From Bartonella taylorii 8TBB (GTDB taxonomy: Bacteria > Pseudomonadota > Alphaproteobacteria > Rhizobiales > Rhizobiaceae), in the NCBI RefSeq assembly GCF_902825155.1, contig NZ_CADEAG010000001.1, positions 248,001 through 312,000 on the forward strand: a DNA stretch of 64,000 nucleotides. Reading direction: 5' to 3'. The notes beneath the pieces are model-generated. The model was not told the origin of the DNA. It saw only the letters and a list, made by a program, of their open reading frames with translations, and searched no databases. The position numbers and the translations under genes are program-made. The number at the start of each line of letters is the position of its first letter. The first letter of the stretch is position 1. This document shows positions 1 to 64,000 of this stretch, one piece after another.

Positions 1-364
1 CATCGCTTCTTGTACCAACACGCCCTCCTAGATTTTGCGCTAACATTTGTGCCCCAAGACAAATACCCAAAAAAGGCTTATTCTCTTTCAATGACAAAGA
101 AATCCAATCAATTTCTTCATTAATATAAGCTTCCCTGTCATTCACACTCATCGGTCCCCCCAAAATAACGACACCAGCATAGTGCTCCAATGTATCAGGG
201 AGTTTTTGTCCTAAAATAGGACGATAAACATCAAGAACAAAACCGTTTTGTTGCAAAAATTTCCCCAAACGACCAGTATATGTAGATCGACGATGAATAA
301 CGACTGCAATTCTCGGTTTGCTCTTTCTTGGCTTTTTATCGAGACACCTTTGACTTAAAAACAT
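1..364 (-). CDS. Class I glutamine amidotransferase (partial, C-terminus outside window)
   Basis: Only about the first 121 residues are in the window; the gene runs off the left edge. The frame reads from the ATG at 362-364. It contains a VVILGGPMS segment near residue 65 and the nucleophile elbow GICLGAQML with Cys at about residue 102, the active-site signature of class I glutamine amidotransferases that release ammonia from glutamine. The overall pattern resembles stand-alone GMP-synthase-like amidotransferase proteins more than the N-terminal domain of a synthase, but the missing C-terminal His/Glu prevents a firm subfamily call. It lies upstream of nothing obvious on its strand; hemY follows on the same strand across a 94-bp gap. 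Confidence 0.8.
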   Translation of the reverse strand, partial: MFLSQRCLDKKPRKSKPRIAVVIHRRSTYTGRLGKFLQQNGFVLDVYRPILGQKLPDTLEHYAGVVILGGPMSVNDREAYINEEIDWISLSLKENKPFLGICLGAQMLAQNLGGRVGTRSD

Positions 365-458
365 TTTTTAACTACTCACTTTTACAACCAAGTAAAGTTT
401 TATTTTTTAAGCACAAAAGAATAATTTTGGCGAACAATATTCACTATAACCCTCTTTT

Positions 459-2027
459 TTAAAATAAACGAAATTTCTTCTTTGGCAAAGGATCCCCCTC
501 TTCTTCTGTTTTAACCCCAGGATCATCAACATTTAAGTGAGTTTGACTGAAAGCTTTAACAGCTTGCTTTTTTGTAACTTGTTTCTCTACCTGCATATTA
601 TGCAAAAAAGAATCCTCTACAGGAGGTAATTCTTCAAGCATTTTAGTTTCAACACCAGAGCCTTCTCCCACAATATCTTCATCTTCTTTATTTTGTTTTT
701 TGGGCACAATATCGGCAGCCTCTAATGTGAGAGGAGGCATGCGGGAAGGCGCTCTCCATTCAAAGCAACCTAGACGTCCACTTATTGGAGAAACCGGCAA
801 CCAAGAAGAAAAAATGGTCTCATCACAAATCCACACCGGATCGCGTTCAGCACGAAGTGCCAAGGAAAGCCATTGACGCACGGCCCCCTGATTATTTCCC
901 TGTGCCTCTTCAATATCTGCCAACAACAAATAAACACTTTCTCGCGGATGATATTGCAGTGCTTTTTGAGCTTGCTCCCTTGCGAGTACCATTTCACCAG
1001 AATCCAAAGCAGCTTTGGCAATCAGGAAAGTCGATTCAAATGTATCTTTATTATAAGAAGCAAGTGTCTTAGCCTTTTTCAATCGCCCAATGGCCCCTTC
1101 TTCTCTTTTAAGATAAAGCGCCCCTAAATCAGGATGAGGTTCTTTCTGCCAAGCTGTAATAATCATTTTATCCGCTTTACGCGTTTCATTTAATTTATAA
1201 AGAATATCAGCGGCAATGACTGTTATTGGAACGAAATCAGGTGCCAATTTATGTGCTTTTAAAATAGCAGTACGTGCTTCAGCAGGGTGAGTCTCAAACA
1301 GATGAAGAGCCTGCCCACTTAATAGCAAAGCCTGTGTATGTTGACGCTCTGGAGTTGAGCGGGCAGAGCGCGGTAAAGTTTTTTGTGCTCGCTCAAAGAT
1401 ACCGAGTGCTTTGTCCCATTGCCCACTCACGCTGAGCTGATCAAGTACTGCTTGATGAGCCCATAAAAGTGCTGGCGATAAAGCCAACGCTTCTTCTGCA
1501 TATTGCTGTGCTGCTTCATAAGCTTTGCTCTTCATAGCTTCACGAAACAAACCGTATAGCCCTGCCAATTTTGTCGGCGCTTCTTTTCTCATCTCTTCAT
1601 AAAGACCAATGGCGCGCAGAGAATTATTTTGCAAAGATAAGGTTTGAGCTTGTAAAAGCTTTACTAACGGCTCATGTTTGCCTGCAAGATATTTTATAAC
1701 TTGAGCTTCCATTTCTTGTGCCAAAATACCATCTCCAGCAAAAACTGCAAGAAGCCCCTGTGAAAGAGCTTCATAACCACGCTTTTGGTGACGTTTATAA
1801 AAGTAATTGGAGAGAGCACGAGGTAGAGAAAAAAATACAGATAAAAGCCACCATAAAAACGCCAGAATCCCGAACAGTAAAATGAGCGCACTTAAAGCTG
1901 TGAGCAATGAAAAAGAAAACCGAAAGTGCAAAAATGTTATAATAAAAACACTATTGTGATTAGCTACCCACCCAAAAGCAAGACCGAGCACACATACAAC
2001 AAAACTATAAATAAAAACACGTATCAT
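459..2027 (-). CDS. hemY: HemY-like TPR inner-membrane protein
   Basis: 522 residues. Two hydrophobic segments at about residues 3-23 and 39-66 form the HemY N-terminal membrane domain, followed by a long helical region rich in TPR-like Ala/Leu/Tyr patterns (about 130-400) and a charged, low-complexity C-terminus. HemY of this type is encoded beside hemC and hemD in proteobacteria and has been linked to late haem synthesis; its biochemical role is uncertain and it is not the protoporphyrinogen oxidase also called HemY. It is transcribed 11 bp downstream of the mitofilin-like gene, so the two are probably one operon. hemC and hemD, which usually precede this pair in Rhizobiales, are absent here. 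Confidence 0.85.
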   Translation of the reverse strand: MIRVFIYSFVVCVLGLAFGWVANHNSVFIITFLHFRFSFSLLTALSALILLFGILAFLWWLLSVFFSLPRALSNYFYKRHQKRGYEALSQGLLAVFAGDGILAQEMEAQVIKYLAGKHEPLVKLLQAQTLSLQNNSLRAIGLYEEMRKEAPTKLAGLYGLFREAMKSKAYEAAQQYAEEALALSPALLWAHQAVLDQLSVSGQWDKALGIFERAQKTLPRSARSTPERQHTQALLLSGQALHLFETHPAEARTAILKAHKLAPDFVPITVIAADILYKLNETRKADKMIITAWQKEPHPDLGALYLKREEGAIGRLKKAKTLASYNKDTFESTFLIAKAALDSGEMVLAREQAQKALQYHPRESVYLLLADIEEAQGNNQGAVRQWLSLALRAERDPVWICDETIFSSWLPVSPISGRLGCFEWRAPSRMPPLTLEAADIVPKKQNKEDEDIVGEGSGVETKMLEELPPVEDSFLHNMQVEKQVTKKQAVKAFSQTHLNVDDPGVKTEEEGDPLPKKKFRLF

Positions 2028-2038
2028 CTTGAGCCTAT

Positions 2039-3223
2039 TTACATCTTTGTTGCCTTAAAAGATCCTTGTTGCACGGACACAAGCAACTGTTGAAGAAAAT
2101 GATGAACAGCAATATGTGTTTCAAGCTGATGAACAAAATCCACCGAAACATCTTTTGCATTTTTGGGCAACATTTGCCATTCACTCAAAGCCTTTTCATA
2201 ATCACCCGCTTGAATAGCAACTTCCATCCGTGCCGCAATTGCCCCCAATGTCATACCTTCAACATTGCCAATCGGCCGTGAAACAATGAGACCTTTTACC
2301 CATGCCAAAATCCGCCCAAAAAAACCAACATCTGACGCAACATCATTTTGCGTACCAACGATTGCATCCGCAACACGAGCAAAATCAGCTGAAAGTTGCG
2401 CTGAACTTGGAAGACCGACCATGGCTGTCTTTTGCAACAGATCAAGTCCATCAATTGAAGGTGATAATTGCTGTAACAGTTTTAATTCATTACTATAAGA
2501 TCCACCACGCTCTACAGCGTTTTTTAGAGAACTGATTGCAATAAAGAGTGCCGTATTTATTTTCTGCTCATCATTTTTTGCAGCAATTTCTTCCTGCATA
2601 ATCTTTAATTGTTGTTTTAACACAGCAAGATCATTTGCATTGCTTTGTCCAGCGGACAAAGCTGTTTCTATCTCTTTTGATACATCTGCTAAAGTTTGCG
2701 CAGATTCTTCAAGACCTCTCACTTTTTCCTCTAAAACCACAAAAGCTTTTCTGTTTTCTTCTTGCGATGCTTCATCATTTCGCGTTGTTTCAACCTGTCG
2801 TGATGAAAAAGAGGAAAACTCTGTTTTCAACGCATCAATTTCTTGAAACACTTGCCCCAATTGCTCTCTTATTTCTGCTCCTTGACTTTTTGCAGTTTCG
2901 GCAATCTGTAAAGCTTTTTCCTCACCCATATGATTTTCAGCTAAAGAAGAAGGAAGTAAACCCGCCCATTGAAACCCTATAAAAAGACCTAAAACAATGA
3001 GACCACCCAAAATTCCTGAAATAAGCGAGAACAGCCAAGTTAAACCAGACACGTGTTTACTCTGCATACTTTGTTTCTCTATTGTACCCGTTTCTACGGA
3101 GTTTTGTATGATTTTCTCTGAATCATGATTCACGGCTTCATGTTCAATCGCAGGCTTTTTACGGCGATCACCAACATAATGTGGTTTAACTTTTGGTTTT
3201 GAAGAGTCTACCATCTTTGTCAC
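2039..3223 (-). CDS. Mitofilin-like inner-membrane protein (COG4223 type)
   Basis: 394 residues. A basic, hydrophilic N-terminus is followed by one membrane segment at about residues 63-86 and then by a predicted coiled coil (about 105-230, rich in Glu, Gln, Lys and Ala). The C-terminal part resembles the mitofilin domain of alphaproteobacterial proteins encoded between hemD and hemY. Mitofilin/Mic60 homologues shape inner-membrane invaginations; some alphaproteobacterial homologues are proposed to organise intracytoplasmic membrane. This is the first gene of the pair with hemY. The start could be Met1 or Met4. The family assignment rests on architecture and gene order rather than a sharp motif. 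Confidence 0.75.
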   Translation of the reverse strand: MTKMVDSSKPKVKPHYVGDRRKKPAIEHEAVNHDSEKIIQNSVETGTIEKQSMQSKHVSGLTWLFSLISGILGGLIVLGLFIGFQWAGLLPSSLAENHMGEEKALQIAETAKSQGAEIREQLGQVFQEIDALKTEFSSFSSRQVETTRNDEASQEENRKAFVVLEEKVRGLEESAQTLADVSKEIETALSAGQSNANDLAVLKQQLKIMQEEIAAKNDEQKINTALFIAISSLKNAVERGGSYSNELKLLQQLSPSIDGLDLLQKTAMVGLPSSAQLSADFARVADAIVGTQNDVASDVGFFGRILAWVKGLIVSRPIGNVEGMTLGAIAARMEVAIQAGDYEKALSEWQMLPKNAKDVSVDFVHQLETHIAVHHFLQQLLVSVQQGSFKATKM

Positions 3224-3611
3224 TTTTTGTGTATAATTTCTTTTAACGATAAAATAATAGAATGAAAAAAGTTTTAAAAATTAAGATTTTCTCAAATATC
3301 ATAACCTATTTTACACTCTCTTCTTACAAAGAGTATAACTTCCCAGAAATTTCCAACTCCACACCTTTATCAGGAACAGTTATAATTGTATACTTAAATA
3401 AATAGGCTTTTGAAAACACATCAGCATTCTATACTAAAAGATACAACTTCATTTTTAACCAAAGCCATTCACTTTAGAGAAAGTGCTAAAACACATTTTT
3501 TCATAGAGAAACAAACTCCAAAAGAAGTTCCCCCAAGAGAAATTCTTTGCATCTTTGCCTATCCGTGGTACGCACACAGGAAAGAATCTTCAACATAAGG
3601 TTTTATTTGAA
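3224..3611. other. 388-bp intergenic region between divergent genes; no gene seen
   Basis: This stretch separates the mitofilin-like gene (minus strand) from tsaD (plus strand). It is very AT-rich and must hold both promoters. In related Rhizobiales this is the position of hemC and hemD; I see no recognisable remnant of either. A plus-strand frame from 3410 is open for 62 codons but has no similarity I recognise and overlaps the tsaD 5' region, so I do not call it. Confidence 0.6.
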
Positions 3612-4706
3612 ATGCGCCTGTTGGGAATAGAAACAAGTTGCGATGAAACAGCGGCAGCTGTCGTGGAATACAACAATGAAGAAAGCAGCAAAATTCTTTC
3701 CAATATTGTTTGGAGCCAAATTGATCATCATGCACCCTACGGCGGTGTTGTTCCTGAAATTGCCGCCCGTGCCCATGTTGAAATTCTCGATAGTTTAATT
3801 CTGAAAGCACTAACAGAAGCGAATACAAAATTAAAAGAGATTGATGCCATTGCAGCCACAAGTGGCCCTGGTTTGATAGGAGGGTTGTTGGTAGGTGTTA
3901 TGAGTGCAAAAGCACTCTCTCTTGCCACTGGAAAACCTTTTATTGCCGTCAATCATCTGGAAGGGCATGCTTTAACAGCCGTGCTAACGCATAATGTCGC
4001 GTTTCCCTATTTATTGCTGTTAGTTTCAGGTGGTCATACACAAACAATTCTTGTTCACGGGATAGGCAACTACCAGCGTTTAGGAACCACTATTGATGAC
4101 GCGTTGGGAGAAGCTTTTGATAAAACAGCAAAACTTTTAGGTCTTCCTTATCCGGGCGGTCCAGCACTTGAAAAAGCAGCTTTATTGGGTGATAAAAATC
4201 GTATCCCTCTTCCACGACCTTTAAAAGGTGAAAAACGGCTAGATTTCTCTTTTTCTGGTCTCAAAACCGCCGTTCGGCAAGCAGCAACAGCCATGGCTCC
4301 CCTTACAGAAAGTGATGTTGCCGACATTGCGGCAAGTTTTCAAGCAGCAGTTACCGATACAGTACATGATCGCGTTCATCTGGCTCTTCAACACTTTACC
4401 CATGAATATCCCCTCTCTCACTATCAAAACCGCCGTCCTCCTGCTTTAGTTGTCGCAGGCGGAGTTGCCGCCAACCAAGCCATTCGATCCACGTTGCAAG
4501 AACTGGCACACCAACACGGTTTTGAATTTATAGCTCCCCCTCTTTCCTTGTGTACGGATAATGCTGCAATGATTGCTTTTGCTGGTGCACAAAAACTCGC
4601 ACGAGGAGAAACAAGCCCTCTTGATATTGCCCCCCGCTCACGCTGGCCTTTAGACGAAAAAGCTGCCCCCTTAATCGGGATGGGACGCCGTGGCACAAAA
4701 GCATAA
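3612..4706 (+). CDS. tsaD: tRNA N6-adenosine threonylcarbamoyltransferase TsaD
   Basis: 364 residues from ATG 3612; the frame is open upstream to 3555 but the family begins with the (M)[12 protein letters not shown] motif, so the internal ATG is preferred. The metal-binding pair is visible in NHLEGH (His115 and His119), together with the ASKH70-type nucleotide-binding segments [29 protein letters not shown] and [13 protein letters not shown]. TsaD transfers threonylcarbamoyl from threonylcarbamoyl-AMP to A37 of ANN-decoding tRNAs, working with TsaB and TsaE. The product MtaB further along (54.9 kb) methylthiolates the same nucleotide, so both steps of ms2t6A formation lie in this window. Confidence 0.97.
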
Positions 4707-5198
4707 GAAAAAGAGAGCAGTGCTTATATCATCCACGAAGAACAATATGGAACACCATTATTGAACATCTGCCTGTTGCCATTATCCCCATTGCTATTAT
4801 CACTTATCACTGTATATTTTAAGCTTTTGGAACCAATCTTCTTGCACCATTTTTTCAACTCAAAACGCCGTATTAACGAGTTTTTCCAGACCAAAGTTAA
4901 AAAACGCCTAAACTTCTCATATTTAACGCTTTACTTTAAGCCTATTTTTCAACGACACGCATATCTTTTCTACCGGAAATGAGCGAGAGAAGATAAGACA
5001 TCTCCATAAACCATATAAAATATATAGCTCATTTTTCTACCACACCTCAATTATTTCCAACAAAGAAGAAACAAATCGATAATATGCACCCTTTACTCCA
5101 CTCCATTTTAAAAATCATACTTGATGGTGTTATATAGATGTTTATAAAAAACACACATGACTTATGAAATACAGGACAGTCTATGAAAAGGAGAGCGC
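4707..5198. other. 492-bp intergenic region; no gene seen
   Basis: Downstream of tsaD and upstream of the EVE gene. A frame at 4761-4982 is open for 73 codons but has skewed, repetitive composition and no recognisable domain. In several Rhizobiales gpsA and a YciI-family gene sit here (recalled gene order, not checked); no remnant of either is recognisable. A Shine-Dalgarno-like AAAGGAG lies just before the EVE start. Confidence 0.5.
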
Positions 5199-5660
5199 AT
5201 GGCGTATTGGCTTTTTAAATCTGAACCCCATAAATGGTCATGGGACATGCAAAAACAAAGAGGTGCTGATGGCGAACAATGGGATGGTGTCCGCAATTAT
5301 CAAGCCCGTAACAATATGCGCGCAATGAAATATGGTGATAAAGGTTTTTTTTATCATTCAAATACAGGATTAGAAATCGTAGGCATTGTAGAAGTCTGTG
5401 CTGAAGCACATCCTGATTCTACCACCTCTGATCCACGCTGGGAATGTGTGGATATCCGTGCACTCTGTGATATGCCAACACCTGTTTCATTAAAACAGAT
5501 TAAAGCAAATCCAAAACTGGAAAACATGGTGCTGGTCAATGCCAGTCGCTTATCAGTACAGCCCGTAACAGAAGATGAATGGAGAGAAGTCTGTTTGATG
5601 GGCAACCTTAAAGAAACATCTCTCGTTACTTCCAAACCCATTGTACAACAAAGCCCATGA
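5199..5660 (+). CDS. EVE domain-containing protein
   Basis: 153 residues, a full-length single EVE domain. The N-terminus MAYWLFKSEP and the segment WDGVRNYQARNNMR are characteristic of the bacterial homologues of human THYN1; EVE domains are PUA-like and are thought to bind modified nucleobases in DNA or RNA. An AAAAGGAG ribosome-binding site precedes the ATG by about 6 bp. The gene stands alone, in the same direction as tsaD and cenR but separated from both by more than 200 bp. The ligand cannot be deduced from sequence. Confidence 0.9.
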   Translation: MAYWLFKSEPHKWSWDMQKQRGADGEQWDGVRNYQARNNMRAMKYGDKGFFYHSNTGLEIVGIVEVCAEAHPDSTTSDPRWECVDIRALCDMPTPVSLKQIKANPKLENMVLVNASRLSVQPVTEDEWREVCLMGNLKETSLVTSKPIVQQSP

Positions 5661-5672
5661 AGAGTATTAATC

Positions 5673-5717
5673 CATTGGGCACCACTATTTTTACTTATGC
5701 AAGGATTAAGCCGGCGC
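5673..5717 (+). repeat. 45-bp repeat, left copy of an inverted pair flanking cenR
   Basis: This segment matches the reverse complement of 6615-6659 at 39 of 45 positions, with a perfect 22-bp core (5682-5703). The mismatches come as three adjacent pairs. It lies 12 bp after the EVE stop codon and 170 bp before the cenR start. Comparison was by eye and only within this window. Confidence 0.75.
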
Positions 5718-5887
5718 CTTTATTCTCTTTACAAGCTCAAAGTGTTACAACTACTCTTACATTGAGGTAGTTCATGAGAGCCATATTTTCTCCTTTCTTA
5801 AACGGTTTTATCTACACGTCAACTCCACTTGTGACATACAAGCGAATGATTTTTATTGCATCATGAACAGAACTTATAAGGAAAAAA

Positions 5888-6571
5888 ATGAACCGCTATA
5901 CCCTTTTAATCGTTGAAGAAAATGATGATCTACGCCCTATTTTGGTAGAACAATTGCAAATGCATAAGGAATTTGAAGTATTCCAAGCAAAAACGGCTGA
6001 AGCAGGAATAACAATAACCCAAGAGAAAAATGTTGATCTCGCTATTTTTGGTATTAAACTGTCTGATCTTGATGGCTGTAAAGCCATTAAGAAATTACGC
6101 GCCGAAGGATTTCGCGCTCCCATTATCATGATCACAAATCATGATACAAACTGCGATACTATCTTAGATCTTGAAGCAGGCGCTAATGATTATGTGACAA
6201 AACCCTTTCGCTTTGCAGTGTTATTGGCACGAATCCGCGCCCAATTGCGTCAATATGAGCAAAATAACGATACAGTCTCTTACATCGGTCCCTATACTTT
6301 TAAACCAGGACAAAAACTTCTCATTGACCAACACAACAACAAAATACACCTCACAGAAAAAGAAACAGCGATTCTTAAATATCTCTATGACACCAATGAC
6401 AAAACCGTAAGTCGTGAAACACTGTTAGAACAAGTTTGGGGTTACAATGAAAACATTGTCACTCATACCTTAGAAACCCATATTTATCGTTTACGACAAA
6501 AAATTGAAAAAGACCCCTCTAACGCACAGATTCTCATCACAGATCAAAATGGCTATCGCTTAAACCTTTAA
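5888..6571 (+). CDS. cenR: CenR/OtpR-type OmpR-family response regulator with Gly at the phosphoacceptor position
   Basis: 227 residues. Receiver domain about 5-118, then an OmpR-type winged-helix domain about 130-227 ending in the recognition-helix motif [18 protein letters not shown]. The stretch [21 protein letters not shown] and the whole C-terminal domain closely match CenR of Caulobacter and OtpR of Brucella, which control envelope integrity and division. The conserved Thr83 and Lys105 are kept. The phosphoacceptor Asp in the LDVxLPxxDG motif is replaced by Gly55 (codon GGT), the following Pro is Ser59, and the acidic pocket reads EEN instead of DDD. The protein is therefore predicted not to be phosphorylated by the usual route. 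AAGGAAAA precedes the ATG as ribosome-binding site. The gene is monocistronic with no adjacent kinase. Confidence 0.88.
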
Positions 6572-6614
6572 AACTTATCGAACATTGACAGCTTCAAAAA
6601 CGCTTTTGCCGATA

Positions 6615-6659
6615 GCATCGGCTTACACCTTGCATAAGTAAAAATAGTGCAGCCCAATG
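6615..6659 (-). repeat. 45-bp repeat, right copy of an inverted pair flanking cenR
   Basis: Reverse-complement partner of 5673-5717 (39 of 45 identical), beginning 44 bp after the cenR stop. At its left end a short perfect hairpin, GCCGAT-AGC-ATCGGC (6608-6622), overlaps it; no T-run follows on either strand, so it is not a classical intrinsic terminator. Confidence 0.75.
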
Positions 6660-6676
6660 AGTTTTGTGTTAACCCT

Positions 6677-7471
6677 TCACGGTTGCCGTCGTGAAATAGG
6701 CTTTGGAGCAAGGAGAGAAGAGTTTTCGTAAGCTTGTGGAGATAACGCAGGAATAAAAACACGCCGCGATTGACGACGCTGTACAAGCAAGCCTTGATAA
6801 ATACGTTTCTGTGCCTGACATATTAAGAGGCCACCAAAATAAGGCAAAAGATAGCGTGCAAACGGCTCATAAAAAAATGAGAACAACCGCGAAACACAAC
6901 CTGAAGAAGGCGTATAATGTACAATTTCTTGCACTGACTCAGAAATAAAATTTGTTTTTTCAAACAAACGAGCGATCTGTTGCCGACTATAAGGTTCACC
7001 GTAACCAAAAGGTGTACAAGCGTTGCGCGCCCAAAAACCAGGGCGATTAGGGACAATAACAATCAAGTTGCCATTGGGAGCTAAAACACGCCATATTTCA
7101 TTCAGTGTTTCACATGAATTTTCTGTATATTCAAGTGCATGTACCAGTAAAATACAATCAACAGAAGCATCAGGAAGCGGCAAATCTTCTTCAAAAACGA
7201 GTGCTGTAGCAACTTTCTCAGCACAAGGCCAAGGTGAAGCACCCTGAGCAGCCGGCATAAAAGCGAAACATTGTTGTGCACGTGTACGCAACACAGAAAG
7301 ATAAGGAAGCGCATACCCCAAACCCATAACCCGTTTATCAGTAAGATCGGGCCACCATAAATTTAATTGGTCACACAATGTCGCCTGAACACGCAGTCCA
7401 AGTGCCGAAGCATAAAAATCTCTCAGTGTAATTATATCCAATTCAATATACCGTGTAGGAAAAAACTTCAA
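6677..7471 (-). CDS. Class I SAM-dependent methyltransferase
   Basis: 264 residues. The central part has the methyltransferase fold: a degenerate motif I (VMGLGYALPY, about 48-57), the acidic strand end LPLPDASVDCILLVHALEYTEN typical of motifs II-III, and LNEIWRVLAPNGNLIVIVPN, a motif IV/post-motif found in the Methyltransf_11 family. This gene often lies beside gloB in Rhizobiales; here gloB is about 51 kb away, so that linkage has been lost. Substrate unknown. It ends close to the right 45-bp repeat and is convergent with cenR. Confidence 0.82.
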   Translation of the reverse strand: MKFFPTRYIELDIITLRDFYASALGLRVQATLCDQLNLWWPDLTDKRVMGLGYALPYLSVLRTRAQQCFAFMPAAQGASPWPCAEKVATALVFEEDLPLPDASVDCILLVHALEYTENSCETLNEIWRVLAPNGNLIVIVPNRPGFWARNACTPFGYGEPYSRQQIARLFEKTNFISESVQEIVHYTPSSGCVSRLFSFFYEPFARYLLPYFGGLLICQAQKRIYQGLLVQRRQSRRVFIPALSPQAYENSSLLAPKPISRRQP

Positions 7472-7695
7472 ACATCACAGGTTCTCATATATCCCACTTA
7501 TATGGACTCCTGCCTTCTCTGCGCAATGACTAAAGCTGTAACATTTCATATTTTAAACCAAAATAACTCTACAGAGCATTTTTAGGACCACTTCATGACA
7601 AACACTTTTACCATGCTTTTTATCCTTGAACTTCACATCTTACAAAAGTTTCCAACGCATTCTTTTTGACATCAGTTAAAAGAAATACAAAGCGA

Positions 7696-10137
7696 TTAAT
7701 TAAAACGAAGCAACCTTTCAAGATAGTTTTTTTCTGCTTCCAGAATATGCTCTTTACCAAGCCGCTTGCGAATTTCTTCCAAAATTTGTCGCGCACGCAT
7801 TTGATTACTTTCTTGTGGTATAATGGCACCTTCCTGCCCTTCTTGATCCGTTTTTGAAGAAAGTGAGCGTCCCAGCGGATCTTCAGGACTAGGAACAGCA
7901 TTTTGATTTTCTCCGGCTTCTTTAAGCACTTCACGCATTTTTTCTAAAACATTTTGTGCACCTTGCCGCAAAGCTTCTAAAGCATCTGACTGATTTTGTA
8001 TGGATATTTGATTATTTCCGTGTTCAAGAGCATTTTCTGCAGAATTCATTTTTTCTTCTGCCCTTTTGAAGGCACTATTTGGTCCAAACCCTTGAGCTAA
8101 TAATTCTTTTTCTAACATTGATAATTCAGACTGCAACTCAGCTTGACGTTTTTTTAAAGATTCTCTTTGCTTTTCCGGTATACTTTCTCCACGCTGTTGT
8201 TCCATTTCTAATTGATGTGTTTCATTGAGAATTTCTTGCTGACGATGCATCAAATCTCCAAGCTGATCCATTTTTTCTTTCATTTGTGCAGATTTACTCT
8301 GACCCTTCTCCTCACTTTGAGTACCTTTTTGCACTTGCAAATGATCAAGAGTCTGTTCAACTTCAGCCAACAGCTGTTCAGCTGCTAAAGAAGAACCCAT
8401 TTTGGCCATTTCTTCAATTAAATTGAGCTTTTTTTGTAATGAATCTTCAGAAAGATTAGGACGGCTAAAATTGCCATTGTTAGGACTGCTCTTGTCTTGT
8501 GCATTTTCAGCCAAAGCGTGAATATAATTATCCATAGCTTGGCGTAAATCTGCCATAAGGCGTTCAATTTCTGTAGCTGGAGCACCATAACGAAGTGCAT
8601 CACGTAAAGCAGCTTGTGCTTGTTTTAAATTTTTCTGAACAGATTCGAACTGATTGCCTTCAATACCCAAAGCTATCTGCCATAAATAATCAACCACACT
8701 ACGCAAATCATCCTCTGTTTCTGCCATAGAAAGCCTTGTCCATGCACTCTGTAGAACAAGAAAATGTGTGATATTTTTCAGCCCCTCTTCTGGACGCACA
8801 AGCAAAGCAGAGAGCATATCGAGTACACGCTCTTTTGCAGAAGCATCAAGAACCAGTAAACTACGCAATTCAATCACTGCGCGCGCAACAGGATTTGAAA
8901 AAACACGCTGTGGTAATGTCATAACAAAAGTTTTGCTACGGCCTTGTTGCCCCGCGCCATCTTCTGCCACAAGAGTTATTTTAACTTCTGAACCAGCCCA
9001 CGGATGCGCTGATACATCTTGTACCGTCCTCATTTTACCCTTTCCACCACGTGGAAGAAGAAGCTTTATTTCAGGTGCGTTATAAAGAGAAGACGCACTT
9101 TTGTACTGATTAAAAAAAGGCTCTATTTCAACAAAAGCTTTTGTCACACTATAATCATCATCCAGCTCATACTGAAGTTCTAACGAACCAGTCAAAATCC
9201 GCCCTGGTTTTTCCAGCCAACGAATTGTTGGGGGCTGATCTTTAATCACCTGCAAATGCCACTGCTGTTGCTTGTGACGTGATGAAACAAACAAACCTAT
9301 TGAATGTTTTAAATGTGTTTCAAAATGAACAATGGAATCATTCAAAGTCCCTTTTTCGTTTTTTTTTGAAAACAAAACTTCGCGCCCATCGTCTTCAGAT
9401 TTTGCTTTTACTGTAATACCAGCACCATTGACAACACGTACAACGACGTCACTCCCTTCAGGAACTGCAAGCTGTTTTTTCTCATCTTTTGTTAAATAAA
9501 TAGGTGCAACACCGGTATAAGCAGGCGGTGTAATCCAAGCATCAATCCGCATGGTTGTTTCATCAACAATAGGACGAAAATCAAACGCATCTGCCAAACG
9601 TCCCCCAAGCGAACCAAAAGAAAAACTAAAAGCACACACACAAAGGAGAATACATAAAGTCCTCAGAGCCAGAGGATCATGAACTACACTATTAGGATAG
9701 ATAAACCCAGTTTTTAAATGGCATAATTGTTTCGCCATGCGGCGTTGATGTTCACGCCAAATAATTACACTAATATCTTCACTATTTTCGAAACACACAT
9801 GATCGGTTTGAGCACTTAAAGGCTGATTTTTAAGGCTGTTTTCTTGTTCAAGACGCTGATTAATTTCCCTCGTTGTAGGAAACCGAAAATGAATAAGGAA
9901 AAATAAACTCCCCACAGCAAAAAAAAGTATAAGCCCAAGTAAGAGTAAATGTAGCCAATAACCTAGAATACCAAAAATACCAAACCAACTAAGCGAACAA
10001 AAGAGACTAAGAACTAAGAAAAACGGCAACAAACGTACCCATATCCGCTCGAATGAGAGGATAAACCACATTAAAATGCGCACATACAAAAGCTTTATTC
10101 TTGCAAAACTTTTGATGTTTTCATTTTTCATAGACAA
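7696..10137 (-). CDS. TIGR02302/DUF4175 family membrane protein
   Basis: 813 residues, close to the usual family length of about 850. Membrane segments near the N-terminus (about 18-80) and at about 155-180 are followed by a beta-rich region and a long, highly charged helical C-terminal half (about 500-800) with Gln/Glu/Lys-rich coiled-coil stretches, ending in the family-like YLERLLRF. These proteins are restricted largely to alphaproteobacteria and have no established function; an envelope role is inferred from topology. It is the downstream neighbour of lysA on the same strand, separated by 119 bp, an arrangement kept in related genera. Confidence 0.85.
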   Translation of the reverse strand: MSMKNENIKSFARIKLLYVRILMWFILSFERIWVRLLPFFLVLSLFCSLSWFGIFGILGYWLHLLLLGLILFFAVGSLFFLIHFRFPTTREINQRLEQENSLKNQPLSAQTDHVCFENSEDISVIIWREHQRRMAKQLCHLKTGFIYPNSVVHDPLALRTLCILLCVCAFSFSFGSLGGRLADAFDFRPIVDETTMRIDAWITPPAYTGVAPIYLTKDEKKQLAVPEGSDVVVRVVNGAGITVKAKSEDDGREVLFSKKNEKGTLNDSIVHFETHLKHSIGLFVSSRHKQQQWHLQVIKDQPPTIRWLEKPGRILTGSLELQYELDDDYSVTKAFVEIEPFFNQYKSASSLYNAPEIKLLLPRGGKGKMRTVQDVSAHPWAGSEVKITLVAEDGAGQQGRSKTFVMTLPQRVFSNPVARAVIELRSLLVLDASAKERVLDMLSALLVRPEEGLKNITHFLVLQSAWTRLSMAETEDDLRSVVDYLWQIALGIEGNQFESVQKNLKQAQAALRDALRYGAPATEIERLMADLRQAMDNYIHALAENAQDKSSPNNGNFSRPNLSEDSLQKKLNLIEEMAKMGSSLAAEQLLAEVEQTLDHLQVQKGTQSEEKGQSKSAQMKEKMDQLGDLMHRQQEILNETHQLEMEQQRGESIPEKQRESLKKRQAELQSELSMLEKELLAQGFGPNSAFKRAEEKMNSAENALEHGNNQISIQNQSDALEALRQGAQNVLEKMREVLKEAGENQNAVPSPEDPLGRSLSSKTDQEGQEGAIIPQESNQMRARQILEEIRKRLGKEHILEAEKNYLERLLRFN

Positions 10138-10256
10138 ACATTTGTCCCCTTTTACAATGGCGAATTGCGATCATAAAATCCATACAAGACTATTTCCAGA
10201 AAATAAATTGTTTCATCAAAGTTTAGTAAAAATAAGACCACAAATACCTAACAACG

Positions 10257-11522
10257 CTAGAGCCAATCTGGAATATGGTCACAGCCTATCAATTGCGCAT
10301 AATCAAGACGCGGACGAATGACCGCGTAACGCGTATCCTGAACAAGAACTTCTGGCACCAAAAGCCGGCTATTATAGGTACTCGCCATCACCGCACCGTA
10401 AGCACCTGCTCCCGTAATCGCCAAAAGATCACCTGGTGCTAAGATCGGCACACAGCGATCTAATGCTAAATAATCGCCGGTTTCACAAACTGAACCAACA
10501 ATATCTGCCTGAATAAGCGATGCATCACTTGATGTTTGTTTCACAAGCACTACATTCTGCCAAGCCTCATAAAGCGTTGGACGTATAAGATCATTCATCG
10601 CAGCATCAACAATAACAAAATTCCGCCCTTCTCCTCTTTTTAAATAGAGAACAGAAGTCACCAACACACCAGCTTCTCCCACAATGCTACGCCCCGGCTC
10701 CACGATAATATTGATCCCTAAAGGTGCAATATGCTTCTTTACAAGCACTGCATAATCAAAAAGAGAAGGTATGTTATATTGTTCATTACCGTATGCAATA
10801 CCAAGCCCACCACCAATATCTATATGCGTTATCGCATAACCATCGCTCCACAATTGACGCACAAAATCTGCGATAATAAAAAATGCCTCCTCAAACGGTT
10901 TTAAATCACAAATCTGACTACCAATATGCATATCGACACCACAAACATGTAATCCAGGTAAAGAATCCGCTTTTTTATAGGCCTCTCTTGCTAACAACAG
11001 TGGAATACCGAATTTATTCTCAGATTTTCCCGTTGTAATTTTCTCATGAGTCTTTGCATCAACATCTGGATTAATGCGTAGTGAAACCCGTGCTGTTTTT
11101 GAAAGCGCAACAGCACGGGCTGACAATTGTTCAAGTTCCTGCTCTGACTCAACATTAAAACAGTAAATATCTTGAGAAAGAGCAAAATCTATCTCCCGCA
11201 CTGTTTTACCAACTCCAGAATAAACAATACGATGCGCAGGAATCCCAACAGCAAGAGCACGCCGCAATTCACCTTCTGAAACAACATCAGCTCCCGATCC
11301 ATTCAAGCTAAGAAGCCGCAAAACAGCTTGATTAGAATTGGCTTTAACCGCATAAGCAATCAAACTCGGTATCTCTTGAAATACCTTTTGATACTCTTGA
11401 AAACGTCCAACCAATGCACTAGCCGAATAACAATAAAAAGGTGTTCCCACATCCTGTGCAAGAGCAGAAAGCGAAAGCCCTTCAGCATGAAGCATGCCTT
11501 GATGATAGGTAAAAAAATGCAT
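10257..11522 (-). CDS. lysA: Diaminopimelate decarboxylase LysA
   Basis: 421 residues, fold-type III PLP enzyme. The Schiff-base lysine is in YAVKANSNQAVL (about residue 60); HIGSQI and the glycine-rich phosphate loop DIGGGLGIAY follow, and the active-site Cys of the partner subunit is in SVCETGD. It makes lysine from meso-diaminopimelate, the last step of the pathway; dapF at 54 kb supplies its substrate. The small lipoprotein gene lies 9 bp upstream and argH 57 bp further, so argH-lipoprotein-lysA is a probable operon, as in many alphaproteobacteria. Confidence 0.97.
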   Translation of the reverse strand: MHFFTYHQGMLHAEGLSLSALAQDVGTPFYCYSASALVGRFQEYQKVFQEIPSLIAYAVKANSNQAVLRLLSLNGSGADVVSEGELRRALAVGIPAHRIVYSGVGKTVREIDFALSQDIYCFNVESEQELEQLSARAVALSKTARVSLRINPDVDAKTHEKITTGKSENKFGIPLLLAREAYKKADSLPGLHVCGVDMHIGSQICDLKPFEEAFFIIADFVRQLWSDGYAITHIDIGGGLGIAYGNEQYNIPSLFDYAVLVKKHIAPLGINIIVEPGRSIVGEAGVLVTSVLYLKRGEGRNFVIVDAAMNDLIRPTLYEAWQNVVLVKQTSSDASLIQADIVGSVCETGDYLALDRCVPILAPGDLLAITGAGAYGAVMASTYNSRLLVPEVLVQDTRYAVIRPRLDYAQLIGCDHIPDWL

Positions 11523-11531
11523 ATTTCCCCC

Positions 11532-11711
11532 TTACTGTATCAAACGATCAAGCACAAAAGATTTATCTTCTTTACTTTTAAGTGAAGATGCTCCTCGCAC
11601 AGGTTTTTCCGTAGTTGAATAAGGCATTTCTAATGGCCCTTTACGGCCGCACCCAACAATAAAAACACACCCCACAAGGACAATTGTTAAACTCTTTAAA
11701 ATGATTTTCAT
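11532..11711 (-). CDS. Small LptM-like lipoprotein
   Basis: 59 residues encoded between argH and lysA. A hydrophobic signal segment ends in the lipobox IVGC, giving a lipidated Cys21, followed at once by GRKGPLEMP, the short conserved motif of the LptM/YifL family located next to lysA in proteobacteria. LptM in E. coli assists maturation of the LPS translocon LptD; whether this homologue does the same is inference from motif and position. The tail is hydrophilic and Lys/Ser rich. The gene stops 9 bp before the lysA start. Confidence 0.85.
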   Translation of the reverse strand: MKIILKSLTIVLVGCVFIVGCGRKGPLEMPYSTTEKPVRGASSLKSKEDKSFVLDRLIQ

Positions 11712-11768
11712 ACGCCCTTCTCTCTCCTATCAAGGCTTTTTCATTTTTTGGATTTACGATCCAACCAT

Positions 11769-13169
11769 TCAGGCAGTTACAAGGCGTTTTTTCCAATAAG
11801 CAATTTGACAAAGTATTTCTGAAGGCGCCGTTCCACCAAAACTTTTACGACTTTCAACTGATTTTTCAACCGTTAAAAAATCAAAAAGCGCTGCATTAAT
11901 ATCCGGATATATCGCTTGAAGTTCAACCAATGGCAAATCATTCAAAGCACATTGTTTCTTTTCTGCCAATGCTACAGCACGCCCAGTAATATGATGTGCT
12001 TCACGAAAAGGAAGCCCTAATTCACGCACAAGCCAATCGGCAAAATCCGTTGCAGTTGCATAACCAGAATCAGCTGCTTGTTTCATAGCTTCTTTATTAA
12101 CTTGCAAATCACCTATAATCCCTGTCATTGCTGCCAGCGCTAATTCTAGACTCAAAGCTCCATCAAACACATATTCTTTATCTTCCTGCATATCTTTTGA
12201 ATAGGCAAGGGGCAAACCTTTCATCACCGTTAACAACCCAATCAGAGCTCCATTCAGTCGCCCAGTTTTTGCACGCACAAGTTCTGCAGCATCGGGATTT
12301 CTTTTTTGTGGCATAATGGATGAACCGGTTGAAAAAGCGTCTGATAAACGAATAAAATAAAATTGTTCACTTGACCAAAGGACAATTTCTTCCGCTAAAC
12401 GGGAAAGATGCATTGCACAAAGAGCACCAACGCTTAAAAATTCCAACGCAAAATCACGATCAGAAACACTATCAATCGAATTGCGTGTTGGTTCTCGAAA
12501 ACCTAATGCTTTTGCTGTCATAAAACGATCAATTGGAAAGCTAGTACCTGCCAAGGCTGCAGCCCCTAAGGGTGATTCATTCATTCGCTCAACTGCATCA
12601 CGTATCCGCGATAAATCTCGACCAAACATTTCAACATAAGCCATCATATAATGACCAAATGTTACAGGCTGCGCCGATTGCAAATGCGTAAAGCCTGGCA
12701 TAAATGTATCGATATGCTGTTCTGCTCGAACAAGCAATTTCTCTATCAATCTTTTTAAAGCTTGCGCTATCCTCTGTGACGCCTCACGTACCCACAAACG
12801 AAAATCAACAGCAACTTGATCATTGCGTGAACGCGCCGTATGCAAACGCCCTGCTACAGAACCAATCAACTCGCAAAGTCGTGCTTCAATATTCATATGA
12901 ATATCTTCAAGTCTTCGTGAAAAAATAAACCGACCGTCCTCAATTTCTTGACGAATAAGCTTTAAACCATGAACAATTTTTTCATAATCTGATTGTGAAA
13001 TAATCTCCGTTTGCACTAACATCGCGGCATGAGCAAGTGAACCTTCAATATCTTGCCGATAAAGTTTTTGATCAAAATCAATTGAAGCATTAATTTCTTC
13101 CATAATTGCAGCAGGTCCTGCTATAAAACGGCCACCCCACATTTGGTTCTTTAACTTCTCATCTGTCAT
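11769..13169 (-). CDS. argH: Argininosuccinate lyase ArgH
   Basis: 466 residues from the ATG at 13169. The frame is open upstream to 13220, but [15 protein letters not shown] matches the family N-terminus and leaves 33 bp to the divergent tlpA-like gene. Signature regions seen: [34 protein letters not shown] with the catalytic His, and the fumarase-superfamily loop [12 protein letters not shown]. It splits argininosuccinate into arginine and fumarate. It heads the probable operon with the lipoprotein gene and lysA. Confidence 0.96.
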
Positions 13170-13202
13170 ACTCTGAAACCACCCATAAAAAGGATAAAAA
13201 TT

Positions 13203-13889
13203 ATGATTCCTAAAACGCAAAAAAAGAAGAATAAAAAGGGGTTCTTCATCGCATCATTTTTTGTTGTCGTGATCTTAGCTACTGTCAGTTTATACGCAAT
13301 AAAAAGCCCTTATGACAAGATAGTGTCCTTTTTCACCGACTTTATTTCAGGAAAAAATACCGAAAAAATACAAGAAGAAAAAATAACGGCGATCAGAAAA
13401 GCAGCAAAAGGCTTTTTTACCCACATGCGATTTGTTGATACGCCCGCAGATATGAATCAACTTTCTTTCAAGGATATTCAAGGAAAAGACCACAAACTCG
13501 CTGAATTTACTGGAAAACCGCTGTTGATCAATCTATGGGCTATTTGGTGTGCTCCCTGCCGCACAGAAATGCCCGAACTGGCGCAATTAAAACGTGAAAT
13601 GGGTGGAGAAAATTTCGATGTCATAGCTATTAATATAGACAAAACAGCTTCTTCTGAAAAAATTCAGCAATTTTTACAAGATATTCACGCTGATAATTTG
13701 CTTTATTATCGCGATGAAACAATGAATATTTTCAACAACATTAGAAAACAAGGACTCGCTTTAGGATTACCCGTCACACTTCTCATCAATAAAGAGGGGT
13801 ATCTTATTGCTTCATTCAATGGTGCTGCTCCATGGGCCAATGACGATGCTAAAACACTTATAAAAGCTGTCATGAAAGAAGCCCAATAA
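13203..13889 (+). CDS. TlpA-family thiol:disulfide oxidoreductase
   Basis: 228 residues. A Lys-rich N-terminus and one membrane anchor (about 13-33) place the thioredoxin domain in the periplasm. The redox motif WCAPC (Cys116, Cys119) lies in [17 protein letters not shown], and the cis-proline loop is GLPVTLLI. This matches TlpA of rhizobia, which reduces copper-delivery proteins and subunit II during cytochrome oxidase assembly; the exact partner here is not shown. It is divergent from argH across 33 bp, a linkage common in alphaproteobacteria. Confidence 0.9.
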
Positions 13890-13890
13890 C

Positions 13891-14403
13891 TTAATAACCG
13901 CGCCTTTTTAAACGTTGTATAACGAGATCTAGTGCTGACAAGAAAGAAGAACGATCTTTAGGAGACAAAGGACGAGGTCCTCCTGTTATATGCCCTTGTC
14001 CTCGCAAATCTTCCATCAAATTACGCATCGCCAGAGCTTGACCGATTGAACTTGCATCAAAAACACGCCCCGATGGCGAAAGACAAACACCCCCAGCCCG
14101 CACAACGCGTGCTGCTAAAGGGATATCACTAGTAACAACGATACTAGCCTCATGTACATGTTCTACAATCCAATCATCCGCGCAATCAAGTCCACCAGAA
14201 ACGACCACTCTTTCAATGAGGGTTTCATCTGGAAGAGAGAAAAAACGATTTGCTACAATAAAGGTTTTTAGCTGATAACGATTCATAACACGATAAATTT
14301 CAGCTTTTACAGGACAAGCATCCGCATCAATCAACAAGGTGATGGCAGGTTTTACTCGTGTATTCGTTTCTTGGCTTCCACGCAACGATAGAGGTTCTTT
14401 CAT
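13891..14403 (-). CDS. YaiI/YqxD family protein (DUF188)
   Basis: 170 residues, the whole family length. N-terminal LLIDADACPVKAEIYRVMNR, followed by ANRFFSLP, DDWIVEHV and VVTSDIPLAARVV, are the acidic blocks that define this PIN-like family and resemble a metal-dependent nuclease active site. No activity is firmly established. Its start overlaps the stop of the YihY gene by 4 bp, so the two are translationally coupled; its stop is 1 bp from the stop of the convergent tlpA-like gene. Confidence 0.9.
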   Translation of the reverse strand: MKEPLSLRGSQETNTRVKPAITLLIDADACPVKAEIYRVMNRYQLKTFIVANRFFSLPDETLIERVVVSGGLDCADDWIVEHVHEASIVVTSDIPLAARVVRAGGVCLSPSGRVFDASSIGQALAMRNLMEDLRGQGHITGGPRPLSPKDRSSFLSALDLVIQRLKRRGY

Positions 14404-15254
14404 TCATCTGAAGATCGTAAATGCTTGCGATAAAACATTATCGCTGCGTTTATTTCACCTCCCAAAATAAAAATTGCACTTAACATATAAAGAAAAATAA
14501 TCGCAACCATAATAGATGCTAACCCCGCATAGGTAGAAATATAATCAAACATTGTCAAATATTGCGCAAAAGCAATAGAAGCCATAAACCACACTGACAT
14601 TGTCACCACGATTCCTGGTAAGATATCTATAAATTTCCGTCGCTCTGCTGGGAGCCATTTATGAACAATCAAAAGACTTACAAAGAGAACAACTGCTGCA
14701 GTTATGTAACGCCATAGACGAATTATACCAATATATTCGATAATGAAAAAAGAATGATTTTGCATAATTTTGATCAGTAAAGGTGCTAAAACCAATAAAA
14801 AGCTGATCACAACAAGACCAATGGTGCCAAGAATTACAAAAAATAAACTTTGAAAACGACAAAACAACAAACTACGTCGATCAACAACACGATAAGCCTT
14901 ATTTAAAGCTGTACGCAAAGCCTCTATCCCATTAGAGGCAAAATAGGCTGCTCCAATGACAGAAACTGTTAACACACCCCCTCGTTGAACAGTTAAAACA
15001 TTGATAATTTCCTGAGATAAAGGCTCTGCAATGACATCTGGCAGCAACTGCACAAGCGCTTTTATTTTTTGCGGCGTATAAGTAAAAGCACCGATAAAAC
15101 TAGCAAGAGATGTCCCAAAAATAACGAAAGGGAAAAATGCTAAAAGCCCCGACAGCGCGACATGACTGGCAAAAGCACTCCCATTCCCACGCCAATAATG
15201 ATTTACTGCATCAACAAGAATACGATAGCTATACCAAAAGATACTTCTTAACAA
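14400..15254 (-). CDS. YihY/BrkB family membrane protein
   Basis: 284 residues with six hydrophobic segments (roughly 30-50, 90-115, 130-155, 175-200, 210-235, 245-265), the standard topology of the family once misnamed ribonuclease BN. The N-terminal ALSGLLAFFPFVIFGTSL and the AAYFASNGIEALRTALNKAY region are typical. Function is unknown; a transport role is often suggested. First gene of a two-gene unit with the DUF188 protein. Confidence 0.9.
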   Translation of the reverse strand: MLRSIFWYSYRILVDAVNHYWRGNGSAFASHVALSGLLAFFPFVIFGTSLASFIGAFTYTPQKIKALVQLLPDVIAEPLSQEIINVLTVQRGGVLTVSVIGAAYFASNGIEALRTALNKAYRVVDRRSLLFCRFQSLFFVILGTIGLVVISFLLVLAPLLIKIMQNHSFFIIEYIGIIRLWRYITAAVVLFVSLLIVHKWLPAERRKFIDILPGIVVTMSVWFMASIAFAQYLTMFDYISTYAGLASIMVAIIFLYMLSAIFILGGEINAAIMFYRKHLRSSDE

Positions 15255-15627
15255 ATCTTAATACTTTCTGGTAACACTCTTCCCAATCTATTCAAGTTTT
15301 ATAAAAATCATCAAAGCCTAAAAACAATCTTCGCCAATATAAAGGGCAATGATCAATATGGTCAAGCCTCACTTTGTATCAAAACCACAAAGAATGCTTC
15401 AAGAGCCAAAGACTATAAAAATCTATACATATCAACCGTTGATACTGTCAGGAAAACAGGTAAAGCGTCTACAAAAACCTATCCAAAGCAACCTGTGATA
15501 TTACAAAATTGGACACACACTAAATGACTTTTTTAAACCCTAGTCATCTCTACCCGATCAATTGCTTATCTTCTTTATGGCAATTCACAACTTAAAAGAA
15601 TATAGATTTCTAGAAAAAGTTTCGTTT
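15255..15627. other. 373-bp intergenic region; nothing recognisable
   Basis: Between the YihY gene and the stop of the prephenate dehydrogenase gene. A plus-strand frame at 15358-15498 is open for 46 codons from an ATG, but lacks a convincing ribosome-binding site and resembles nothing I know. No strong hairpin followed by a T-run was seen. Confidence 0.45.
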
Positions 15628-16560
15628 TCATCCCCTCTCTTTAGAAACATTATGACGTCCAAAATCAGGAGCATCAATTTCCTGACCCGCAGCAATAATA
15701 TTACGGCGTACAGCACGCGTACGAGTAAAAAAGTTAAACAATGTTTCACCATCTTCCAAATGAATTGCCCGTTCTAGAGAAGCAAGTCCTTCATTAAAAC
15801 GGCTCAACATTTCTAAAATAGCATCCTTATTATGCAAACAAATATCTCGCCACATAACAGGATCAGAAGATGCCAAACGCGTAAAATCACGAAAACCCGA
15901 AGCAGAATAAGCAATCACTTCTGAATTCGTCACTTTTTCTAAATCACTCGCTGTCCCAACAGTATTATAAGCAATCAAATGCGGCAAATGCGAAACAATC
16001 GCCAAAACAAGATCATGATGTTTAGGAGTCATCTTCTCGACACGCGCACCACAAGCCTCCCAAAACGCTGTCAATTGCGCGACAGCTACAGCATCACTTT
16101 CAGCAAAAGGGGTTAAAATACACCAGCGATTCATAAATAAATCAGCAAAACCAGCATCTGGTCCTGAATATTCAGTTCCCGCAATCGGATGACCAGGAAT
16201 AAAATGAACGGTTTTGGGTAATAAAGGCGCCGTTTCCTCAACAACCAAAGCTTTTGTAGAGCCAACATCAGTCACAATCGCTCCCGACTTTAAATGATCA
16301 CGAATGGTTTTTGCCACCTCCGCACTCGCTCCAACAGGAACAGAGACAATCACTAAATCTGCTCCTTCAACAGCTTCCGCATTATCGGTTGTATAAAAAT
16401 CCCCAAGTTCCAATTCACGCGCTCTTTTCAAGGTTTCTTGCCGTCGCGTTGCAATAGAAATTTGAACCGCGAGATTTTTCTTTTTAATCACTCTTGCTAA
16501 AGAAGAACCAATAAGACCGATCCCAATGAGTGCTATTTTTTCAAACTGAATATGGAGCAT
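15628..16560 (-). CDS. tyrA: Prephenate/arogenate dehydrogenase
   Basis: 310 residues. The NAD(P)-binding Rossmann motif is IGIGLIGSSLARVIKKK at the N-terminus, followed by DLVIVSVPVGAS, DVGSTKALVVEE and the substrate-region motif FIPGHPIAGTEYSGPDAG; the second helical domain contains HDLVLAIVSHLPHLIAYN. It oxidatively decarboxylates prephenate (or arogenate) toward tyrosine; rhizobial orthologues are often called TyrC. The usual neighbour hisC is not present. With aroK and aroB in the window, part of the aromatic amino acid route is retained. Confidence 0.92.
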   Translation of the reverse strand: MLHIQFEKIALIGIGLIGSSLARVIKKKNLAVQISIATRRQETLKRARELELGDFYTTDNAEAVEGADLVIVSVPVGASAEVAKTIRDHLKSGAIVTDVGSTKALVVEETAPLLPKTVHFIPGHPIAGTEYSGPDAGFADLFMNRWCILTPFAESDAVAVAQLTAFWEACGARVEKMTPKHHDLVLAIVSHLPHLIAYNTVGTASDLEKVTNSEVIAYSASGFRDFTRLASSDPVMWRDICLHNKDAILEMLSRFNEGLASLERAIHLEDGETLFNFFTRTRAVRRNIIAAGQEIDAPDFGRHNVSKERG

Positions 16561-17015
16561 CTTTCACCTTTAAAAACTCTTTGAAAACGGTAACATAACT
16601 ACGATTTGTCTCTCTGTTTGTTCAAGATTTATGTACCAAACATTTAAAAAACCACAACCGATAAAAGAATAAATAAAGTCAGGTGCAGCTCAATAATTAC
16701 CCGCACAAACTACTAACAGGTTATTTTTACCAGGAAAACGCACAACAAATAAATGATAGAAAACGTAACATCAAGCGCTAAAATTTGACAATCCATTGCT
16801 TACAAACATGCATTACTAAACAGATAACAATTCTTCGTATAGTGGAATTACATTGTGCCAAACCTTCTGGTAGCAACAATCAATATAACTTTTTCAAATA
16901 TTGAAAATTCAGCTAAACAAATTGTGCAAAAAGATACCGTAATTCTAAAAGCATTTTCTCTTCCGCCAACGCCATAAATCAAGTCAATAAGTCACCAAAA
17001 ACACAACTGAATATT
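16561..17015. other. 455-bp intergenic region; nothing recognisable
   Basis: Between the start of tyrA and the stop of holA, both minus strand. Very AT-rich. A minus-strand stretch of about 40 codons (16838-16963) is open but shows no known domain. It probably carries the tyrA promoter and the end of the holA transcript. A short dyad TTTTCAA-ATA-TTGAAAA lies near 16890. Confidence 0.45.
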
Positions 17016-18056
17016 TTAACCAGCCATTTGGCGCCGCGCAACAATTGTAAGCCCCAGCAAAGCTTGACGAACGATAGCTTCACCCAAAAGCGGATTCTTA
17101 CGACTCTCTAAAACAGCGCTCTGAATTCTTTCCATTGCGTAAGAAATATGTTCCATTTTCCAATATTTTAAAGCCTGTTCAACTATTTTTTTCCGTTGAA
17201 AAAAAATCGGTGGTCGCGCTTGAGAAATCACTGTAAAAGGTGCTTTCCCTTCAACCTCCACTTGATAACGCAAAAGCTGTAATTGCTGAAAATGCCTCTG
17301 TGCCGTACTCAAAATAAAAAAAAGCGCACCATGCAGTGCTGCATGTCTACTAAAATGAGCCTCAAAACCTGTTATATCACCCAATAAAAGAGCATCAATC
17401 ACTTCATCTAGAGAAAGAGCACTCACATCGCTCACAACAGCCTTCACATCTTCAAGAGTAATATGGACATTTGAAGCATAAAGACAAAGCTTCTCCAATT
17501 CACTCCGTGATACGAGACGATCCCCTCCCAAACTTTCGTGCAACCACTTGCGCGCATCCAAAGAAAGGGTCTTCTTAAAATGACCTAAAACCTCATCAAT
17601 CAAGCCATCAAGAGAACGAGCATCATCGGCAAAACAGGGAAGGGCCATCGCTTTTGATGCCGTTTCAACAACATTGCGTAAGCCTGTTCCTTTTTTTAAA
17701 TCCCCCGCTTCAATGAGAATAAAACATGCCTCCGGTGGTTCCTCAATTAAAAACTTCAAGGCTGTAAGAAAGCCTTTTTGGTTAGCACTGTTAGAGACCC
17801 ATATCAAACGATCTCCGCCAAAAAGCGATAAAGTACGCGCTTCATTTCCCAAACGAGCAGGATCTTTATCAATCTCAGCAGCATCCAAACGAATCATTGA
17901 AAATGGATCTTCTATGGCCACCCGTGTAAGCTTCGCAAAACGCTGTGCACGTTCACAAACCAGACCACGATCTGGTCCATAAATGAGAACGATAGGGAAA
18001 GAACGTGAAAGACGCGTTAGAAAAGAGTCAACTTCATGCGCTTTTTTCTCAGCCAA
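17016..18056 (-). CDS. holA: DNA polymerase III delta subunit HolA
   Basis: 346 residues, the length of alphaproteobacterial delta subunits. The N-terminus PIVLIYGPDRGLVCERAQRF corresponds to the AAA+ fold of the clamp-loader delta subunit, with the LFGGDRLIWV and ACFILIEAGDLKKGTGLR segments; the C-terminal HIS/ALHGALFFILSTAQRHFQQL region fits the collar domain. Delta opens the beta sliding clamp in the clamp loader. It begins 5 bp after the stop of the ABC ATPase gene, so here it appears to be transcribed from the transporter operon; in many relatives it instead follows leuS-lptE. Confidence 0.9.
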   Translation of the reverse strand: MAEKKAHEVDSFLTRLSRSFPIVLIYGPDRGLVCERAQRFAKLTRVAIEDPFSMIRLDAAEIDKDPARLGNEARTLSLFGGDRLIWVSNSANQKGFLTALKFLIEEPPEACFILIEAGDLKKGTGLRNVVETASKAMALPCFADDARSLDGLIDEVLGHFKKTLSLDARKWLHESLGGDRLVSRSELEKLCLYASNVHITLEDVKAVVSDVSALSLDEVIDALLLGDITGFEAHFSRHAALHGALFFILSTAQRHFQQLQLLRYQVEVEGKAPFTVISQARPPIFFQRKKIVEQALKYWKMEHISYAMERIQSAVLESRKNPLLGEAIVRQALLGLTIVARRQMAG

Positions 18057-18060
18057 AATA

Positions 18061-18855
18061 TTAATCCATTAACAGTTCATCATCATCAAGAGCTTCCCCG
18101 CGAACTTTCTGAAACATACCAATTAAATCATTTACATTCAAACCCTTACGCTCTTCTTGAGACACATCAAAAATCACTTTACCACCATGCAACATCAGCG
18201 TCCGATCTCCATGATCAAGGGCCTGACGCATAGAATGCGTCACCATAATAGTTGTTAATTTTTTCTCTTCAACGATTTTTTCGGTTAACCGCATCACAAA
18301 ATCAGCCATTCCTGGATCTAATGCTGAAGTGTGCTCATCAAGCAATAAAACATCCGCATGCGCTAAAGTAGCCATCACAAGACAAACTGCTTGACGTTGT
18401 CCGCCTGATAAACTGTCCATAGGATTATGGATATACGCTTCAAGACCAATACCTAATTGAGCAATTTCATCTCGGAAAAATTGCCGTTTTTCATGATTTA
18501 AGGCTGAACGCAAACCACGGCGGCTCCCTCGAAGAGCAGCAAGAGCCAAGTTTTCTTCAATTGTTAAAGAACCACAGCTTCCTATTAATGAATCCTGAAA
18601 AACACAAGCAACCCTCCCAGCGCGCTCACTTACAGATTGCCTAGAAACATTTTGTCCATTAATCACCACTTTTCCTGTCGTAGGAAGGGTTGCGCCTGCT
18701 AAAACACTAAGCAAAGTTGATTTACCAGCGCCATTTGAACCAATAATCGTAACAAAACTGCCACGATCAATCTTGAGGTTAATATCAATTAATGCCTGTT
18801 TTTCTAAAGGCGTTTGCGGTTTAAAAGTAACCCCAACATGAGAAAACTCAATCAT
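18061..18855 (-). CDS. ABC transporter ATP-binding protein
   Basis: 264 residues from ATG 18855, chosen because MIEFSHVGVTFK is the expected start and it overlaps the permease stop by 8 bp (coupling); the frame is open upstream to 18885. Walker A GSNGAGKST, the ABC signature LSGGQRQAV, Walker B DVLLLDEHTSALDP and the switch His (THSMRQ) are all present. It energises the adjacent permease. The set of genes resembles the TrpXYZ-like/COG2984 importers. Confidence 0.93.
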   Translation of the reverse strand: MIEFSHVGVTFKPQTPLEKQALIDINLKIDRGSFVTIIGSNGAGKSTLLSVLAGATLPTTGKVVINGQNVSRQSVSERAGRVACVFQDSLIGSCGSLTIEENLALAALRGSRRGLRSALNHEKRQFFRDEIAQLGIGLEAYIHNPMDSLSGGQRQAVCLVMATLAHADVLLLDEHTSALDPGMADFVMRLTEKIVEEKKLTTIMVTHSMRQALDHGDRTLMLHGGKVIFDVSQEERKGLNVNDLIGMFQKVRGEALDDDELLMD

Positions 18856-19756
18856 GTTTACGCCTCCCCAAATAGCGTGGTACAATAAGTGTTAAAACAA
18901 CCAAAAGCGCGGTGATCAATTGAAGATCGGTCGACGTATCAATACCGATCCCTTGTGCTTCAAAAGCAAACTGCACTGCAACGCGATAAAGCACAGATCC
19001 CACAATACAACTGATAATAATCCAGAAAATATTGCGCGTACGAAAGAGAGTTTCACCAATAATAACTGCTGCTAAACCGAAAACAATCGTACCAATTCCA
19101 CCGGTAATATCGGTAGCAATCGCGGTTTGAATATAAAGGGAACCTCCAAGCGCAACGCATGCATTTGAAAGACCCATACCAAAATAAATCAACGCTGACG
19201 TATGAACCCCTTGCGCCGTAGCCATCCGTGGATTAGCACCCATCGCCCTCATAGCAAGACCGATTTCACTTTCCAAAAAGCGCCAAATTAAAAATGCCAC
19301 AACTAACAATACAGCACCAACAAAAAGAGGCCGCACAAAAATATCAGACAAACCAAACAAATCATAAAAGGGTGTTAAAGCAGTATCAGCACGTGCTAAA
19401 TTAACATTAGATCCTCCCATAATCCCCATAATACGGAGATTAATCGTATAAAGCGCTGACATCGTTAAAATGGAAGCCAAAAGATTTAAAATACCAAAAT
19501 GTAAATTCAGCAAAGCTGTTAATAATCCAGCTACCATACCTGCACAAAAAGCGCATACCATAGCCGTCCATGGATTAAAACCTAAAAGAATCAAAACACC
19601 ACAAACACACGACCCGAGAAGAAAAGAACCATCGACAGTTAAATCAGGAAAATCTAAAACGCGAAACGAAAGATAAACCCCAATTGCAACAAATGCATAA
19701 ATAAGACCTAATTCTACAGCACCAGAAAACGCAAATATATTCATCCGGAAATTCAC
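18848..19756 (-). CDS. ABC transporter permease (branched-chain amino acid type)
   Basis: 302 residues with eight or more hydrophobic segments. The N-terminal LGLIYAFVAIGVYLSFRVLDFPDLTVDGSF and the MGANPRMATAQGV loop (which contacts the ATPase) match permeases of the BPD_transp_2 family that work with ABC_sub_bind receptors. It lies between the substrate-binding gene (41 bp upstream) and the ATPase gene (8-bp overlap). The substrate is not certain; related systems transport tryptophan or other aromatic compounds. Confidence 0.92.
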   Translation of the reverse strand: MNFRMNIFAFSGAVELGLIYAFVAIGVYLSFRVLDFPDLTVDGSFLLGSCVCGVLILLGFNPWTAMVCAFCAGMVAGLLTALLNLHFGILNLLASILTMSALYTINLRIMGIMGGSNVNLARADTALTPFYDLFGLSDIFVRPLFVGAVLLVVAFLIWRFLESEIGLAMRAMGANPRMATAQGVHTSALIYFGMGLSNACVALGGSLYIQTAIATDITGGIGTIVFGLAAVIIGETLFRTRNIFWIIISCIVGSVLYRVAVQFAFEAQGIGIDTSTDLQLITALLVVLTLIVPRYLGRRKHD

Positions 19757-19797
19757 TCCATGAAAACTTAATGTACTTTTATCGTGTCAATGGAAAT

Positions 19798-20775
19798 CTA
19801 CTGAATAACCTTTGTTGCACGTTCAAGAACCGCTTGTGGAATGATGATACCAGCTTTTTTAGCCGCTTTCATATCAATGCGGATATCATTATTAGCTCCC
19901 TGCACAATATCAATATCGCCGGGCTTTTCACCCTTCAAAATACGCACAACCAACTTGCCAGCATCAATTCCTACATCATAGAAATTCACGCCCTGAGTCA
20001 TAAAAGGTCCGCGTCCAATAGAGTTAGCATCGACAGTAAATAAAGGAGTGTTCGTTTCCTGTGTAACTTTTGACGCTCCCTCTAAAACAGAAAGAACCGT
20101 ATTGTCAGCGGGAATAAAAATAAGATCCACCTTACCAACTAAAGCGCGTGTCGCCGCCTGAACATCAGAAGGTTTAGACGCCGATGAAGGAATGATTTCA
20201 ATTCCCACTTTGTTCGCTGCATCTTTTAACACCTTAAGTGTTGAAACAGAATTGGCCTCAGAAGCATTATAAAGATAACCAAGTTTTTTCAAATCTGGTT
20301 TCACCTCTTGCAAAAGCTTAAGACTTTCTGCAACATCTATATGATCAGAAGCCCCCGTCACATTGCCACCAGGTTTGGTAAGCGAAGACACTATTTTCGC
20401 TCCCATAGGATCAGAAATTGCAGCAAAGACAATAGGAATTGTTTTCGTTGCCGCGAACATCGTCTGTGCTGAAGGAGTACTAATTGCAACAATTACATCA
20501 GGTTTATCACCAACAAATTTACGCGCAATTTGCGTTGCTGTAGAAATATTGCCCTGCGCTGATAAAAAAGTGAGTTCTAAATTTTCACCTTGCTTATAAC
20601 CATTTTCTGCAAGCACATCTTCCACACCTTTACGAACTGTATCTGCAGCAGGATGTGCCATAATTTGTGTAAGTGCAACTTTAACGTGTTTAACGTGATC
20701 ACCCGCTTTTGCAAAACTATTGATGATAAAAAAAGCTGCAACTGCAATCCATAATACATTTACTCTTCTCAACAT
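19798..20775 (-). CDS. ABC transporter substrate-binding protein (ABC_sub_bind family)
   Basis: 325 residues. An N-terminal signal peptide (hydrophobic 7-22, likely cleavage after AKA) exports it to the periplasm. The mature part reads VKVALTQIMAHPAADTVRKGVEDVLAENGY and later GDKPDVIVAISTPSAQTM, IPIVFAAISDPMGAKIV and NVTGASD, which are diagnostic of the PF04392/TrpX group. First gene of a transporter operon that runs into holA. It is divergent from the tRNA-Gly gene. Confidence 0.93.
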   Translation of the reverse strand: MLRRVNVLWIAVAAFFIINSFAKAGDHVKHVKVALTQIMAHPAADTVRKGVEDVLAENGYKQGENLELTFLSAQGNISTATQIARKFVGDKPDVIVAISTPSAQTMFAATKTIPIVFAAISDPMGAKIVSSLTKPGGNVTGASDHIDVAESLKLLQEVKPDLKKLGYLYNASEANSVSTLKVLKDAANKVGIEIIPSSASKPSDVQAATRALVGKVDLIFIPADNTVLSVLEGASKVTQETNTPLFTVDANSIGRGPFMTQGVNFYDVGIDAGKLVVRILKGEKPGDIDIVQGANNDIRIDMKAAKKAGIIIPQAVLERATKVIQ

Positions 20776-20971
20776 TTCACTCCGCCCCTTTTTTGCAACA
20801 ATCGATAAAGGAGATAATTTATTACTGAAGAATCTTCCAAAATCAATCTTTATTTCCCTTTTTGAAACATGAGTAAATAAATCAAACTGAAATGTTATTT
20901 TTTTGTTGCAATTCGCAAAAGCCTACGCCATACAAGCAACACTTGAAGCAAAATATGTTTCGAATCGGTGA

Positions 20972-21046
20972 GCGGGTGTAGCTCAGGGGTAGAGCACAAC
21001 CTTGCCAAGGTTGGGGTCGTGGGTTCGAATCCCATCGCCCGCTCCA
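20972..21046 (+). tRNA. tRNA-Gly (anticodon GCC)
   Basis: A complete 75-nt cloverleaf with encoded CCA. Acceptor strands GCGGGTG and CGCCCGC pair (one G-T), the D-arm is GCTC...GAGC, the anticodon loop holds GCC, and the T-arm is GTGGG-TTCGAAT-CCCAT. It decodes GGC/GGT glycine codons. Confidence 0.97.
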
Positions 21047-21348
21047 TATGAATTTTGCATTTGTTATTGTATGTAGCTTATCAGCAGATTTTGTGTATTT
21101 TGCAGCAATTTGTTTTTTTCAAAAGATTTTTAAGGGGTTCTCAAAGGGTCTTCAAAAGCCTTACAAAGTTCATTAAAACTTCTTTAAAAATTGCACATAC
21201 AGCTTTAATCTAAAGCAAAGATTTGTGATTCCATCCTTTTCATATACAGCATTCGATTTGTTGTCATAAAATAAGTAAATGCAAAATCTTTAAGAGGAAA
21301 AAACATGAAGAATACACTGTGGTTTAGCCAAAAAAGCTAACCGCTCAA

Positions 21349-21633
21349 TCAACGTGCAAGAAAATGGGTGTGCGAACGAATGAACCTAACAATATGCAAT
21401 ATTTTAGCCCATGCCATTGGGTCACAGCTTCTAAAAATTGTGTCTACAAAACCGTACAATAATAATCCAACGGCACACATATATAGTTTTTTCGCAATGC
21501 TTCAAACTGAACCTGATAAGCAAAAGTGCGCTGCAATAATCACTTCTTGCAGCTCTAGCAACTGACACAAGGGTGCAAGCATCTCTGTGCCACCTACCAC
21601 TAAATAACGATATTGCTCATCATTTTTTATCAT
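21349..21633 (-). pseudogene. Decayed reading frame downstream of the FMN reductase, possibly an SDR-like Rossmann protein
   Basis: An ATG at 21633 overlaps the end of the FMN reductase gene by 14 bp and opens a 43-codon frame to a TGA at 21502-21504. The first part, YLVVGGTEMLAPLCQLL followed by a hydrophobic strand, looks like the nucleotide-binding start of a short-chain-dehydrogenase-type Rossmann fold. After the stop the same frame is open for 50 more codons to 21349. I read this as a truncated remnant of a gene once coupled to the reductase; a functional 43-residue peptide cannot be excluded. Confidence 0.4.
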
Positions 21634-22195
21634 ACCCCCCACTCTTTTGTTTTAAAAATGTGCACATTTCATTAGCAAGCCGCTCACAACGTACCCGTAC
21701 CTCTTCACTTATGATTTTCCATGTACGACCTTCATCATCCGATGCAAAATCTTGCTTGGATGAAGCAACTTGACATTGTAGCACATAACCATAAAGCGTG
21801 CGCACCACCGACAATAAATGCTCACATGGTTGTGCGCATTTTTTAGTTGCACTACCATGTGAGATAAGCCCAACCGGTTTCTTTAAAAAAGCATCATAAG
21901 CCAAACTATCAAGAGCATTTTTTAAAACACCCGAATAAGACCCTTGATAAAGAGGACTAGCGAGTATAACACCATCAGCCGCCGCAATTGTTTTAACAAA
22001 CTGACGAACGGCAGCACTTGGATTAGACTCTACATGGTTATGATAATCTGGATCAGTAATCGGCAAAGGCTGTTCACGTAAATCAACCCAATGAAGAGAT
22101 GCACCACGCATCAATAGACAATCAGCCAAGTAGTTGGCTAAGATTCTTGTTAGCGATGGTTGACGTATAGACCCCAAAATAATAGCAATATTCAA
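21620..22195 (-). CDS. NAD(P)H-dependent FMN reductase
   Basis: 191 residues. The flavodoxin-like fold is shown by the N-terminal IILGSIRQPSLTR phosphate loop, the ADGVILASPLYQGSYSGVLKNALD block that contacts FMN, and KKPVGLISHGSA. This is the SsuE/MsuE/ArsH-like FMN_red family, which supplies reduced flavin to a partner oxygenase or acts as a quinone/azo reductase. No sulfonate monooxygenase is nearby. It begins 12 bp after the thiD stop and is likely in the same operon. Confidence 0.9.
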   Translation of the reverse strand: MNIAIILGSIRQPSLTRILANYLADCLLMRGASLHWVDLREQPLPITDPDYHNHVESNPSAAVRQFVKTIAAADGVILASPLYQGSYSGVLKNALDSLAYDAFLKKPVGLISHGSATKKCAQPCEHLLSVVRTLYGYVLQCQVASSKQDFASDDEGRTWKIISEEVRVRCERLANEMCTFLKQKSGGYDKK

Positions 22196-22207
22196 TAAGG
22201 TTCTCCT

Positions 22208-23071
22208 TTATCTTTTATCCCATAGTTCATAAAAATGGTGAAGTGGTCCCCGACCTTTCCCTACTTGCAAAACGCTTGAAGCAGATAAAGCCCCATGCAA
22301 ATAGTCTTTTGCTTGTTTAACTGCGCAAACCAAAGGCTGTGTAGGCAATAAAGCTGCAATTGCAGCTGAAATGGTACAACCTGTACCGTGATCATTGGTA
22401 GTTATGATACGTGAAGCTTCAAGCGTCACGATCCCCTCACAATCACAATAAAGGTCTGGACTAGAACAATCGTAATTTGCTGTACCCTTGCAAGCAAGAG
22501 TGCTCAAATGTCCCCCCTTCAACAAAACTGCATTACAACCTAAAGTCAAAAGCCGAGGACCATATTGGTACATAGCGTTTAACGACCATTGCACTTCACA
22601 TCCCAACAACATAGCAGCCTCAGGCAAATTAGGTGTAATAATTGTTGACATCGGCACAAGAACATCACGCATAATTTCAATTGTATCAGGCTTTAAAAGA
22701 ACATCACCACTTTTTGCGACCATAACGGGATCAAAAACAATAAAGCGCGCTTTGTGATAAGCAAGACGCTCTGCTATAATCTGCGCAATCTGAGCATTTG
22801 CTACCATACCAATTTTAACAGCATCAACATGGATATCCTCAAAAACAGAATCAATTTGATCAGCGACAAAAGAAGCATCCAACGCCTGAAAAGCACGTAC
22901 ACCTTGTGTATTTTGTGCAACAACAGCTGTAACCACACTCATACCATAGGTTTTCATGGCTGAAAAAACCTTCAAATCCGCTTGCATTCCAGCGCCACCA
23001 GAAGGATCAGTCCCCGCAATAGATAAAATCCGTGGAATAAAAAAAGTGTTTTGGCTCCCCTGCAACCTCAT
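22208..23071 (-). CDS. thiD: Hydroxymethylpyrimidine/phosphomethylpyrimidine kinase ThiD
   Basis: 287 residues, slightly longer than the usual 265-270. The ribokinase-like motifs are clear: SIAGTDPSGGAGMQADLK at the N-terminus, DAVKIGM, FVFDPVMVAKSGD, and the anion-hole motif DHGTGCTISAAIAALL. It phosphorylates HMP and HMP-P for thiamine diphosphate synthesis. No other thiamine genes and no TPP riboswitch-like sequence are visible upstream (23072-23196), which fits a salvage role. Confidence 0.95.
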   Translation of the reverse strand: MRLQGSQNTFFIPRILSIAGTDPSGGAGMQADLKVFSAMKTYGMSVVTAVVAQNTQGVRAFQALDASFVADQIDSVFEDIHVDAVKIGMVANAQIAQIIAERLAYHKARFIVFDPVMVAKSGDVLLKPDTIEIMRDVLVPMSTIITPNLPEAAMLLGCEVQWSLNAMYQYGPRLLTLGCNAVLLKGGHLSTLACKGTANYDCSSPDLYCDCEGIVTLEASRIITTNDHGTGCTISAAIAALLPTQPLVCAVKQAKDYLHGALSASSVLQVGKGRGPLHHFYELWDKR

Positions 23072-23196
23072 TAATCTGTTTTCCTCATATTTTTAAATAA
23101 CAGAAAATAGCTAAAAATAGACTTTTGAAAAAACATAAAGAAAGATGTTTTCTCGTGTAAAGTAGGTTATATATACACTCTCTTCGTAGATATAAA

Positions 23197-24003
23197 ATGG
23201 AAAATATAGTGCTTATCCTTCGTTCTCTTCTTTTTACGTTCGCTTTTTATACAACAACTTTTATACAAATGATTCTTTACGCTCCCATCTATTTTCTCAT
23301 GCCACGCAAAAAAGCGTGGATTGTGCCTAAAACATGGGCGCGCGTCACACTTTTTCTGCAAAAATATATTGCGGGTACAAACTATGAAATTGAAGGATTA
23401 GAAAATCTCCCTAAAGGAGCCTATATTATCGCTCCCAAACATCAATCTGCGTGGGAAACTTTCAGCCTTGTCCCCTATTTTGATGATCCCGCTCTCATCC
23501 TAAAGCGTGAACTGACGTGGATTCCATTTTTTGGCTGGTACATGGCAAAAACACAAATTATTCCCATAAACCGAACAACGCCCATTAAAGCTTTAAAAAC
23601 CATCATACAAAAAGCAAAAGAAAAAGCAAAACAAGGGCGCCAAATTTTGATCTTTCCCGAAGGAACACGCCGACAGCCAGGACAGGAACCAGATTATAAA
23701 TCAGGGATTATTGCTCTCTACAATGAATTGGGACTTCAAGTTGTTCCCATTGCACACAATGCTGGTTTATATTGGCCACGAGGCAATTTTCGCCGCTATC
23801 CTGGAACAATCCGTGTTCGCATTCTTCCCCCCATAGAAGCTGGTTTAAGCAAACGTGATTTTTTGGACCAACTCGTCCAAAAAACAGAAAAAGCCTGTGA
23901 TGAATTGCTCTTATTAGCAGCCCAAGATCCTAGCCCTCCACCTATGCCCCCCTACGCTGTTAAAAAGCTTCAAAAACTGAATCACTATGAATCAACAGAT
24001 TGA
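23197..24003 (+). CDS. plsC: 1-acyl-sn-glycerol-3-phosphate acyltransferase PlsC
   Basis: 268 residues. Two N-terminal hydrophobic segments (about 5-35) anchor it to the inner membrane. Acyltransferase block I is KHQSAWETF, an H-x4-E form common in this subgroup instead of H-x4-D; block II/III are PINR and LIFPEGTRRQPGQ; block IV is VVPIAHNAG. It acylates lysophosphatidic acid to phosphatidic acid. Divergent from thiD across 125 bp. The C-terminus is Pro-rich and hydrophilic. Confidence 0.93.
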   Translation: MENIVLILRSLLFTFAFYTTTFIQMILYAPIYFLMPRKKAWIVPKTWARVTLFLQKYIAGTNYEIEGLENLPKGAYIIAPKHQSAWETFSLVPYFDDPALILKRELTWIPFFGWYMAKTQIIPINRTTPIKALKTIIQKAKEKAKQGRQILIFPEGTRRQPGQEPDYKSGIIALYNELGLQVVPIAHNAGLYWPRGNFRRYPGTIRVRILPPIEAGLSKRDFLDQLVQKTEKACDELLLLAAQDPSPPPMPPYAVKKLQKLNHYESTD

Positions 24004-24071
24004 TTTATAAATAATAATTTATTGCCTCTCATATTGATTTAAAAGTACCAAATACAGGATATCTTATTTCC

Positions 24072-24118
24072 TCTTTTATAACGGATTATCAAAAAGTTTG
24101 ATTATCCATTATAAGAGA
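24072..24118. repeat. Long imperfect inverted repeat (22-bp arms, 3-nt loop)
   Basis: Arms 24072-24093 and 24097-24118 pair at 20 of 22 positions (one of them G-T) around an AAG loop. It starts 68 bp after the plsC stop. No T-run follows on the plus strand, so it is not a canonical intrinsic terminator, but it could act as a bidirectional 3'-end structure between plsC and anything transcribed from the other side. Confidence 0.7.
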
Positions 24119-24188
24119 AAGCAGAATATAGAAAAATTGAAAAAGAGGTGAATATACCTCTTATGAACGCTCTCAAATGCAAAAAAAA

Positions 24189-24365
24189 TTATAACATTGA
24201 GAGTATATAACGCCAATATACACCTGCATAAGCATAAAGATGCTGATACCAAAGACGCTTTATGTTACACTTTTCATGAGCAGTAACTAGGGTAGAAGGC
24301 AAAGTGAGATGCTTTTTTAAAGCAAGTACGTAAATGAACAGCACAATGGATGCTCCTGCAAGCAT
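24189..24365 (-). CDS. Possible small membrane-associated ORF or gene remnant (58 aa)
   Basis: From the ATG at 24365 the minus strand is open for 58 codons. The product has one hydrophobic stretch (about residues 3-17) and an aromatic, basic tail rich in Tyr and Trp. The same frame is open about 20 codons further upstream without a start, which fits the C-terminal remnant of a longer lost gene. I recognise no family, and no good ribosome-binding site is evident. It sits in an otherwise empty stretch of about 600 bp (24004-24610) that also holds the inverted repeat at 24072. Confidence 0.3.
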   Translation of the reverse strand: MLAGASIVLFIYVLALKKHLTLPSTLVTAHEKCNIKRLWYQHLYAYAGVYWRYILSML

Positions 24366-24610
24366 AATACCATCAGAGAATGTTAAACATTGTACAGCCT
24401 TCGTTAATGAAACGATATTACTCTAAAGTAATTTTGCAATTAGCAAAACCGAATTCAAGGAGAAAAATAAAGATACGCGTTGGTTTTACCCCTGAAAAAA
24501 ACTCATAGGGTATTAACTATCTGCTCTCTATAATCATGGACTCAAAAATTTTATGTACTACATTAAAATAATTCTAAATCAATGATAAGAAGGTATTGGA
24601 CTTAAACTTA

Positions 24611-25717
24611 ATGCAACGACTTGTTCATCATCTGTTTTTATCTTTCTTTTTGAGTTTGACAAGCACCCTTGCTCTAGCTCAACCCTTTATCTCTGTTGAC
24701 GTTGCAACTGGCCGCATCTTAGAGCACAATCAAGCCTTTGAACGCTGGTATCCTGCCTCCTTAACAAAATTAATGACCGCTTATGTCATTTTTCGCACCA
24801 TGAGCACAGGGGAAATTTCACCCAACAAACACATCACCATTAGCGAATATGCGGCGAAAGCTCCCGCACACCGTTCAGGTTACAAAGCTGGTTCTGTTCT
24901 CACACTTGATACAGCCTTAAGCATTACTCTGGTTAACTCCACCAATGACTTGGCTATTGCCATGAGTGAAGCGGTTGCAGGTTCAGAAGAAGCTTTTGTG
25001 CAACGAATGAATAGTGAGGCTCAACGCTTAGGAATGTTTGGAACGCATTTTTCTAATGCAAGTGGATTACCAAACCCATACAATTATTCCACAGCACGCG
25101 ATATTGCTCTTTTAGCGGTTCAAATTCGTCGAGAATTTCCTCAATATGCTCATTATTTTTCTATACCAGCCATTGATTTTGGTGACAGACGAAAAATTCA
25201 ACCCAATTCAAACAACCTCATTGGTCGTTTTAACGGCATAGACGGCATGAAAACAGGCTTTATCTGTGCCTCTGGCTTTAATCTTGTTGCCTCAGCAACC
25301 CGCAATAAACGCACGATTATTGCTGTCATTTTAGGTTCTAACAATGTGAGTGAAAGAGAAGAAAAAGCCGCACAACTGCTTGAAACAGGTTTTTTGCACC
25401 AAGGATCGTCGCAATTAACATTGGTAACACTAGAGCCCTATGGAACTAAAATAGCACAAGCGACCAACATGAAACAACAAACATGCACTCTTGAAGCCGC
25501 AAAAATGCATGCAAAATCTTATGATGATCAAGGAAATATTATCCTCACCTCACCTTTTATTACTGCTTTACCTTCTTCCACTCTTCCTTTACAAGTGCGC
25601 CTCATTTATACACCACCAACGCGTAAAGCAAAAGCAAATCCGCTAAAAAAATTCCACACTTCGTATAAAAAACAAGCAAACCATCCTATAACAAAAGCCA
25701 AAAGCCACAACCGATAA
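24611..25717 (+). CDS. D-alanyl-D-alanine carboxypeptidase (PBP5/DacF-like)
   Basis: About 368 residues. The start is uncertain: ATG 24611 begins a good signal peptide (cleavage likely after ALA), while a TTG at 24596 in the same frame lies only 2 bp after AAGAAGG. The three penicillin-binding motifs are present: SLTK (S-x-x-K), STN (S-x-N) and KTG in GMKTGF. It trims the terminal D-Ala of peptidoglycan pentapeptides in the periplasm. The C-terminus is Lys/Pro-rich instead of a clear amphipathic anchor. Its stop overlaps the next start (TAATG), so the two genes are coupled. Confidence 0.92.
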   Translation: MQRLVHHLFLSFFLSLTSTLALAQPFISVDVATGRILEHNQAFERWYPASLTKLMTAYVIFRTMSTGEISPNKHITISEYAAKAPAHRSGYKAGSVLTLDTALSITLVNSTNDLAIAMSEAVAGSEEAFVQRMNSEAQRLGMFGTHFSNASGLPNPYNYSTARDIALLAVQIRREFPQYAHYFSIPAIDFGDRRKIQPNSNNLIGRFNGIDGMKTGFICASGFNLVASATRNKRTIIAVILGSNNVSEREEKAAQLLETGFLHQGSSQLTLVTLEPYGTKIAQATNMKQQTCTLEAAKMHAKSYDDQGNIILTSPFITALPSSTLPLQVRLIYTPPTRKAKANPLKKFHTSYKKQANHPITKAKSHNR

Positions 25718-26784
25718 TGAATATCAAAACAAAACGCATCCCTCTTACGCTTATTACCGGTTTCTTAGGCTCTGGCAAAACAACTTTACTCAACCGCATG
25801 CTACGCGATCCTCTTTTGGCTGAGAGTGCTGTTATCATCAATGAATTTGGTGAAGTGAGTATTGACCATCTTCTGGTTGAAAAGGCGACAGAAGGAATTA
25901 TTGAACTCACCAATGGTTGCTTATGCTGCGATTTACGCAGTGATCTCATTGATACACTGATTGATTTGATTGATCGCGTTCATACAGGAAATATCAAACA
26001 ACTCAATCGCATTATCATTGAAACGACAGGAATAGCTGATCCAGCCCCTATTATACAAGTTCTTCTAACCCATCCTACTTTAATCCAAACAGTATCTATC
26101 GATTCTATTCTTGCAACATTTGATACATTAAGCACGCTTTCCATATTTGAGAGCTATCCTGAAATACACAAACAATTAGTACTTGCTGACAAAATTATCC
26201 TCACAAAAACAGACCTTACTGCCCCAAAAGTGCTTTTAAATACGCTCATCAACACACTCAAAGCGATTAACCCTACAGCGCAAATCATCGATGTCCATTC
26301 TGATCAATGCTGCCCAAGTGTATTAATAAATAAAATATTATGGGATGAAAAAGGAGAAAATACACAACTGAAACAGTGGCTCACGCTTGCTCCCCACAAT
26401 CACGCTCATCATTTGACCATTCGCGCTTTTTCATTAGAGTGTGAAGAACCAATGGACTATGCCACTATCGAGGCTTTTTTAGATCTCCTAAACAACCTTT
26501 ATGGCACAAAATTATTACGTATTAAAGCAATTATTGCATTACGTGATGACCCGCATCACCCACTTGTATTACACGGCGTACAGACATTCTTCCACCCACC
26601 AATAAGACTTCCAGCATGGCCAAAAGGAATCACAAAAACGCGTTTTGTCATCATTGCCGATGGTGTTGAAAAAGAAACAATACAAAAACTCCTTGATGCT
26701 TTTTTAAACAAACCAGCAATAGATACTGCAGATAAAACTGCTATATTGGATAACCCTCTGATTATTCCAGGGATGAAATTTTAA
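25717..26784 (+). CDS. CobW/COG0523 family GTP-binding metallochaperone
   Basis: 355 residues. Walker A GFLGSGKTTLLN, the family metal-binding motif CLCC in NGCLCCDLRSDL, INEFGEVSIDH, the IIIETTGIADPAP switch region and the TKTD guanine-recognition motif are all present, followed by a CobW C-terminal domain (about 225-335). Such GTPases deliver metal ions, often zinc. Stop/start overlap with the upstream carboxypeptidase suggests that the two products are made together; a zinc link to that enzyme is speculation, since it is a serine enzyme. No Zur-type site was identified. Confidence 0.92.
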   Translation: MNIKTKRIPLTLITGFLGSGKTTLLNRMLRDPLLAESAVIINEFGEVSIDHLLVEKATEGIIELTNGCLCCDLRSDLIDTLIDLIDRVHTGNIKQLNRIIIETTGIADPAPIIQVLLTHPTLIQTVSIDSILATFDTLSTLSIFESYPEIHKQLVLADKIILTKTDLTAPKVLLNTLINTLKAINPTAQIIDVHSDQCCPSVLINKILWDEKGENTQLKQWLTLAPHNHAHHLTIRAFSLECEEPMDYATIEAFLDLLNNLYGTKLLRIKAIIALRDDPHHPLVLHGVQTFFHPPIRLPAWPKGITKTRFVIIADGVEKETIQKLLDAFLNKPAIDTADKTAILDNPLIIPGMKF

Positions 26785-27222
26785 CTTCTTCACTCTTTTG
26801 AACAAAAATCTTTAATAACAATACCGTGGATTTTTGAATATGCTCCATAATATATCACCATAAACGCTAACACATCATTTTATCCCCTCCCATCACCCTA
26901 AAAAATGAAGATTCTTAATCCTCACCAATCTTTAATCAGATTGATTTCTCTTAAATGGATACTACCTGCTAACCATTTATATGATTCATTTCATAAGCTC
27001 ACCGAACAAATTCGGCTCTGAATATTCCGTTAAACTACACACTTTTATACTTGGTTAATGCAAAAAACTACAACCAGTCAGAAATGACTTTGTATTTTCA
27101 ATATGCATGAGTGTGCCTTATATCACCCATACTGAAAGACAACACTCGACATTACAGATATAAAGAATAAAGCATTCTGAAAAAAATCAAAGGGAGCTCC
27201 CATTTTACGATAAAATCGGCAT
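26785..27222. other. 438-bp region between convergent genes; nothing recognisable
   Basis: Lies between the CobW stop and the L,D-transpeptidase stop. AT-rich with no open frame of note. Short dyads only: CCGAA-CAAA-TTCGG at 27002-27015 and a 10-bp palindrome at 27192-27201, neither followed by a T-run. Confidence 0.5.
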
Positions 27223-27972
27223 TCACTGCGTTAGAGCAGCTGAAATTTGATCAGTGTTATGATTGAAAACATAACGTTTTTCGTACACATAAACCTTTGG
27301 AGGTTTACGATTCTCCTCAAAGAAATCATAACCTTCTTTAAGCATAACCCAAAATTGATAATGAGGATCATCTCTATGACGCGTCATATTGGCATCAGTC
27401 ATGCGAAAAGGAAAAGCCTGCAACTGAAATTCTCTCTGTCCACCTCTGAAAGCATCACGTGCAAAAGCATAAATCTGTGCCATATTCTTATCACTCATGG
27501 AATAACAACCAGCAGAAAAACAAGAACCGTGCACCATAAGATTGCTTCCTGTTCGGCCATGGACCTGATCATAAAGGTTAGGAAATCCTATATTAAAAGA
27601 AAGATAATATTTAGAATAGGGATTCATTTGATTTGCACTAACAGTGTAAAAACCTTCCGGCGTCTGAAAATCTCCTTCCTTATATTTAGGTCCAAGCTGA
27701 CCAGACCATTTGCAAATGCCATAGCGCGCCATTAGCACAAAAGGTCCTGAACGGGACTGTTTCCAAACTTCGGCAATATTTTCTTCCTTAAAAAACCGCA
27801 TCATAATCGGCGCATAGGGATCGATATTATGCAAAACCATTCTATTTTGAATTTCTTGTGGAAGCGGTTGCTCAACTTTAGCACGGATAGAAGCTGGCAA
27901 TCTTATTCCACATGCTGTTAATATCCCCACTGCAAACAAAACACACACTGCAAAAAACCTGTTGAATGTCAT
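27223..27972 (-). CDS. L,D-transpeptidase (YkuD domain) lipoprotein
   Basis: 249 residues from ATG 27972; the open frame reaches 27999 but this start places the lipobox LTAC correctly, with lipidated Cys21. The YkuD catalytic block is seen as VHGSCFSAGCYSM (H-G-x-x-S-x-G-C), with the catalytic Cys after SAG. The whole protein resembles YafK-like enzymes. L,D-transpeptidases make 3-3 crosslinks or cut attached lipoproteins; YafK/DpaA types cleave Braun lipoprotein-like links. Which of these applies is not determined. It is 37 bp downstream of accA on the same strand. Confidence 0.9.
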   Translation of the reverse strand: MTFNRFFAVCVLFAVGILTACGIRLPASIRAKVEQPLPQEIQNRMVLHNIDPYAPIMMRFFKEENIAEVWKQSRSGPFVLMARYGICKWSGQLGPKYKEGDFQTPEGFYTVSANQMNPYSKYYLSFNIGFPNLYDQVHGRTGSNLMVHGSCFSAGCYSMSDKNMAQIYAFARDAFRGGQREFQLQAFPFRMTDANMTRHRDDPHYQFWVMLKEGYDFFEENRKPPKVYVYEKRYVFNHNTDQISAALTQ

Positions 27973-28009
27973 CAAATAAAACTCCGATACACCCCTCACA
28001 AAAAATGAA

Positions 28010-28966
28010 TTATGTTAAAGACCTACCAATTTGAAGATATTTTTCCCAACGGTCTTGTTTAAGAGCTTCCCCATCTTTTCCAGCCATAGCCTTTAAAGCC
28101 TCTGAAATAACGTTACCTGCTTCATCAATAACAGTCTCTTTTCCTCGATGTGCACCTCCCAAAGGCTCCGGAATAATGCCATCAATAATCTTTAACCGAT
28201 ACAAATCTTGAGCAGTAATACGCATATTCATTGCCGCATCTTTTGCACGAGTTGGATCACGCCATAAAATAGAAGCTGCGCCTTCTGGAGAAATAACAGA
28301 ATAAATCGAATGTTCTAGCATATACACTTTGTTAGCGGCTGCGATTGCTATCGCTCCTCCTGATCCGCCTTCTCCAATAACAACCGAAACCACAGGAACT
28401 TTTAAGCGCAAAGTCATCGCTGTTGATTGAGCAATTGCCTCTGCTTGACCGCGCTCTTCAGCGCTCACACCAGGATAAGCCCCTGCTGTATCAACAAAAG
28501 TGAGGAGTGGCAAACCAAAACGGTCAGCCATCTCCATAATACGTACAGCTTTGCGATACCCTTCTGGACGTGCAGAACCAAAATTATAACGCAAACGCGT
28601 TTGCGTATCGTGACCTTTCTCTTGACCTATGTATGCAACGGCTTCACCTTTAAAGCGGGCGAGGCCTGCTTGAATAGCCTCATCTTCAGCAAACTTGCGA
28701 TCTCCTGCCAAAGGTGTGACATCACTCAGCAAACGTGCAGAATAGTCCATAAAATGAGGACGATCCGGATGGCGAGCTACTTGCGTTTTTTGCCATGGCG
28801 ATAATTTCTTGTAAATATCGCGCAATGCCATCTGAGAACGCATTTCAAGACGTGCAATCTCGTCGCTCATATCAAGGCTGCCTTCTTCTTGAGAAATCTG
28901 TTTTAATTCAAGAATCTTCCCATCGAGATCAGCAACTGGTTTTTCAAAATCAAGATAATTATACAT
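28010..28966 (-). CDS. accA: Acetyl-CoA carboxylase carboxyltransferase alpha subunit AccA
   Basis: 318 residues from MYNYLDFEKPVADLDGK, the standard alphaproteobacterial N-terminus (start at 28966, not the upstream 28990). Crotonase-fold motifs include LTFVDTAGAYPGVSAEERGQ and VIGEGGSGGAIAIAAA, which form the carboxybiotin and CoA sites, and SVISPEGAASILWRD. It forms the carboxyltransferase with AccD in fatty-acid synthesis. It is 78 bp downstream of xerD on the same strand, an order also seen in Brucella. Confidence 0.96.
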   Translation of the reverse strand: MYNYLDFEKPVADLDGKILELKQISQEEGSLDMSDEIARLEMRSQMALRDIYKKLSPWQKTQVARHPDRPHFMDYSARLLSDVTPLAGDRKFAEDEAIQAGLARFKGEAVAYIGQEKGHDTQTRLRYNFGSARPEGYRKAVRIMEMADRFGLPLLTFVDTAGAYPGVSAEERGQAEAIAQSTAMTLRLKVPVVSVVIGEGGSGGAIAIAAANKVYMLEHSIYSVISPEGAASILWRDPTRAKDAAMNMRITAQDLYRLKIIDGIIPEPLGGAHRGKETVIDEAGNVISEALKAMAGKDGEALKQDRWEKYLQIGRSLT

Positions 28967-29044
28967 TGTACCTAACTTATTTGGTATCACTTATACACTT
29001 ATAAACCGTTTTATAAAGTATTTTTCAAAAACATCTCCTTTTCT

Positions 29045-29992
29045 TTACCCAGCCTTCTGCTCATCGGCAAGTGGATGATGCTCATTGACTAAACGATAAA
29101 GTCCTGTTTCCAACACATGGGTATAAATCTGGGTGGTAGCAATATCAGAGTGACCTAACAAATGTTGAACAGCACGCAAATCAGCACCATTCTGCAAAAG
29201 ATGGCTAGCAAAAGCATGGCGCAACACATGGGGAGACAAGCTGTCATCTTTTATTCCTGCTCTTCTGGCAAGTCTTTTTAACTCCCGCGCAACAACTTGA
29301 CGAGCAATATACCCTGTTTCTGAACGCGCAGGAAAAAGATAAAGACTTACCGCATCCTTTCCTTGATCACGCAAGTCTAACCACTGTGAAAGAACTTGAC
29401 ATGCTTTTTTTGATAACAGCACCATTCGCTCTTTTTTACCTTTACCACGAACGAAAATATAAGCCTCCTTCCCTCGAACAGCCTGCACGGGAAGACTCAC
29501 CAACTCACTAATACGGAGCCCTGTTGCGTAAAGCATTTCAATCAACACCTGAAGACGCAATGCGCAAAGATAATCCTTAGTCCCATAATTTGTTTGATTC
29601 ACTTCCAACTGCGCCAAATCAAGTAATTTTGTTACCCCATCTTCACTGATGATTTTAGGCAAAGGACGCCCCTGACGAGGCGCATCAATATCATGAGAAG
29701 GATCATCTGCTCTCAATCCTTCTGCATAAAGAAATTGATAAAATTGACGCAAAGTCGATAAACGGCGTGCTTGTGAAGATGCTGCAAAACCAAGAGTATG
29801 CATAAGCGATAAAAGAGCAATTAAATCTTCTTTTTGTGCTGAAAAAAGCGAAACAGAATGCGAAGACAATTCATCTTGTGCCCACTGCAAATCATGCTGA
29901 TAAGCCGCAAGCGTATGAGAAGAAGCCCCTCGCTCCGCACTCATCATCTCAAGGAAATGATCTATCACAGCATCACTTTTCATTTCATTCAT
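29045..29992 (-). CDS. xerD: Site-specific tyrosine recombinase XerD
   Basis: 315 residues. N-terminal SAM-like domain with FLEMMSAERGASSHTLAAYQ, and a C-terminal catalytic domain with all active residues: Arg in ATGLRISEL, Lys in KGKKERMV, His-x-x-Arg in SPHVLRHAFASHLL, His in LLGHSDIATTQIYTHV, whose Tyr is the nucleophile. XerD with XerC resolves chromosome dimers at dif. The start overlaps the stop of a small upstream ORF by 8 bp. Housekeeping context (accA downstream) argues against a mobile integrase. Confidence 0.94.
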   Translation of the reverse strand: MNEMKSDAVIDHFLEMMSAERGASSHTLAAYQHDLQWAQDELSSHSVSLFSAQKEDLIALLSLMHTLGFAASSQARRLSTLRQFYQFLYAEGLRADDPSHDIDAPRQGRPLPKIISEDGVTKLLDLAQLEVNQTNYGTKDYLCALRLQVLIEMLYATGLRISELVSLPVQAVRGKEAYIFVRGKGKKERMVLLSKKACQVLSQWLDLRDQGKDAVSLYLFPARSETGYIARQVVARELKRLARRAGIKDDSLSPHVLRHAFASHLLQNGADLRAVQHLLGHSDIATTQIYTHVLETGLYRLVNEHHPLADEQKAG

Positions 29993-30146
29993 TCGCTTTT
30001 GAAGAAAAATCTAATGAATCCAAGGGGACACTGATATAAGTATCCACAGTTACCGGCTCAACCCAAACTGTAAGAGCAACCATCATACTAAAAAGAATAA
30101 CAAGCGAAATGAAAAGAATCATCAAAAATCTGGTCAATGTTGGCAT
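29985..30146 (-). CDS. Small single-pass membrane protein upstream of xerD
   Basis: 53 residues from ATG 30146 (an upstream ATG at 30167 would add 7). One membrane helix at about residues 5-28, then a short acidic tail with VEPVTVDTYISVPLDSL. Its stop overlaps the xerD start by 8 bp, implying coupling. Small membrane proteins with a similar EP...VPLD tail occur at this position in other Rhizobiales as far as I recall, but no function is known. Confidence 0.55.
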   Translation of the reverse strand: MPTLTRFLMILFISLVILFSMMVALTVWVEPVTVDTYISVPLDSLDFSSKANE

Positions 30147-30243
30147 AAGATAATAAACTATTTCCAAAATACTCCATCTCTTATCATACCTTACAAAGAT
30201 TAACAGGAATTGACTTTAAAGCAGATAAATGCCGAAATAAGCT

Positions 30244-30876
30244 ATGAAAAGTAATCAACCTAAATATATCTCGATGACACAGATAAAGAATCAGCTCTTA
30301 TCAACTCTTGATAAACGAGCACTTGTGCTTGTAGGTCTTATGGGCGCAGGCAAATCAGTGATCGGAAAACGCGTTGCTACCATACTCCATTTACCCTTTT
30401 ACGATTCTGATCAGGAAATCGAAAAAGCTGCTAACATGACCATTACTGAACTCTTTGAAACTTATGGTGAACCGGAGTTTCGTGCTCTTGAACAGCGTGT
30501 TATTCTAAACCTCATTAAAAAAAAACCTCTTGTTTTAGCAACAGGTGGCGGTGCCTACATAAACCAAGACATTCGAAAAGCTATTCATCAAAATGGAATA
30601 TCTATCTGGCTCAAAGTTGATCTTGATATCCTCATGAAACGTGTTTCACGGCGCCCAACTCGACCACTTCTTCAAACAGCAAACCCTAGGGAAACCATGA
30701 AAAAACTCATGGAACAACGTTATCCTATCTATGCAAAAGCAAATTTAACAATTAACAGTCACAAAGAAAGCCGTCATACCGTAGCAAAAAATGTCATACG
30801 ATCTGTACAGCACTACCTCTCCACAGAGGAGAACGATAGGAATAACAAACATGCAAGCCAAAACCGTTACTGTTAA
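30244..30876 (+). CDS. aroK: Shikimate kinase AroK
   Basis: 210 residues. Walker A is [15 protein letters not shown] (about residues 32-46), followed by [13 protein letters not shown] with the shikimate-binding Asp, EFRALEQRV with the conserved Arg, and LATGGGAY. The lid region [21 protein letters not shown] is typical. It phosphorylates shikimate with ATP. The 3' end overlaps the aroB start by 26 bp, the usual aroKB operon. Confidence 0.95.
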
Positions 30877-31984
30877 ACTGGACAAGCGCTGTTACGATAT
30901 CATTATTGGCCCAAATCTCATTGCTCAAACGGCTTTGCAGATTAAGCGTTCTCTTCACCAAAAAGATTTTCATCAAACACGTTTAGCAATTGTTACAGAT
31001 ACAAATGTTGCATCCCTTCATTTGGATACATTACAGGCAGAGTTAACAAAAAATAAAATTCATGCTGTTCCTATTGTTGTAGAAGCAGGGGAACAATCAA
31101 AATCATTTTCAACTCTGCAGACTGTTATTGATAAAATTCTTGCTGCACGTTTAGAAAGAGGTGACAGCGTTATTGCTTTTGGTGGTGGTGTCATTGGTGA
31201 CCTAGGAGGATTTGCTGCAAGCATCATACGCCGCGGCATGAACTTCATTCAGATGCCTACAACGTTGCTTGCACAAATTGATTCTTCTGTTGGTGGAAAA
31301 ACTGGAATCAATAGCCGATTTGGTAAAAATCTTATTGGTACTTTTTATCAACCACACTGTGTTATCGCTGATACTTGTATCCTTGATACACTTCCGTTGC
31401 GTCAATTTCGCGCTGGTTACGCTGAAATGGTTAAATATGGGCTCATTAACCAACCTGATTTCTTTGAATGGCTTGAAAAAAACGGGCAAAAAATTTTTTC
31501 TAATGGTCCTATGCGAACAGAAGCCATTGTCCGCTCGTGCCAATTTAAAGCTCACATTGTAGCACGCGATGAATACGAAACAGGAGAACGCGCACTCTTA
31601 AACCTTGGTCATACATTTGGACATATGCTTGAAACAGCAACAGCTTACGACTCAAACCGTTTAATCCACGGCGAAGCTGTAGCAATTGGGATGACTCTAG
31701 CACACCAATTCTCCGCTCAACTGAATTTAATAAACCCCACACTCACACACCGCATCGAAACACACCTTAAAGCAGTGGGATTGCCTACACAACTACAGGA
31801 TATTCCAGGTAAACTACCAGATGCTGAAACACTGATGACTCTCATCTCCCAAGATAAAAAAGTCTCACAAAACAATTTGACCTTCATCTTAACACGCGGA
31901 CTTGGCCAATCATTTATTGCAAAAAATGTCTCTCCAGAGGCAGTTTTAACTTTTCTGGAACAAAAATTAGCGAAAATTCGTTAA
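30851..31984 (+). CDS. aroB: 3-dehydroquinate synthase AroB
   Basis: 377 residues from the ATG at 30851, inside the end of aroK; the frame is open upstream but [10 protein letters not shown] is the family-like start and an AGGAATAAC sequence precedes it. NAD-binding [18 protein letters not shown] and the metal/substrate region [18 protein letters not shown] are clear, with zinc-ligand histidines in [12 protein letters not shown] and [10 protein letters not shown]. It cyclises DAHP to 3-dehydroquinate. No gene overlaps it downstream; the interrupted tRNA-Arg follows after 60 bp. Confidence 0.96.
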
Positions 31985-32044
31985 TTCATATTGAATATAA
32001 TTGATTCGTTTTTATACTTCTATTAAAGAAATAAGCGTGATGAT

Positions 32045-32348
32045 GTCTGCGTAGCTCAGTAGGATAGAGCACAGGATTCCTAAAGAAATTGGGCGCTTTA
32101 AGGAGAAATCCTCAAAGTGGATCTGCTCAAATTCGGGGAAAGCTTTATGGGGGACTCCCATGCCAATCCCGAGCCAAGCCTCTCTTCAAAGGAGAGGAAG
32201 GTGTAGAGACTGAACGGGCAGCGCCTAAAGAGCGTAAGCTTCAAGGTGAAGAGACAGTCCAGACCACAAACAGTCTGTAAAGCTGGCGGTGAAAATCGAA
32301 GTGGTATGAATCCTGGGGTCGCAGGTTCGAATCCTGCCGTAGACACCA
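32045..32348 (+). tRNA. tRNA-Arg (anticodon CCT) interrupted by an intron
   Basis: Two exons form a full cloverleaf with encoded CCA: 32045-32081 and 32309-32348, 77 nt when joined. The acceptor strands GTCTGCG and CGTAGAC pair (one G-T), the D-arm is GCTC...GAGC, the anticodon stem CAGGA/TCCTG closes a loop TTCCTAA with anticodon CCT, and the T-arm is GCAGG-TTCGAAT-CCTGC. The interruption falls directly after the last anticodon base, between positions 36 and 37. This is the insertion site of the self-splicing introns known in tRNA-Arg(CCU) of other alphaproteobacteria. The gene decodes AGG codons. Confidence 0.95.
32082..32308 (+). ncRNA. Group I self-splicing intron (IC3-like) in tRNA-Arg(CCT)
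   Basis: 227 nt, no open reading frame for an endonuclease. The 5' exon ends in U and the intron ends in G, as required. P1 can form from CCU|AA with UUGGG (32089-32093), putting a U-G wobble at the splice site. A GAAA-capped hairpin follows (P2, near 32100-32112). A P6-like hairpin CCTCTC/GAGAGG is at 32179-32197, and P7 is GACTG (32208-32212) with CAGTC (32255-32259). Conserved core strings such as CTCAAATTCGG, GAGCCAAGC and AAGGTGTAGAGACT correspond to the Azoarcus tRNA-Ile intron as I remember it. Splicing activity is inferred. Confidence 0.9.
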
Positions 32349-32392
32349 TCGCATAAGTTAAATTACTCTTCTGCTTAATATAGGGAAGCATT

Positions 32393-32788
32393 ATGAAAAA
32401 AACTCTACATATTTTAGGATTTTTGACCGCTTCAAGTCTATTTCTCTTTAGTTCAGGAAATACCTTCGCTGCTTCTTTAATCATTGAAGTACCAGACAAC
32501 CCAGAGCCAACAACACGAACTATTGCCTACCAATGTGATACTGGAAAAAGCAAAGAACGCGTTGAAGCGATCTATCTCAATGCCGATAATATTTCATTGG
32601 TTGATTTCAAATGGAAAGGTGATCGCGTTATTGCTGCAAATGTCATTGCCGACACAGGGAAAAGATACGAAGGAGCGCAGTATATTTGGTGGGAAATGAA
32701 CAACGAAGTCAAACTTCATGATCGTATTCGTGATCCAGAAGGAAAAGAACTCATCCGCTGTAAGGATGAATCAACGTTATTATTCTAA
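32393..32788 (+). CDS. MliC-like lysozyme inhibitor family protein, copy 1
   Basis: 131 residues: signal peptide (about 1-27, ending near TFAA) and a small beta-rich domain. The pattern AYQCDTGKSKERVEAIYLN, then ISLVDFKWKGDRVIAANVIADTGKRYEGAQYIWWEMNNE split by charged loops, and a late Cys (IRCKDE) fits the MliC/PliC domain (C-type lysozyme inhibitor), with two cysteines able to bond. It would act in the periplasm or outer membrane against host lysozyme; there is no lipobox. The adjacent gene is a paralogue. A ribosome-binding site AGGGAAG precedes the ATG. Confidence 0.72.
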   Translation: MKKTLHILGFLTASSLFLFSSGNTFAASLIIEVPDNPEPTTRTIAYQCDTGKSKERVEAIYLNADNISLVDFKWKGDRVIAANVIADTGKRYEGAQYIWWEMNNEVKLHDRIRDPEGKELIRCKDESTLLF

Positions 32789-32805
32789 ATAATCAGGTAA
32801 ACATT

Positions 32806-33198
32806 ATGAAAAAAAATTTTTTTAATTTACAATTTTTAGCCGTTTTGAGTTTGTCCCTGTTTAACTCAATCAGTGCTTTTGCTGGCTCTTTGGTCATTGA
32901 GGTACCAGACGATCCAGAACCAACAAAAGAAACCGTTATCTATCAATGCAGTGCTGAAACAAAAAAAGAACGTGTTGAAGCAACCTACTACAATGCCGGT
33001 GAGATTGCACTCGTTGATCTCAAATGGAACGGAAAGCGCGTCATAGCTTCCAATGTCATTGCTGCTTCTGGAGCAAAATATGTGGGAGGTGAATATGTTT
33101 GGTGGACAAAAAAAGATGAGGCGACATTTTATAACCTCATTAATGATCCAAAGGAAGAAATGCCGCTCAACTGTGTAGAAGAAAAAGGCACAGAATAA
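32806..33198 (+). CDS. MliC-like lysozyme inhibitor family protein, copy 2
   Basis: 130 residues, a tandem paralogue 17 bp after copy 1. Signal peptide 1-27 ends at SAFA. The mature part shares IEVPDDPEPT, YQCSAETKKERVEATYYNA and the terminal C (LNCVEE) with copy 1. It is closer to the classical MliC core, with ASGAKYVGGEYVWWTKKDEA matching the conserved SGxxY...WWxKGxxA motif in which Ser and Lys contact lysozyme. Convergent with mnhG, leaving 16 bp between stops. Confidence 0.78.
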   Translation: MKKNFFNLQFLAVLSLSLFNSISAFAGSLVIEVPDDPEPTKETVIYQCSAETKKERVEATYYNAGEIALVDLKWNGKRVIASNVIAASGAKYVGGEYVWWTKKDEATFYNLINDPKEEMPLNCVEEKGTE

Positions 33199-33214
33199 AG
33201 AGGGTTCTTACATA

Positions 33215-33625
33215 CTAAAAATCACGCTGGTTCTTATCGCTTGATATTCCTTCTAATGTAGATGTCTGTTCTTCTGTCTGACGCGATAAAAGAGCCAGCG
33301 GTTTTTCTTGTTCGTTTTCTGAATGGTCTCGATAAGCCCCCGCTTGCGATACCAACATGGAAGCCACGGGTATTGTCACAAGCAAAAAAATCATCAATAA
33401 TATTTCATGAAACACAAAATGATGGTCTACAAACGTGGAATAAAGAAACGAGGAAATAAGAATACTACCTGCCCCCCAACTTGTGCTCAGTGAAAGCATA
33501 TGCAAACGCTTATAAAAACTGGAAAGACGCACTAATCCTATCGCCCCAATCAATGTGAGACCAGATCCCAATATTAAAAAAACTGTGATAACAATAGCAA
33601 CCACAAGCGATACATCATCATTCAT
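33215..33625 (-). CDS. mnhG: Mrp-type Na+(K+)/H+ antiporter subunit G
   Basis: 136 residues with three membrane helices (about 7-28, 40-60, 68-92). The block LTLIGAIGLVRLSSFYKRLHM is the MnhG/PhaG signature. The C-terminal 40 residues are hydrophilic. Last gene of the six-gene operon; its start overlaps the mnhF stop by 4 bp. Confidence 0.93.
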   Translation of the reverse strand: MNDDVSLVVAIVITVFLILGSGLTLIGAIGLVRLSSFYKRLHMLSLSTSWGAGSILISSFLYSTFVDHHFVFHEILLMIFLLVTIPVASMLVSQAGAYRDHSENEQEKPLALLSRQTEEQTSTLEGISSDKNQRDF

Positions 33626-33903
33626 TCAATAATCTCTCCCCGCATTAAAAATTTTGCCAAAGCAATGCTTGATACAGGACCCAAAAGCCCAATAATGAGA
33701 GCTGCTACAAAATAAATGGTTGTTCCTGAACGAATATCAAATGTAAGAAATAAAAGAATCGTGGTTATATAAAGGGCATCCAACCCTACAATCCGATCTT
33801 GCGCCCGTGGACCACGAATCAATCGAAAGAGCGCTGGAATCATCGCCAAACATAAAAAAAACTGCGAAAAAAAAATCCCCCAATAAAGGATCATCATACT
33901 CAT
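33622..33903 (-). CDS. mnhF: Mrp-type antiporter subunit F
   Basis: 93 residues, three helices. RLIRGPRAQDRIVGLDALYI is the MnhF/MrpF (MrpF_PhaF) signature. It overlaps mnhE and mnhG by 4 bp each, so it is tightly coupled within the operon. Confidence 0.93.
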   Translation of the reverse strand: MSMMILYWGIFFSQFFLCLAMIPALFRLIRGPRAQDRIVGLDALYITTILLFLTFDIRSGTTIYFVAALIIGLLGPVSSIALAKFLMRGEIIE

Positions 33904-34385
33904 GAAAAAATCTCCAAAAGCAACTGCTCATACCGTTGTTTTATAAACTGTTGGTAGTTATATCCATTTTTAAAATTTAAAACATGAAGCAAAAGCTCAC
34001 CATTTTTTCTATTATAGGCAATCCAAACAGTTCCTGGAGTGACAGAAAGGATGCATGCTAAAATAGCCAAAGCAGTACGACTCTCGAGCAAAAGAGGCAC
34101 TACAATAAAACCCGATTGCTGTTTTTGAGACCTTTTTGTTAAAACAAAACAAACCACCGAAATATTTGAAATTATAGAATCGATAAATACACGAAAAATG
34201 AGACGAAAGACTGCACTCCAGTTTTTAATCGTGATCTTTTCCGGTTCAAGAAACCGCATCACCCAACCACTAAACAAACCAATTATAATCCCTAAGAGCA
34301 ATTGGCCTAAATTAAAACCGTTCAAGGTCAACCACATAAAAACAATTATGCCACTGAAAAAAGGGAAAGGACAAAAATAACTCAT
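33900..34385 (-). CDS. mnhE: Mrp-type antiporter subunit E
   Basis: 161 residues with an N-terminal pair of helices and the conserved cytoplasmic region ESRTALAILACILSVTPGTVWIAY, followed by LLHVLNF, which are typical of MnhE/PhaE. It overlaps the neighbouring subunit genes by 4 bp on both sides. Confidence 0.92.
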   Translation of the reverse strand: MSYFCPFPFFSGIIVFMWLTLNGFNLGQLLLGIIIGLFSGWVMRFLEPEKITIKNWSAVFRLIFRVFIDSIISNISVVCFVLTKRSQKQQSGFIVVPLLLESRTALAILACILSVTPGTVWIAYNRKNGELLLHVLNFKNGYNYQQFIKQRYEQLLLEIFS

Positions 34386-36007
34386 CGATTCATCTCCCTC
34401 TTTTTGAGAGAAAAATCACCTAAAACGCTCCCAATATAGTTTTGAGGATCATACAAAGTTTTTGCTGTTTCAGACATATAGTGGCTAACAGGACCGGCTA
34501 CAATTGTTATAAGAAAACACAAAGCAAGGAGAATAGCAATGGGTGCAAATTCAATGATCTGCACACGCGGAACTCTTCCTTCAAGAGAAACCCAAAAAGT
34601 TCGAATACCTGTTCGTGTCAAAGCAATTAAAGCGGAAAAACCAGAGAGTGTAACAAAAATAATAAAAAGCCAATCCTGATAGTCTGGTAGAGAATCAGAC
34701 ACATTCTCCTTAGTATGGTTTAAGATTGCCACGAACATCATAAATTTAGCAACAAAACCAGAAAAAGGTGGCAAACCAATAATCAAAAGAGCACTGATAC
34801 CAAAACAAGCCCCAAGAATTGCCAAAGTTACCGGCAAATAGGTACCCACTTCATCTTCTTCCTCCTCTTCATCATCACCATACACTTCCATTGTGACAGT
34901 CAACACATTTGCAGCTACATCTTGGCAACGTTCAACCAGCTCGACCAGAAGAAAAAAAGCACCAAGTGCTAAAGTCGAAGAAACAATATAAAAGAGCGCA
35001 CCTGCTGTCAGCGCCGTATTACCGATCCCAATCGCTGCCAATAATGTACCAGAAGAGACAAGAATACTATAAGCTGCCAAACGTACTAAAACTTGGCTAG
35101 CCAACACCCCAATAAAACCAAAAGCCATAGTGGCAAGCCCACCATAAAACAAAATCGTATGACCAAAATGGCTAAAATATCCACTTTCAGATCCAAACCA
35201 TAACAACGTCAAACGTAAAATAACGTAAATACCCACCTTACTTAAAAGTGCAAAAGAAGCCCCAACAGGCGCTACTGCTGCACTGTAAGTCGGCATTAAC
35301 CAAAAATTAAGCGGCCACATGCCTGCCTTGAGTAAAAAAGCGATACCCAAAAACGCAGCACCTATTTCGAATAAAACAATATCTTCAGCAAGTATATGTT
35401 TCATTTTTACAGCCAAATCGGCCATATTAAGAGTGCCAACGACTCCATAAATGAGAGCCGCACCAGTTAAAAAAAACAATGAAGCAACAAGATTAACCAC
35501 AACATAATGCAACCCCGCACGCACACGTGACTGACCAGAACCATGCAATGCAAGCCCATAAGAAGCCGTTAACATCACTTCAAAAAACACAAATAAATTG
35601 AACAAATCACCTGTCAAAAAAGCGCCGTTTATTCCAACCATGAAAAATTGCATCAGTGATTGAAAATGAGAACCAGCTTTGTACCAATGAGCCTGTGCAA
35701 AAACTAACGCGCTCGTCATCAACAAGCTGGAAAGTAAAAGCATCATAGCGCTTAAACGATCAAGGACCAAGACAATTCCGAATGGAGAAGGCCAATTGCC
35801 AAGCTGATAAACATGCGAAGCAGGAGCAATTTCAAGAACACAAATAATTAATAAAACAGCAATAACAACCAATAATCCTGCAGAAAAAAGACCTATAAAT
35901 GATTTAAGTTTTGCATGGCGTTCATCATAAAAAAGAAGAAGCGCTCCAGTACTTAAAGGTAAAAGGATAGGCAAAATGAGAAGATGCTGCACGCAAGCTT
36001 CCATCAC
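34382..36007 (-). CDS. mnhD: Mrp-type antiporter subunit D
   Basis: 541 residues with about 14 membrane helices, homologous to the proton-pumping NuoN/ND2-type subunits of complex I. Proton-path residues occur in LFVFFEVMLTASYGLALHG (conserved Glu) and FLLKAGMWPLNFWLMPTYSAAVAPVGA (conserved Lys, the proton antiporter motif). Between two helices at about residues 375-388 there is an unusual acidic run with nine consecutive Asp/Glu residues. Fourth-from-last gene of the operon, with 4-bp overlaps on both sides. Confidence 0.94.
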   Translation of the reverse strand: MMEACVQHLLILPILLPLSTGALLLFYDERHAKLKSFIGLFSAGLLVVIAVLLIICVLEIAPASHVYQLGNWPSPFGIVLVLDRLSAMMLLLSSLLMTSALVFAQAHWYKAGSHFQSLMQFFMVGINGAFLTGDLFNLFVFFEVMLTASYGLALHGSGQSRVRAGLHYVVVNLVASLFFLTGAALIYGVVGTLNMADLAVKMKHILAEDIVLFEIGAAFLGIAFLLKAGMWPLNFWLMPTYSAAVAPVGASFALLSKVGIYVILRLTLLWFGSESGYFSHFGHTILFYGGLATMAFGFIGVLASQVLVRLAAYSILVSSGTLLAAIGIGNTALTAGALFYIVSSTLALGAFFLLVELVERCQDVAANVLTVTMEVYGDDEEEEEDEVGTYLPVTLAILGACFGISALLIIGLPPFSGFVAKFMMFVAILNHTKENVSDSLPDYQDWLFIIFVTLSGFSALIALTRTGIRTFWVSLEGRVPRVQIIEFAPIAILLALCFLITIVAGPVSHYMSETAKTLYDPQNYIGSVLGDFSLKKREMNR

Positions 36008-36345
36008 TGCACCTCACGTCCATCAACGTGATCTGAACCTGTTAATCCTCGTGAAACCAGAAGTATAACCAAAAATAAGGCTGTCGTCGCAAAACCAATC
36101 ACAATTGCTGTTAAAACCAAAGCTTGTGGAAGAGGATCGACGTAATTTTCTGGATTGATCACCATGGAAGGATCAACAATCGGTGCAGCATTGCTACGCG
36201 GTCTACTCATTGAAAACATAAAAAGATTGACACCATAGGACATCAAAGACAAACCGAGAATAACTTGAAAAGTTCGTGGGCGTAACACAAGCCAAATGCC
36301 TGATCCAACAAGAACACCAATAGCCAAAGAAAGAACAGTTTCCAT
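36004..36345 (-). CDS. mnhC: Mrp-type antiporter subunit C
   Basis: 113 residues, three helices, homologous to NuoK. Seen: LVGSGIWLVLRPRTFQVILGLSLMSYGVNLFMF and the DPLPQALVLTAIVIGFATTA motif that marks MnhC/PhaC. Its start shares one base with the end of mnhA and its end overlaps mnhD. Confidence 0.94.
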   Translation of the reverse strand: METVLSLAIGVLVGSGIWLVLRPRTFQVILGLSLMSYGVNLFMFSMSRPRSNAAPIVDPSMVINPENYVDPLPQALVLTAIVIGFATTALFLVILLVSRGLTGSDHVDGREVQ

Positions 36346-39266
36346 TAATTTTCCTTCTCCTCCAAAAGTGGTTTCTTACCAATTCGGTAACTACGAATTG
36401 ACTGGTGTGCAAGTGCAATTAAAATGAGAACAGTTGCTCCCAACACAAGAGAAAACACACCAAAATCAAACAAAAAAGCAGATGTTATAGGGACATTTCC
36501 AATCAACGGAAGATGCATATATTGAAAAAAAGAAGTTAAAAAAGGATACCCAACGAGCCAAGCCCCTACTCCCGTTGCAACTGACAACAATAAACCAAAC
36601 CCCATCCAACGCAAAGGCAAAACTCTCAAATGATTTTCCACCCAACGAATATCACGTGCAAGATATTGCAAAATAAAACCTATCGCTAGAGTCACACCAC
36701 CGACAAATCCACCTCCTGGAAGATCATGCCCCCGTATAAATAAATAAACCGAAAAAGCAATAATAACTGCAAAGAGCCAACCCATGATAACAGCAGGAAC
36801 AGTGAGATAATTCAACACTGTATCCCCCACATTCCGATCAGGCTGTGCCATATCAAAAGCTTTCTGAATACGTTGTTGAAAAGGCGCGTCAATACTTTCA
36901 GGAGCAGGACGAAACCGTCTTAAAAGAGCAAAAACAGTGAGTGAAACAACACCTAAAACGACAATTTCTCCCATGGTATCAAAACCACGGAAATCAACTA
37001 ACAACACATTCACAACATTGCGACCACCAGCACCAGAATAAGCATTGGTTAGAAAAAAATCAGAAACTGTCGTACCTTGAGGACGTGTCATCATCGCAAA
37101 GGAAAGCCACGCTACCCCAGCACCTCCCACAAGAGCCATAACGAAATCACGGAAACGACGCAAACGCACAAAAAAACGAACAGACTTTGGAGAAGGATTA
37201 TGCAAACGCTTAGGCAACCACCGCAAACCAAGCAATAATAAGACAGCTGTCACAACTTCAACAACCAATTGTGTTATTGCCAAATCTGGTGCAGAAAGCC
37301 ATAAAAAGGTTGCACAAGTCATCAAGCCAGCGCCGCTTAAGAGCATGAGTGATGCAAGGCGGTGAAACTTTGCTTGCCAAGCAACTAAAAGCGCACATAA
37401 TCCGCCAACCACCCAAAGCGCAAGAAAAGGAACATCAAGCGGAAAAAATGGTAACGAGCCTGCTGAAATTAAACCATCACACCAAAGCAAAAGGCCAACA
37501 AATATAAAACACACCCAAAAAATCCAGTGCAATTGTATTTGCAAGCGACGTGTTGACAAAACAGATTCCACCGCACGTGCCCATTTCCAAGAAATAATCA
37601 CGAGAACACGTTCAAAAATACGGGGTCCTTTTAAGTGACGAAAAAAGGGAGGACCATCATCACAAGATAAAAAATAACGATGCCCAACAGCATAGAGCAA
37701 TCCTCCCCCTAATAAAGCCACCAAACTCATCATTAATGGAGTATTAAAACCATGCCAAACAGCCAAACTATAAGGAATTGTTATCGGCCCTAAAACAGAG
37801 ACAGCTGCATTATCCAAAATAGGCCCTATTGTTAAATTAGGAAAAATACCAACCGCCAAACAAATAAACACCAAAAGTTCCATGGGTAAACGCATAAAAT
37901 GCGGTGGTTCATGGGGCGTTTTGGGTAAATTAACAGGTTTTGGTCCTAAAAAGACGCTATGAATAAAACGTATAGAGTAGGTCACACTAAACAGACTAGC
38001 CAGCGTTGCTACATAAGGCGCAATCCAATCAAGCCATGATTCCATATGCGTTTCAACCGCTTCAGCAAAAAACATCTCTTTCGATAAAAAACCATTCAAC
38101 AAAGGGACTCCCGCCATCGCTGCACTCGCGACTAAAGCAAGCGTTGCAGTAATAGGCATAGAACGATAAAGACCTGTCAGCTTACGCATATCACGTGTTC
38201 CCGTCTCGTGATCAATAATGCCCGCGGCCATAAATAAAGAAGCTTTAAAAGTAGCATGGTTGGCCATATGAAAAATCGCCGCAACACATGCAAGTGGGCT
38301 TCCAAGACTTAAAAGCGTGGTAATCAATCCAAGATGGCTAATCGTTGAGTAAGCAAGCAACCCTTTCAAATCTTGCTGAAACATAGAAAAATAGGCACCA
38401 AGCAACAGTGTTGAAAGTCCTGAAAAGCCAACCAACCAAAACCAAGATTCTGTTCCAGATAGCACGGGCCATAACCGAACAAGTAAAAACAATCCTGCTT
38501 TCACCATTGTTGCCGAATGCAAATAAGCCGATACGGGTGTCGGAGCAGCCATCGCATTGGGCAACCAAAAATGGAACGGAAACTGCGCACTTTTTGTCAA
38601 CCCTCCCAATAAAATACAAATAAGAACAGGATTATAAAGAGGACTTGACCGGATCATATCACCAGACTGCAATACCTTATCCAAATCAAAACTGCCAACG
38701 ATATTGCCAATCAATAAAACCCCAATAAAAAGGGTGAAACCACCAAAGCCTGTGATAGTTAAAGCCATACGCGCACCTTCACGCGCACTCGCATTATGGT
38801 ACCAATACCCAATCAACAAAAAAGAAAAAATACTAGTAAGTTCCCAGAAAACAACCAAAAAAATAAGATTGCCTGATAAGATTATTCCTGTCATCGACCC
38901 CATAAAGGCCAGAAAAAAAGAAAAAAACCGCGGTACAGAATCTGCCGGATCCATATAATAACGCGCATAGACAACAACAAGCAGTCCAATTCCTGTAATG
39001 AGCAAGCAAAAAAGCCATGATAAACCATCCATACGAAAGATCAAATCACTTCCCCATTCTGGAAGCCAAGAAATATCTAAACGCACTACACGATTTCCAC
39101 GCACAGCAGGATAAAGCATTATTGTAAAAAGAAAGCTGAAAAGCGCAATGGCTCCCGCAAACCATGCTTCATTATTTTTTGCTGTCGAACGAAAAAAGCC
39201 AATAACAGCACTTCCACAAAAGGGAAGCAAAACGAGCAATACCAACATTGCTTCCCGTGTTGTCAT
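36345..39266 (-). CDS. mnhA: Mrp-type antiporter subunit A fused to subunit B domain (PhaAB)
   Basis: 973 residues, the fused A-B form found in rhizobia (group 2 mrp/pha operons). The N-terminal two thirds are NuoL-like, with the conserved Glu in LVVFWELTSIFSFLLIG and Lys in LTKSAQFPFHFWLPNAMAAPTPVSAYLHSATMVKAG; then come the DUF4040/MrpA C-terminal domain (APDLAITQLVVEVVTAVLLLLGL) and an MnhB domain near the end (VFFIRGHDLPGGGFVGG-like segment, YLFIRGHDLPGGGFVGG). The complex exchanges Na+ or K+ for H+. First gene of the operon; a 17-bp dyad lies 28 bp upstream of the start. Confidence 0.95.
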   Translation of the reverse strand: MTTREAMLVLLVLLPFCGSAVIGFFRSTAKNNEAWFAGAIALFSFLFTIMLYPAVRGNRVVRLDISWLPEWGSDLIFRMDGLSWLFCLLITGIGLLVVVYARYYMDPADSVPRFFSFFLAFMGSMTGIILSGNLIFLVVFWELTSIFSFLLIGYWYHNASAREGARMALTITGFGGFTLFIGVLLIGNIVGSFDLDKVLQSGDMIRSSPLYNPVLICILLGGLTKSAQFPFHFWLPNAMAAPTPVSAYLHSATMVKAGLFLLVRLWPVLSGTESWFWLVGFSGLSTLLLGAYFSMFQQDLKGLLAYSTISHLGLITTLLSLGSPLACVAAIFHMANHATFKASLFMAAGIIDHETGTRDMRKLTGLYRSMPITATLALVASAAMAGVPLLNGFLSKEMFFAEAVETHMESWLDWIAPYVATLASLFSVTYSIRFIHSVFLGPKPVNLPKTPHEPPHFMRLPMELLVFICLAVGIFPNLTIGPILDNAAVSVLGPITIPYSLAVWHGFNTPLMMSLVALLGGGLLYAVGHRYFLSCDDGPPFFRHLKGPRIFERVLVIISWKWARAVESVLSTRRLQIQLHWIFWVCFIFVGLLLWCDGLISAGSLPFFPLDVPFLALWVVGGLCALLVAWQAKFHRLASLMLLSGAGLMTCATFLWLSAPDLAITQLVVEVVTAVLLLLGLRWLPKRLHNPSPKSVRFFVRLRRFRDFVMALVGGAGVAWLSFAMMTRPQGTTVSDFFLTNAYSGAGGRNVVNVLLVDFRGFDTMGEIVVLGVVSLTVFALLRRFRPAPESIDAPFQQRIQKAFDMAQPDRNVGDTVLNYLTVPAVIMGWLFAVIIAFSVYLFIRGHDLPGGGFVGGVTLAIGFILQYLARDIRWVENHLRVLPLRWMGFGLLLSVATGVGAWLVGYPFLTSFFQYMHLPLIGNVPITSAFLFDFGVFSLVLGATVLILIALAHQSIRSYRIGKKPLLEEKEN

Positions 39267-39293
39267 TCTTTAAGCTCCATCCTACCCTTAATA

Positions 39294-39310
39294 TTTTGTC
39301 ATCGACAAAA
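39294..39310. promoter_or_regulatory. Perfect dyad upstream of the mrp operon, candidate operator
   Basis: TTTTGTC-ATC-GACAAAA, two perfect 7-bp arms around 3 bp, centred about 36 bp before the mnhA start codon. A dyad of this size at this position is what a repressor site would look like, but it could also occur by chance in AT-rich DNA. No known regulator consensus is assigned. Confidence 0.35.
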
Positions 39311-39440
39311 TAAAATTTACATTATCCCTCATCCCACACTTAATGATAATAAGATTTAATAAAACTTAAAAGCATTTAAAATTTTCAAAAAACTACTGGT
39401 GCGTGAAAAAACATCACAGCATACAAACTCCCTTTTTATT

Positions 39441-39479
39441 TTAAGAGCAGTAACGAGCACGGCAAGATTCTGATAAAGA
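39441..39479 (-). pseudogene. Short remnant of a second BA14K C-terminal motif
   Basis: Read on the minus strand, this stretch gives SLSESCRARYCS followed by a TAA stop. It aligns with HIESCRARYRSYN in the BA14K gene just upstream, including at the nucleotide level (about 30 of 39 bases alike). No start or preceding frame is preserved, so it looks like the tail of a decayed tandem duplicate. Confidence 0.5.
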
Positions 39480-39500
39480 TTTTTTTATATTTAACAGTTT

Positions 39501-39983
39501 TTATCCTTTAAAAAAGCGCGAAAGACACTGCTTACGAGGACCATGAAAAGGCTGATAGCTATTATCATCTTTATTGTAAGAACGATAACGCGCACGACAA
39601 GATTCGATATGTTGTTTAAGTGCTCCTAGCTCCTTTTCTTCTAAAGAAGAGATTAAAAACATCCTTCTCGCATTTGATGTAACTTTTAATGGCGCGCGTT
39701 TTGTGTTTAGCTGTGGTAATGCAACAAAGGCTGCTTCAGGATACCACCAATTATCTCTATACTCAACATAACCACGCCGATAATTATGATACCCCTTGAA
39801 ACCATTAAGCTCTCTACGCCCCGTAAAAATCAAAGGCACCGAACTCTCTTGAACAAAAGCTTGAGGGACTACTTTAGCTTTAGCATCGCTTTTATTTTGC
39901 ACTAAATCAACAATATTAGTTGTTATAATGAAAAAACTTCCAACGAATACGAGAGCTAAAGCATAATATAATTTTTTTGTCAT
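39501..39983 (-). CDS. BA14K family protein
   Basis: 160 residues from ATG 39983 (an in-frame ATG at 39989 adds two). One N-terminal hydrophobic segment (about 3-25) acts as signal or anchor. The C-terminus ESCRARYRSYNKDDNSYQP followed by GPRKQCLSRF is the BA14K motif (C..RYRSY...DN.Y....G....C) first described in a Brucella immunoreactive, lectin-like protein. The centre has an Arg/Tyr/Trp-rich YRRGYVEYRDNWWYPE element. Role unproven; envelope/LPS-related functions are reported for BA14K in Brucella. It stands alone, upstream of nothing on its strand. Confidence 0.82.
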   Translation of the reverse strand: MTKKLYYALALVFVGSFFIITTNIVDLVQNKSDAKAKVVPQAFVQESSVPLIFTGRRELNGFKGYHNYRRGYVEYRDNWWYPEAAFVALPQLNTKRAPLKVTSNARRMFLISSLEEKELGALKQHIESCRARYRSYNKDDNSYQPFHGPRKQCLSRFFKG

Positions 39984-40160
39984 ACACATAACACAAGTCT
40001 CAAAACAACAAAAACAAAACTCAGTTGCAGAAAGCCTCTCTATTGCTAGACAAAAACAGATTCTTTTTTTAAAACTGCTTTTTCTTGAGACATTCTGTTG
40101 CTCTTTGTACTAAACGTTAATCTTAACAATAAGATCCCTTCAAAAGAGAATGGATAAAGG

Positions 40161-41258
40161 ATGATAAAAACCCCCTATTATCTTATAGATAAATCTAAGC
40201 TCATAAAAAATATGGAAATTATCGCTCGCTTACGCGAAATGTCCGGAGCAAAAATTTTGCTTGCTTTGAAATGTTTTGCCACATGGAGTGTTTTTGATTT
40301 TATGTCTGAGTTTATGGATGGAACCACATCATCCTCTCTTTATGAACTACATTTAGGAAGAGAAAAATTCGGCAAAGAAACCCATGCCTATTCAGTTGCT
40401 TGGGCGGATGATGAAATTGATGAAGCTTGTAGCTATGCAGATAAAATCATCTTTAATTCAATCCAACAGCTTCAACGTTTTGCCAACGCTACAAAAACCA
40501 TTCAACGAGGTTTAAGGTTAAATCCAGGCATCAGTGCATCAAATTTTGATCTTGCCAATCCTTCTCGTCCTTTTAGTCGTTTGGGTGAAACGAACCAAAG
40601 CGCGATTAAAGAAGTTTTACCTCTCATCAATGGCTTGATGATCCACAACAATTGTGAAAATGCTGATTTTAATCTTTTCAACAAAATGTTGAGTCACATG
40701 GAAGAAAAATTTGCAGAACTCTTTACTGCGGTTGAGTGGATAAGCCTAGGTGGTGGAATTCATTTTACAGCTGAAAATTACCCTTTAGAAGCTTTTGCAG
40801 AACGCTTAAAACATTTTTCAAAAACCCATGGTGTCACCATTTTTCTGGAACCTGGAGAAGCTGCTATTACCAAAAGCACCACATTAGAAGTAAGTGTTCT
40901 TGATACATTATATAATGAAAAGAACCTTGCTATCGTTGATAGCTCAATTGAAGCCCATATGCTTGATCTTCTCATTTATCGTGAAAATGCAAAGTTAGAA
41001 CCTAATCAAGGGCCTCATGAAATTATGGTATGCGGAAAATCTTGTCTCGCTGGTGATATTTTTGGAACATTTCGGTTCCCTGAACCTCTTCAAATAGGTG
41101 ATAGATTGTCTTTTCAAGATGCAGCAGGCTATACAATGGTTAAGAAAAACTGGTTCAATGGTGTTGCAATGCCTGCAATTGTCATTAAAGAATCTGATGG
41201 AACGCTAACAATTCAACGCCAATTCAGCTATAGTGATTACCAAAAGAGCCTTTCATGA
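40161..41258 (+). CDS. nspC: Carboxynorspermidine/carboxyspermidine decarboxylase NspC
   Basis: 365 residues, fold-type III PLP enzyme of the alanine racemase/LysA superfamily. PLP lysine in ILLALKCFATWSVF, then SSSLYELHLGREKFG, the glycine-rich EWISLGGGIHFT and EPGEAA, and the opposing active-site Cys in MVCGKSCLAGDIFG, all characteristic of NspC. It decarboxylates carboxynorspermidine or carboxyspermidine to the triamine. The dehydrogenase of the preceding step follows 59 bp downstream. Confidence 0.93.
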   Translation: MIKTPYYLIDKSKLIKNMEIIARLREMSGAKILLALKCFATWSVFDFMSEFMDGTTSSSLYELHLGREKFGKETHAYSVAWADDEIDEACSYADKIIFNSIQQLQRFANATKTIQRGLRLNPGISASNFDLANPSRPFSRLGETNQSAIKEVLPLINGLMIHNNCENADFNLFNKMLSHMEEKFAELFTAVEWISLGGGIHFTAENYPLEAFAERLKHFSKTHGVTIFLEPGEAAITKSTTLEVSVLDTLYNEKNLAIVDSSIEAHMLDLLIYRENAKLEPNQGPHEIMVCGKSCLAGDIFGTFRFPEPLQIGDRLSFQDAAGYTMVKKNWFNGVAMPAIVIKESDGTLTIQRQFSYSDYQKSLS

Positions 41259-41317
41259 TCAAAAACCATATAACAAAACCATCATGCGACAATATTAATT
41301 AAGGAGATAAACCCAAA

Positions 41318-42556
41318 ATGAAGAAAAATGTCCTCATTATTGGTGCTGGAGGTGTTGCACAAGTAGTTGCGCATAAATGTGCCCAAAATAACGATATTCT
41401 CGGCGATATTCATATCGCTTCACGAACGCTCAAAAAATGTGAAGCCATCATTACTTCTATTAAAGAAAAAAATGCAATGAAAGAACAAGGTGTTCTTATG
41501 GGCCACGAGCTCAATGCAATGAATATAGAAGCAACTGTAAATCTCATAAAAAAAATCAAATGTGAAATTGTCATCAATGTTGGATCAGCCTTTCTTAATA
41601 TGTCAGTTCTTTCAGCTTGCATCGAAACCAAATGCGCTTATATTGATACTGCAATTCACGAAGATCCTTTAAAAATTTGTGAAACACCTCCTTGGTATGG
41701 TAATTATGAATGGCCCCGTCGTCAAGAATGTGAAAAAGCTGGTATAACTGCTATTTTGGGTGCAGGTTTTGACCCAGGCGTCGTGAATGCTTATGCAGCG
41801 TTGGCGCATAAGTGTTATTTTGATAAGATAACAGATATTGATATTATTGATATTAATGCCGGAAACCACGGACGTTGGTTTGCCACAAATTTTGATCCAG
41901 AAATTAACTTCCGAGAATTTACAGGACGAGTATGGTCTTGGCAAAATAGAAAATGGGTTTCCAATCAAATGTTTGAAGTCAGCCATGAATGGGATCTTCC
42001 CGTTGTTGGAAAACAAAAAGCTTACATGACGGGACATGATGAAATTCATTCATTATCCAAAAATTTTGATGTTCAAAATGTCCGTTTCTGGATGGGATTT
42101 GGTGAACGTTATATCACTGTTTTTACAGTTCTAAAAAATCTCGGGCTTTTATCCGAGCAACCTATTAAAACGGCAGAGGGACAAGAAGTCGTTCCTTTAA
42201 AGGTCGTAAAAGCTGTCTTACCCGATCCCGCCTCTTTAGCACCAAACTACACAGGAAAAACTTGTATTGGAGATCTCATTAAAGGTGAAAAAGATGGAAA
42301 ACCAAGAGAAATTTTCATCTATAATATAGCCGATCACAAACAAGCTTTTAACGAAACCGGTGCCCAAGGCATTTCTTACACAGCCGGTGTACCAGCCGCC
42401 GCCGCAGCCCTTCTTATTGCCACCGGCGAATGGGATGTTAAAACCATGGTCAACGTAGAAGAATTACCACCACATCCATTCCTCAAACATCTTGATCATA
42501 TGGGACTCTCCACTTGGATACGAGAACAACAAGAAGAAACAAAATTACAATTTTAA
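41318..42556 (+). CDS. Carboxynorspermidine/carboxyspermidine dehydrogenase (saccharopine dehydrogenase family)
   Basis: 412 residues. The NAD(P)-binding motif IIGAGGVAQVVAHKCAQ opens the protein and is followed by HIASRTLKKCEAI, the central ILGAGFDPGVVNAYAA and the C-terminal GISYTAGVPAAAAALLIATGEW, typical of the CANSDH branch of the saccharopine dehydrogenase family. It condenses aspartate semialdehyde with putrescine or diaminopropane, giving the substrate of NspC. Together they form an S-adenosylmethionine-independent route to spermidine. AGGAGAT is the ribosome-binding site. Confidence 0.92.
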   Translation: MKKNVLIIGAGGVAQVVAHKCAQNNDILGDIHIASRTLKKCEAIITSIKEKNAMKEQGVLMGHELNAMNIEATVNLIKKIKCEIVINVGSAFLNMSVLSACIETKCAYIDTAIHEDPLKICETPPWYGNYEWPRRQECEKAGITAILGAGFDPGVVNAYAALAHKCYFDKITDIDIIDINAGNHGRWFATNFDPEINFREFTGRVWSWQNRKWVSNQMFEVSHEWDLPVVGKQKAYMTGHDEIHSLSKNFDVQNVRFWMGFGERYITVFTVLKNLGLLSEQPIKTAEGQEVVPLKVVKAVLPDPASLAPNYTGKTCIGDLIKGEKDGKPREIFIYNIADHKQAFNETGAQGISYTAGVPAAAAALLIATGEWDVKTMVNVEELPPHPFLKHLDHMGLSTWIREQQEETKLQF

Positions 42557-42583
42557 GACTTTACATACTAATAATGGATACAG

Positions 42584-42613
42584 AAAAACCGCCCTTAAAA
42601 AAGGCGGTTTTTT
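42584..42613. terminator. Bidirectional intrinsic terminator
   Basis: A 10-bp perfect stem (AAAAACCGCC and GGCGGTTTTT) with a 9-nt loop, GC-rich at its top, flanked by an A-run on the left and a T-run on the right. It lies between the convergent CANSDH and lpd genes and can end transcription from either side. Confidence 0.9.
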
Positions 42614-42651
42614 CAAAAAGCATCATAGAGTACTAAAAAGCACACTTAGAT

Positions 42652-44058
42652 TTAAATATGAAGTGGCTTAGCAAATGTAGCTAAAGCTGCCTCCCGCACT
42701 GCTTCTGATAAAGTAGGATGTGCATGGCAACAACGCCCCAAATCTTCTGATGAGCCACCAAATTCCATTAAAACTGCAATTTCATGGATCATTTCACCAG
42801 CACCAAATCCAAGAATATGTCCACCTAAAACCCGATCTGTCTTTTTATCAGCAAGGATTTTAACAAACCCATCATTTTTTTGCATCGCGCGTGCACGACC
42901 ATTCGCCATGAAGGGAAATTTGCCAACATTATACTCAATACCGGCAGCTTTAAGTTCTTCTTCTGTCTTTCCTACACTGGCAATCTCGGGCTGTGTATAG
43001 ACAACACTAGGAATGACATCAAAATTAACATGTCCCTTTTGACCTGCCAAAATTTCTGCCACAGCAACGCCTTCTTCCTCTGCTTTATGCGCCAACATCG
43101 GTCCTTTAACGACATCACCAATCGCATAAATTCCTGGAATACTGGTCTGCCAATGCGCATCAATAACAATAAAGCCGCGCTCATCCAACTGAACACCAAC
43201 CTCGATCAAACCAAGACCTTCCGTGTATGGAGAACGTCCAGTAGCAATGAGCACAACATCAGCTTCTAAAGTTTCAGATTCACCACCTTTGACAGCTTCA
43301 AAGGTTACCTGAGCAGTTGCTCCAGATTGTGTAATAGCTGTTACTTTTGCACCGGTCTTATACTCAATACCCTGCTTTTCCATTAACTTTTGAAATTGTC
43401 GTGAAACTTCTCCATCCATTGATCCTAAAACTTTATTAAGATATTCAATAATGGTAACTTTAGCTCCCAAGCGACTCCAAACCGAGCCAAGTTCTGAACC
43501 AATAACACCTGCTCCAATAACAATCATGCGCGTTGGGACTTTTTCAAGGGCAAGCGCTCCCGTAGAAGATACAACTATCTTTTCATCAATTTCAACATTC
43601 ATCCCCGGAATGCCTGAACTTTCTGAACCCGTAGCAATAATAATATTCTTTGTTTCAATAGTTTCCTTGTTACCATCTTTAGCAACAACTTCAATTTGAC
43701 CTGCGCTTAAAATTTTGGCTGTACCAAAAAAAGTATCAACTTTATTCTTTTTCATCAAAAAAGAAACGCCACTCGTATTGGCTGTTACAACAGCTTTTTT
43801 ATGTGCCATCATCTGTTCAAGATTAAGCTTAGATTTTGCAATAGAAATACCAAGAGTTTCAAAACCATGCTGTGTTTCAGCAAATACTTCTGAAGCATGC
43901 AACAACGCTTTAGAAGGAATACAGCCAATATTGAGACATGTACCTCCTAATGTCGTACGCTTTTCAACAATTGCTGTTTTAAGCCCCAGTTGCGCTGCTT
44001 TTATTGCTGCAACATAACCACCTGGTCCGGCTCCAATCACGACCACATCATAAGACAT
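42652..44058 (-). CDS. lpdA: Dihydrolipoyl dehydrogenase Lpd (E3)
   Basis: 468 residues. FAD motif VVIGAGPGGYVAAIKAAQLG, redox-active disulfide in GGTCLNIGCIPSKALLHASE, NAD motif VIGAGVIGSELGSVWSRLGA, and the C-terminal catalytic pair in CHAHPTLSEAVREA. It reoxidises dihydrolipoamide in the 2-oxoglutarate dehydrogenase complex. It is 32 bp downstream of sucB and ends the suc operon at the bidirectional terminator. Confidence 0.96.
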   Translation of the reverse strand: MSYDVVVIGAGPGGYVAAIKAAQLGLKTAIVEKRTTLGGTCLNIGCIPSKALLHASEVFAETQHGFETLGISIAKSKLNLEQMMAHKKAVVTANTSGVSFLMKKNKVDTFFGTAKILSAGQIEVVAKDGNKETIETKNIIIATGSESSGIPGMNVEIDEKIVVSSTGALALEKVPTRMIVIGAGVIGSELGSVWSRLGAKVTIIEYLNKVLGSMDGEVSRQFQKLMEKQGIEYKTGAKVTAITQSGATAQVTFEAVKGGESETLEADVVLIATGRSPYTEGLGLIEVGVQLDERGFIVIDAHWQTSIPGIYAIGDVVKGPMLAHKAEEEGVAVAEILAGQKGHVNFDVIPSVVYTQPEIASVGKTEEELKAAGIEYNVGKFPFMANGRARAMQKNDGFVKILADKKTDRVLGGHILGFGAGEMIHEIAVLMEFGGSSEDLGRCCHAHPTLSEAVREAALATFAKPLHI

Positions 44059-44090
44059 CCGTTTTTCCTTTCATCCTGAAAACTGTATTT

Positions 44091-45320
44091 TTACAAGTCA
44101 AGAACAAGGCGTTCCGGATCTTCTAAACTTTCCTTAACACGCACAAGGAAAGTCACAGCCTCCTGCCCATCTACAATACGATGATCATAAGAAAGTGCCA
44201 AATACATCATGGGGCGAATCACAACTTGTCCCTCAACAACCATTGCTCGTTCTTTAATCGCATGCATTCCCAAGATACCAGATTGTGGTGCGTTTAAAAT
44301 TGGTGTCGACATTAACGACCCATAAACCCCTCCATTGGTAATGGTAAAAGTTCCGCCTTGCATATCAGAAACTGCTAATTTTCCATCACGAGCAAGACGA
44401 CCCAAACGACCAATCTCTTTTTCTATCTCTGCGAGTGACATTTGATCCGCATCACGAACCACCGGAACGACAAGCCCCTTATCCGTTCCAACAGCAATTC
44501 CCGCATTGACATAATTTTTGTAAATAATATCTGTTCCATCAATTTCTGCATTAACAGCAGGAAGTTCTTTTAATGCATGACAAACAGCCTTGGTAAAAAA
44601 TCCCATAAAACCAAGCTTAACACCATGTTTCTTTTCAAAAAGATCTTTATAACGCTTGCGCAAATCCATTACCGCAGACATATCAACCTCATTAAATGTG
44701 GTTAACATTGCCGCTGTATTCTGTGCATCTTTAAGACGACGAGCAATTGTTTGACGCAGTTTCGTCATACGAACCCGCTCCTCCAGCGTTGTCTGAACTG
44801 GAACAACAGAAGAACTGAATTCAGAGGCAGAGCTAGCTGTAGAAGCGGCAGGAGAAGGTGTTTTTGTTCCTTGAGCCAACACATTAAGAACATCTTCTTT
44901 GAGAATTTGTCCACGTTTTCCAGAACCTAAAACATCACTTTTTGTGATATTATTTTCAGCCATCAATTTTGCTGCTGAAGGAGCAGGAGGCATTGTATCA
45001 TTTGAAAAAGACGACTCCAAACCAGAGGGAACTTCTGCAACAGGTGTAACAGGAGGCGAAAATGATTGAGAAACACCAGTTTCCCCAGCTTCAATCGCCC
45101 CTAAGAGCGCATTCACTTTAACCGTATCGCCTTCCTTTGCAATGATCTCAGATAATTTCCCCGAAACAGGTGACGGAACCTCAACTGTTACCTTATCAGT
45201 TTCTAATTCAACCAAGGGCTCATCCATAACAACGGCTTCGCCAAGTTTTTTAAACCATTTACCAATTGTAGCTTCGGTAACCGATTCGCCCAAAGTAGGA
45301 ACACGGATTTCAATAGTCAT
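44091..45320 (-). CDS. sucB: 2-oxoglutarate dehydrogenase E2, dihydrolipoyl succinyltransferase SucB
   Basis: 409 residues. N-terminal lipoyl domain with the modified lysine in [17 protein letters not shown] (about residue 43), an Ala/Pro/Ser-rich linker, a peripheral subunit-binding domain ([12 protein letters not shown]...[13 protein letters not shown]), a second linker, and the catalytic domain ending with [14 protein letters not shown] (active His and Asp). It links sucA upstream (32 bp) and lpd downstream. Confidence 0.96.
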
Positions 45321-45352
45321 AATATTTTTCCATACATCAGAGTAGTCATAAA

Positions 45353-48352
45353 TTAAGAACCTAACGCGTCTTTAAGAAACGCGGCAAGCTGTTCAGCATG
45401 TTGTACCATCAATCCCGTAGCCGGCGATGCACTTGCAGAACGCCCTGCATAACGTGCACGTGAATATCGCGCATTAATATGCGTCAACACCCATTCTAAG
45501 TAAGGCTCAATAAATGACCAAGCCCCCATATTCTTTGGTTCCTCCTGGCACCAAACAACCTCTGCTTGCAAAAAGCGTGACAATACATCCACCAAAGCTT
45601 TTGCTGGGAAAGGATAGAGCTGTTCAACGCGAAGCAAATAAATATCATCCACACCCCTTTTTTCACGCTCTTCATAAAGGTCGTAATAAACCTTACCGGT
45701 ACAAAGAACGACACGGCGAATTTTATTGTCTTTCTGTAACTTAATAACAGAGGTTTTGAGACATTCTGCATCATCAAGTAATAAACGATGGAAACTTGTC
45801 TCTGGTCCCATTTCATTGAGAAAAGAAACCGCTCGTTTATGGCGCAAGAGAGATTTTGGTGTCATCAAAATCAACGGTTTACGGAAATCGCGTTTAATTT
45901 GCCGACGCAAAATATGAAAATAATTGGCAGGAGTCGTACAATTAGCAACCTGCATATTATCTTCTGCACAAAGCTGAAGAAAACGTTCTAAACGTGCTGA
46001 AGAATGCTCTGGTCCTTGCCCCTCAAAACCATGAGGCAACAAACACACAAGACCAGACATACGAAGCCATTTACGCTCTGCAGAAGAAATAAACTGATCA
46101 AAAATGACCTGTGCTCCGTTAGAGAAATCACCAAATTGCGCTTCCCAAAGCGTCAATCCCCGTGGTTCAGCAAGAGAATATCCATATTCGAAACCAAGAA
46201 CGGCTTCTTCAGAGAGCATAGAATTAACAACCTCATAAAATGCCTGCCCCTTTTGTAAATTATTCAAAGGGATATAACGTGCTTCATTTTCCTGATCGTA
46301 AAGAACTGAATGACGTTGTGAAAAAGTTCCACGTTCGACATCCTCACCGGAAAGACGAACTGGTGCTCCTTCTAAACAAAGAGAACCAAAAGCCAAAGCT
46401 TCAGCTGTTGCCCAATCAACACCTTCACCACTTTCAAAAATTTTAGCGCGGTTGCTCAAAAAACGCTGTATAGTTTTATGCACATGAAAGTCTTCTGGAA
46501 TCTCAACGAGTTTCTGACCAATTTCCTTTAAGATCTTTAACTCAACACCCGTCGTTCCATTATGTTTCTCTTCAGCATTATTGGAAGCTTTAAGGCCCGT
46601 CCAACTCCCATCAAGCCAATCAGCTTTGTTCGGCTTATAAGAAACACTTGCTTCCAACTCAATCTCAAGTTTATCTCGCCACAGATTCTTTTGCTGTTCA
46701 ATCTCTTCAGCAGTAATCACTCCTTCCGTGATCAGTTGATCACCATAAAGCTGAAGAGTTGTTTTATGGTTACGGATAGCCTTATACATAAGCGGCTGTG
46801 TAAAAGAAGGTTCATCACCTTCATTATGTCCATAACGGCGATAACAGAACATATCAATCACCACGGGCTTATGAAAAATTTGACGAAATTCCGTCGCTAT
46901 TTTTGCAACAAAGACAACAGCTTCAGGATCATCACCATTCACATGGAAAATTGGTGCATCAATCATTTTTGCTACATCTGACGGATAAGGAGAAGAACGC
47001 GAAAAACGTGGATCAGTTGTAAATCCGATTTGATTATTAATAATGACGTGAAGAGAACCAGCAACGTTGTAACCTTTAAGACCTGAAAGACCAAAAGTTT
47101 CTTGGATAACACCTTGCCCTGCAAAAGCAGCATCACCATGAATAAGCAATGGCAAAACCTTTGAGCGCTCACTTAAGGAGAATTCGTCAGTATATGTAGG
47201 ACCCACAAGTTGATTTTGTTTAGCACGCGCCTTTCCAATAACAACCGGATCAACAATTTCAAGGTGAGATGGATTAGCCACAAGTGATAAGTGAACTTTT
47301 TTACCATCAAATTCAAGATCAGCTGAAGTTCCTAAATGATATTTAACATCACCAGAACCCTCTACATCATCGGGTTTATAAGACCCTCCTTTGAATTCAT
47401 GAAAAATAGCCCGATGTGGTTTCGCAAGAACTTGTGAAAGAACATTTAAACGACCACGATGCGCCATTCCTAAAACAACTTCCTGCACCCCCAAAGCACT
47501 ACCACATTTAATAATCTGTTCAAGAGCAGGAATCAGAGACTCACCACCATCAAGCCCGAAACGCTTTGTTCCTTTGTATTTTGTATCTAAAAACTGCTCA
47601 AACCCTTCCGCCTCAATAAGCTTGTTAAGTATAGCTCTCTTACCTTTTTGTGTGAAAGCAATGTGCTTATCTGGTCCTTCAATACGTTCTTGGAGCCATG
47701 CTTTTTGAGCAGGGTCAGAAATATGCATATATTCCACACCTATCGTTGAACAATAGGTACGATTGAGGATCTCAAGCATTTGTGGAATAGTTGCATATTC
47801 CAGCCCTAAAACATGATCAATAAAAATGGGTCTCTCATAATCAGCAGAAGTAAAGCCGTAAGCCTCTGGAGAAAGTTCCTTGTAATCCTCAATTTTTTCC
47901 GCCAATTGGAGAGGATCGAGCCGAGCACGAAGATGCCCACGTGCACGAAAAGCACGAATCATCATGAGCGCATGAACAGAATCACGCGTTGCTTGAATAA
48001 TATCCTGTTCGCTAGAGGCTTTTCCTTTTCGCGCAGCACCAGTTGTTGCTTTTTCCTTTAATTTATCACCAATACGCTTTTCAAGAACAGACCAATCACC
48101 ATCAAGAGCAGAAACCAACTCACCATTTGCCTTTAATGGCCAATGATCACGTTGCCAAGTTGCCCCTTCTGCATTTTTCAGAACATCCTCCTTGTCATCT
48201 TGAAGTGTTTCAAAAAAAGCACGCCACTGTGAATCTACACTGGTGGGATTTTTTTTATATTCAGCATAAAGTTGATCTATATAGTCTGCATTTCCACCAT
48301 ACAGAAACGACGTTTTTGCAAAAAGACTATTTATTTCGTCCTGCCTTGCCAT
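45353..48352 (-). CDS. sucA: 2-oxoglutarate dehydrogenase E1 SucA
   Basis: 999 residues, full length. Thiamine diphosphate enzyme: [16 protein letters not shown], the [20 protein letters not shown] and [13 protein letters not shown] segments include the cofactor motif, and [29 protein letters not shown] lies in the C-terminal transketolase-like part. It decarboxylates 2-oxoglutarate and succinylates the lipoyl group of SucB. The ATG lies 160 bp downstream of the sucD stop; that gap carries an inverted repeat. Confidence 0.97.
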
Positions 48353-48465
48353 ACACTTCTCCGGAACATTTATTCCGTCTCCTTACATCTCTTTTCGACC
48401 TTATAAATGCTTACAAAGCAAACGAGGGTCAGAAAATTCAAAAAAGCCACACTTTTATACCTACT

Positions 48466-48504
48466 TTTCATCTGAATGAAAGATACACCTTTATCCAGAT
48501 GAAA
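48466..48504. repeat. Inverted repeat in the sucD-sucA gap
   Basis: Perfect 9-bp arms TTTCATCTG (48466-48474) and CAGATGAAA (48496-48504), with an inner AAAG/CTTT pair. A T-rich tract follows on the plus strand, whereas the suc genes are on the minus strand, where no T-run follows. It could therefore be an mRNA stem affecting processing or stability between sucD and sucA and is not a terminator of the operon. Confidence 0.5.
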
Positions 48505-48511
48505 TTCTTTT

Positions 48512-49417
48512 TTAGCCCTTCAAAACTGACATCAAAGTCTTGCCTATCTGTGATGGTGAAGGAGAGACCCGAACTCCTGCTGATTCCATTGCAGAAATTT
48601 TATCTTCTGCTCCACCTTTACCACCAGAAATAACAGCACCAGCGTGCCCCATTGTGCGTCCTGGAGGAGCTGTACGACCAGCAATAAAACCAACCACCGG
48701 CTTTTTACGACCTTTTCTTGCTTCATCGCGAAGAAATTGTGCTGCTTCTTCCTCAGCACAACCACCAATTTCACCGATCATGACAATAGATTCGGTTTCA
48801 TCATCCGCTAAAAACATTTCCAACACATCAATAAATTCTGTGCCCTTAACAGGATCACCACCAATACCAATAGCTGTTGTCTGTCCAAGACCTTCATGAC
48901 TCGTTTGGAACACCGCTTCATATGTTAAGGTTCCCGACCGTGAGACAACCCCGACAGAGCCTTTTCTAAAAATAGAACCAGGCATAATACCGATTTTACA
49001 TTCATTTGGTGTAAGAATACCAGGACAATTAGGACCAATGAGACGTGATTTTGATCCTTCTAATCGCGCCTTTACTTTAACCATATCCATAACAGGAATG
49101 CCTTCCGTAATGCAGATAATTAAACGGATTTCAGCATCAATAGCTTCTATAATAGCTGCTGCGGCTCCTGCAGGCGGAACATAAATAACCGAAGCATCTG
49201 CACCTGTCTTTTCTTTTGCCTCAGCAACACTGGCAAAAATAGGAAGAGTTTCACCTTTTGAACCTTCCCACGTTTCACCACCCTTTTTAGGATTAACGCC
49301 CCCAACCATTTGCGTACCATGATAAGCAAGCGCTTGTTCTGTATGAAACGTTCCTGTTTTTCCTGTAAGCCCCTGAACCAGAACTTTTGTATCCTTATTC
49401 ACAAGAATTGACATCAC
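48512..49417 (-). CDS. sucD: Succinate-CoA ligase alpha subunit SucD
   Basis: About 300 residues; the frame starts with a GTG codon immediately followed by an ATG, and the ATG ([18 protein letters not shown]) is the likely start. CoA-binding [14 protein letters not shown], the [20 protein letters not shown] loop and the phosphohistidine in [12 protein letters not shown] are visible. With SucC it forms succinate and GTP/ATP from succinyl-CoA. It begins at the sucC stop with almost no gap. Confidence 0.97.
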
Positions 49418-50614
49418 TTAAGCTCCCTTCACGGCTGCAACAATTTTTTGAGCAGCATCATCTAAATCGTCAGCGGGAATAACGTTTAAACCACTATCAC
49501 TGATAATCGCTTTACCCTGCTCAACATTTGTGCCTTCAAGACGAACAACCAAAGGAACCTTTAAACCAACTTCCCGAACAGCAGCAACCACACCTTCAGC
49601 AATAACGTCACAACGCATAATGCCACCAAAAATATTGACCAAAATGCCTTTAACATTTGGATCAGCGGTAATAATTTTAAAAGCAGCAGTCACCTTTTCT
49701 TTTGAAGCGCCACCACCAACATCGAGGAAATTTGCGGGCTCAGCTCCGTAAAGCTTAATGATATCCATTGTTGCCATAGCAAGACCTGCACCATTGACCA
49801 TGCAACCAATTGTGCCCTCAAGAGCAACATAAGCAAGATCATGCTTTGATGCTTCGATCTCTTTTGGATCTTCTTCTGAGATATCACGCAATTCCAAAAT
49901 GTCTGGATGACGGAACAGAGCGTTATTATCAAAAGAAACTTTCGCATCAAGAACACGCAAATGACCATCCTTCATCACAACAAGCGGATTAATTTCAAGG
50001 AGGCTCATATCTTTCTCACAAAACACCTTATAGAGAATTGGAAAAAGCTTTTCACCATCTTCCCGTGCACTATCGTGCAATTCCAACGCATCACAAAGCC
50101 TTGTACAATCAGCAGAAGTAACGCCATGTGTAGTATCAATGGGTAGAGTTAATATTTTTTCTGGCGTCTCTTCAGCAACGGTTTCAATATCCATACCCCC
50201 TTCCGTTGAAACAACGAATGCAACCCGACCAACTGTACGATCAACCAATAATGAAAGATAAAGCTCCCGTTCAATATCAGCACCATCCTCAATATAAAGG
50301 CGATTGACCTGCTTACCTTCTGGACCAGTTTGTTTGGTTACCAAAGTTTTACCAAGCATTTCTTGGACATTTGCAATAACTTCTTCAACAGATTTTGCAA
50401 GTCTAACCCCTCCTTTTGCATCAGGAGAAAGTTCTTTAAACTTCCCTTTACCGCGACCACCAGCATGTATCTGACTTTTAACCACATAGAGTGGCCCAGG
50501 CAATTTCTGTGCCCACTTTTCAGCTTGCTCTACAGAATAAACAGCAACACCGTTTGCAATTGGTGCTCCATATTCATGAAGCAGACGTTTGGCCTGATAT
50601 TCATGGATATTCAT
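49418..50614 (-). CDS. sucC: Succinate-CoA ligase beta subunit SucC
   Basis: 398 residues. ATP-grasp N-terminal domain begins [34 protein letters not shown] binds nucleotide, [13 protein letters not shown] and [17 protein letters not shown] provide metal ligands, and [19 protein letters not shown] lies in the C-terminal flavodoxin-like domain. Coupled to sucD downstream; mdh lies 92 bp upstream on the same strand, so mdh-sucC-sucD-sucA-sucB-lpd is a likely operon. Confidence 0.97.
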
Positions 50615-50706
50615 GCATTTGTCCTTTTCTTTTACAGATAACTTTACTATTAACCTTCAAATCCTAATATAAATACTCTGTTTTAATGAACAGAATCTTG
50701 TTCAAT

Positions 50707-51831
<1,125 letters not shown>

Positions 51832-51959
51832 TTATTAGAAACTTATTATGATGTATCGATAAAATGAATTTTAAAAAAATACAACAGAATTATTACCTTG
51901 TATTTAAATACAAAGAGTTATTGTTTTCACAGTTTACGTAAAGGTAAATTACTTAATTT

Positions 51960-53135
51960 TTACTTCTTCAAAAGAAACCGCTCTGCCCAAAGTTTCAAAT
52001 AATCCTGACTTTGCATTTCAAAAAGACGCGATTGTATCCTTTTAAACTCAAATGTTTCTGTAGTCTGTGCACGTCCTTTATATAAGTCCTCAAGGACAGC
52101 TGCCGCTGACATAAATAATCTTATGTGGCGTTCATAGAGAATATCAATAAGTAAAATAAACCGTTTGGTTTCATTGCGGCATGTATCATCCATCACCGGC
52201 ACATTATCAACAAAAATTGTATGGTAATGCTCTCCCAAGGCTAAATATTCAGCCGCTGCCAAAGGTTTTGCACATAAATCTTGATAATCAAAGCGTGCGC
52301 AACCCGCTCCAGAGCGCGGAATATGAACAAGACGTCCTCTTAGAGAAAGTTCATCAGATGTTTCCTTGTGTCCTTGCAGCACGAGTGCCCACGCCTGATC
52401 CATATATTCATTTGCTTGCGCCCCCAACGGCGTTACATACACCTGTTGTAGATTTGATTTTTCAAGACGATAATCTGTTTTTGCATCAAGATTAATAATA
52501 CGAACATAAGCTTTCAAAACTTGGATAAAAGGCAAAAAGAGCTCTCGGTTTAAACCGTTATAGTAAAGATTATCAGGAGCAACATTTGAAGTCGCAACAA
52601 AGAGAACTCCTTTATCAAAGAGAGCAGAGACAAGGCGCCCCAATACCATAGCATCAGCAATATCTGTTACACTAAATTCATCAAAACAAAGCACCTTAGC
52701 TTCTCGTGCAAGATCTTCAGCAACAGCTAAGATGGGATTATCTTGTCTGGCTTTTGCATCTTTTGATGCTTGACGATAAACATTAATGCGCTCATGCACA
52801 TCAGCCATGAAATCATTAAAATGAGCACGCTTTTTACATTTCTGCGGCAAACAAGAAAAGAACAAATCCATCAGCATGGTTTTGCCTCGTCCTACTTCAC
52901 CATAAATATACAACCCCTGATAAGAACCATCTTCATCACCTTGTTTTGCAACACAAGCAAAGGTTTGTTTTTTTCTTTTAAACAGAGACCAAAATGTCCA
53001 AGATCGAGAAACACTTTGCTCCGCAATCTTTTGTAATAAATGATCAAAATGCTCTGCTAAAGCCAATTGAGCCGGATCAAACCTGATTTCTCCTTTATAT
53101 ACCAGCTCCTGATAGCGCGTTGAAACTAAAATCAT
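51960..53135 (-). CDS. zapE: Cell division protein ZapE (AFG1-like ATPase)
   Basis: 391 residues. Walker A YGEVGRGKTMLMDLFF, Walker B VLCFDEFSVTDIADAM, sensor region VLFVATSNVAPDNLY and the C-terminal FVDNVPVMDDTCRNETKRFILLIDILYE are the AFG1/ZapE family blocks. E. coli ZapE associates with FtsZ and destabilises its polymers late in division. It is transcribed toward mdh from 287 bp upstream. Confidence 0.94.
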   Translation of the reverse strand: MILVSTRYQELVYKGEIRFDPAQLALAEHFDHLLQKIAEQSVSRSWTFWSLFKRKKQTFACVAKQGDEDGSYQGLYIYGEVGRGKTMLMDLFFSCLPQKCKKRAHFNDFMADVHERINVYRQASKDAKARQDNPILAVAEDLAREAKVLCFDEFSVTDIADAMVLGRLVSALFDKGVLFVATSNVAPDNLYYNGLNRELFLPFIQVLKAYVRIINLDAKTDYRLEKSNLQQVYVTPLGAQANEYMDQAWALVLQGHKETSDELSLRGRLVHIPRSGAGCARFDYQDLCAKPLAAAEYLALGEHYHTIFVDNVPVMDDTCRNETKRFILLIDILYERHIRLFMSAAAVLEDLYKGRAQTTETFEFKRIQSRLFEMQSQDYLKLWAERFLLKK

Positions 53136-53233
53136 CCAAATAACCTTTTGCTACCCGTTCACAATGAAAATACAAACTCTTTTCACAGACTGGTGCGCAT
53201 ATTTCTTATTTTTTTATAAATAGCAACAACGGT

Positions 53234-53779
53234 CTAACGGCTTAAAACAACTTGATGATCATCAAGTGTACGTCCCTCAAAACGATCAACATTGGAAGAA
53301 TAAAGAGTGACGATAACACGTCCTGAATTATTATAAAAATATAATCTTTTTCCTTTAATAGCCCATGAACTTACCTGAGAAACGATTCCTGGACAGTGTA
53401 AAGGGCGAGCACGGTATCCTTGGCCAAATTTTGTTTGTGGCGTTGCAATTCGGCAAACTTTACCACTCATAGAAAGATTCCACACCCCAGCAATACTTGC
53501 AGGAAACAAATCAGTGGCATTGCTTGGCAATTCGAGACTGGCCATTCGTTCATCACTCTGAGAATCTCCTTTTTCATACATCGAAACATCTGCTGCTCCA
53601 GATGCTGACAAACGAGAAGACGAAGGATCAGACATGACTTCTGTTGGCATTTGTTGAAGTGGATAAAAAACTTCTAATGTATTGCTACCATCATTCCTGT
53701 CAAACCGCGATGTTGAACATCCCCCTAAAAATGTTACAGTCGATAGTGCGACGAAAAGCGAAATTTTTGAAAATGGCAT
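53234..53779 (-). CDS. omp19: Omp19-like outer-membrane lipoprotein (AprI/Inh protease-inhibitor domain)
   Basis: 181 residues. Lipobox LGGC gives lipidated Cys21; a Ser-rich linker follows, then a C-terminal beta-barrel domain starting SIAGVWNLSMSGKVCRI and containing YRARPLHCPG and WAIKGKRLYFYNNSG. The pattern GxWxLS...CxI...C is the MprA/AprI-Inh inhibitor fold, and the whole resembles Brucella Omp19, which inhibits host proteases. The two Cys in the domain probably form a disulfide. Confidence 0.88.
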   Translation of the reverse strand: MPFSKISLFVALSTVTFLGGCSTSRFDRNDGSNTLEVFYPLQQMPTEVMSDPSSSRLSASGAADVSMYEKGDSQSDERMASLELPSNATDLFPASIAGVWNLSMSGKVCRIATPQTKFGQGYRARPLHCPGIVSQVSSWAIKGKRLYFYNNSGRVIVTLYSSNVDRFEGRTLDDHQVVLSR

Positions 53780-54009
53780 ACCTATACTCTTTCCCAGGAC
53801 AATAAATAAACTTACTTAAAAAAGTGGTGAACATTTGTTATACGGCATTTTACAAAGATAGATTAATAAATTTAAAAAAATAGGATAAAAATTGCTTATT
53901 TCGAACGATAATAATTTTTGCACTATGTTTTATATTCATTAACACTGGAAATTTATAAGATTTTCAGTCATATATCTTTTGTAGGCAACACTATAAATAG
54001 AGAAATTTC

Positions 54010-54861
54010 ATGAAAATACCATTCAGCAAAATGAACGGTCTTGGAAATCAAATCATTGTTGCTGATATGCGTGAAAGCACACATGCACTCACACAGCAAG
54101 CAATCCTTACCCTCTCGGCAGATCCTCAAACACATTTCGATCAAATTATGGCTATTCACAAAACCACAAAAAATGAAGCTGACTTTCGCATCGAAATATG
54201 GAATGCTGACGGCTCGATAGCTAAAGCCTGCGGTAACGGTACACGTTGTGTCATAGCATGGCTCACAGACCACAATTTCGGTGAAAACTTTCGATTAGAA
54301 ACACCCGCTGGAATTATCGAGGGTAAACGACAAACCAACAATCTCATCTCTGTTGACATGGGATGCCCAAATTTCAATGCAAAAGAAATGCCTGTTTCAC
54401 GTGAAATAATTGACACCAATCACGTAGAAATTACTGCTGGTCCCTTAAAGGATGCATGCCTTGTCTCTGTTGGTAATCTCCACGCTATTTTTTTTGTTGA
54501 GAATGATATTCAACACTTTCCATTAGAAAAATATGGACCAAAACTTGAACATGATCCCCTTTTTCCAGAACGGTGCAATATTTCTATTGCGTATGTAGTG
54601 TCACAAAAAAGCCTAAATTTACGCACATGGGAACGAGGAGCTGGATTAACACAAGCGTGTGGGAGCGCTGCCTGTGCGAGTGCAGTGGCCGCCTATCGGC
54701 GTGGGCTCACAGAACGCCATATCGATGTGAACTTACCAGGGGGAGCACTTAATATTTTTTATCGAGAAGACAACCATATTATCATGACAGGTCCAACTAA
54801 TTATGAGTTTAGTGGCTTTCTTAACCCTTTAACAGGGAGCTACAAAAAGGATCACGTTTAA
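54010..54861 (+). CDS. dapF: Diaminopimelate epimerase DapF
   Basis: 283 residues. The two catalytic cysteines sit in AKACGNGTRCV and TQACGSAACASAVAA, the pair of thiols that racemise LL-DAP to meso-DAP. KMNGLGNQIIVAD is the N-terminal signature. It feeds peptidoglycan and LysA. The stop overlaps the mtaB start by one base (TAATG). A parS-like 16-mer lies inside the gene at 54393-54408. Confidence 0.96.
   Translation: MKIPFSKMNGLGNQIIVADMRESTHALTQQAILTLSADPQTHFDQIMAIHKTTKNEADFRIEIWNADGSIAKACGNGTRCVIAWLTDHNFGENFRLETPAGIIEGKRQTNNLISVDMGCPNFNAKEMPVSREIIDTNHVEITAGPLKDACLVSVGNLHAIFFVENDIQHFPLEKYGPKLEHDPLFPERCNISIAYVVSQKSLNLRTWERGAGLTQACGSAACASAVAAYRRGLTERHIDVNLPGGALNIFYREDNHIIMTGPTNYEFSGFLNPLTGSYKKDHV
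54393..54408. promoter_or_regulatory. Candidate parS site (ParB binding) inside dapF
   Basis: TGTTTCACGTGAAATA matches the bacterial parS consensus TGTTTCACGTGAAACA at 15 of 16 positions. It lies within dapF, about 6.5 kb from parB. Chance occurrence of a 15/16 match to a specified 16-mer in 64 kb is small. Confidence 0.75.
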
Positions 54862-56144
54862 TGGCAATAGAAATTGTAACATTTGGTTGTCGTCTGAACA
54901 GCTATGAATCGGAAATCATACGCAAAGAAAGCACTTCTTCAGGTCTGGATCAACTCAAAGATGGTGCAATCATCTTTAACACCTGTGCCGTCACCGCCGA
55001 AGCCGTAAGACAAGCAAAACAAGCTATCCGCAAAGCAAGACGCGAAAATCCTCATGCGCGCATTATTGTGACAGGATGTGCTGCACAAACAGAAGCGCAA
55101 AATTTTGCCTCCATGACAGAGGTGGATCTTGTTTTAGGGAATGAAGACAAACTCCATGCGCATTCTTATCGTCAACTTCCTGATTTTGGTATCAATCATT
55201 CCGAAAAGTTGCGTATCAATAACATCATGGAAGTGCAAAAAATTGCTCCCCATATGGTGAGTGCAATGGAAGAGCGCACACGCGCCTTTGTACAGGTGCA
55301 AAATGGATGCGATCACCGTTGTACATTTTGTATTATCCCTTATGGGCGGGGACCATCACGTTCAGTTCCCATGGGCGCTATTATTGAACAAATTAAACAC
55401 TTGACGGGCAATGGTATTCAAGAAGTAGTTCTGACAGGTGTTGATCTTACAAGTTATGGCCACGATCTCCCTGGAAAAGCCACTCTAGGAAAATTAACTT
55501 CAACAATTTTGCATCATGTTCCTGACTTGCCTCGTTTACGTCTATCATCAATCGATTCTATTGAAGCAGACGAAGAACTCATCAATCTTTTAGCCTATGA
55601 AAAAAGGATCATGCCCCATTTGCATTTATCCTTGCAAGCAGGCGATAATATGATCCTAAAAAGAATGAAACGGCGGCATCTGCGCGAACATGCAATTCAA
55701 TTTTGTCAAGATTTGCGTGCCAAACGTCCTACAATGGTTTATGGAGCCGATTTCATTGCTGGTTTCCCGACTGAAACAGAAGAAATGTTTCAAAACAGTC
55801 TTGCTTTGGTCAGTGAGTGTAATTTAACACATCTCCACGTCTTTCCTTTTAGTCCAAGAGAAGGAACACCTGCCGCACGTATGCCACAAATTAACCGTAG
55901 AATAGTGAAGATGCGTGCAGAAAGATTGCGCAAAGTAGGTGAGGAAGCTTACCAAAGGCATCTTGTTCGTTTACAAAATAGCCAACAAACAATTCTCGTT
56001 GAAAAAGATGAAATCGGACGAACAGAAGATTACACTCTTGTACAAATCAAAGGTGCAAAAGCTGGAACAATTGTTCAAGCCCTTATCGTTGATCATGATG
56101 GCGATAAATTGATTGCTGTCCTCCCAAAATTAAACGCAGCTTGA
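54861..56144 (+). CDS. mtaB: tRNA t6A37 methylthiotransferase MtaB
   Basis: 427 residues. Three UPF0004-domain cysteines (VTFGCRLN, FNTCAVT, TGCAAQ) bind one iron-sulfur cluster; the radical-SAM triad is CDHRCTFC in VQNGCDHRCTFCIIPYGRG; a TRAM-like domain follows at the C-terminus. It converts t6A37 to ms2t6A37 in tRNA, downstream of the TsaD reaction. It is coupled to dapF and to ftsY. Confidence 0.95.
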   Translation: MAIEIVTFGCRLNSYESEIIRKESTSSGLDQLKDGAIIFNTCAVTAEAVRQAKQAIRKARRENPHARIIVTGCAAQTEAQNFASMTEVDLVLGNEDKLHAHSYRQLPDFGINHSEKLRINNIMEVQKIAPHMVSAMEERTRAFVQVQNGCDHRCTFCIIPYGRGPSRSVPMGAIIEQIKHLTGNGIQEVVLTGVDLTSYGHDLPGKATLGKLTSTILHHVPDLPRLRLSSIDSIEADEELINLLAYEKRIMPHLHLSLQAGDNMILKRMKRRHLREHAIQFCQDLRAKRPTMVYGADFIAGFPTETEEMFQNSLALVSECNLTHLHVFPFSPREGTPAARMPQINRRIVKMRAERLRKVGEEAYQRHLVRLQNSQQTILVEKDEIGRTEDYTLVQIKGAKAGTIVQALIVDHDGDKLIAVLPKLNAA

Positions 56145-56158
56145 GCAGGAAAGCCCTT

Positions 56159-57391
56159 ATGACAAAATCTTTTATAAAAAAAATATTCTCTTTTAACAAA
56201 TCTAAAGAGCAAGAAACAGAACAAGTTTCCACTCCTTATGAAACCGATATAGAAGAAGAAATTGAATACAAAAGTGAAACAACAAAAAACGATCAATCCT
56301 CTCTAGAGAGAGAAAAAGAGGAACAGGCAGAAAATCAAAATACCACACCTGTAAAGTATGATGAGAAAATTCCATTTTCTGAACCACATTCTCGCAAAGT
56401 AATTGTCACAGATATAATCCGTGAAAAAAAAGTTGAAGAGTTTTCATCTATATCCCCTGTTGAACAGAAAAAGACAGCGTGGTTTGGACGCCTTAAAAAA
56501 GGTCTAGCCCTTTCCTCACAACGTTTAAGTGAATCGATTGGTGGCCTTTTTGTTAAAGGAAAGCTTGATGAAGAAACATTGCAAGAACTGGAAGATATTC
56601 TTATTCAAGCTGATCTTGGTGTAGAAACGGCTACGCGCATCACCGATACTTTAGCTTCTAGTCGCTATGAGAAAAATTTATCTCCAGATGACATTCATAC
56701 TATCGTAGCTGACGAAATCAAAAAAGTATTGGAACCTGTTGCAGTTCCACTAGAACTTGATCTTAGTCATAAGCCTCACGTTATTTTACTGGTAGGCGTA
56801 AATGGCACTGGAAAAACGACAACGATTGGAAAGCTTGCAGCAAAACTCACCGCAGGAGGGCTAAAAGTTATGCTGGCTGCTGGTGATACATTTCGCGCTG
56901 CCGCTATTGAACAGTTGCATGTTTGGGGAGAACGTACAGGATCTCCTGTTATTTCCACAAAACTCGGTGCAGATGCTGCTAGCTTAGCATTTGATGCTTA
57001 TGAAAAAGCCAAAAAAGCAAACAGCGATGTGTTGATCATTGATACAGCTGGACGCCTACAAAATAAAACTGAATTGATGGACGAATTGGCAAAAATTATT
57101 CGTGTTTTACGTAAACATTCTCCCCAAGCTCCCCATACAATCCTTCAAACACTTGATGCAACTACTGGGCAAAATGCACTCAATCAAGTGGATATTTTCC
57201 GCAATATTGCTGGTGTTAATGGTTTAGTCATGACAAAGCTCGATGGTAGCGCACGAGGAGGGATTCTTATTGCTATCGCAGCAAAATACAAATTACCCAT
57301 TTACTTTATCGGTATAGGAGAGAATATTGAGGATCTTCAACCTTTTTCTGCCTCTGAATTTGCCGAAACTATTGCAGGAAAACACACATGA
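56159..57391 (+). CDS. ftsY: Signal recognition particle receptor FtsY
   Basis: 410 residues from ATG 56159, preceded by AGGA at a spacing of 8; a TTG at 56141 opens the same frame and would overlap the mtaB stop. An acidic, Glu/Lys-rich A domain (about 1-120), then the NG GTPase domain: [46 protein letters not shown] and [10 protein letters not shown]. It docks SRP-bound ribosomes at the inner membrane. Its end overlaps the yciB start (ATGA). Confidence 0.96.
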
Positions 57392-58077
57392 AACAATCTT
57401 CTTTTAAACCTGACTCATACAATAACCCCAATTCGAGGAATATGAATAACAATCAAAAAAAGCCTCTTTCACCAACACTTAAGTTTGTCTTGGAAATGGG
57501 GCCATTAGTTGTTTTTTTCCTTGCCAATTATAAAGGCGAATGGTTGATAAACAATATTGGACTTTTTAAAAATTTTAATAAACCTATTTTCCCTGCAACA
57601 GCTATTTTTATGGTAGCGATCATTGTTGCACTAAGCTTATCATGGATTCTAGCACGAAACATTCCTATAATGCCTCTTATCTCGGGAATATTTGTTCTAG
57701 TCTTTGGATTTTTAACTCTTTGGCTTCACAACGATACTTTCATAAAAATGAAACCAACAATTATTAATAGTTTATTTGCTCTCATCCTCTTTGGTGGAAT
57801 GTTTTTTAAAAAACCACTTTTGCGTTATGCCTTGGATTCTACTTTAAAACTCGATGATTTAGGATGGCAAAAACTTACCTATCGTTGGGCATTTTTTTTC
57901 GTTTTTCTTGCCTTTTTAAATGAAGTTATTTGGCGTAATTTCAGCGATGATTTTTGGACTAGCTTTAAAGTATTTGGTGTTATGCCTCTAACAATCCTTT
58001 TCATGCTTACCCAAATGCCCCTTATCCTTAAACACTCACAGGGACTTTTTACAGAAAGAGACAAATCTGATTCTTAA
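57388..58077 (+). CDS. yciB: YciB/IspZ intracellular septation family protein
   Basis: 229 residues, longer than the E. coli protein because of a hydrophilic N-terminus (about 30 residues). Five to six membrane helices; the [54 protein letters not shown] block is the family signature, and [11 protein letters not shown] closes it. It is linked to septation and envelope synthesis. ATGA overlap with ftsY indicates coupling, so dapF-mtaB-ftsY-yciB forms an operon. Confidence 0.93.
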
Positions 58078-58146
58078 ATAGAAGACATCTATAATTATAG
58101 ATTATTTTGTAGATTTATCATTGTACACTGTTCATAGGGAAAAGAT

Positions 58147-58908
58147 ATGTTAATTGAACAGTTCATCTGTCGAAACGATAATTTTGGTGTACTTATTCAT
58201 GATGAAAAAAGCGGCTATACAGCCGCAATTGACGCACCTGAAAGTGAAGCGATTCATAACGCCTTAAAACGCCGTAACTGGACACTTCAGACTATTTTTG
58301 TGACTCATCATCATCACGACCATGTAGAAGCACTAGAAGAGTTAAAACAAGTTTATAAGGCTGTCGTTATTGGACCAGAAGCAGAAAAAGAAAAGATTAA
58401 TCATCTTGACCAAACACTTCAACCTGATGAAAGTTTTTCCTTTAGCACACACCCGCTTTTAGCTCTTTCAACACCGGGTCATACTTTAGGCGCATTATCT
58501 TACTACTTTCCCGAAGAGAATTTACTCTTTGCTGGAGATACATTGTTCTCACTCGGTTGTGGACGACTTTTCGAAGGAACACCTGCACAAATGCTCAATT
58601 CATTAAAAAAGCTTCGTCAGCTTCCCGATGAAACACTTCTTTATTGCGGTCATGAATACACTAAAACCAACGCTCTTTTCGCATTGACACTTGATCCACA
58701 TAATCAAAAACTTCATAAAAGGGTAGAGGATGTTTTTTTATTGCGCGCAAAAGACGCCATGACTTTACCTGTAACCTTAGAGCAAGAAAAAGCTACCAAT
58801 CCCTTTCTCCGCTGGGATGATGCTACGTTGCGAAGAAACCTTGCAATGGAAAAAGAAACAGATGAAGAAGTCTTTGCTGAAATTCGAAGAAGAAAGGATA
58901 GTTTTTAA
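58147..58908 (+). CDS. gloB: Hydroxyacylglutathione hydrolase GloB (glyoxalase II)
   Basis: 253 residues. The metallo-beta-lactamase zinc motif THHHHDHVEA, then the ligands in TPGHTLGALSY, FAGDTLFSLGCGRLFEGT and YCGHEYTKTN; the C-terminal HAGH domain contains NPFLRWDD. It hydrolyses S-lactoylglutathione in methylglyoxal detoxification. The final 45 bp of the gene are part of a repeat found again at 59438. Confidence 0.95.
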   Translation: MLIEQFICRNDNFGVLIHDEKSGYTAAIDAPESEAIHNALKRRNWTLQTIFVTHHHHDHVEALEELKQVYKAVVIGPEAEKEKINHLDQTLQPDESFSFSTHPLLALSTPGHTLGALSYYFPEENLLFAGDTLFSLGCGRLFEGTPAQMLNSLKKLRQLPDETLLYCGHEYTKTNALFALTLDPHNQKLHKRVEDVFLLRAKDAMTLPVTLEQEKATNPFLRWDDATLRRNLAMEKETDEEVFAEIRRRKDSF

Positions 58909-59050
58909 CCATGTTGAAGCCTGTGTTGCGTTTGTTTCTCCTTTTTCTTTTTGTGATACATACCCAACTAACAATGGCAAAGGAAAAGGAAACAGACAAT
59001 AAATTCAATTTCCCGCATGTCATTGCAAATTACACCTTAACAGAAGATTT
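58864..59050 (+). repeat. 187-bp direct repeat, copy 1 (gloB 3' end plus start of exported protein 1)
   Basis: Identical by eye to 59438-59624, period 574 bp. It covers the last 45 bp of gloB, the ribosome-binding site and the first about 47 codons of the small exported protein. Beyond 59050 the two copies diverge with substitutions and small indels, then become similar again near the gene ends. Confidence 0.88.
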
Positions 59051-59414
59051 GCTTTTAAAAATGGAAAAAATTGAGAAAGAAGAATGTGAAAACTTACCAC
59101 CAGAATCAAAAGTATCCAATATCCCATTTTACAGTAGCATTGAGGAATTTACCGCTTATATTTCCGATCAACCAAAACTAATGAATATTTTAAAAAACAA
59201 TAACATCACGCCTAGAGATTTTGCTGTCAGTTGCAATGCTCTTCAAACAACATTAATAATGCTTTACGAAAATATTTATTACGAGAATCCTAAAGAAAAA
59301 GATTCTCTTTTTCATGAAAGAAATACTGTAGTTTCAGATAATTTGGAATTTGGTAAAAAACATATGCATAGAATATGGACTGTTGTAAGCAAAGTTTGTG
59401 ACTGTCTTATTTAA
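58911..59414 (+). CDS. Small exported protein of unknown function, copy 1
   Basis: 167 residues, no family recognised. Signal peptide about 1-23 (hydrophobic core LRLFLLFLFVIHT, cleavage near TMA-KE). The mature part is hydrophilic and helical, with three cysteines (about residues 59, 104 and the CDC near the end). It starts 2 bp after the gloB stop with AAAGGATAG as ribosome-binding site. It is a paralogue of the next gene. Confidence 0.7.
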   Translation: MLKPVLRLFLLFLFVIHTQLTMAKEKETDNKFNFPHVIANYTLTEDLLLKMEKIEKEECENLPPESKVSNIPFYSSIEEFTAYISDQPKLMNILKNNNITPRDFAVSCNALQTTLIMLYENIYYENPKEKDSLFHERNTVVSDNLEFGKKHMHRIWTVVSKVCDCLI

Positions 59415-59437
59415 AAAAATTGATCAACTTCGCAAAC

Positions 59438-59624
59438 GAAGAAGTCTTTGCTGAAATTCGAAGAAGAAAGGATAGTTTTTAACCATGTTGAAGCCTGTGT
59501 TGCGTTTGTTTCTCCTTTTTCTTTTTGTGATACATACCCAACTAACAATGGCAAAGGAAAAGGAAACAGACAATAAATTCAATTTCCCGCATGTCATTGC
59601 AAATTACACCTTAACAGAAGATTT
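59438..59624 (+). repeat. 187-bp direct repeat, copy 2
   Basis: Second copy of 58864-59050. Here the gloB-derived 45 bp are no longer part of any gene and act only as the leader of exported protein 2. Confidence 0.88.
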
Positions 59625-59994
59625 TCTTTTGAAAATGGAACAAATTAAGAAAGAAGAGTGTGAAAACTCACCATCAGAATCAAAAATATCCAATACTGAA
59701 AAAGCATCTGATATTGAAATTAAACACGATGACAGTGTTGAAGGATTCGCAGATTCTATTTCTAATCAACCAAAATTAATGAATATCTTAAGAAAAAACA
59801 ATATCACACCTAAAGATTTTGCTATAGGTACCCGCGCCCTTCAAGCAACATTAACAATTTTAACTTTTCCTGAACTTCTCAAAAAAGAGGGGCTTTCTTT
59901 TAATGAAAGAAATACTGTAGTTTCAGATAATTTGGAATTTGCTAAAAAACATATGTATAGAATGCTTGTTATTTTAAAAAGGCGTTGTAAATAG
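59485..59994 (+). CDS. Small exported protein of unknown function, copy 2
   Basis: 169 residues. The first 47 residues equal copy 1 exactly; then the central region (about 50-85) diverges with a small insertion (EKASDIEIKHDDS), and later blocks such as QPKLMNIL, NNITP, DFA, ALQ, T and ERNTVVSDNLEFAKKHMYRM are shared. Only two cysteines remain in the mature chain. No known domain. Likely a duplicate that is diverging under selection for secretion with the same signal peptide; convergent with parB. Confidence 0.7.
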   Translation: MLKPVLRLFLLFLFVIHTQLTMAKEKETDNKFNFPHVIANYTLTEDFLLKMEQIKKEECENSPSESKISNTEKASDIEIKHDDSVEGFADSISNQPKLMNILRKNNITPKDFAIGTRALQATLTILTFPELLKKEGLSFNERNTVVSDNLEFAKKHMYRMLVILKRRCK

Positions 59995-60038
59995 AATCCG
60001 TATTATTTTGAATAATTAGCTAAGGTGGTAAACGCTCT

Positions 60039-60944
60039 TTAATTTTGTAAACGCCGACAAATATCATCTAATTGTTCTAATGAAGAATAGTGTATTTTTA
60101 AATCACCACCTTTTTTACCATGCCTAATGACAACTTTCATTCCGATGACATCTGCAAGTAATTTTTCTAAAGATTTTGTTTCTGTGTCTTTCTCAACGGT
60201 GGTTCGTTTTTTGACTTTAGGATTTGCTTGTTCATATGCAAGTATTTCCGTTTGGCGTACTGAGAGACCTTCACGAATAATTTTTTCCGCCAAATCCTGT
60301 GGATTGTCGACGGTAATAAGACAGCGCGCATGACCAGCAGAGAGTTGGCCATCAGTTAAAAATTGTTGTACCTTTGGTGGAAGTTTTAACAAACGAAGTG
60401 TATTTGCAACATGACTTCGACTTTTTCCAATTACTTGTGCTAAATCTGCTTGCGTATAACCATGCTCATTCAGCAAAATTTCATATCCCATTGCTTCTTC
60501 AATAGGATTAAGATCGGCACGTTGAACATTTTCAATAATTGCTAATTCCAAAGCCGTCTTATCATCCACATCGCGAACAATGGCTGGTAATTTACTTAAG
60601 TTGGCTCGCTGTGCAGCACGCCAACGCCGTTCGCCAGCAATTAATTCAAACCGATGAGGATGATCACGTGATGGTCTTACAATAACAGGCTGAACAACAC
60701 CGTGCTGGCGAATTGATTGTGCTAAATTATCAAGTTCTGAATCGGTAAAACGGCGTCGCGGATTATGTGGATTACACGAAATAGATTCAAGTGGAATAAA
60801 TCGTTCAGAAACAGAAGAAGCTGTATTGGACTCTGTAAATTTGTCAGTATTTGCTGAACGTGTAAGATCGTTGTTTAAACTGATATCCCCAATTAATGCC
60901 GCCAATCCACGACCCAGTCTTTTTTTTGATTGATCATCATTCAT
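60039..60944 (-). CDS. parB: Chromosome partitioning protein ParB
   Basis: 301 residues. N-terminal ParA-contact region KKRLGRGLAALIGD, the CTPase/clamp domain with NPHNPRRRF and ELIAGERRWRAAQRA (boxes I and II), the helix-turn-helix YTQADLAQVIGKSRSHVANTLRLLKLP that reads parS, and a short C-terminal dimerisation domain. ParB spreads from parS sites to organise origins. It follows parA by 42 bp. Confidence 0.96.
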   Translation of the reverse strand: MNDDQSKKRLGRGLAALIGDISLNNDLTRSANTDKFTESNTASSVSERFIPLESISCNPHNPRRRFTDSELDNLAQSIRQHGVVQPVIVRPSRDHPHRFELIAGERRWRAAQRANLSKLPAIVRDVDDKTALELAIIENVQRADLNPIEEAMGYEILLNEHGYTQADLAQVIGKSRSHVANTLRLLKLPPKVQQFLTDGQLSAGHARCLITVDNPQDLAEKIIREGLSVRQTEILAYEQANPKVKKRTTVEKDTETKSLEKLLADVIGMKVVIRHGKKGGDLKIHYSSLEQLDDICRRLQN

Positions 60945-60986
60945 AATTTTGCTCTTTGAGTTTTTTTACAAAATTCTTTTACATTT

Positions 60987-61784
60987 TTAAGCAGCAGCGC
61001 GTGCTTGTTTTTCACGCTGAATTACTTCCGATGCTAGACGTAAGTAAGCTTGACTACCAGCACATGTTAAATCATAAAGCAATACCGGCTTACCAAAAGA
61101 GGGGGCTTCTGATACGCGGACATTTCGTGGAATAACAGTACGATAGACTTTATCTCCCATAAAAGATCGTACATCTTCAACAACTTGATTTGAAAGATTA
61201 TTACGTCCATCATACATTGTTAGAACTATACCTTGAATTTCTAAAGATGGATTAAGTACAGATCTCACTTGCTTTACTGTTTCAAGCAATTGACTTAAAC
61301 CTTCAAGTGCTAAAAATTCACATTGCATAGGAACCAAAACAGAATCTGCAGCTCCCATAGCATTGAGTGTTAAAAGATTAAGTGACGGGGGACAATCAAT
61401 TAAAATATAACTGAATTTTTTTTCCATTTTAGGATCATCACAGAGAGCTTTACGTAAACGTTGAATGCGATCTTTTGATGAAGAAATTTCCATTTCTACG
61501 CCTAAAAGATCAAGAGTAGAAGGCACAATATGGAGATTGGGTACAGCTGTTTTTAAAGCTGCTTTTGTGACTGAAACCCCTGAAACCAAAACATCATAAG
61601 AGGATAAAGGACGGCTATTACGATCAATTCCCAATCCTGTACTGGCATTACCTTGTGGATCAACATCCATAATAAGAACATTTTCCCCAATAGCTGCCAA
61701 AGCTGTTGCAAGATTAATTGCTGTGGTTGTTTTGCCGACCCCACCCTTTTGGTTTGCAATAGCGATAATCCGTGTTTCGCTCAT
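60987..61784 (-). CDS. parA: Chromosome partitioning ATPase ParA
   Basis: 265 residues. Deviant Walker A KGGVGKTTTAINLA, Walker A' DVDPQGNASTGLG, and Walker B ILIDCPPSLNLLTLNAM; no N-terminal HTH, so this is the chromosomal (Soj-like) type. It starts 6 bp after the rsmG stop. ParA with ParB moves the origin region. Confidence 0.97.
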   Translation of the reverse strand: MSETRIIAIANQKGGVGKTTTAINLATALAAIGENVLIMDVDPQGNASTGLGIDRNSRPLSSYDVLVSGVSVTKAALKTAVPNLHIVPSTLDLLGVEMEISSSKDRIQRLRKALCDDPKMEKKFSYILIDCPPSLNLLTLNAMGAADSVLVPMQCEFLALEGLSQLLETVKQVRSVLNPSLEIQGIVLTMYDGRNNLSNQVVEDVRSFMGDKVYRTVIPRNVRVSEAPSFGKPVLLYDLTCAGSQAYLRLASEVIQREKQARAAA

Positions 61785-61790
61785 TTTGCT

Positions 61791-62438
61791 TTACCCTCTA
61801 CATGATCGAACATGAGAAATTTCTAATATAATAGAACTTTCATCAATTTTACTCTTATGTTTTAGCAGATCAAACCGCCAATTGGCAGAGGCATTTTTTA
61901 TTTCTGTAGCGTAATCCCTACCTTTTTGCAAAAGAGCTATTGTTTTTTTTGTGAATAAAGGAAAAATGAGTTGTAAAAGAGCATCCAGCGAAGCCAATCC
62001 TCGTGCTGTTATAACTTCTGGTTTTTTTATTTTTTGGTAAACATCCTCAATTCTACAATGATAAACTTTTGCTGGAAGATTAAGTTGAGCAATGACCATT
62101 CGTAAAAAAGCTACTTTTTTACCATTACTTTCAACGAGATCAATATGTCCTGCTTTTTTTTGTTTCAGAAAAATAGCAATAACAATTGCGGGAAATCCAC
62201 CACCTGAACCAAGGTCACACCAATGAAGAAAATTGCTGTGTAAAGGATATATTTGTGCCGAATCTAAAATATGACGTGTCCAGAGAACTGGTATTGTTGT
62301 AGAAGATATTAAATTAATATGTTTGTTCCATTGAATTATTAAAGCTTCAAATTGTATTAAATCCTCCATCGTTTCACGTGAAACAAAAGGAACAATATTT
62401 AAAAGTGCTTGATATTTTTGTTCTGTAGAAATATCCAT
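61791..62438 (-). CDS. rsmG: 16S rRNA (guanine527-N7)-methyltransferase RsmG
   Basis: 215 residues. SAM-binding motif CDLGSGGGFPAIVIAIFLKQ and VESNGKKVAFLRMVIAQLNL are the GidB/RsmG core; TARGLASLDALLQLIFPLF follows. It methylates G527 of 16S rRNA. Its ATG shares one base with the mnmG stop (ATGAx overlap). A parS-like site lies in its 5' part. Confidence 0.95.
   Translation of the reverse strand: MDISTEQKYQALLNIVPFVSRETMEDLIQFEALIIQWNKHINLISSTTIPVLWTRHILDSAQIYPLHSNFLHWCDLGSGGGFPAIVIAIFLKQKKAGHIDLVESNGKKVAFLRMVIAQLNLPAKVYHCRIEDVYQKIKKPEVITARGLASLDALLQLIFPLFTKKTIALLQKGRDYATEIKNASANWRFDLLKHKSKIDESSIILEISHVRSCRG
62370..62385. promoter_or_regulatory. Candidate parS site inside rsmG
   Basis: The 14-bp palindrome GTTTCACGTGAAAC is perfect; the flanking bases make 15 of 16 matches to the parS consensus. 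It lies in the 5' part of rsmG, about 1.4 kb from parB, the usual location relative to parAB. Confidence 0.9.
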
Positions 62439-64000
62439 TAAACAAATTGAGCCTTTTCACGTCGTTGGCGTTGAATATACGTAATAATAAGCGATAATGC
62501 CGCGGGCGTCATACCATCAATTTTTTGAGCATCAGCAATTGAACGCGGGGATATTTCTTGAATTTTTGTTTTTAGTTCATTTGAAAGACCTGAAATTGCC
62601 TGAATATCAAGAGAAGAAGGGATTTCTAAACGCTCATCTCGCTGAAGAGCAGCAATATCTTGTGCTTGCTTTTCTAGATAAACTGCATACTGCGCTTCAA
62701 TTTCTAAAGATTCAACAGTTTTAGAATCAATTGATCGCAATTGTGGCCAAAAATGTGAAAGACGTTCTATCGTCATATGAGGATAAGCAAGAAGATCATA
62801 AGCCGAACGCCGAATTCCATCGTGATTTACCTGTAATCCTCGAGAAGATGCTTCATTAGGTGTTAGAAAAAGTCCCTGACATATTGATCGTGCTAAATCA
62901 AGACGTTGTTGTTTTTTCTGATAAAAATCCCAACGGTTTTGACCCACAATACCCCATTGTTGTGCCAAAGGTGTTAAACGAGCATCAGCGTTATCAGACC
63001 GCAGAGACAAACGAAATTCAGCACGTGATGTAAACATTCGATAAGGCTCACAAACCCCACGTGAAATTAAATCATCTATCATAACACCAATATAGGCTGT
63101 AGAACGACTTATAAGAATTTCATCTAATCCAGAAACTTTCCGTGCAGCATTTAATCCAGCTAAAAGTCCTTGTGCTGCAGCTTCCTCATATCCTGTTGTA
63201 CCATTAATTTGCCCTGCTAAAAACAATCCTGGTAAAGAACGCAATTCTAAAGTTTTAGTCAGTTGTTGTGGATTAACAAAGTCATATTCAATAGCATAAC
63301 CAGGTTGTAAAACCTTAACATTTTCTAGCCCTTCAATTGTTTTCAATAAAGAAATTTGGACATCTTCAGGAAGAGATGTAGAAAGACCATTTGGATAAAT
63401 AGTATCATCATTTAATCCTTCTGGTTCTAGAAAAATCTGATGTCCATCACGTTCCCCAAATTTAATAATTTTATCTTCAACTGAAGGACAATAACGTGGT
63501 CCTAATCCTTCAATATTTCCAGAATATAAAGCAGACCGATGAATGTTTTCACGAATAATTTTATGCGTTTGCGCATTCGTACGTGTTATTGCACATTCAA
63601 TTTGTGACTGTTCAATTTTTTCTGTTAAAAGAGAAAAGGAAACTGGATTTTCATCAGCTTGTTGTTTGGGAAGATACTCCCAACGAATTGTTTTTTTACT
63701 GAGACGAGCTGGAGTTCCTGTTTTTAACCTTCCAAGATTTATATTATAATTTTTTAAACGTTCAGCAAGTTTAACACTCGACTGTTCTCCCATCCGTCCA
63801 GCAGGCCATTTTTTATCACCAATATGAATAAGCCCATTTAAAAATGTCCCTGTAGTTAAAACAACAGCACCAGAAAAAAGCTTTCCCTGTTTTTTTAAAA
63901 CAACACCTGAAACATAATTATCTTTAACAATAAGATCAATGACTTCATCTTCAAGTAGAATGAGATTATCTTGTTCTTGTAAAAAACTCTGAATTGCTTC
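62438..64000 (-). CDS. mnmG: tRNA uridine-5-carboxymethylaminomethyl modification enzyme MnmG (partial, N-terminus outside window)
   Basis: The last 520 residues are present and the frame continues past the right edge. [15 protein letters not shown] and [10 protein letters not shown] follow the lost FAD-binding N-terminus; [10 protein letters not shown], the cysteine-containing [10 protein letters not shown], and the C-terminal [34 protein letters not shown] and [13 protein letters not shown] are family blocks. With MnmE it modifies wobble U34 of several tRNAs. The frame begins in the middle of the protein ([12 protein letters not shown]). Confidence 0.96.

What the first reader, a model, noticed from the sequence alone, without database searches (positions are those of the whole stretch)
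32045..32348. tRNA-Arg(CCU) gene split by a 227-nt group I intron
The exons join into a perfect 77-nt tRNA with the break directly after anticodon base 36. The insert has a U at the 5' exon end, a terminal G, a P1 with U-G wobble, and complementary P7 arms (GACTG/CAGTC). Long stretches match what I recall of the Azoarcus tRNA-Ile intron. Introns in tRNA-Arg(CCU) are known from Agrobacterium and other alphaproteobacteria, so this is a new host example and not a new class. It is notable in a reduced, host-restricted genome, where the sole AGG-decoding tRNA would depend on a ribozyme. Default tRNA finders and ORF callers miss or mis-annotate this locus.
Basis: partly seen in the sequence, partly recalled or inferred. 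Interest (0 to 1): 0.75.

Follow-up and report, generated by a model that had tools for sequence, protein, structure and literature searches.

The report
Self-splicing intron in Bartonella tRNA-Arg
A tRNA gene in a Bartonella genome is interrupted by a small RNA that should cut itself out; the arrangement is real, but the same intron in the same gene has already been described and shown to splice in another Bartonella species.

Summary
tRNA-Arg(CCU) lies at 32045-32348; a 227-nt group I intron (32082-32308) splits it after anticodon base U36. Rfam RF00028 scores 60.5 bits (cut-off 50). ARAGORN finds the gene only with introns allowed. A 67-pair group I fold fits 37 genus sequences: 94.5% of cells paired, 23 pairs with two-sided changes. 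The guide GGG pairs with the anticodon CCU. All 40 genus genomes seen carry it at the same site; the genus is Bartonella. Five relatives from other families of the order have the tRNA joined exactly there. It is not new: PMC7717549 (2020) describes this intron in Bartonella bacilliformis tRNA-Arg(CCU), self-splicing in vitro and spliced in vivo. Two side claims weaken: tRNA-Arg(UCU) is present, so CCU need not be the sole AGG reader, and the intron occurs widely in the family, so it probably predates genome reduction. Side finding: a related intron in an unannotated tRNA-Leu(UAA)-like gene, beside aac(3)-IId in the two plasmids opened, is on 1257 of 72,556 plasmid records.

The parts
32045..32081 (+). 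5' exon of tRNA-Arg(CCU), ends with anticodon base U36
   Evidence: ARAGORN with introns allowed and on joined exons; same exon boundary in 37 of 37 genus sequences
32082..32308 (+). group I intron, 227 nt, ends with G; the 63-aa ORF at 32089-32280 is taken as mechanical
   Evidence: RF00028 60.5 bits at 32072-32280; boundaries; ORF list
32309..32348 (+). 3' exon of tRNA-Arg(CCU) with encoded CCA
32091..32093 (+). internal guide GGG; pairs with anticodon CCU 32079-32081 (P1, U-G at splice site)
   Evidence: invariant in 37 of 37
32088..32090 (+). ATT, can pair with the first 3 bases of the 3' exon AAT 32309-32311 (P10)
   Evidence: 37 of 37, invariant so no covariation
32095..32118 (+). P2 hairpin with GAAA loop
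   Evidence: 7 of 10 pairs with two-sided changes; 89.1% of cells paired, two pairs weak
32123..32128 (+). P3 5' strand; partner 32216-32221
   Evidence: 100% of cells paired, 4 of 6 pairs vary on one side only
32133..32137 (+). P4 5' strand; partner 32168-32172
   Evidence: invariant, all paired
32142..32163 (+). P5 and P5a
   Evidence: P5 98.6% paired; P5a only 66.5% in this alignment, poorly supported
32174..32201 (+). P6 and P6a
   Evidence: P6a 5 of 6 pairs with two-sided changes, P6 1 of 2
32208..32212 (+). P7 5' strand GACTG; partner CAGTC 32255-32259 (guanosine-binding helix, function recalled)
   Evidence: invariant in 37 of 37
32223..32247 (+). P8
   Evidence: 3 of 7 pairs with two-sided changes
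32263..32305 (+). P9, P9a, P9b
   Evidence: P9a 3 of 4 and P9b 1 of 4 pairs with two-sided changes, P9 none

Best explanation
A functional tRNA-Arg(CCU) gene interrupted by a small self-splicing group I intron of the bacterial tRNA-intron type. The precursor RNA folds so that the guide GGG holds the anticodon CCU. A bound guanosine cuts after U36, the freed U attacks after the terminal G, and the exons join into a 77-nt tRNA that reads AGG (these steps follow from what is established for group I introns). Shown here: gene, boundaries, conserved fold, presence in all genus genomes seen, intron-free relatives. Shown elsewhere for a congener: self-splicing in vitro and splicing in vivo. Inferred: splicing in this species. 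The intron was probably already in the tRNA beside aroB before Bartonella arose and has been inherited vertically in the genus since.
For: Rfam hit; exact tRNA; 40 of 40 genus genomes seen have the boundary after TTCCT and a terminal G (37, 3 more); 67-pair structure with controls; P1, P4, P7, P10 invariant while P2, P6a, P8, P9a change; exact intron-free joins of tRNA-Arg(CCU) in 5 of 7 relatives fetched from the 24 order genomes (chosen because their exon matches lay close together; the other two were a TCT tRNA and a mis-hit); none of those 24 gave a match through the intron; no second match covering both exons in any of 37 genus genomes, 8 of them listed as one contig; published splicing of the Bartonella bacilliformis homologue (PMC7717549, passages and one section read). 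Shared place: a match to aroB upstream in 33 of 37 genus loci (four show none, three only fragments) and in 7 of 21 family loci outside the genus.
Against: No RNA data for this species. The Bartonella introns are not recovered as one clade in the tree with family members: 3 changes, or 2 without Acetobacteraceae; one clade is not rejected (AU p 0.325 and 0.338). Three Acetobacteraceae introns fall inside the Bartonella-Tokpelaia group, on long branches with a warning, so horizontal exchange is not excluded. P4, P7, P1 and P10 give no covariation, being invariant.
Confidence: 0.97

Rival explanations
1. A decayed, no longer splicing intron in a dispensable tRNA; AGG is read by tRNA-Arg(UCU).
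For: tRNA-Arg(UCU) is present; AGG is rare, 34 of 16,135 codons in 42 long ORFs of the window.
Against: Exons and catalytic core are near-invariant in 37 genus sequences while peripheral helices change with compensating pairs; a congener's intron splices.
Confidence: 0.02
2. The intron was acquired more than once in Bartonella, or exchanged with other bacteria, rather than inherited throughout.
For: Patchy distribution in the family: 65 of 394 genomes match at E<=1e-10, not all of them through the exons. Bartonella rows are not one clade in the best tree, and three Acetobacteraceae introns fall among them.
Against: All 40 genus genomes seen have it; one clade is not rejected; aroB neighbourhood in 33 of 37 loci, also in Candidatus Tokpelaia and other kin.
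Confidence: 0.1
3. Another kind of insert: group II intron, IStron, archaeal-type tRNA intron or assembly artefact.
For: None found.
Against: RF00028 match, group I helices, no ORF of 60 aa or more inside it except a 63-aa one from TTG on this strand, same insert in 40 genome records of the genus.
Confidence: 0.005

Closest known systems
BbgpI, group I intron of Bartonella bacilliformis tRNA-Arg(CCU) (PMC7717549)
   Same: Same genus, same gene, flanked by CCT, group I helices, unannotated tRNA found only after removing the intron; self-splices in vitro, spliced in vivo (section 20 read).
   Different: Another species; the published gene spans 308 nt, this one 304. Intron lengths in 37 genus sequences run 224-278 nt.
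tRNA-Arg(CCU) introns of Agrobacterium and other alphaproteobacteria (Paquin et al. 1999, cited in PMC7717549; the paper itself is not held, and was not seen)
   Same: Same gene and, by PMC7717549, same family. In the tree, 19 family rows and 13 other Arg(CCU) rows (two of them identical to family rows) stand with Bartonella against 3 Leu introns, support 100/99.
   Different: Distribution elsewhere is patchy; in Bartonella it is in every genome seen.
Bacterial tRNA group I introns in tRNA-Ile(CAU), tRNA-Leu(UAA), tRNA-fMet (PMC3984707, passages seen; PMC8450103, passages seen)
   Same: Small group I introns in bacterial tRNA genes; a core word of this intron is shared by at least 119 stretches of genome contigs (capped), of which 80 contigs with 81 places were scanned.
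   Different: Different host tRNA and break point.

Membership tests
Group I intron (Rfam RF00028) | Covariance-model score above the curated cut-off | tested here: met
   60.5 bits against 50, full model 1-253
Group I intron (Rfam RF00028) | 5' exon ends with U paired to G of an internal guide; intron ends with G | tested here: met
   U-G in 37 of 37, terminal G in 37 of 37
Group I intron (Rfam RF00028) | P3-P8 and P4-P6 domains with P7 | tested here: met
   P4 and P7 are invariant, so supported by pairing and by the model, not by covariation
Group I intron (Rfam RF00028) | Guanosine-dependent splicing | not testable with these tools
   self-splicing shown for the congener in PMC7717549, not for this species
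tRNA-Arg(CCU) intron family of alphaproteobacteria | Host tRNA-Arg(CCU), break after base 36 | tested here: met
tRNA-Arg(CCU) intron family of alphaproteobacteria | Groups with other Arg(CCU) introns in a tree | tested here: met
   100/99 against 3 Leu introns. In the wider tree of 107 introns the Arg(CCU) rows sit in a group of 35 that also holds 3 Leu and 1 'His' row, support 93/91, not starred
IC3 subgroup | Subgroup-specific tertiary contacts | not tested
   the label would rest on recalled resemblance to Azoarcus

The most novel reading that the evidence does not exclude
The intron is kept for a use: its guanosine-dependent splicing, or the excised RNA itself, tunes the supply of the AGG-reading tRNA in Bartonella, which is why none of the 40 genus genomes seen has lost it.
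Probability: 0.05. Interest if true: 0.6.

Novelty: already known. Interest (0 to 1): 0.18.

Why it matters
It corrects annotation: the gene is silent to default tRNA finding, so a Bartonella genome can look as if it lacked tRNA-Arg(CCU). Presence in all 40 genus genomes seen, against a patchy distribution in the family and intron-free relatives in the order, makes a tidy case of a group I intron that became fixed. The side finding may matter more: the same intron type travels unannotated on common resistance plasmids.

Tried and rejected
Tried without result: default ARAGORN and the Rfam tRNA model on the locus; phage collection (one 44-base match to 5' exon letters, no intron); first paper search with Bartonella and tRNA-Arg (0 papers; PMC7717549 does not print 'tRNA-Arg'); RF00028 on the plasmid loci (below cut-off).

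Considered and rejected: decayed intron, other insert types, assembly artefact (see rivals). P10, P1, P4 and P7 are invariant, so I do not count them as covariation support. P5a is weak. ARAGORN labels such as Ser, Phe, His or Stop for related introns may be register slips and are not used as host assignments. Two family rows labelled His (L245, L257) show AGGAT, TCCT and an insert reaching GGTATG before AA, as in Arg(CCU); they were left out of the tree, as was L243 (no ARAGORN call). Of the 81 pattern places scanned, the tree left out 12 without a tRNA call, 3 with called introns over 300 nt, and 2 Bartonella contigs that repeat genomes already in; from the order hits it left out L085, L086 and L094. 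It used 16 of 37 genus rows plus L087 and L133. Of 119 loci returned (L114-L193) were scanned for tRNAs; the other 39 were not.

Full report
The finding holds to the base. tRNA-Arg(CCU) spans 32045-32348, with an insert of 227 nt at 32082-32308 directly after U36. The joined exons give a 77-nt tRNA with encoded CCA and one G-U pair in the acceptor stem. ARAGORN by default reports only tRNA-Gly in the window; with introns allowed it reports this gene exactly. Rfam RF00028 scores 60.5 bits, E 7.1e-13.

Structure. Thirty-seven genus sequences, all distinct, were aligned. I wrote a 67-pair group I fold by hand on the window sequence: P1 to P9 with P5a, P6a, P9a, P9b, and P10. It pairs 94.5% of 2475 cells; 23 pairs change on both sides, and 0 of 500 shuffles reach any of the five measures. 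Slid partners pair 30-46% of cells. The fold was derived while looking at these sequences, which favours it over the slid versions, and related sequences inflate the shuffle control, as the tool warns. P1, P4, P7 and P10 never vary, so their support is from pairing and the Rfam model. P5a is poorly supported (66.5%). Folding the whole gene gives z -2.50. The guide GGG at 32091-32093 pairs with the anticodon CCU, U-G at the cut. The three bases before it, ATT, can hold the first three bases of the 3' exon.

Distribution. One search covered 61 genomes: all 37 of the same genus match through the insert, and one search shows the same boundaries in 37 of 37. Three further genus genomes (G408, G735, G771) show it, so 40 of 40 genus genomes seen; searches do not list all genomes without a match. 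The genus is Bartonella: named contigs (Bartonella queenslandensis, 335,125 bases; Bartonella vinsonii subsp. arupensis, 1,167,482 bases) have the same lengths as G032:C2 and G010:C1. The species of the window was not determined; its intron is 99% identical to that of G013. Of the 24 order genomes outside the genus, none gave a match through the intron. I fetched 7 of them whose exon matches lay close together: 5, from five families, have tRNA-Arg(CCU) joined exactly where the intron would sit; one is a TCT tRNA joined likewise and one is a mis-hit. In the family, 65 of 394 genomes match at E<=1e-10, 8 of them of the genus; 35 outside the genus span both exons, others cover only part, and G449 shows the two exons side by side without an intron. 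Of 22 fetched outside the genus, ARAGORN Arg(cct), 2 His in what looks like a shifted register, and 1 nothing. RF00028 alone is less sensitive: 42 of 397 order genomes, in various tRNAs.

History. Arg(CCU) introns stand together against three Leu introns (100/99). Bartonella, Candidatus Tokpelaia and a few other family members form a starred group, into which three Acetobacteraceae introns also fall on long branches. A match to aroB lies upstream in 33 of 37 genus loci and in 7 of 21 family loci outside the genus (L243 was not examined). One Bartonella clade is not in the best tree but is not rejected (AU p 0.325; 0.338 without Acetobacteraceae); one clade of the four Acetobacteraceae is not rejected either (p 0.282). 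Vertical descent within the genus is therefore likely, not proven.

Dependence on the ribozyme. The genome (236 contigs, 36 Rfam tRNA matches) has tRNA-Arg(tct), (ccg) and (acg) besides the split gene. The list shows no tRNA-Ile(gat) and no tRNA-Ala(tgc), so it is incomplete. No intact CCU copy was found here, nor a second match with both exons in any of 37 genus genomes. AGG occurs 34 times in 16,135 codons of 42 long ORFs of the window. tRNA-Arg(UCU) can read AGG by wobble (recalled), so 'sole AGG reader' is too strong.

Prior knowledge. [quoted passage not shown] Of 3 papers in the library that hold both 'group I intron' and 'Bartonella', it is the only one whose title or abstract bears on the subject (listing seen). 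The kind, the gene and the splicing are thus already known; this window adds a further species.

Side finding. The intron matches, at 60-80% identity, DNA on 1272 of 72,556 plasmid records. In pCTX-M3 (L063 3952-4246) I read it as a complete tRNA-Leu(UAA) gene with a group I intron after U34, next to an AAA ATPase gene and aac(3)-IId; the neighbours were looked at in two records only. The 295-base gene is held at 80% or more of its length in one place by 1257 of 72,556 plasmid records and by 624 of 5,426 complete Escherichia coli genomes. The nearest chromosomal place among the loci held is Enterovirga aerilata, 92% over 353 bases, which suggests an alphaproteobacterial source for this piece. 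Four paper searches (listings seen, and passages of one paper) gave no report of it.

Noticed in passing
L063 3952-4246 (pCTX-M3, NC_004464.2); also L064: Unannotated tRNA-Leu(UAA)-like gene split by a related group I intron, beside an AAA ATPase gene and aac(3)-IId in the two records opened; at 80% or more of its length on 1257 of 72,556 plasmid records and in 624 of 5,426 Escherichia coli genomes. Nearest chromosomal kin held: Enterovirga aerilata, 92% over 353 bases.
   Followed up: partly
L114-L193: A core word of this intron type occurs in at least 119 stretches (capped), with record titles from Proteobacteria to Acidobacteria, Chloroflexi, Planctomycetota and actinobacterial genera. Of 81 places on the 80 contigs scanned, ARAGORN gives 24 Leu taa, 14 Arg cct, 10 Met cat, 21 others and 12 none. 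The labels are unchecked, those beyond Leu, Arg and CAU most of all.
   Followed up: partly
L159, L160, L177 (Acetobacteraceae): Arg(CCU) introns of Commensalibacter, Gluconobacter and Neokomagataea fall within the Bartonella-Tokpelaia group; possible exchange, but long branches, and one clade with Acetobacter is not rejected.
   Followed up: partly
window 32393-32788 and 32806-33198: Two tandem genes for MliC-like lysozyme inhibitors follow the tRNA; a match to the first lies downstream in 29 of 37 genus loci, the other 8 having at most about 510 bases of downstream DNA held.
   Followed up: no
L051, L053, L056, L058, L060, L061, L070: aroB upstream of the tRNA is not matched, or only in part, in these genus loci (L070 has only about 500 bases upstream); possible decay of the gene in some Bartonella.
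   Followed up: no
G203:C36 10660-10912 and 12146-12405: Two strong RF00028 matches about 1.5 kb apart in one genome of the order; no tRNA called at the one fetched (L085).
   Followed up: no
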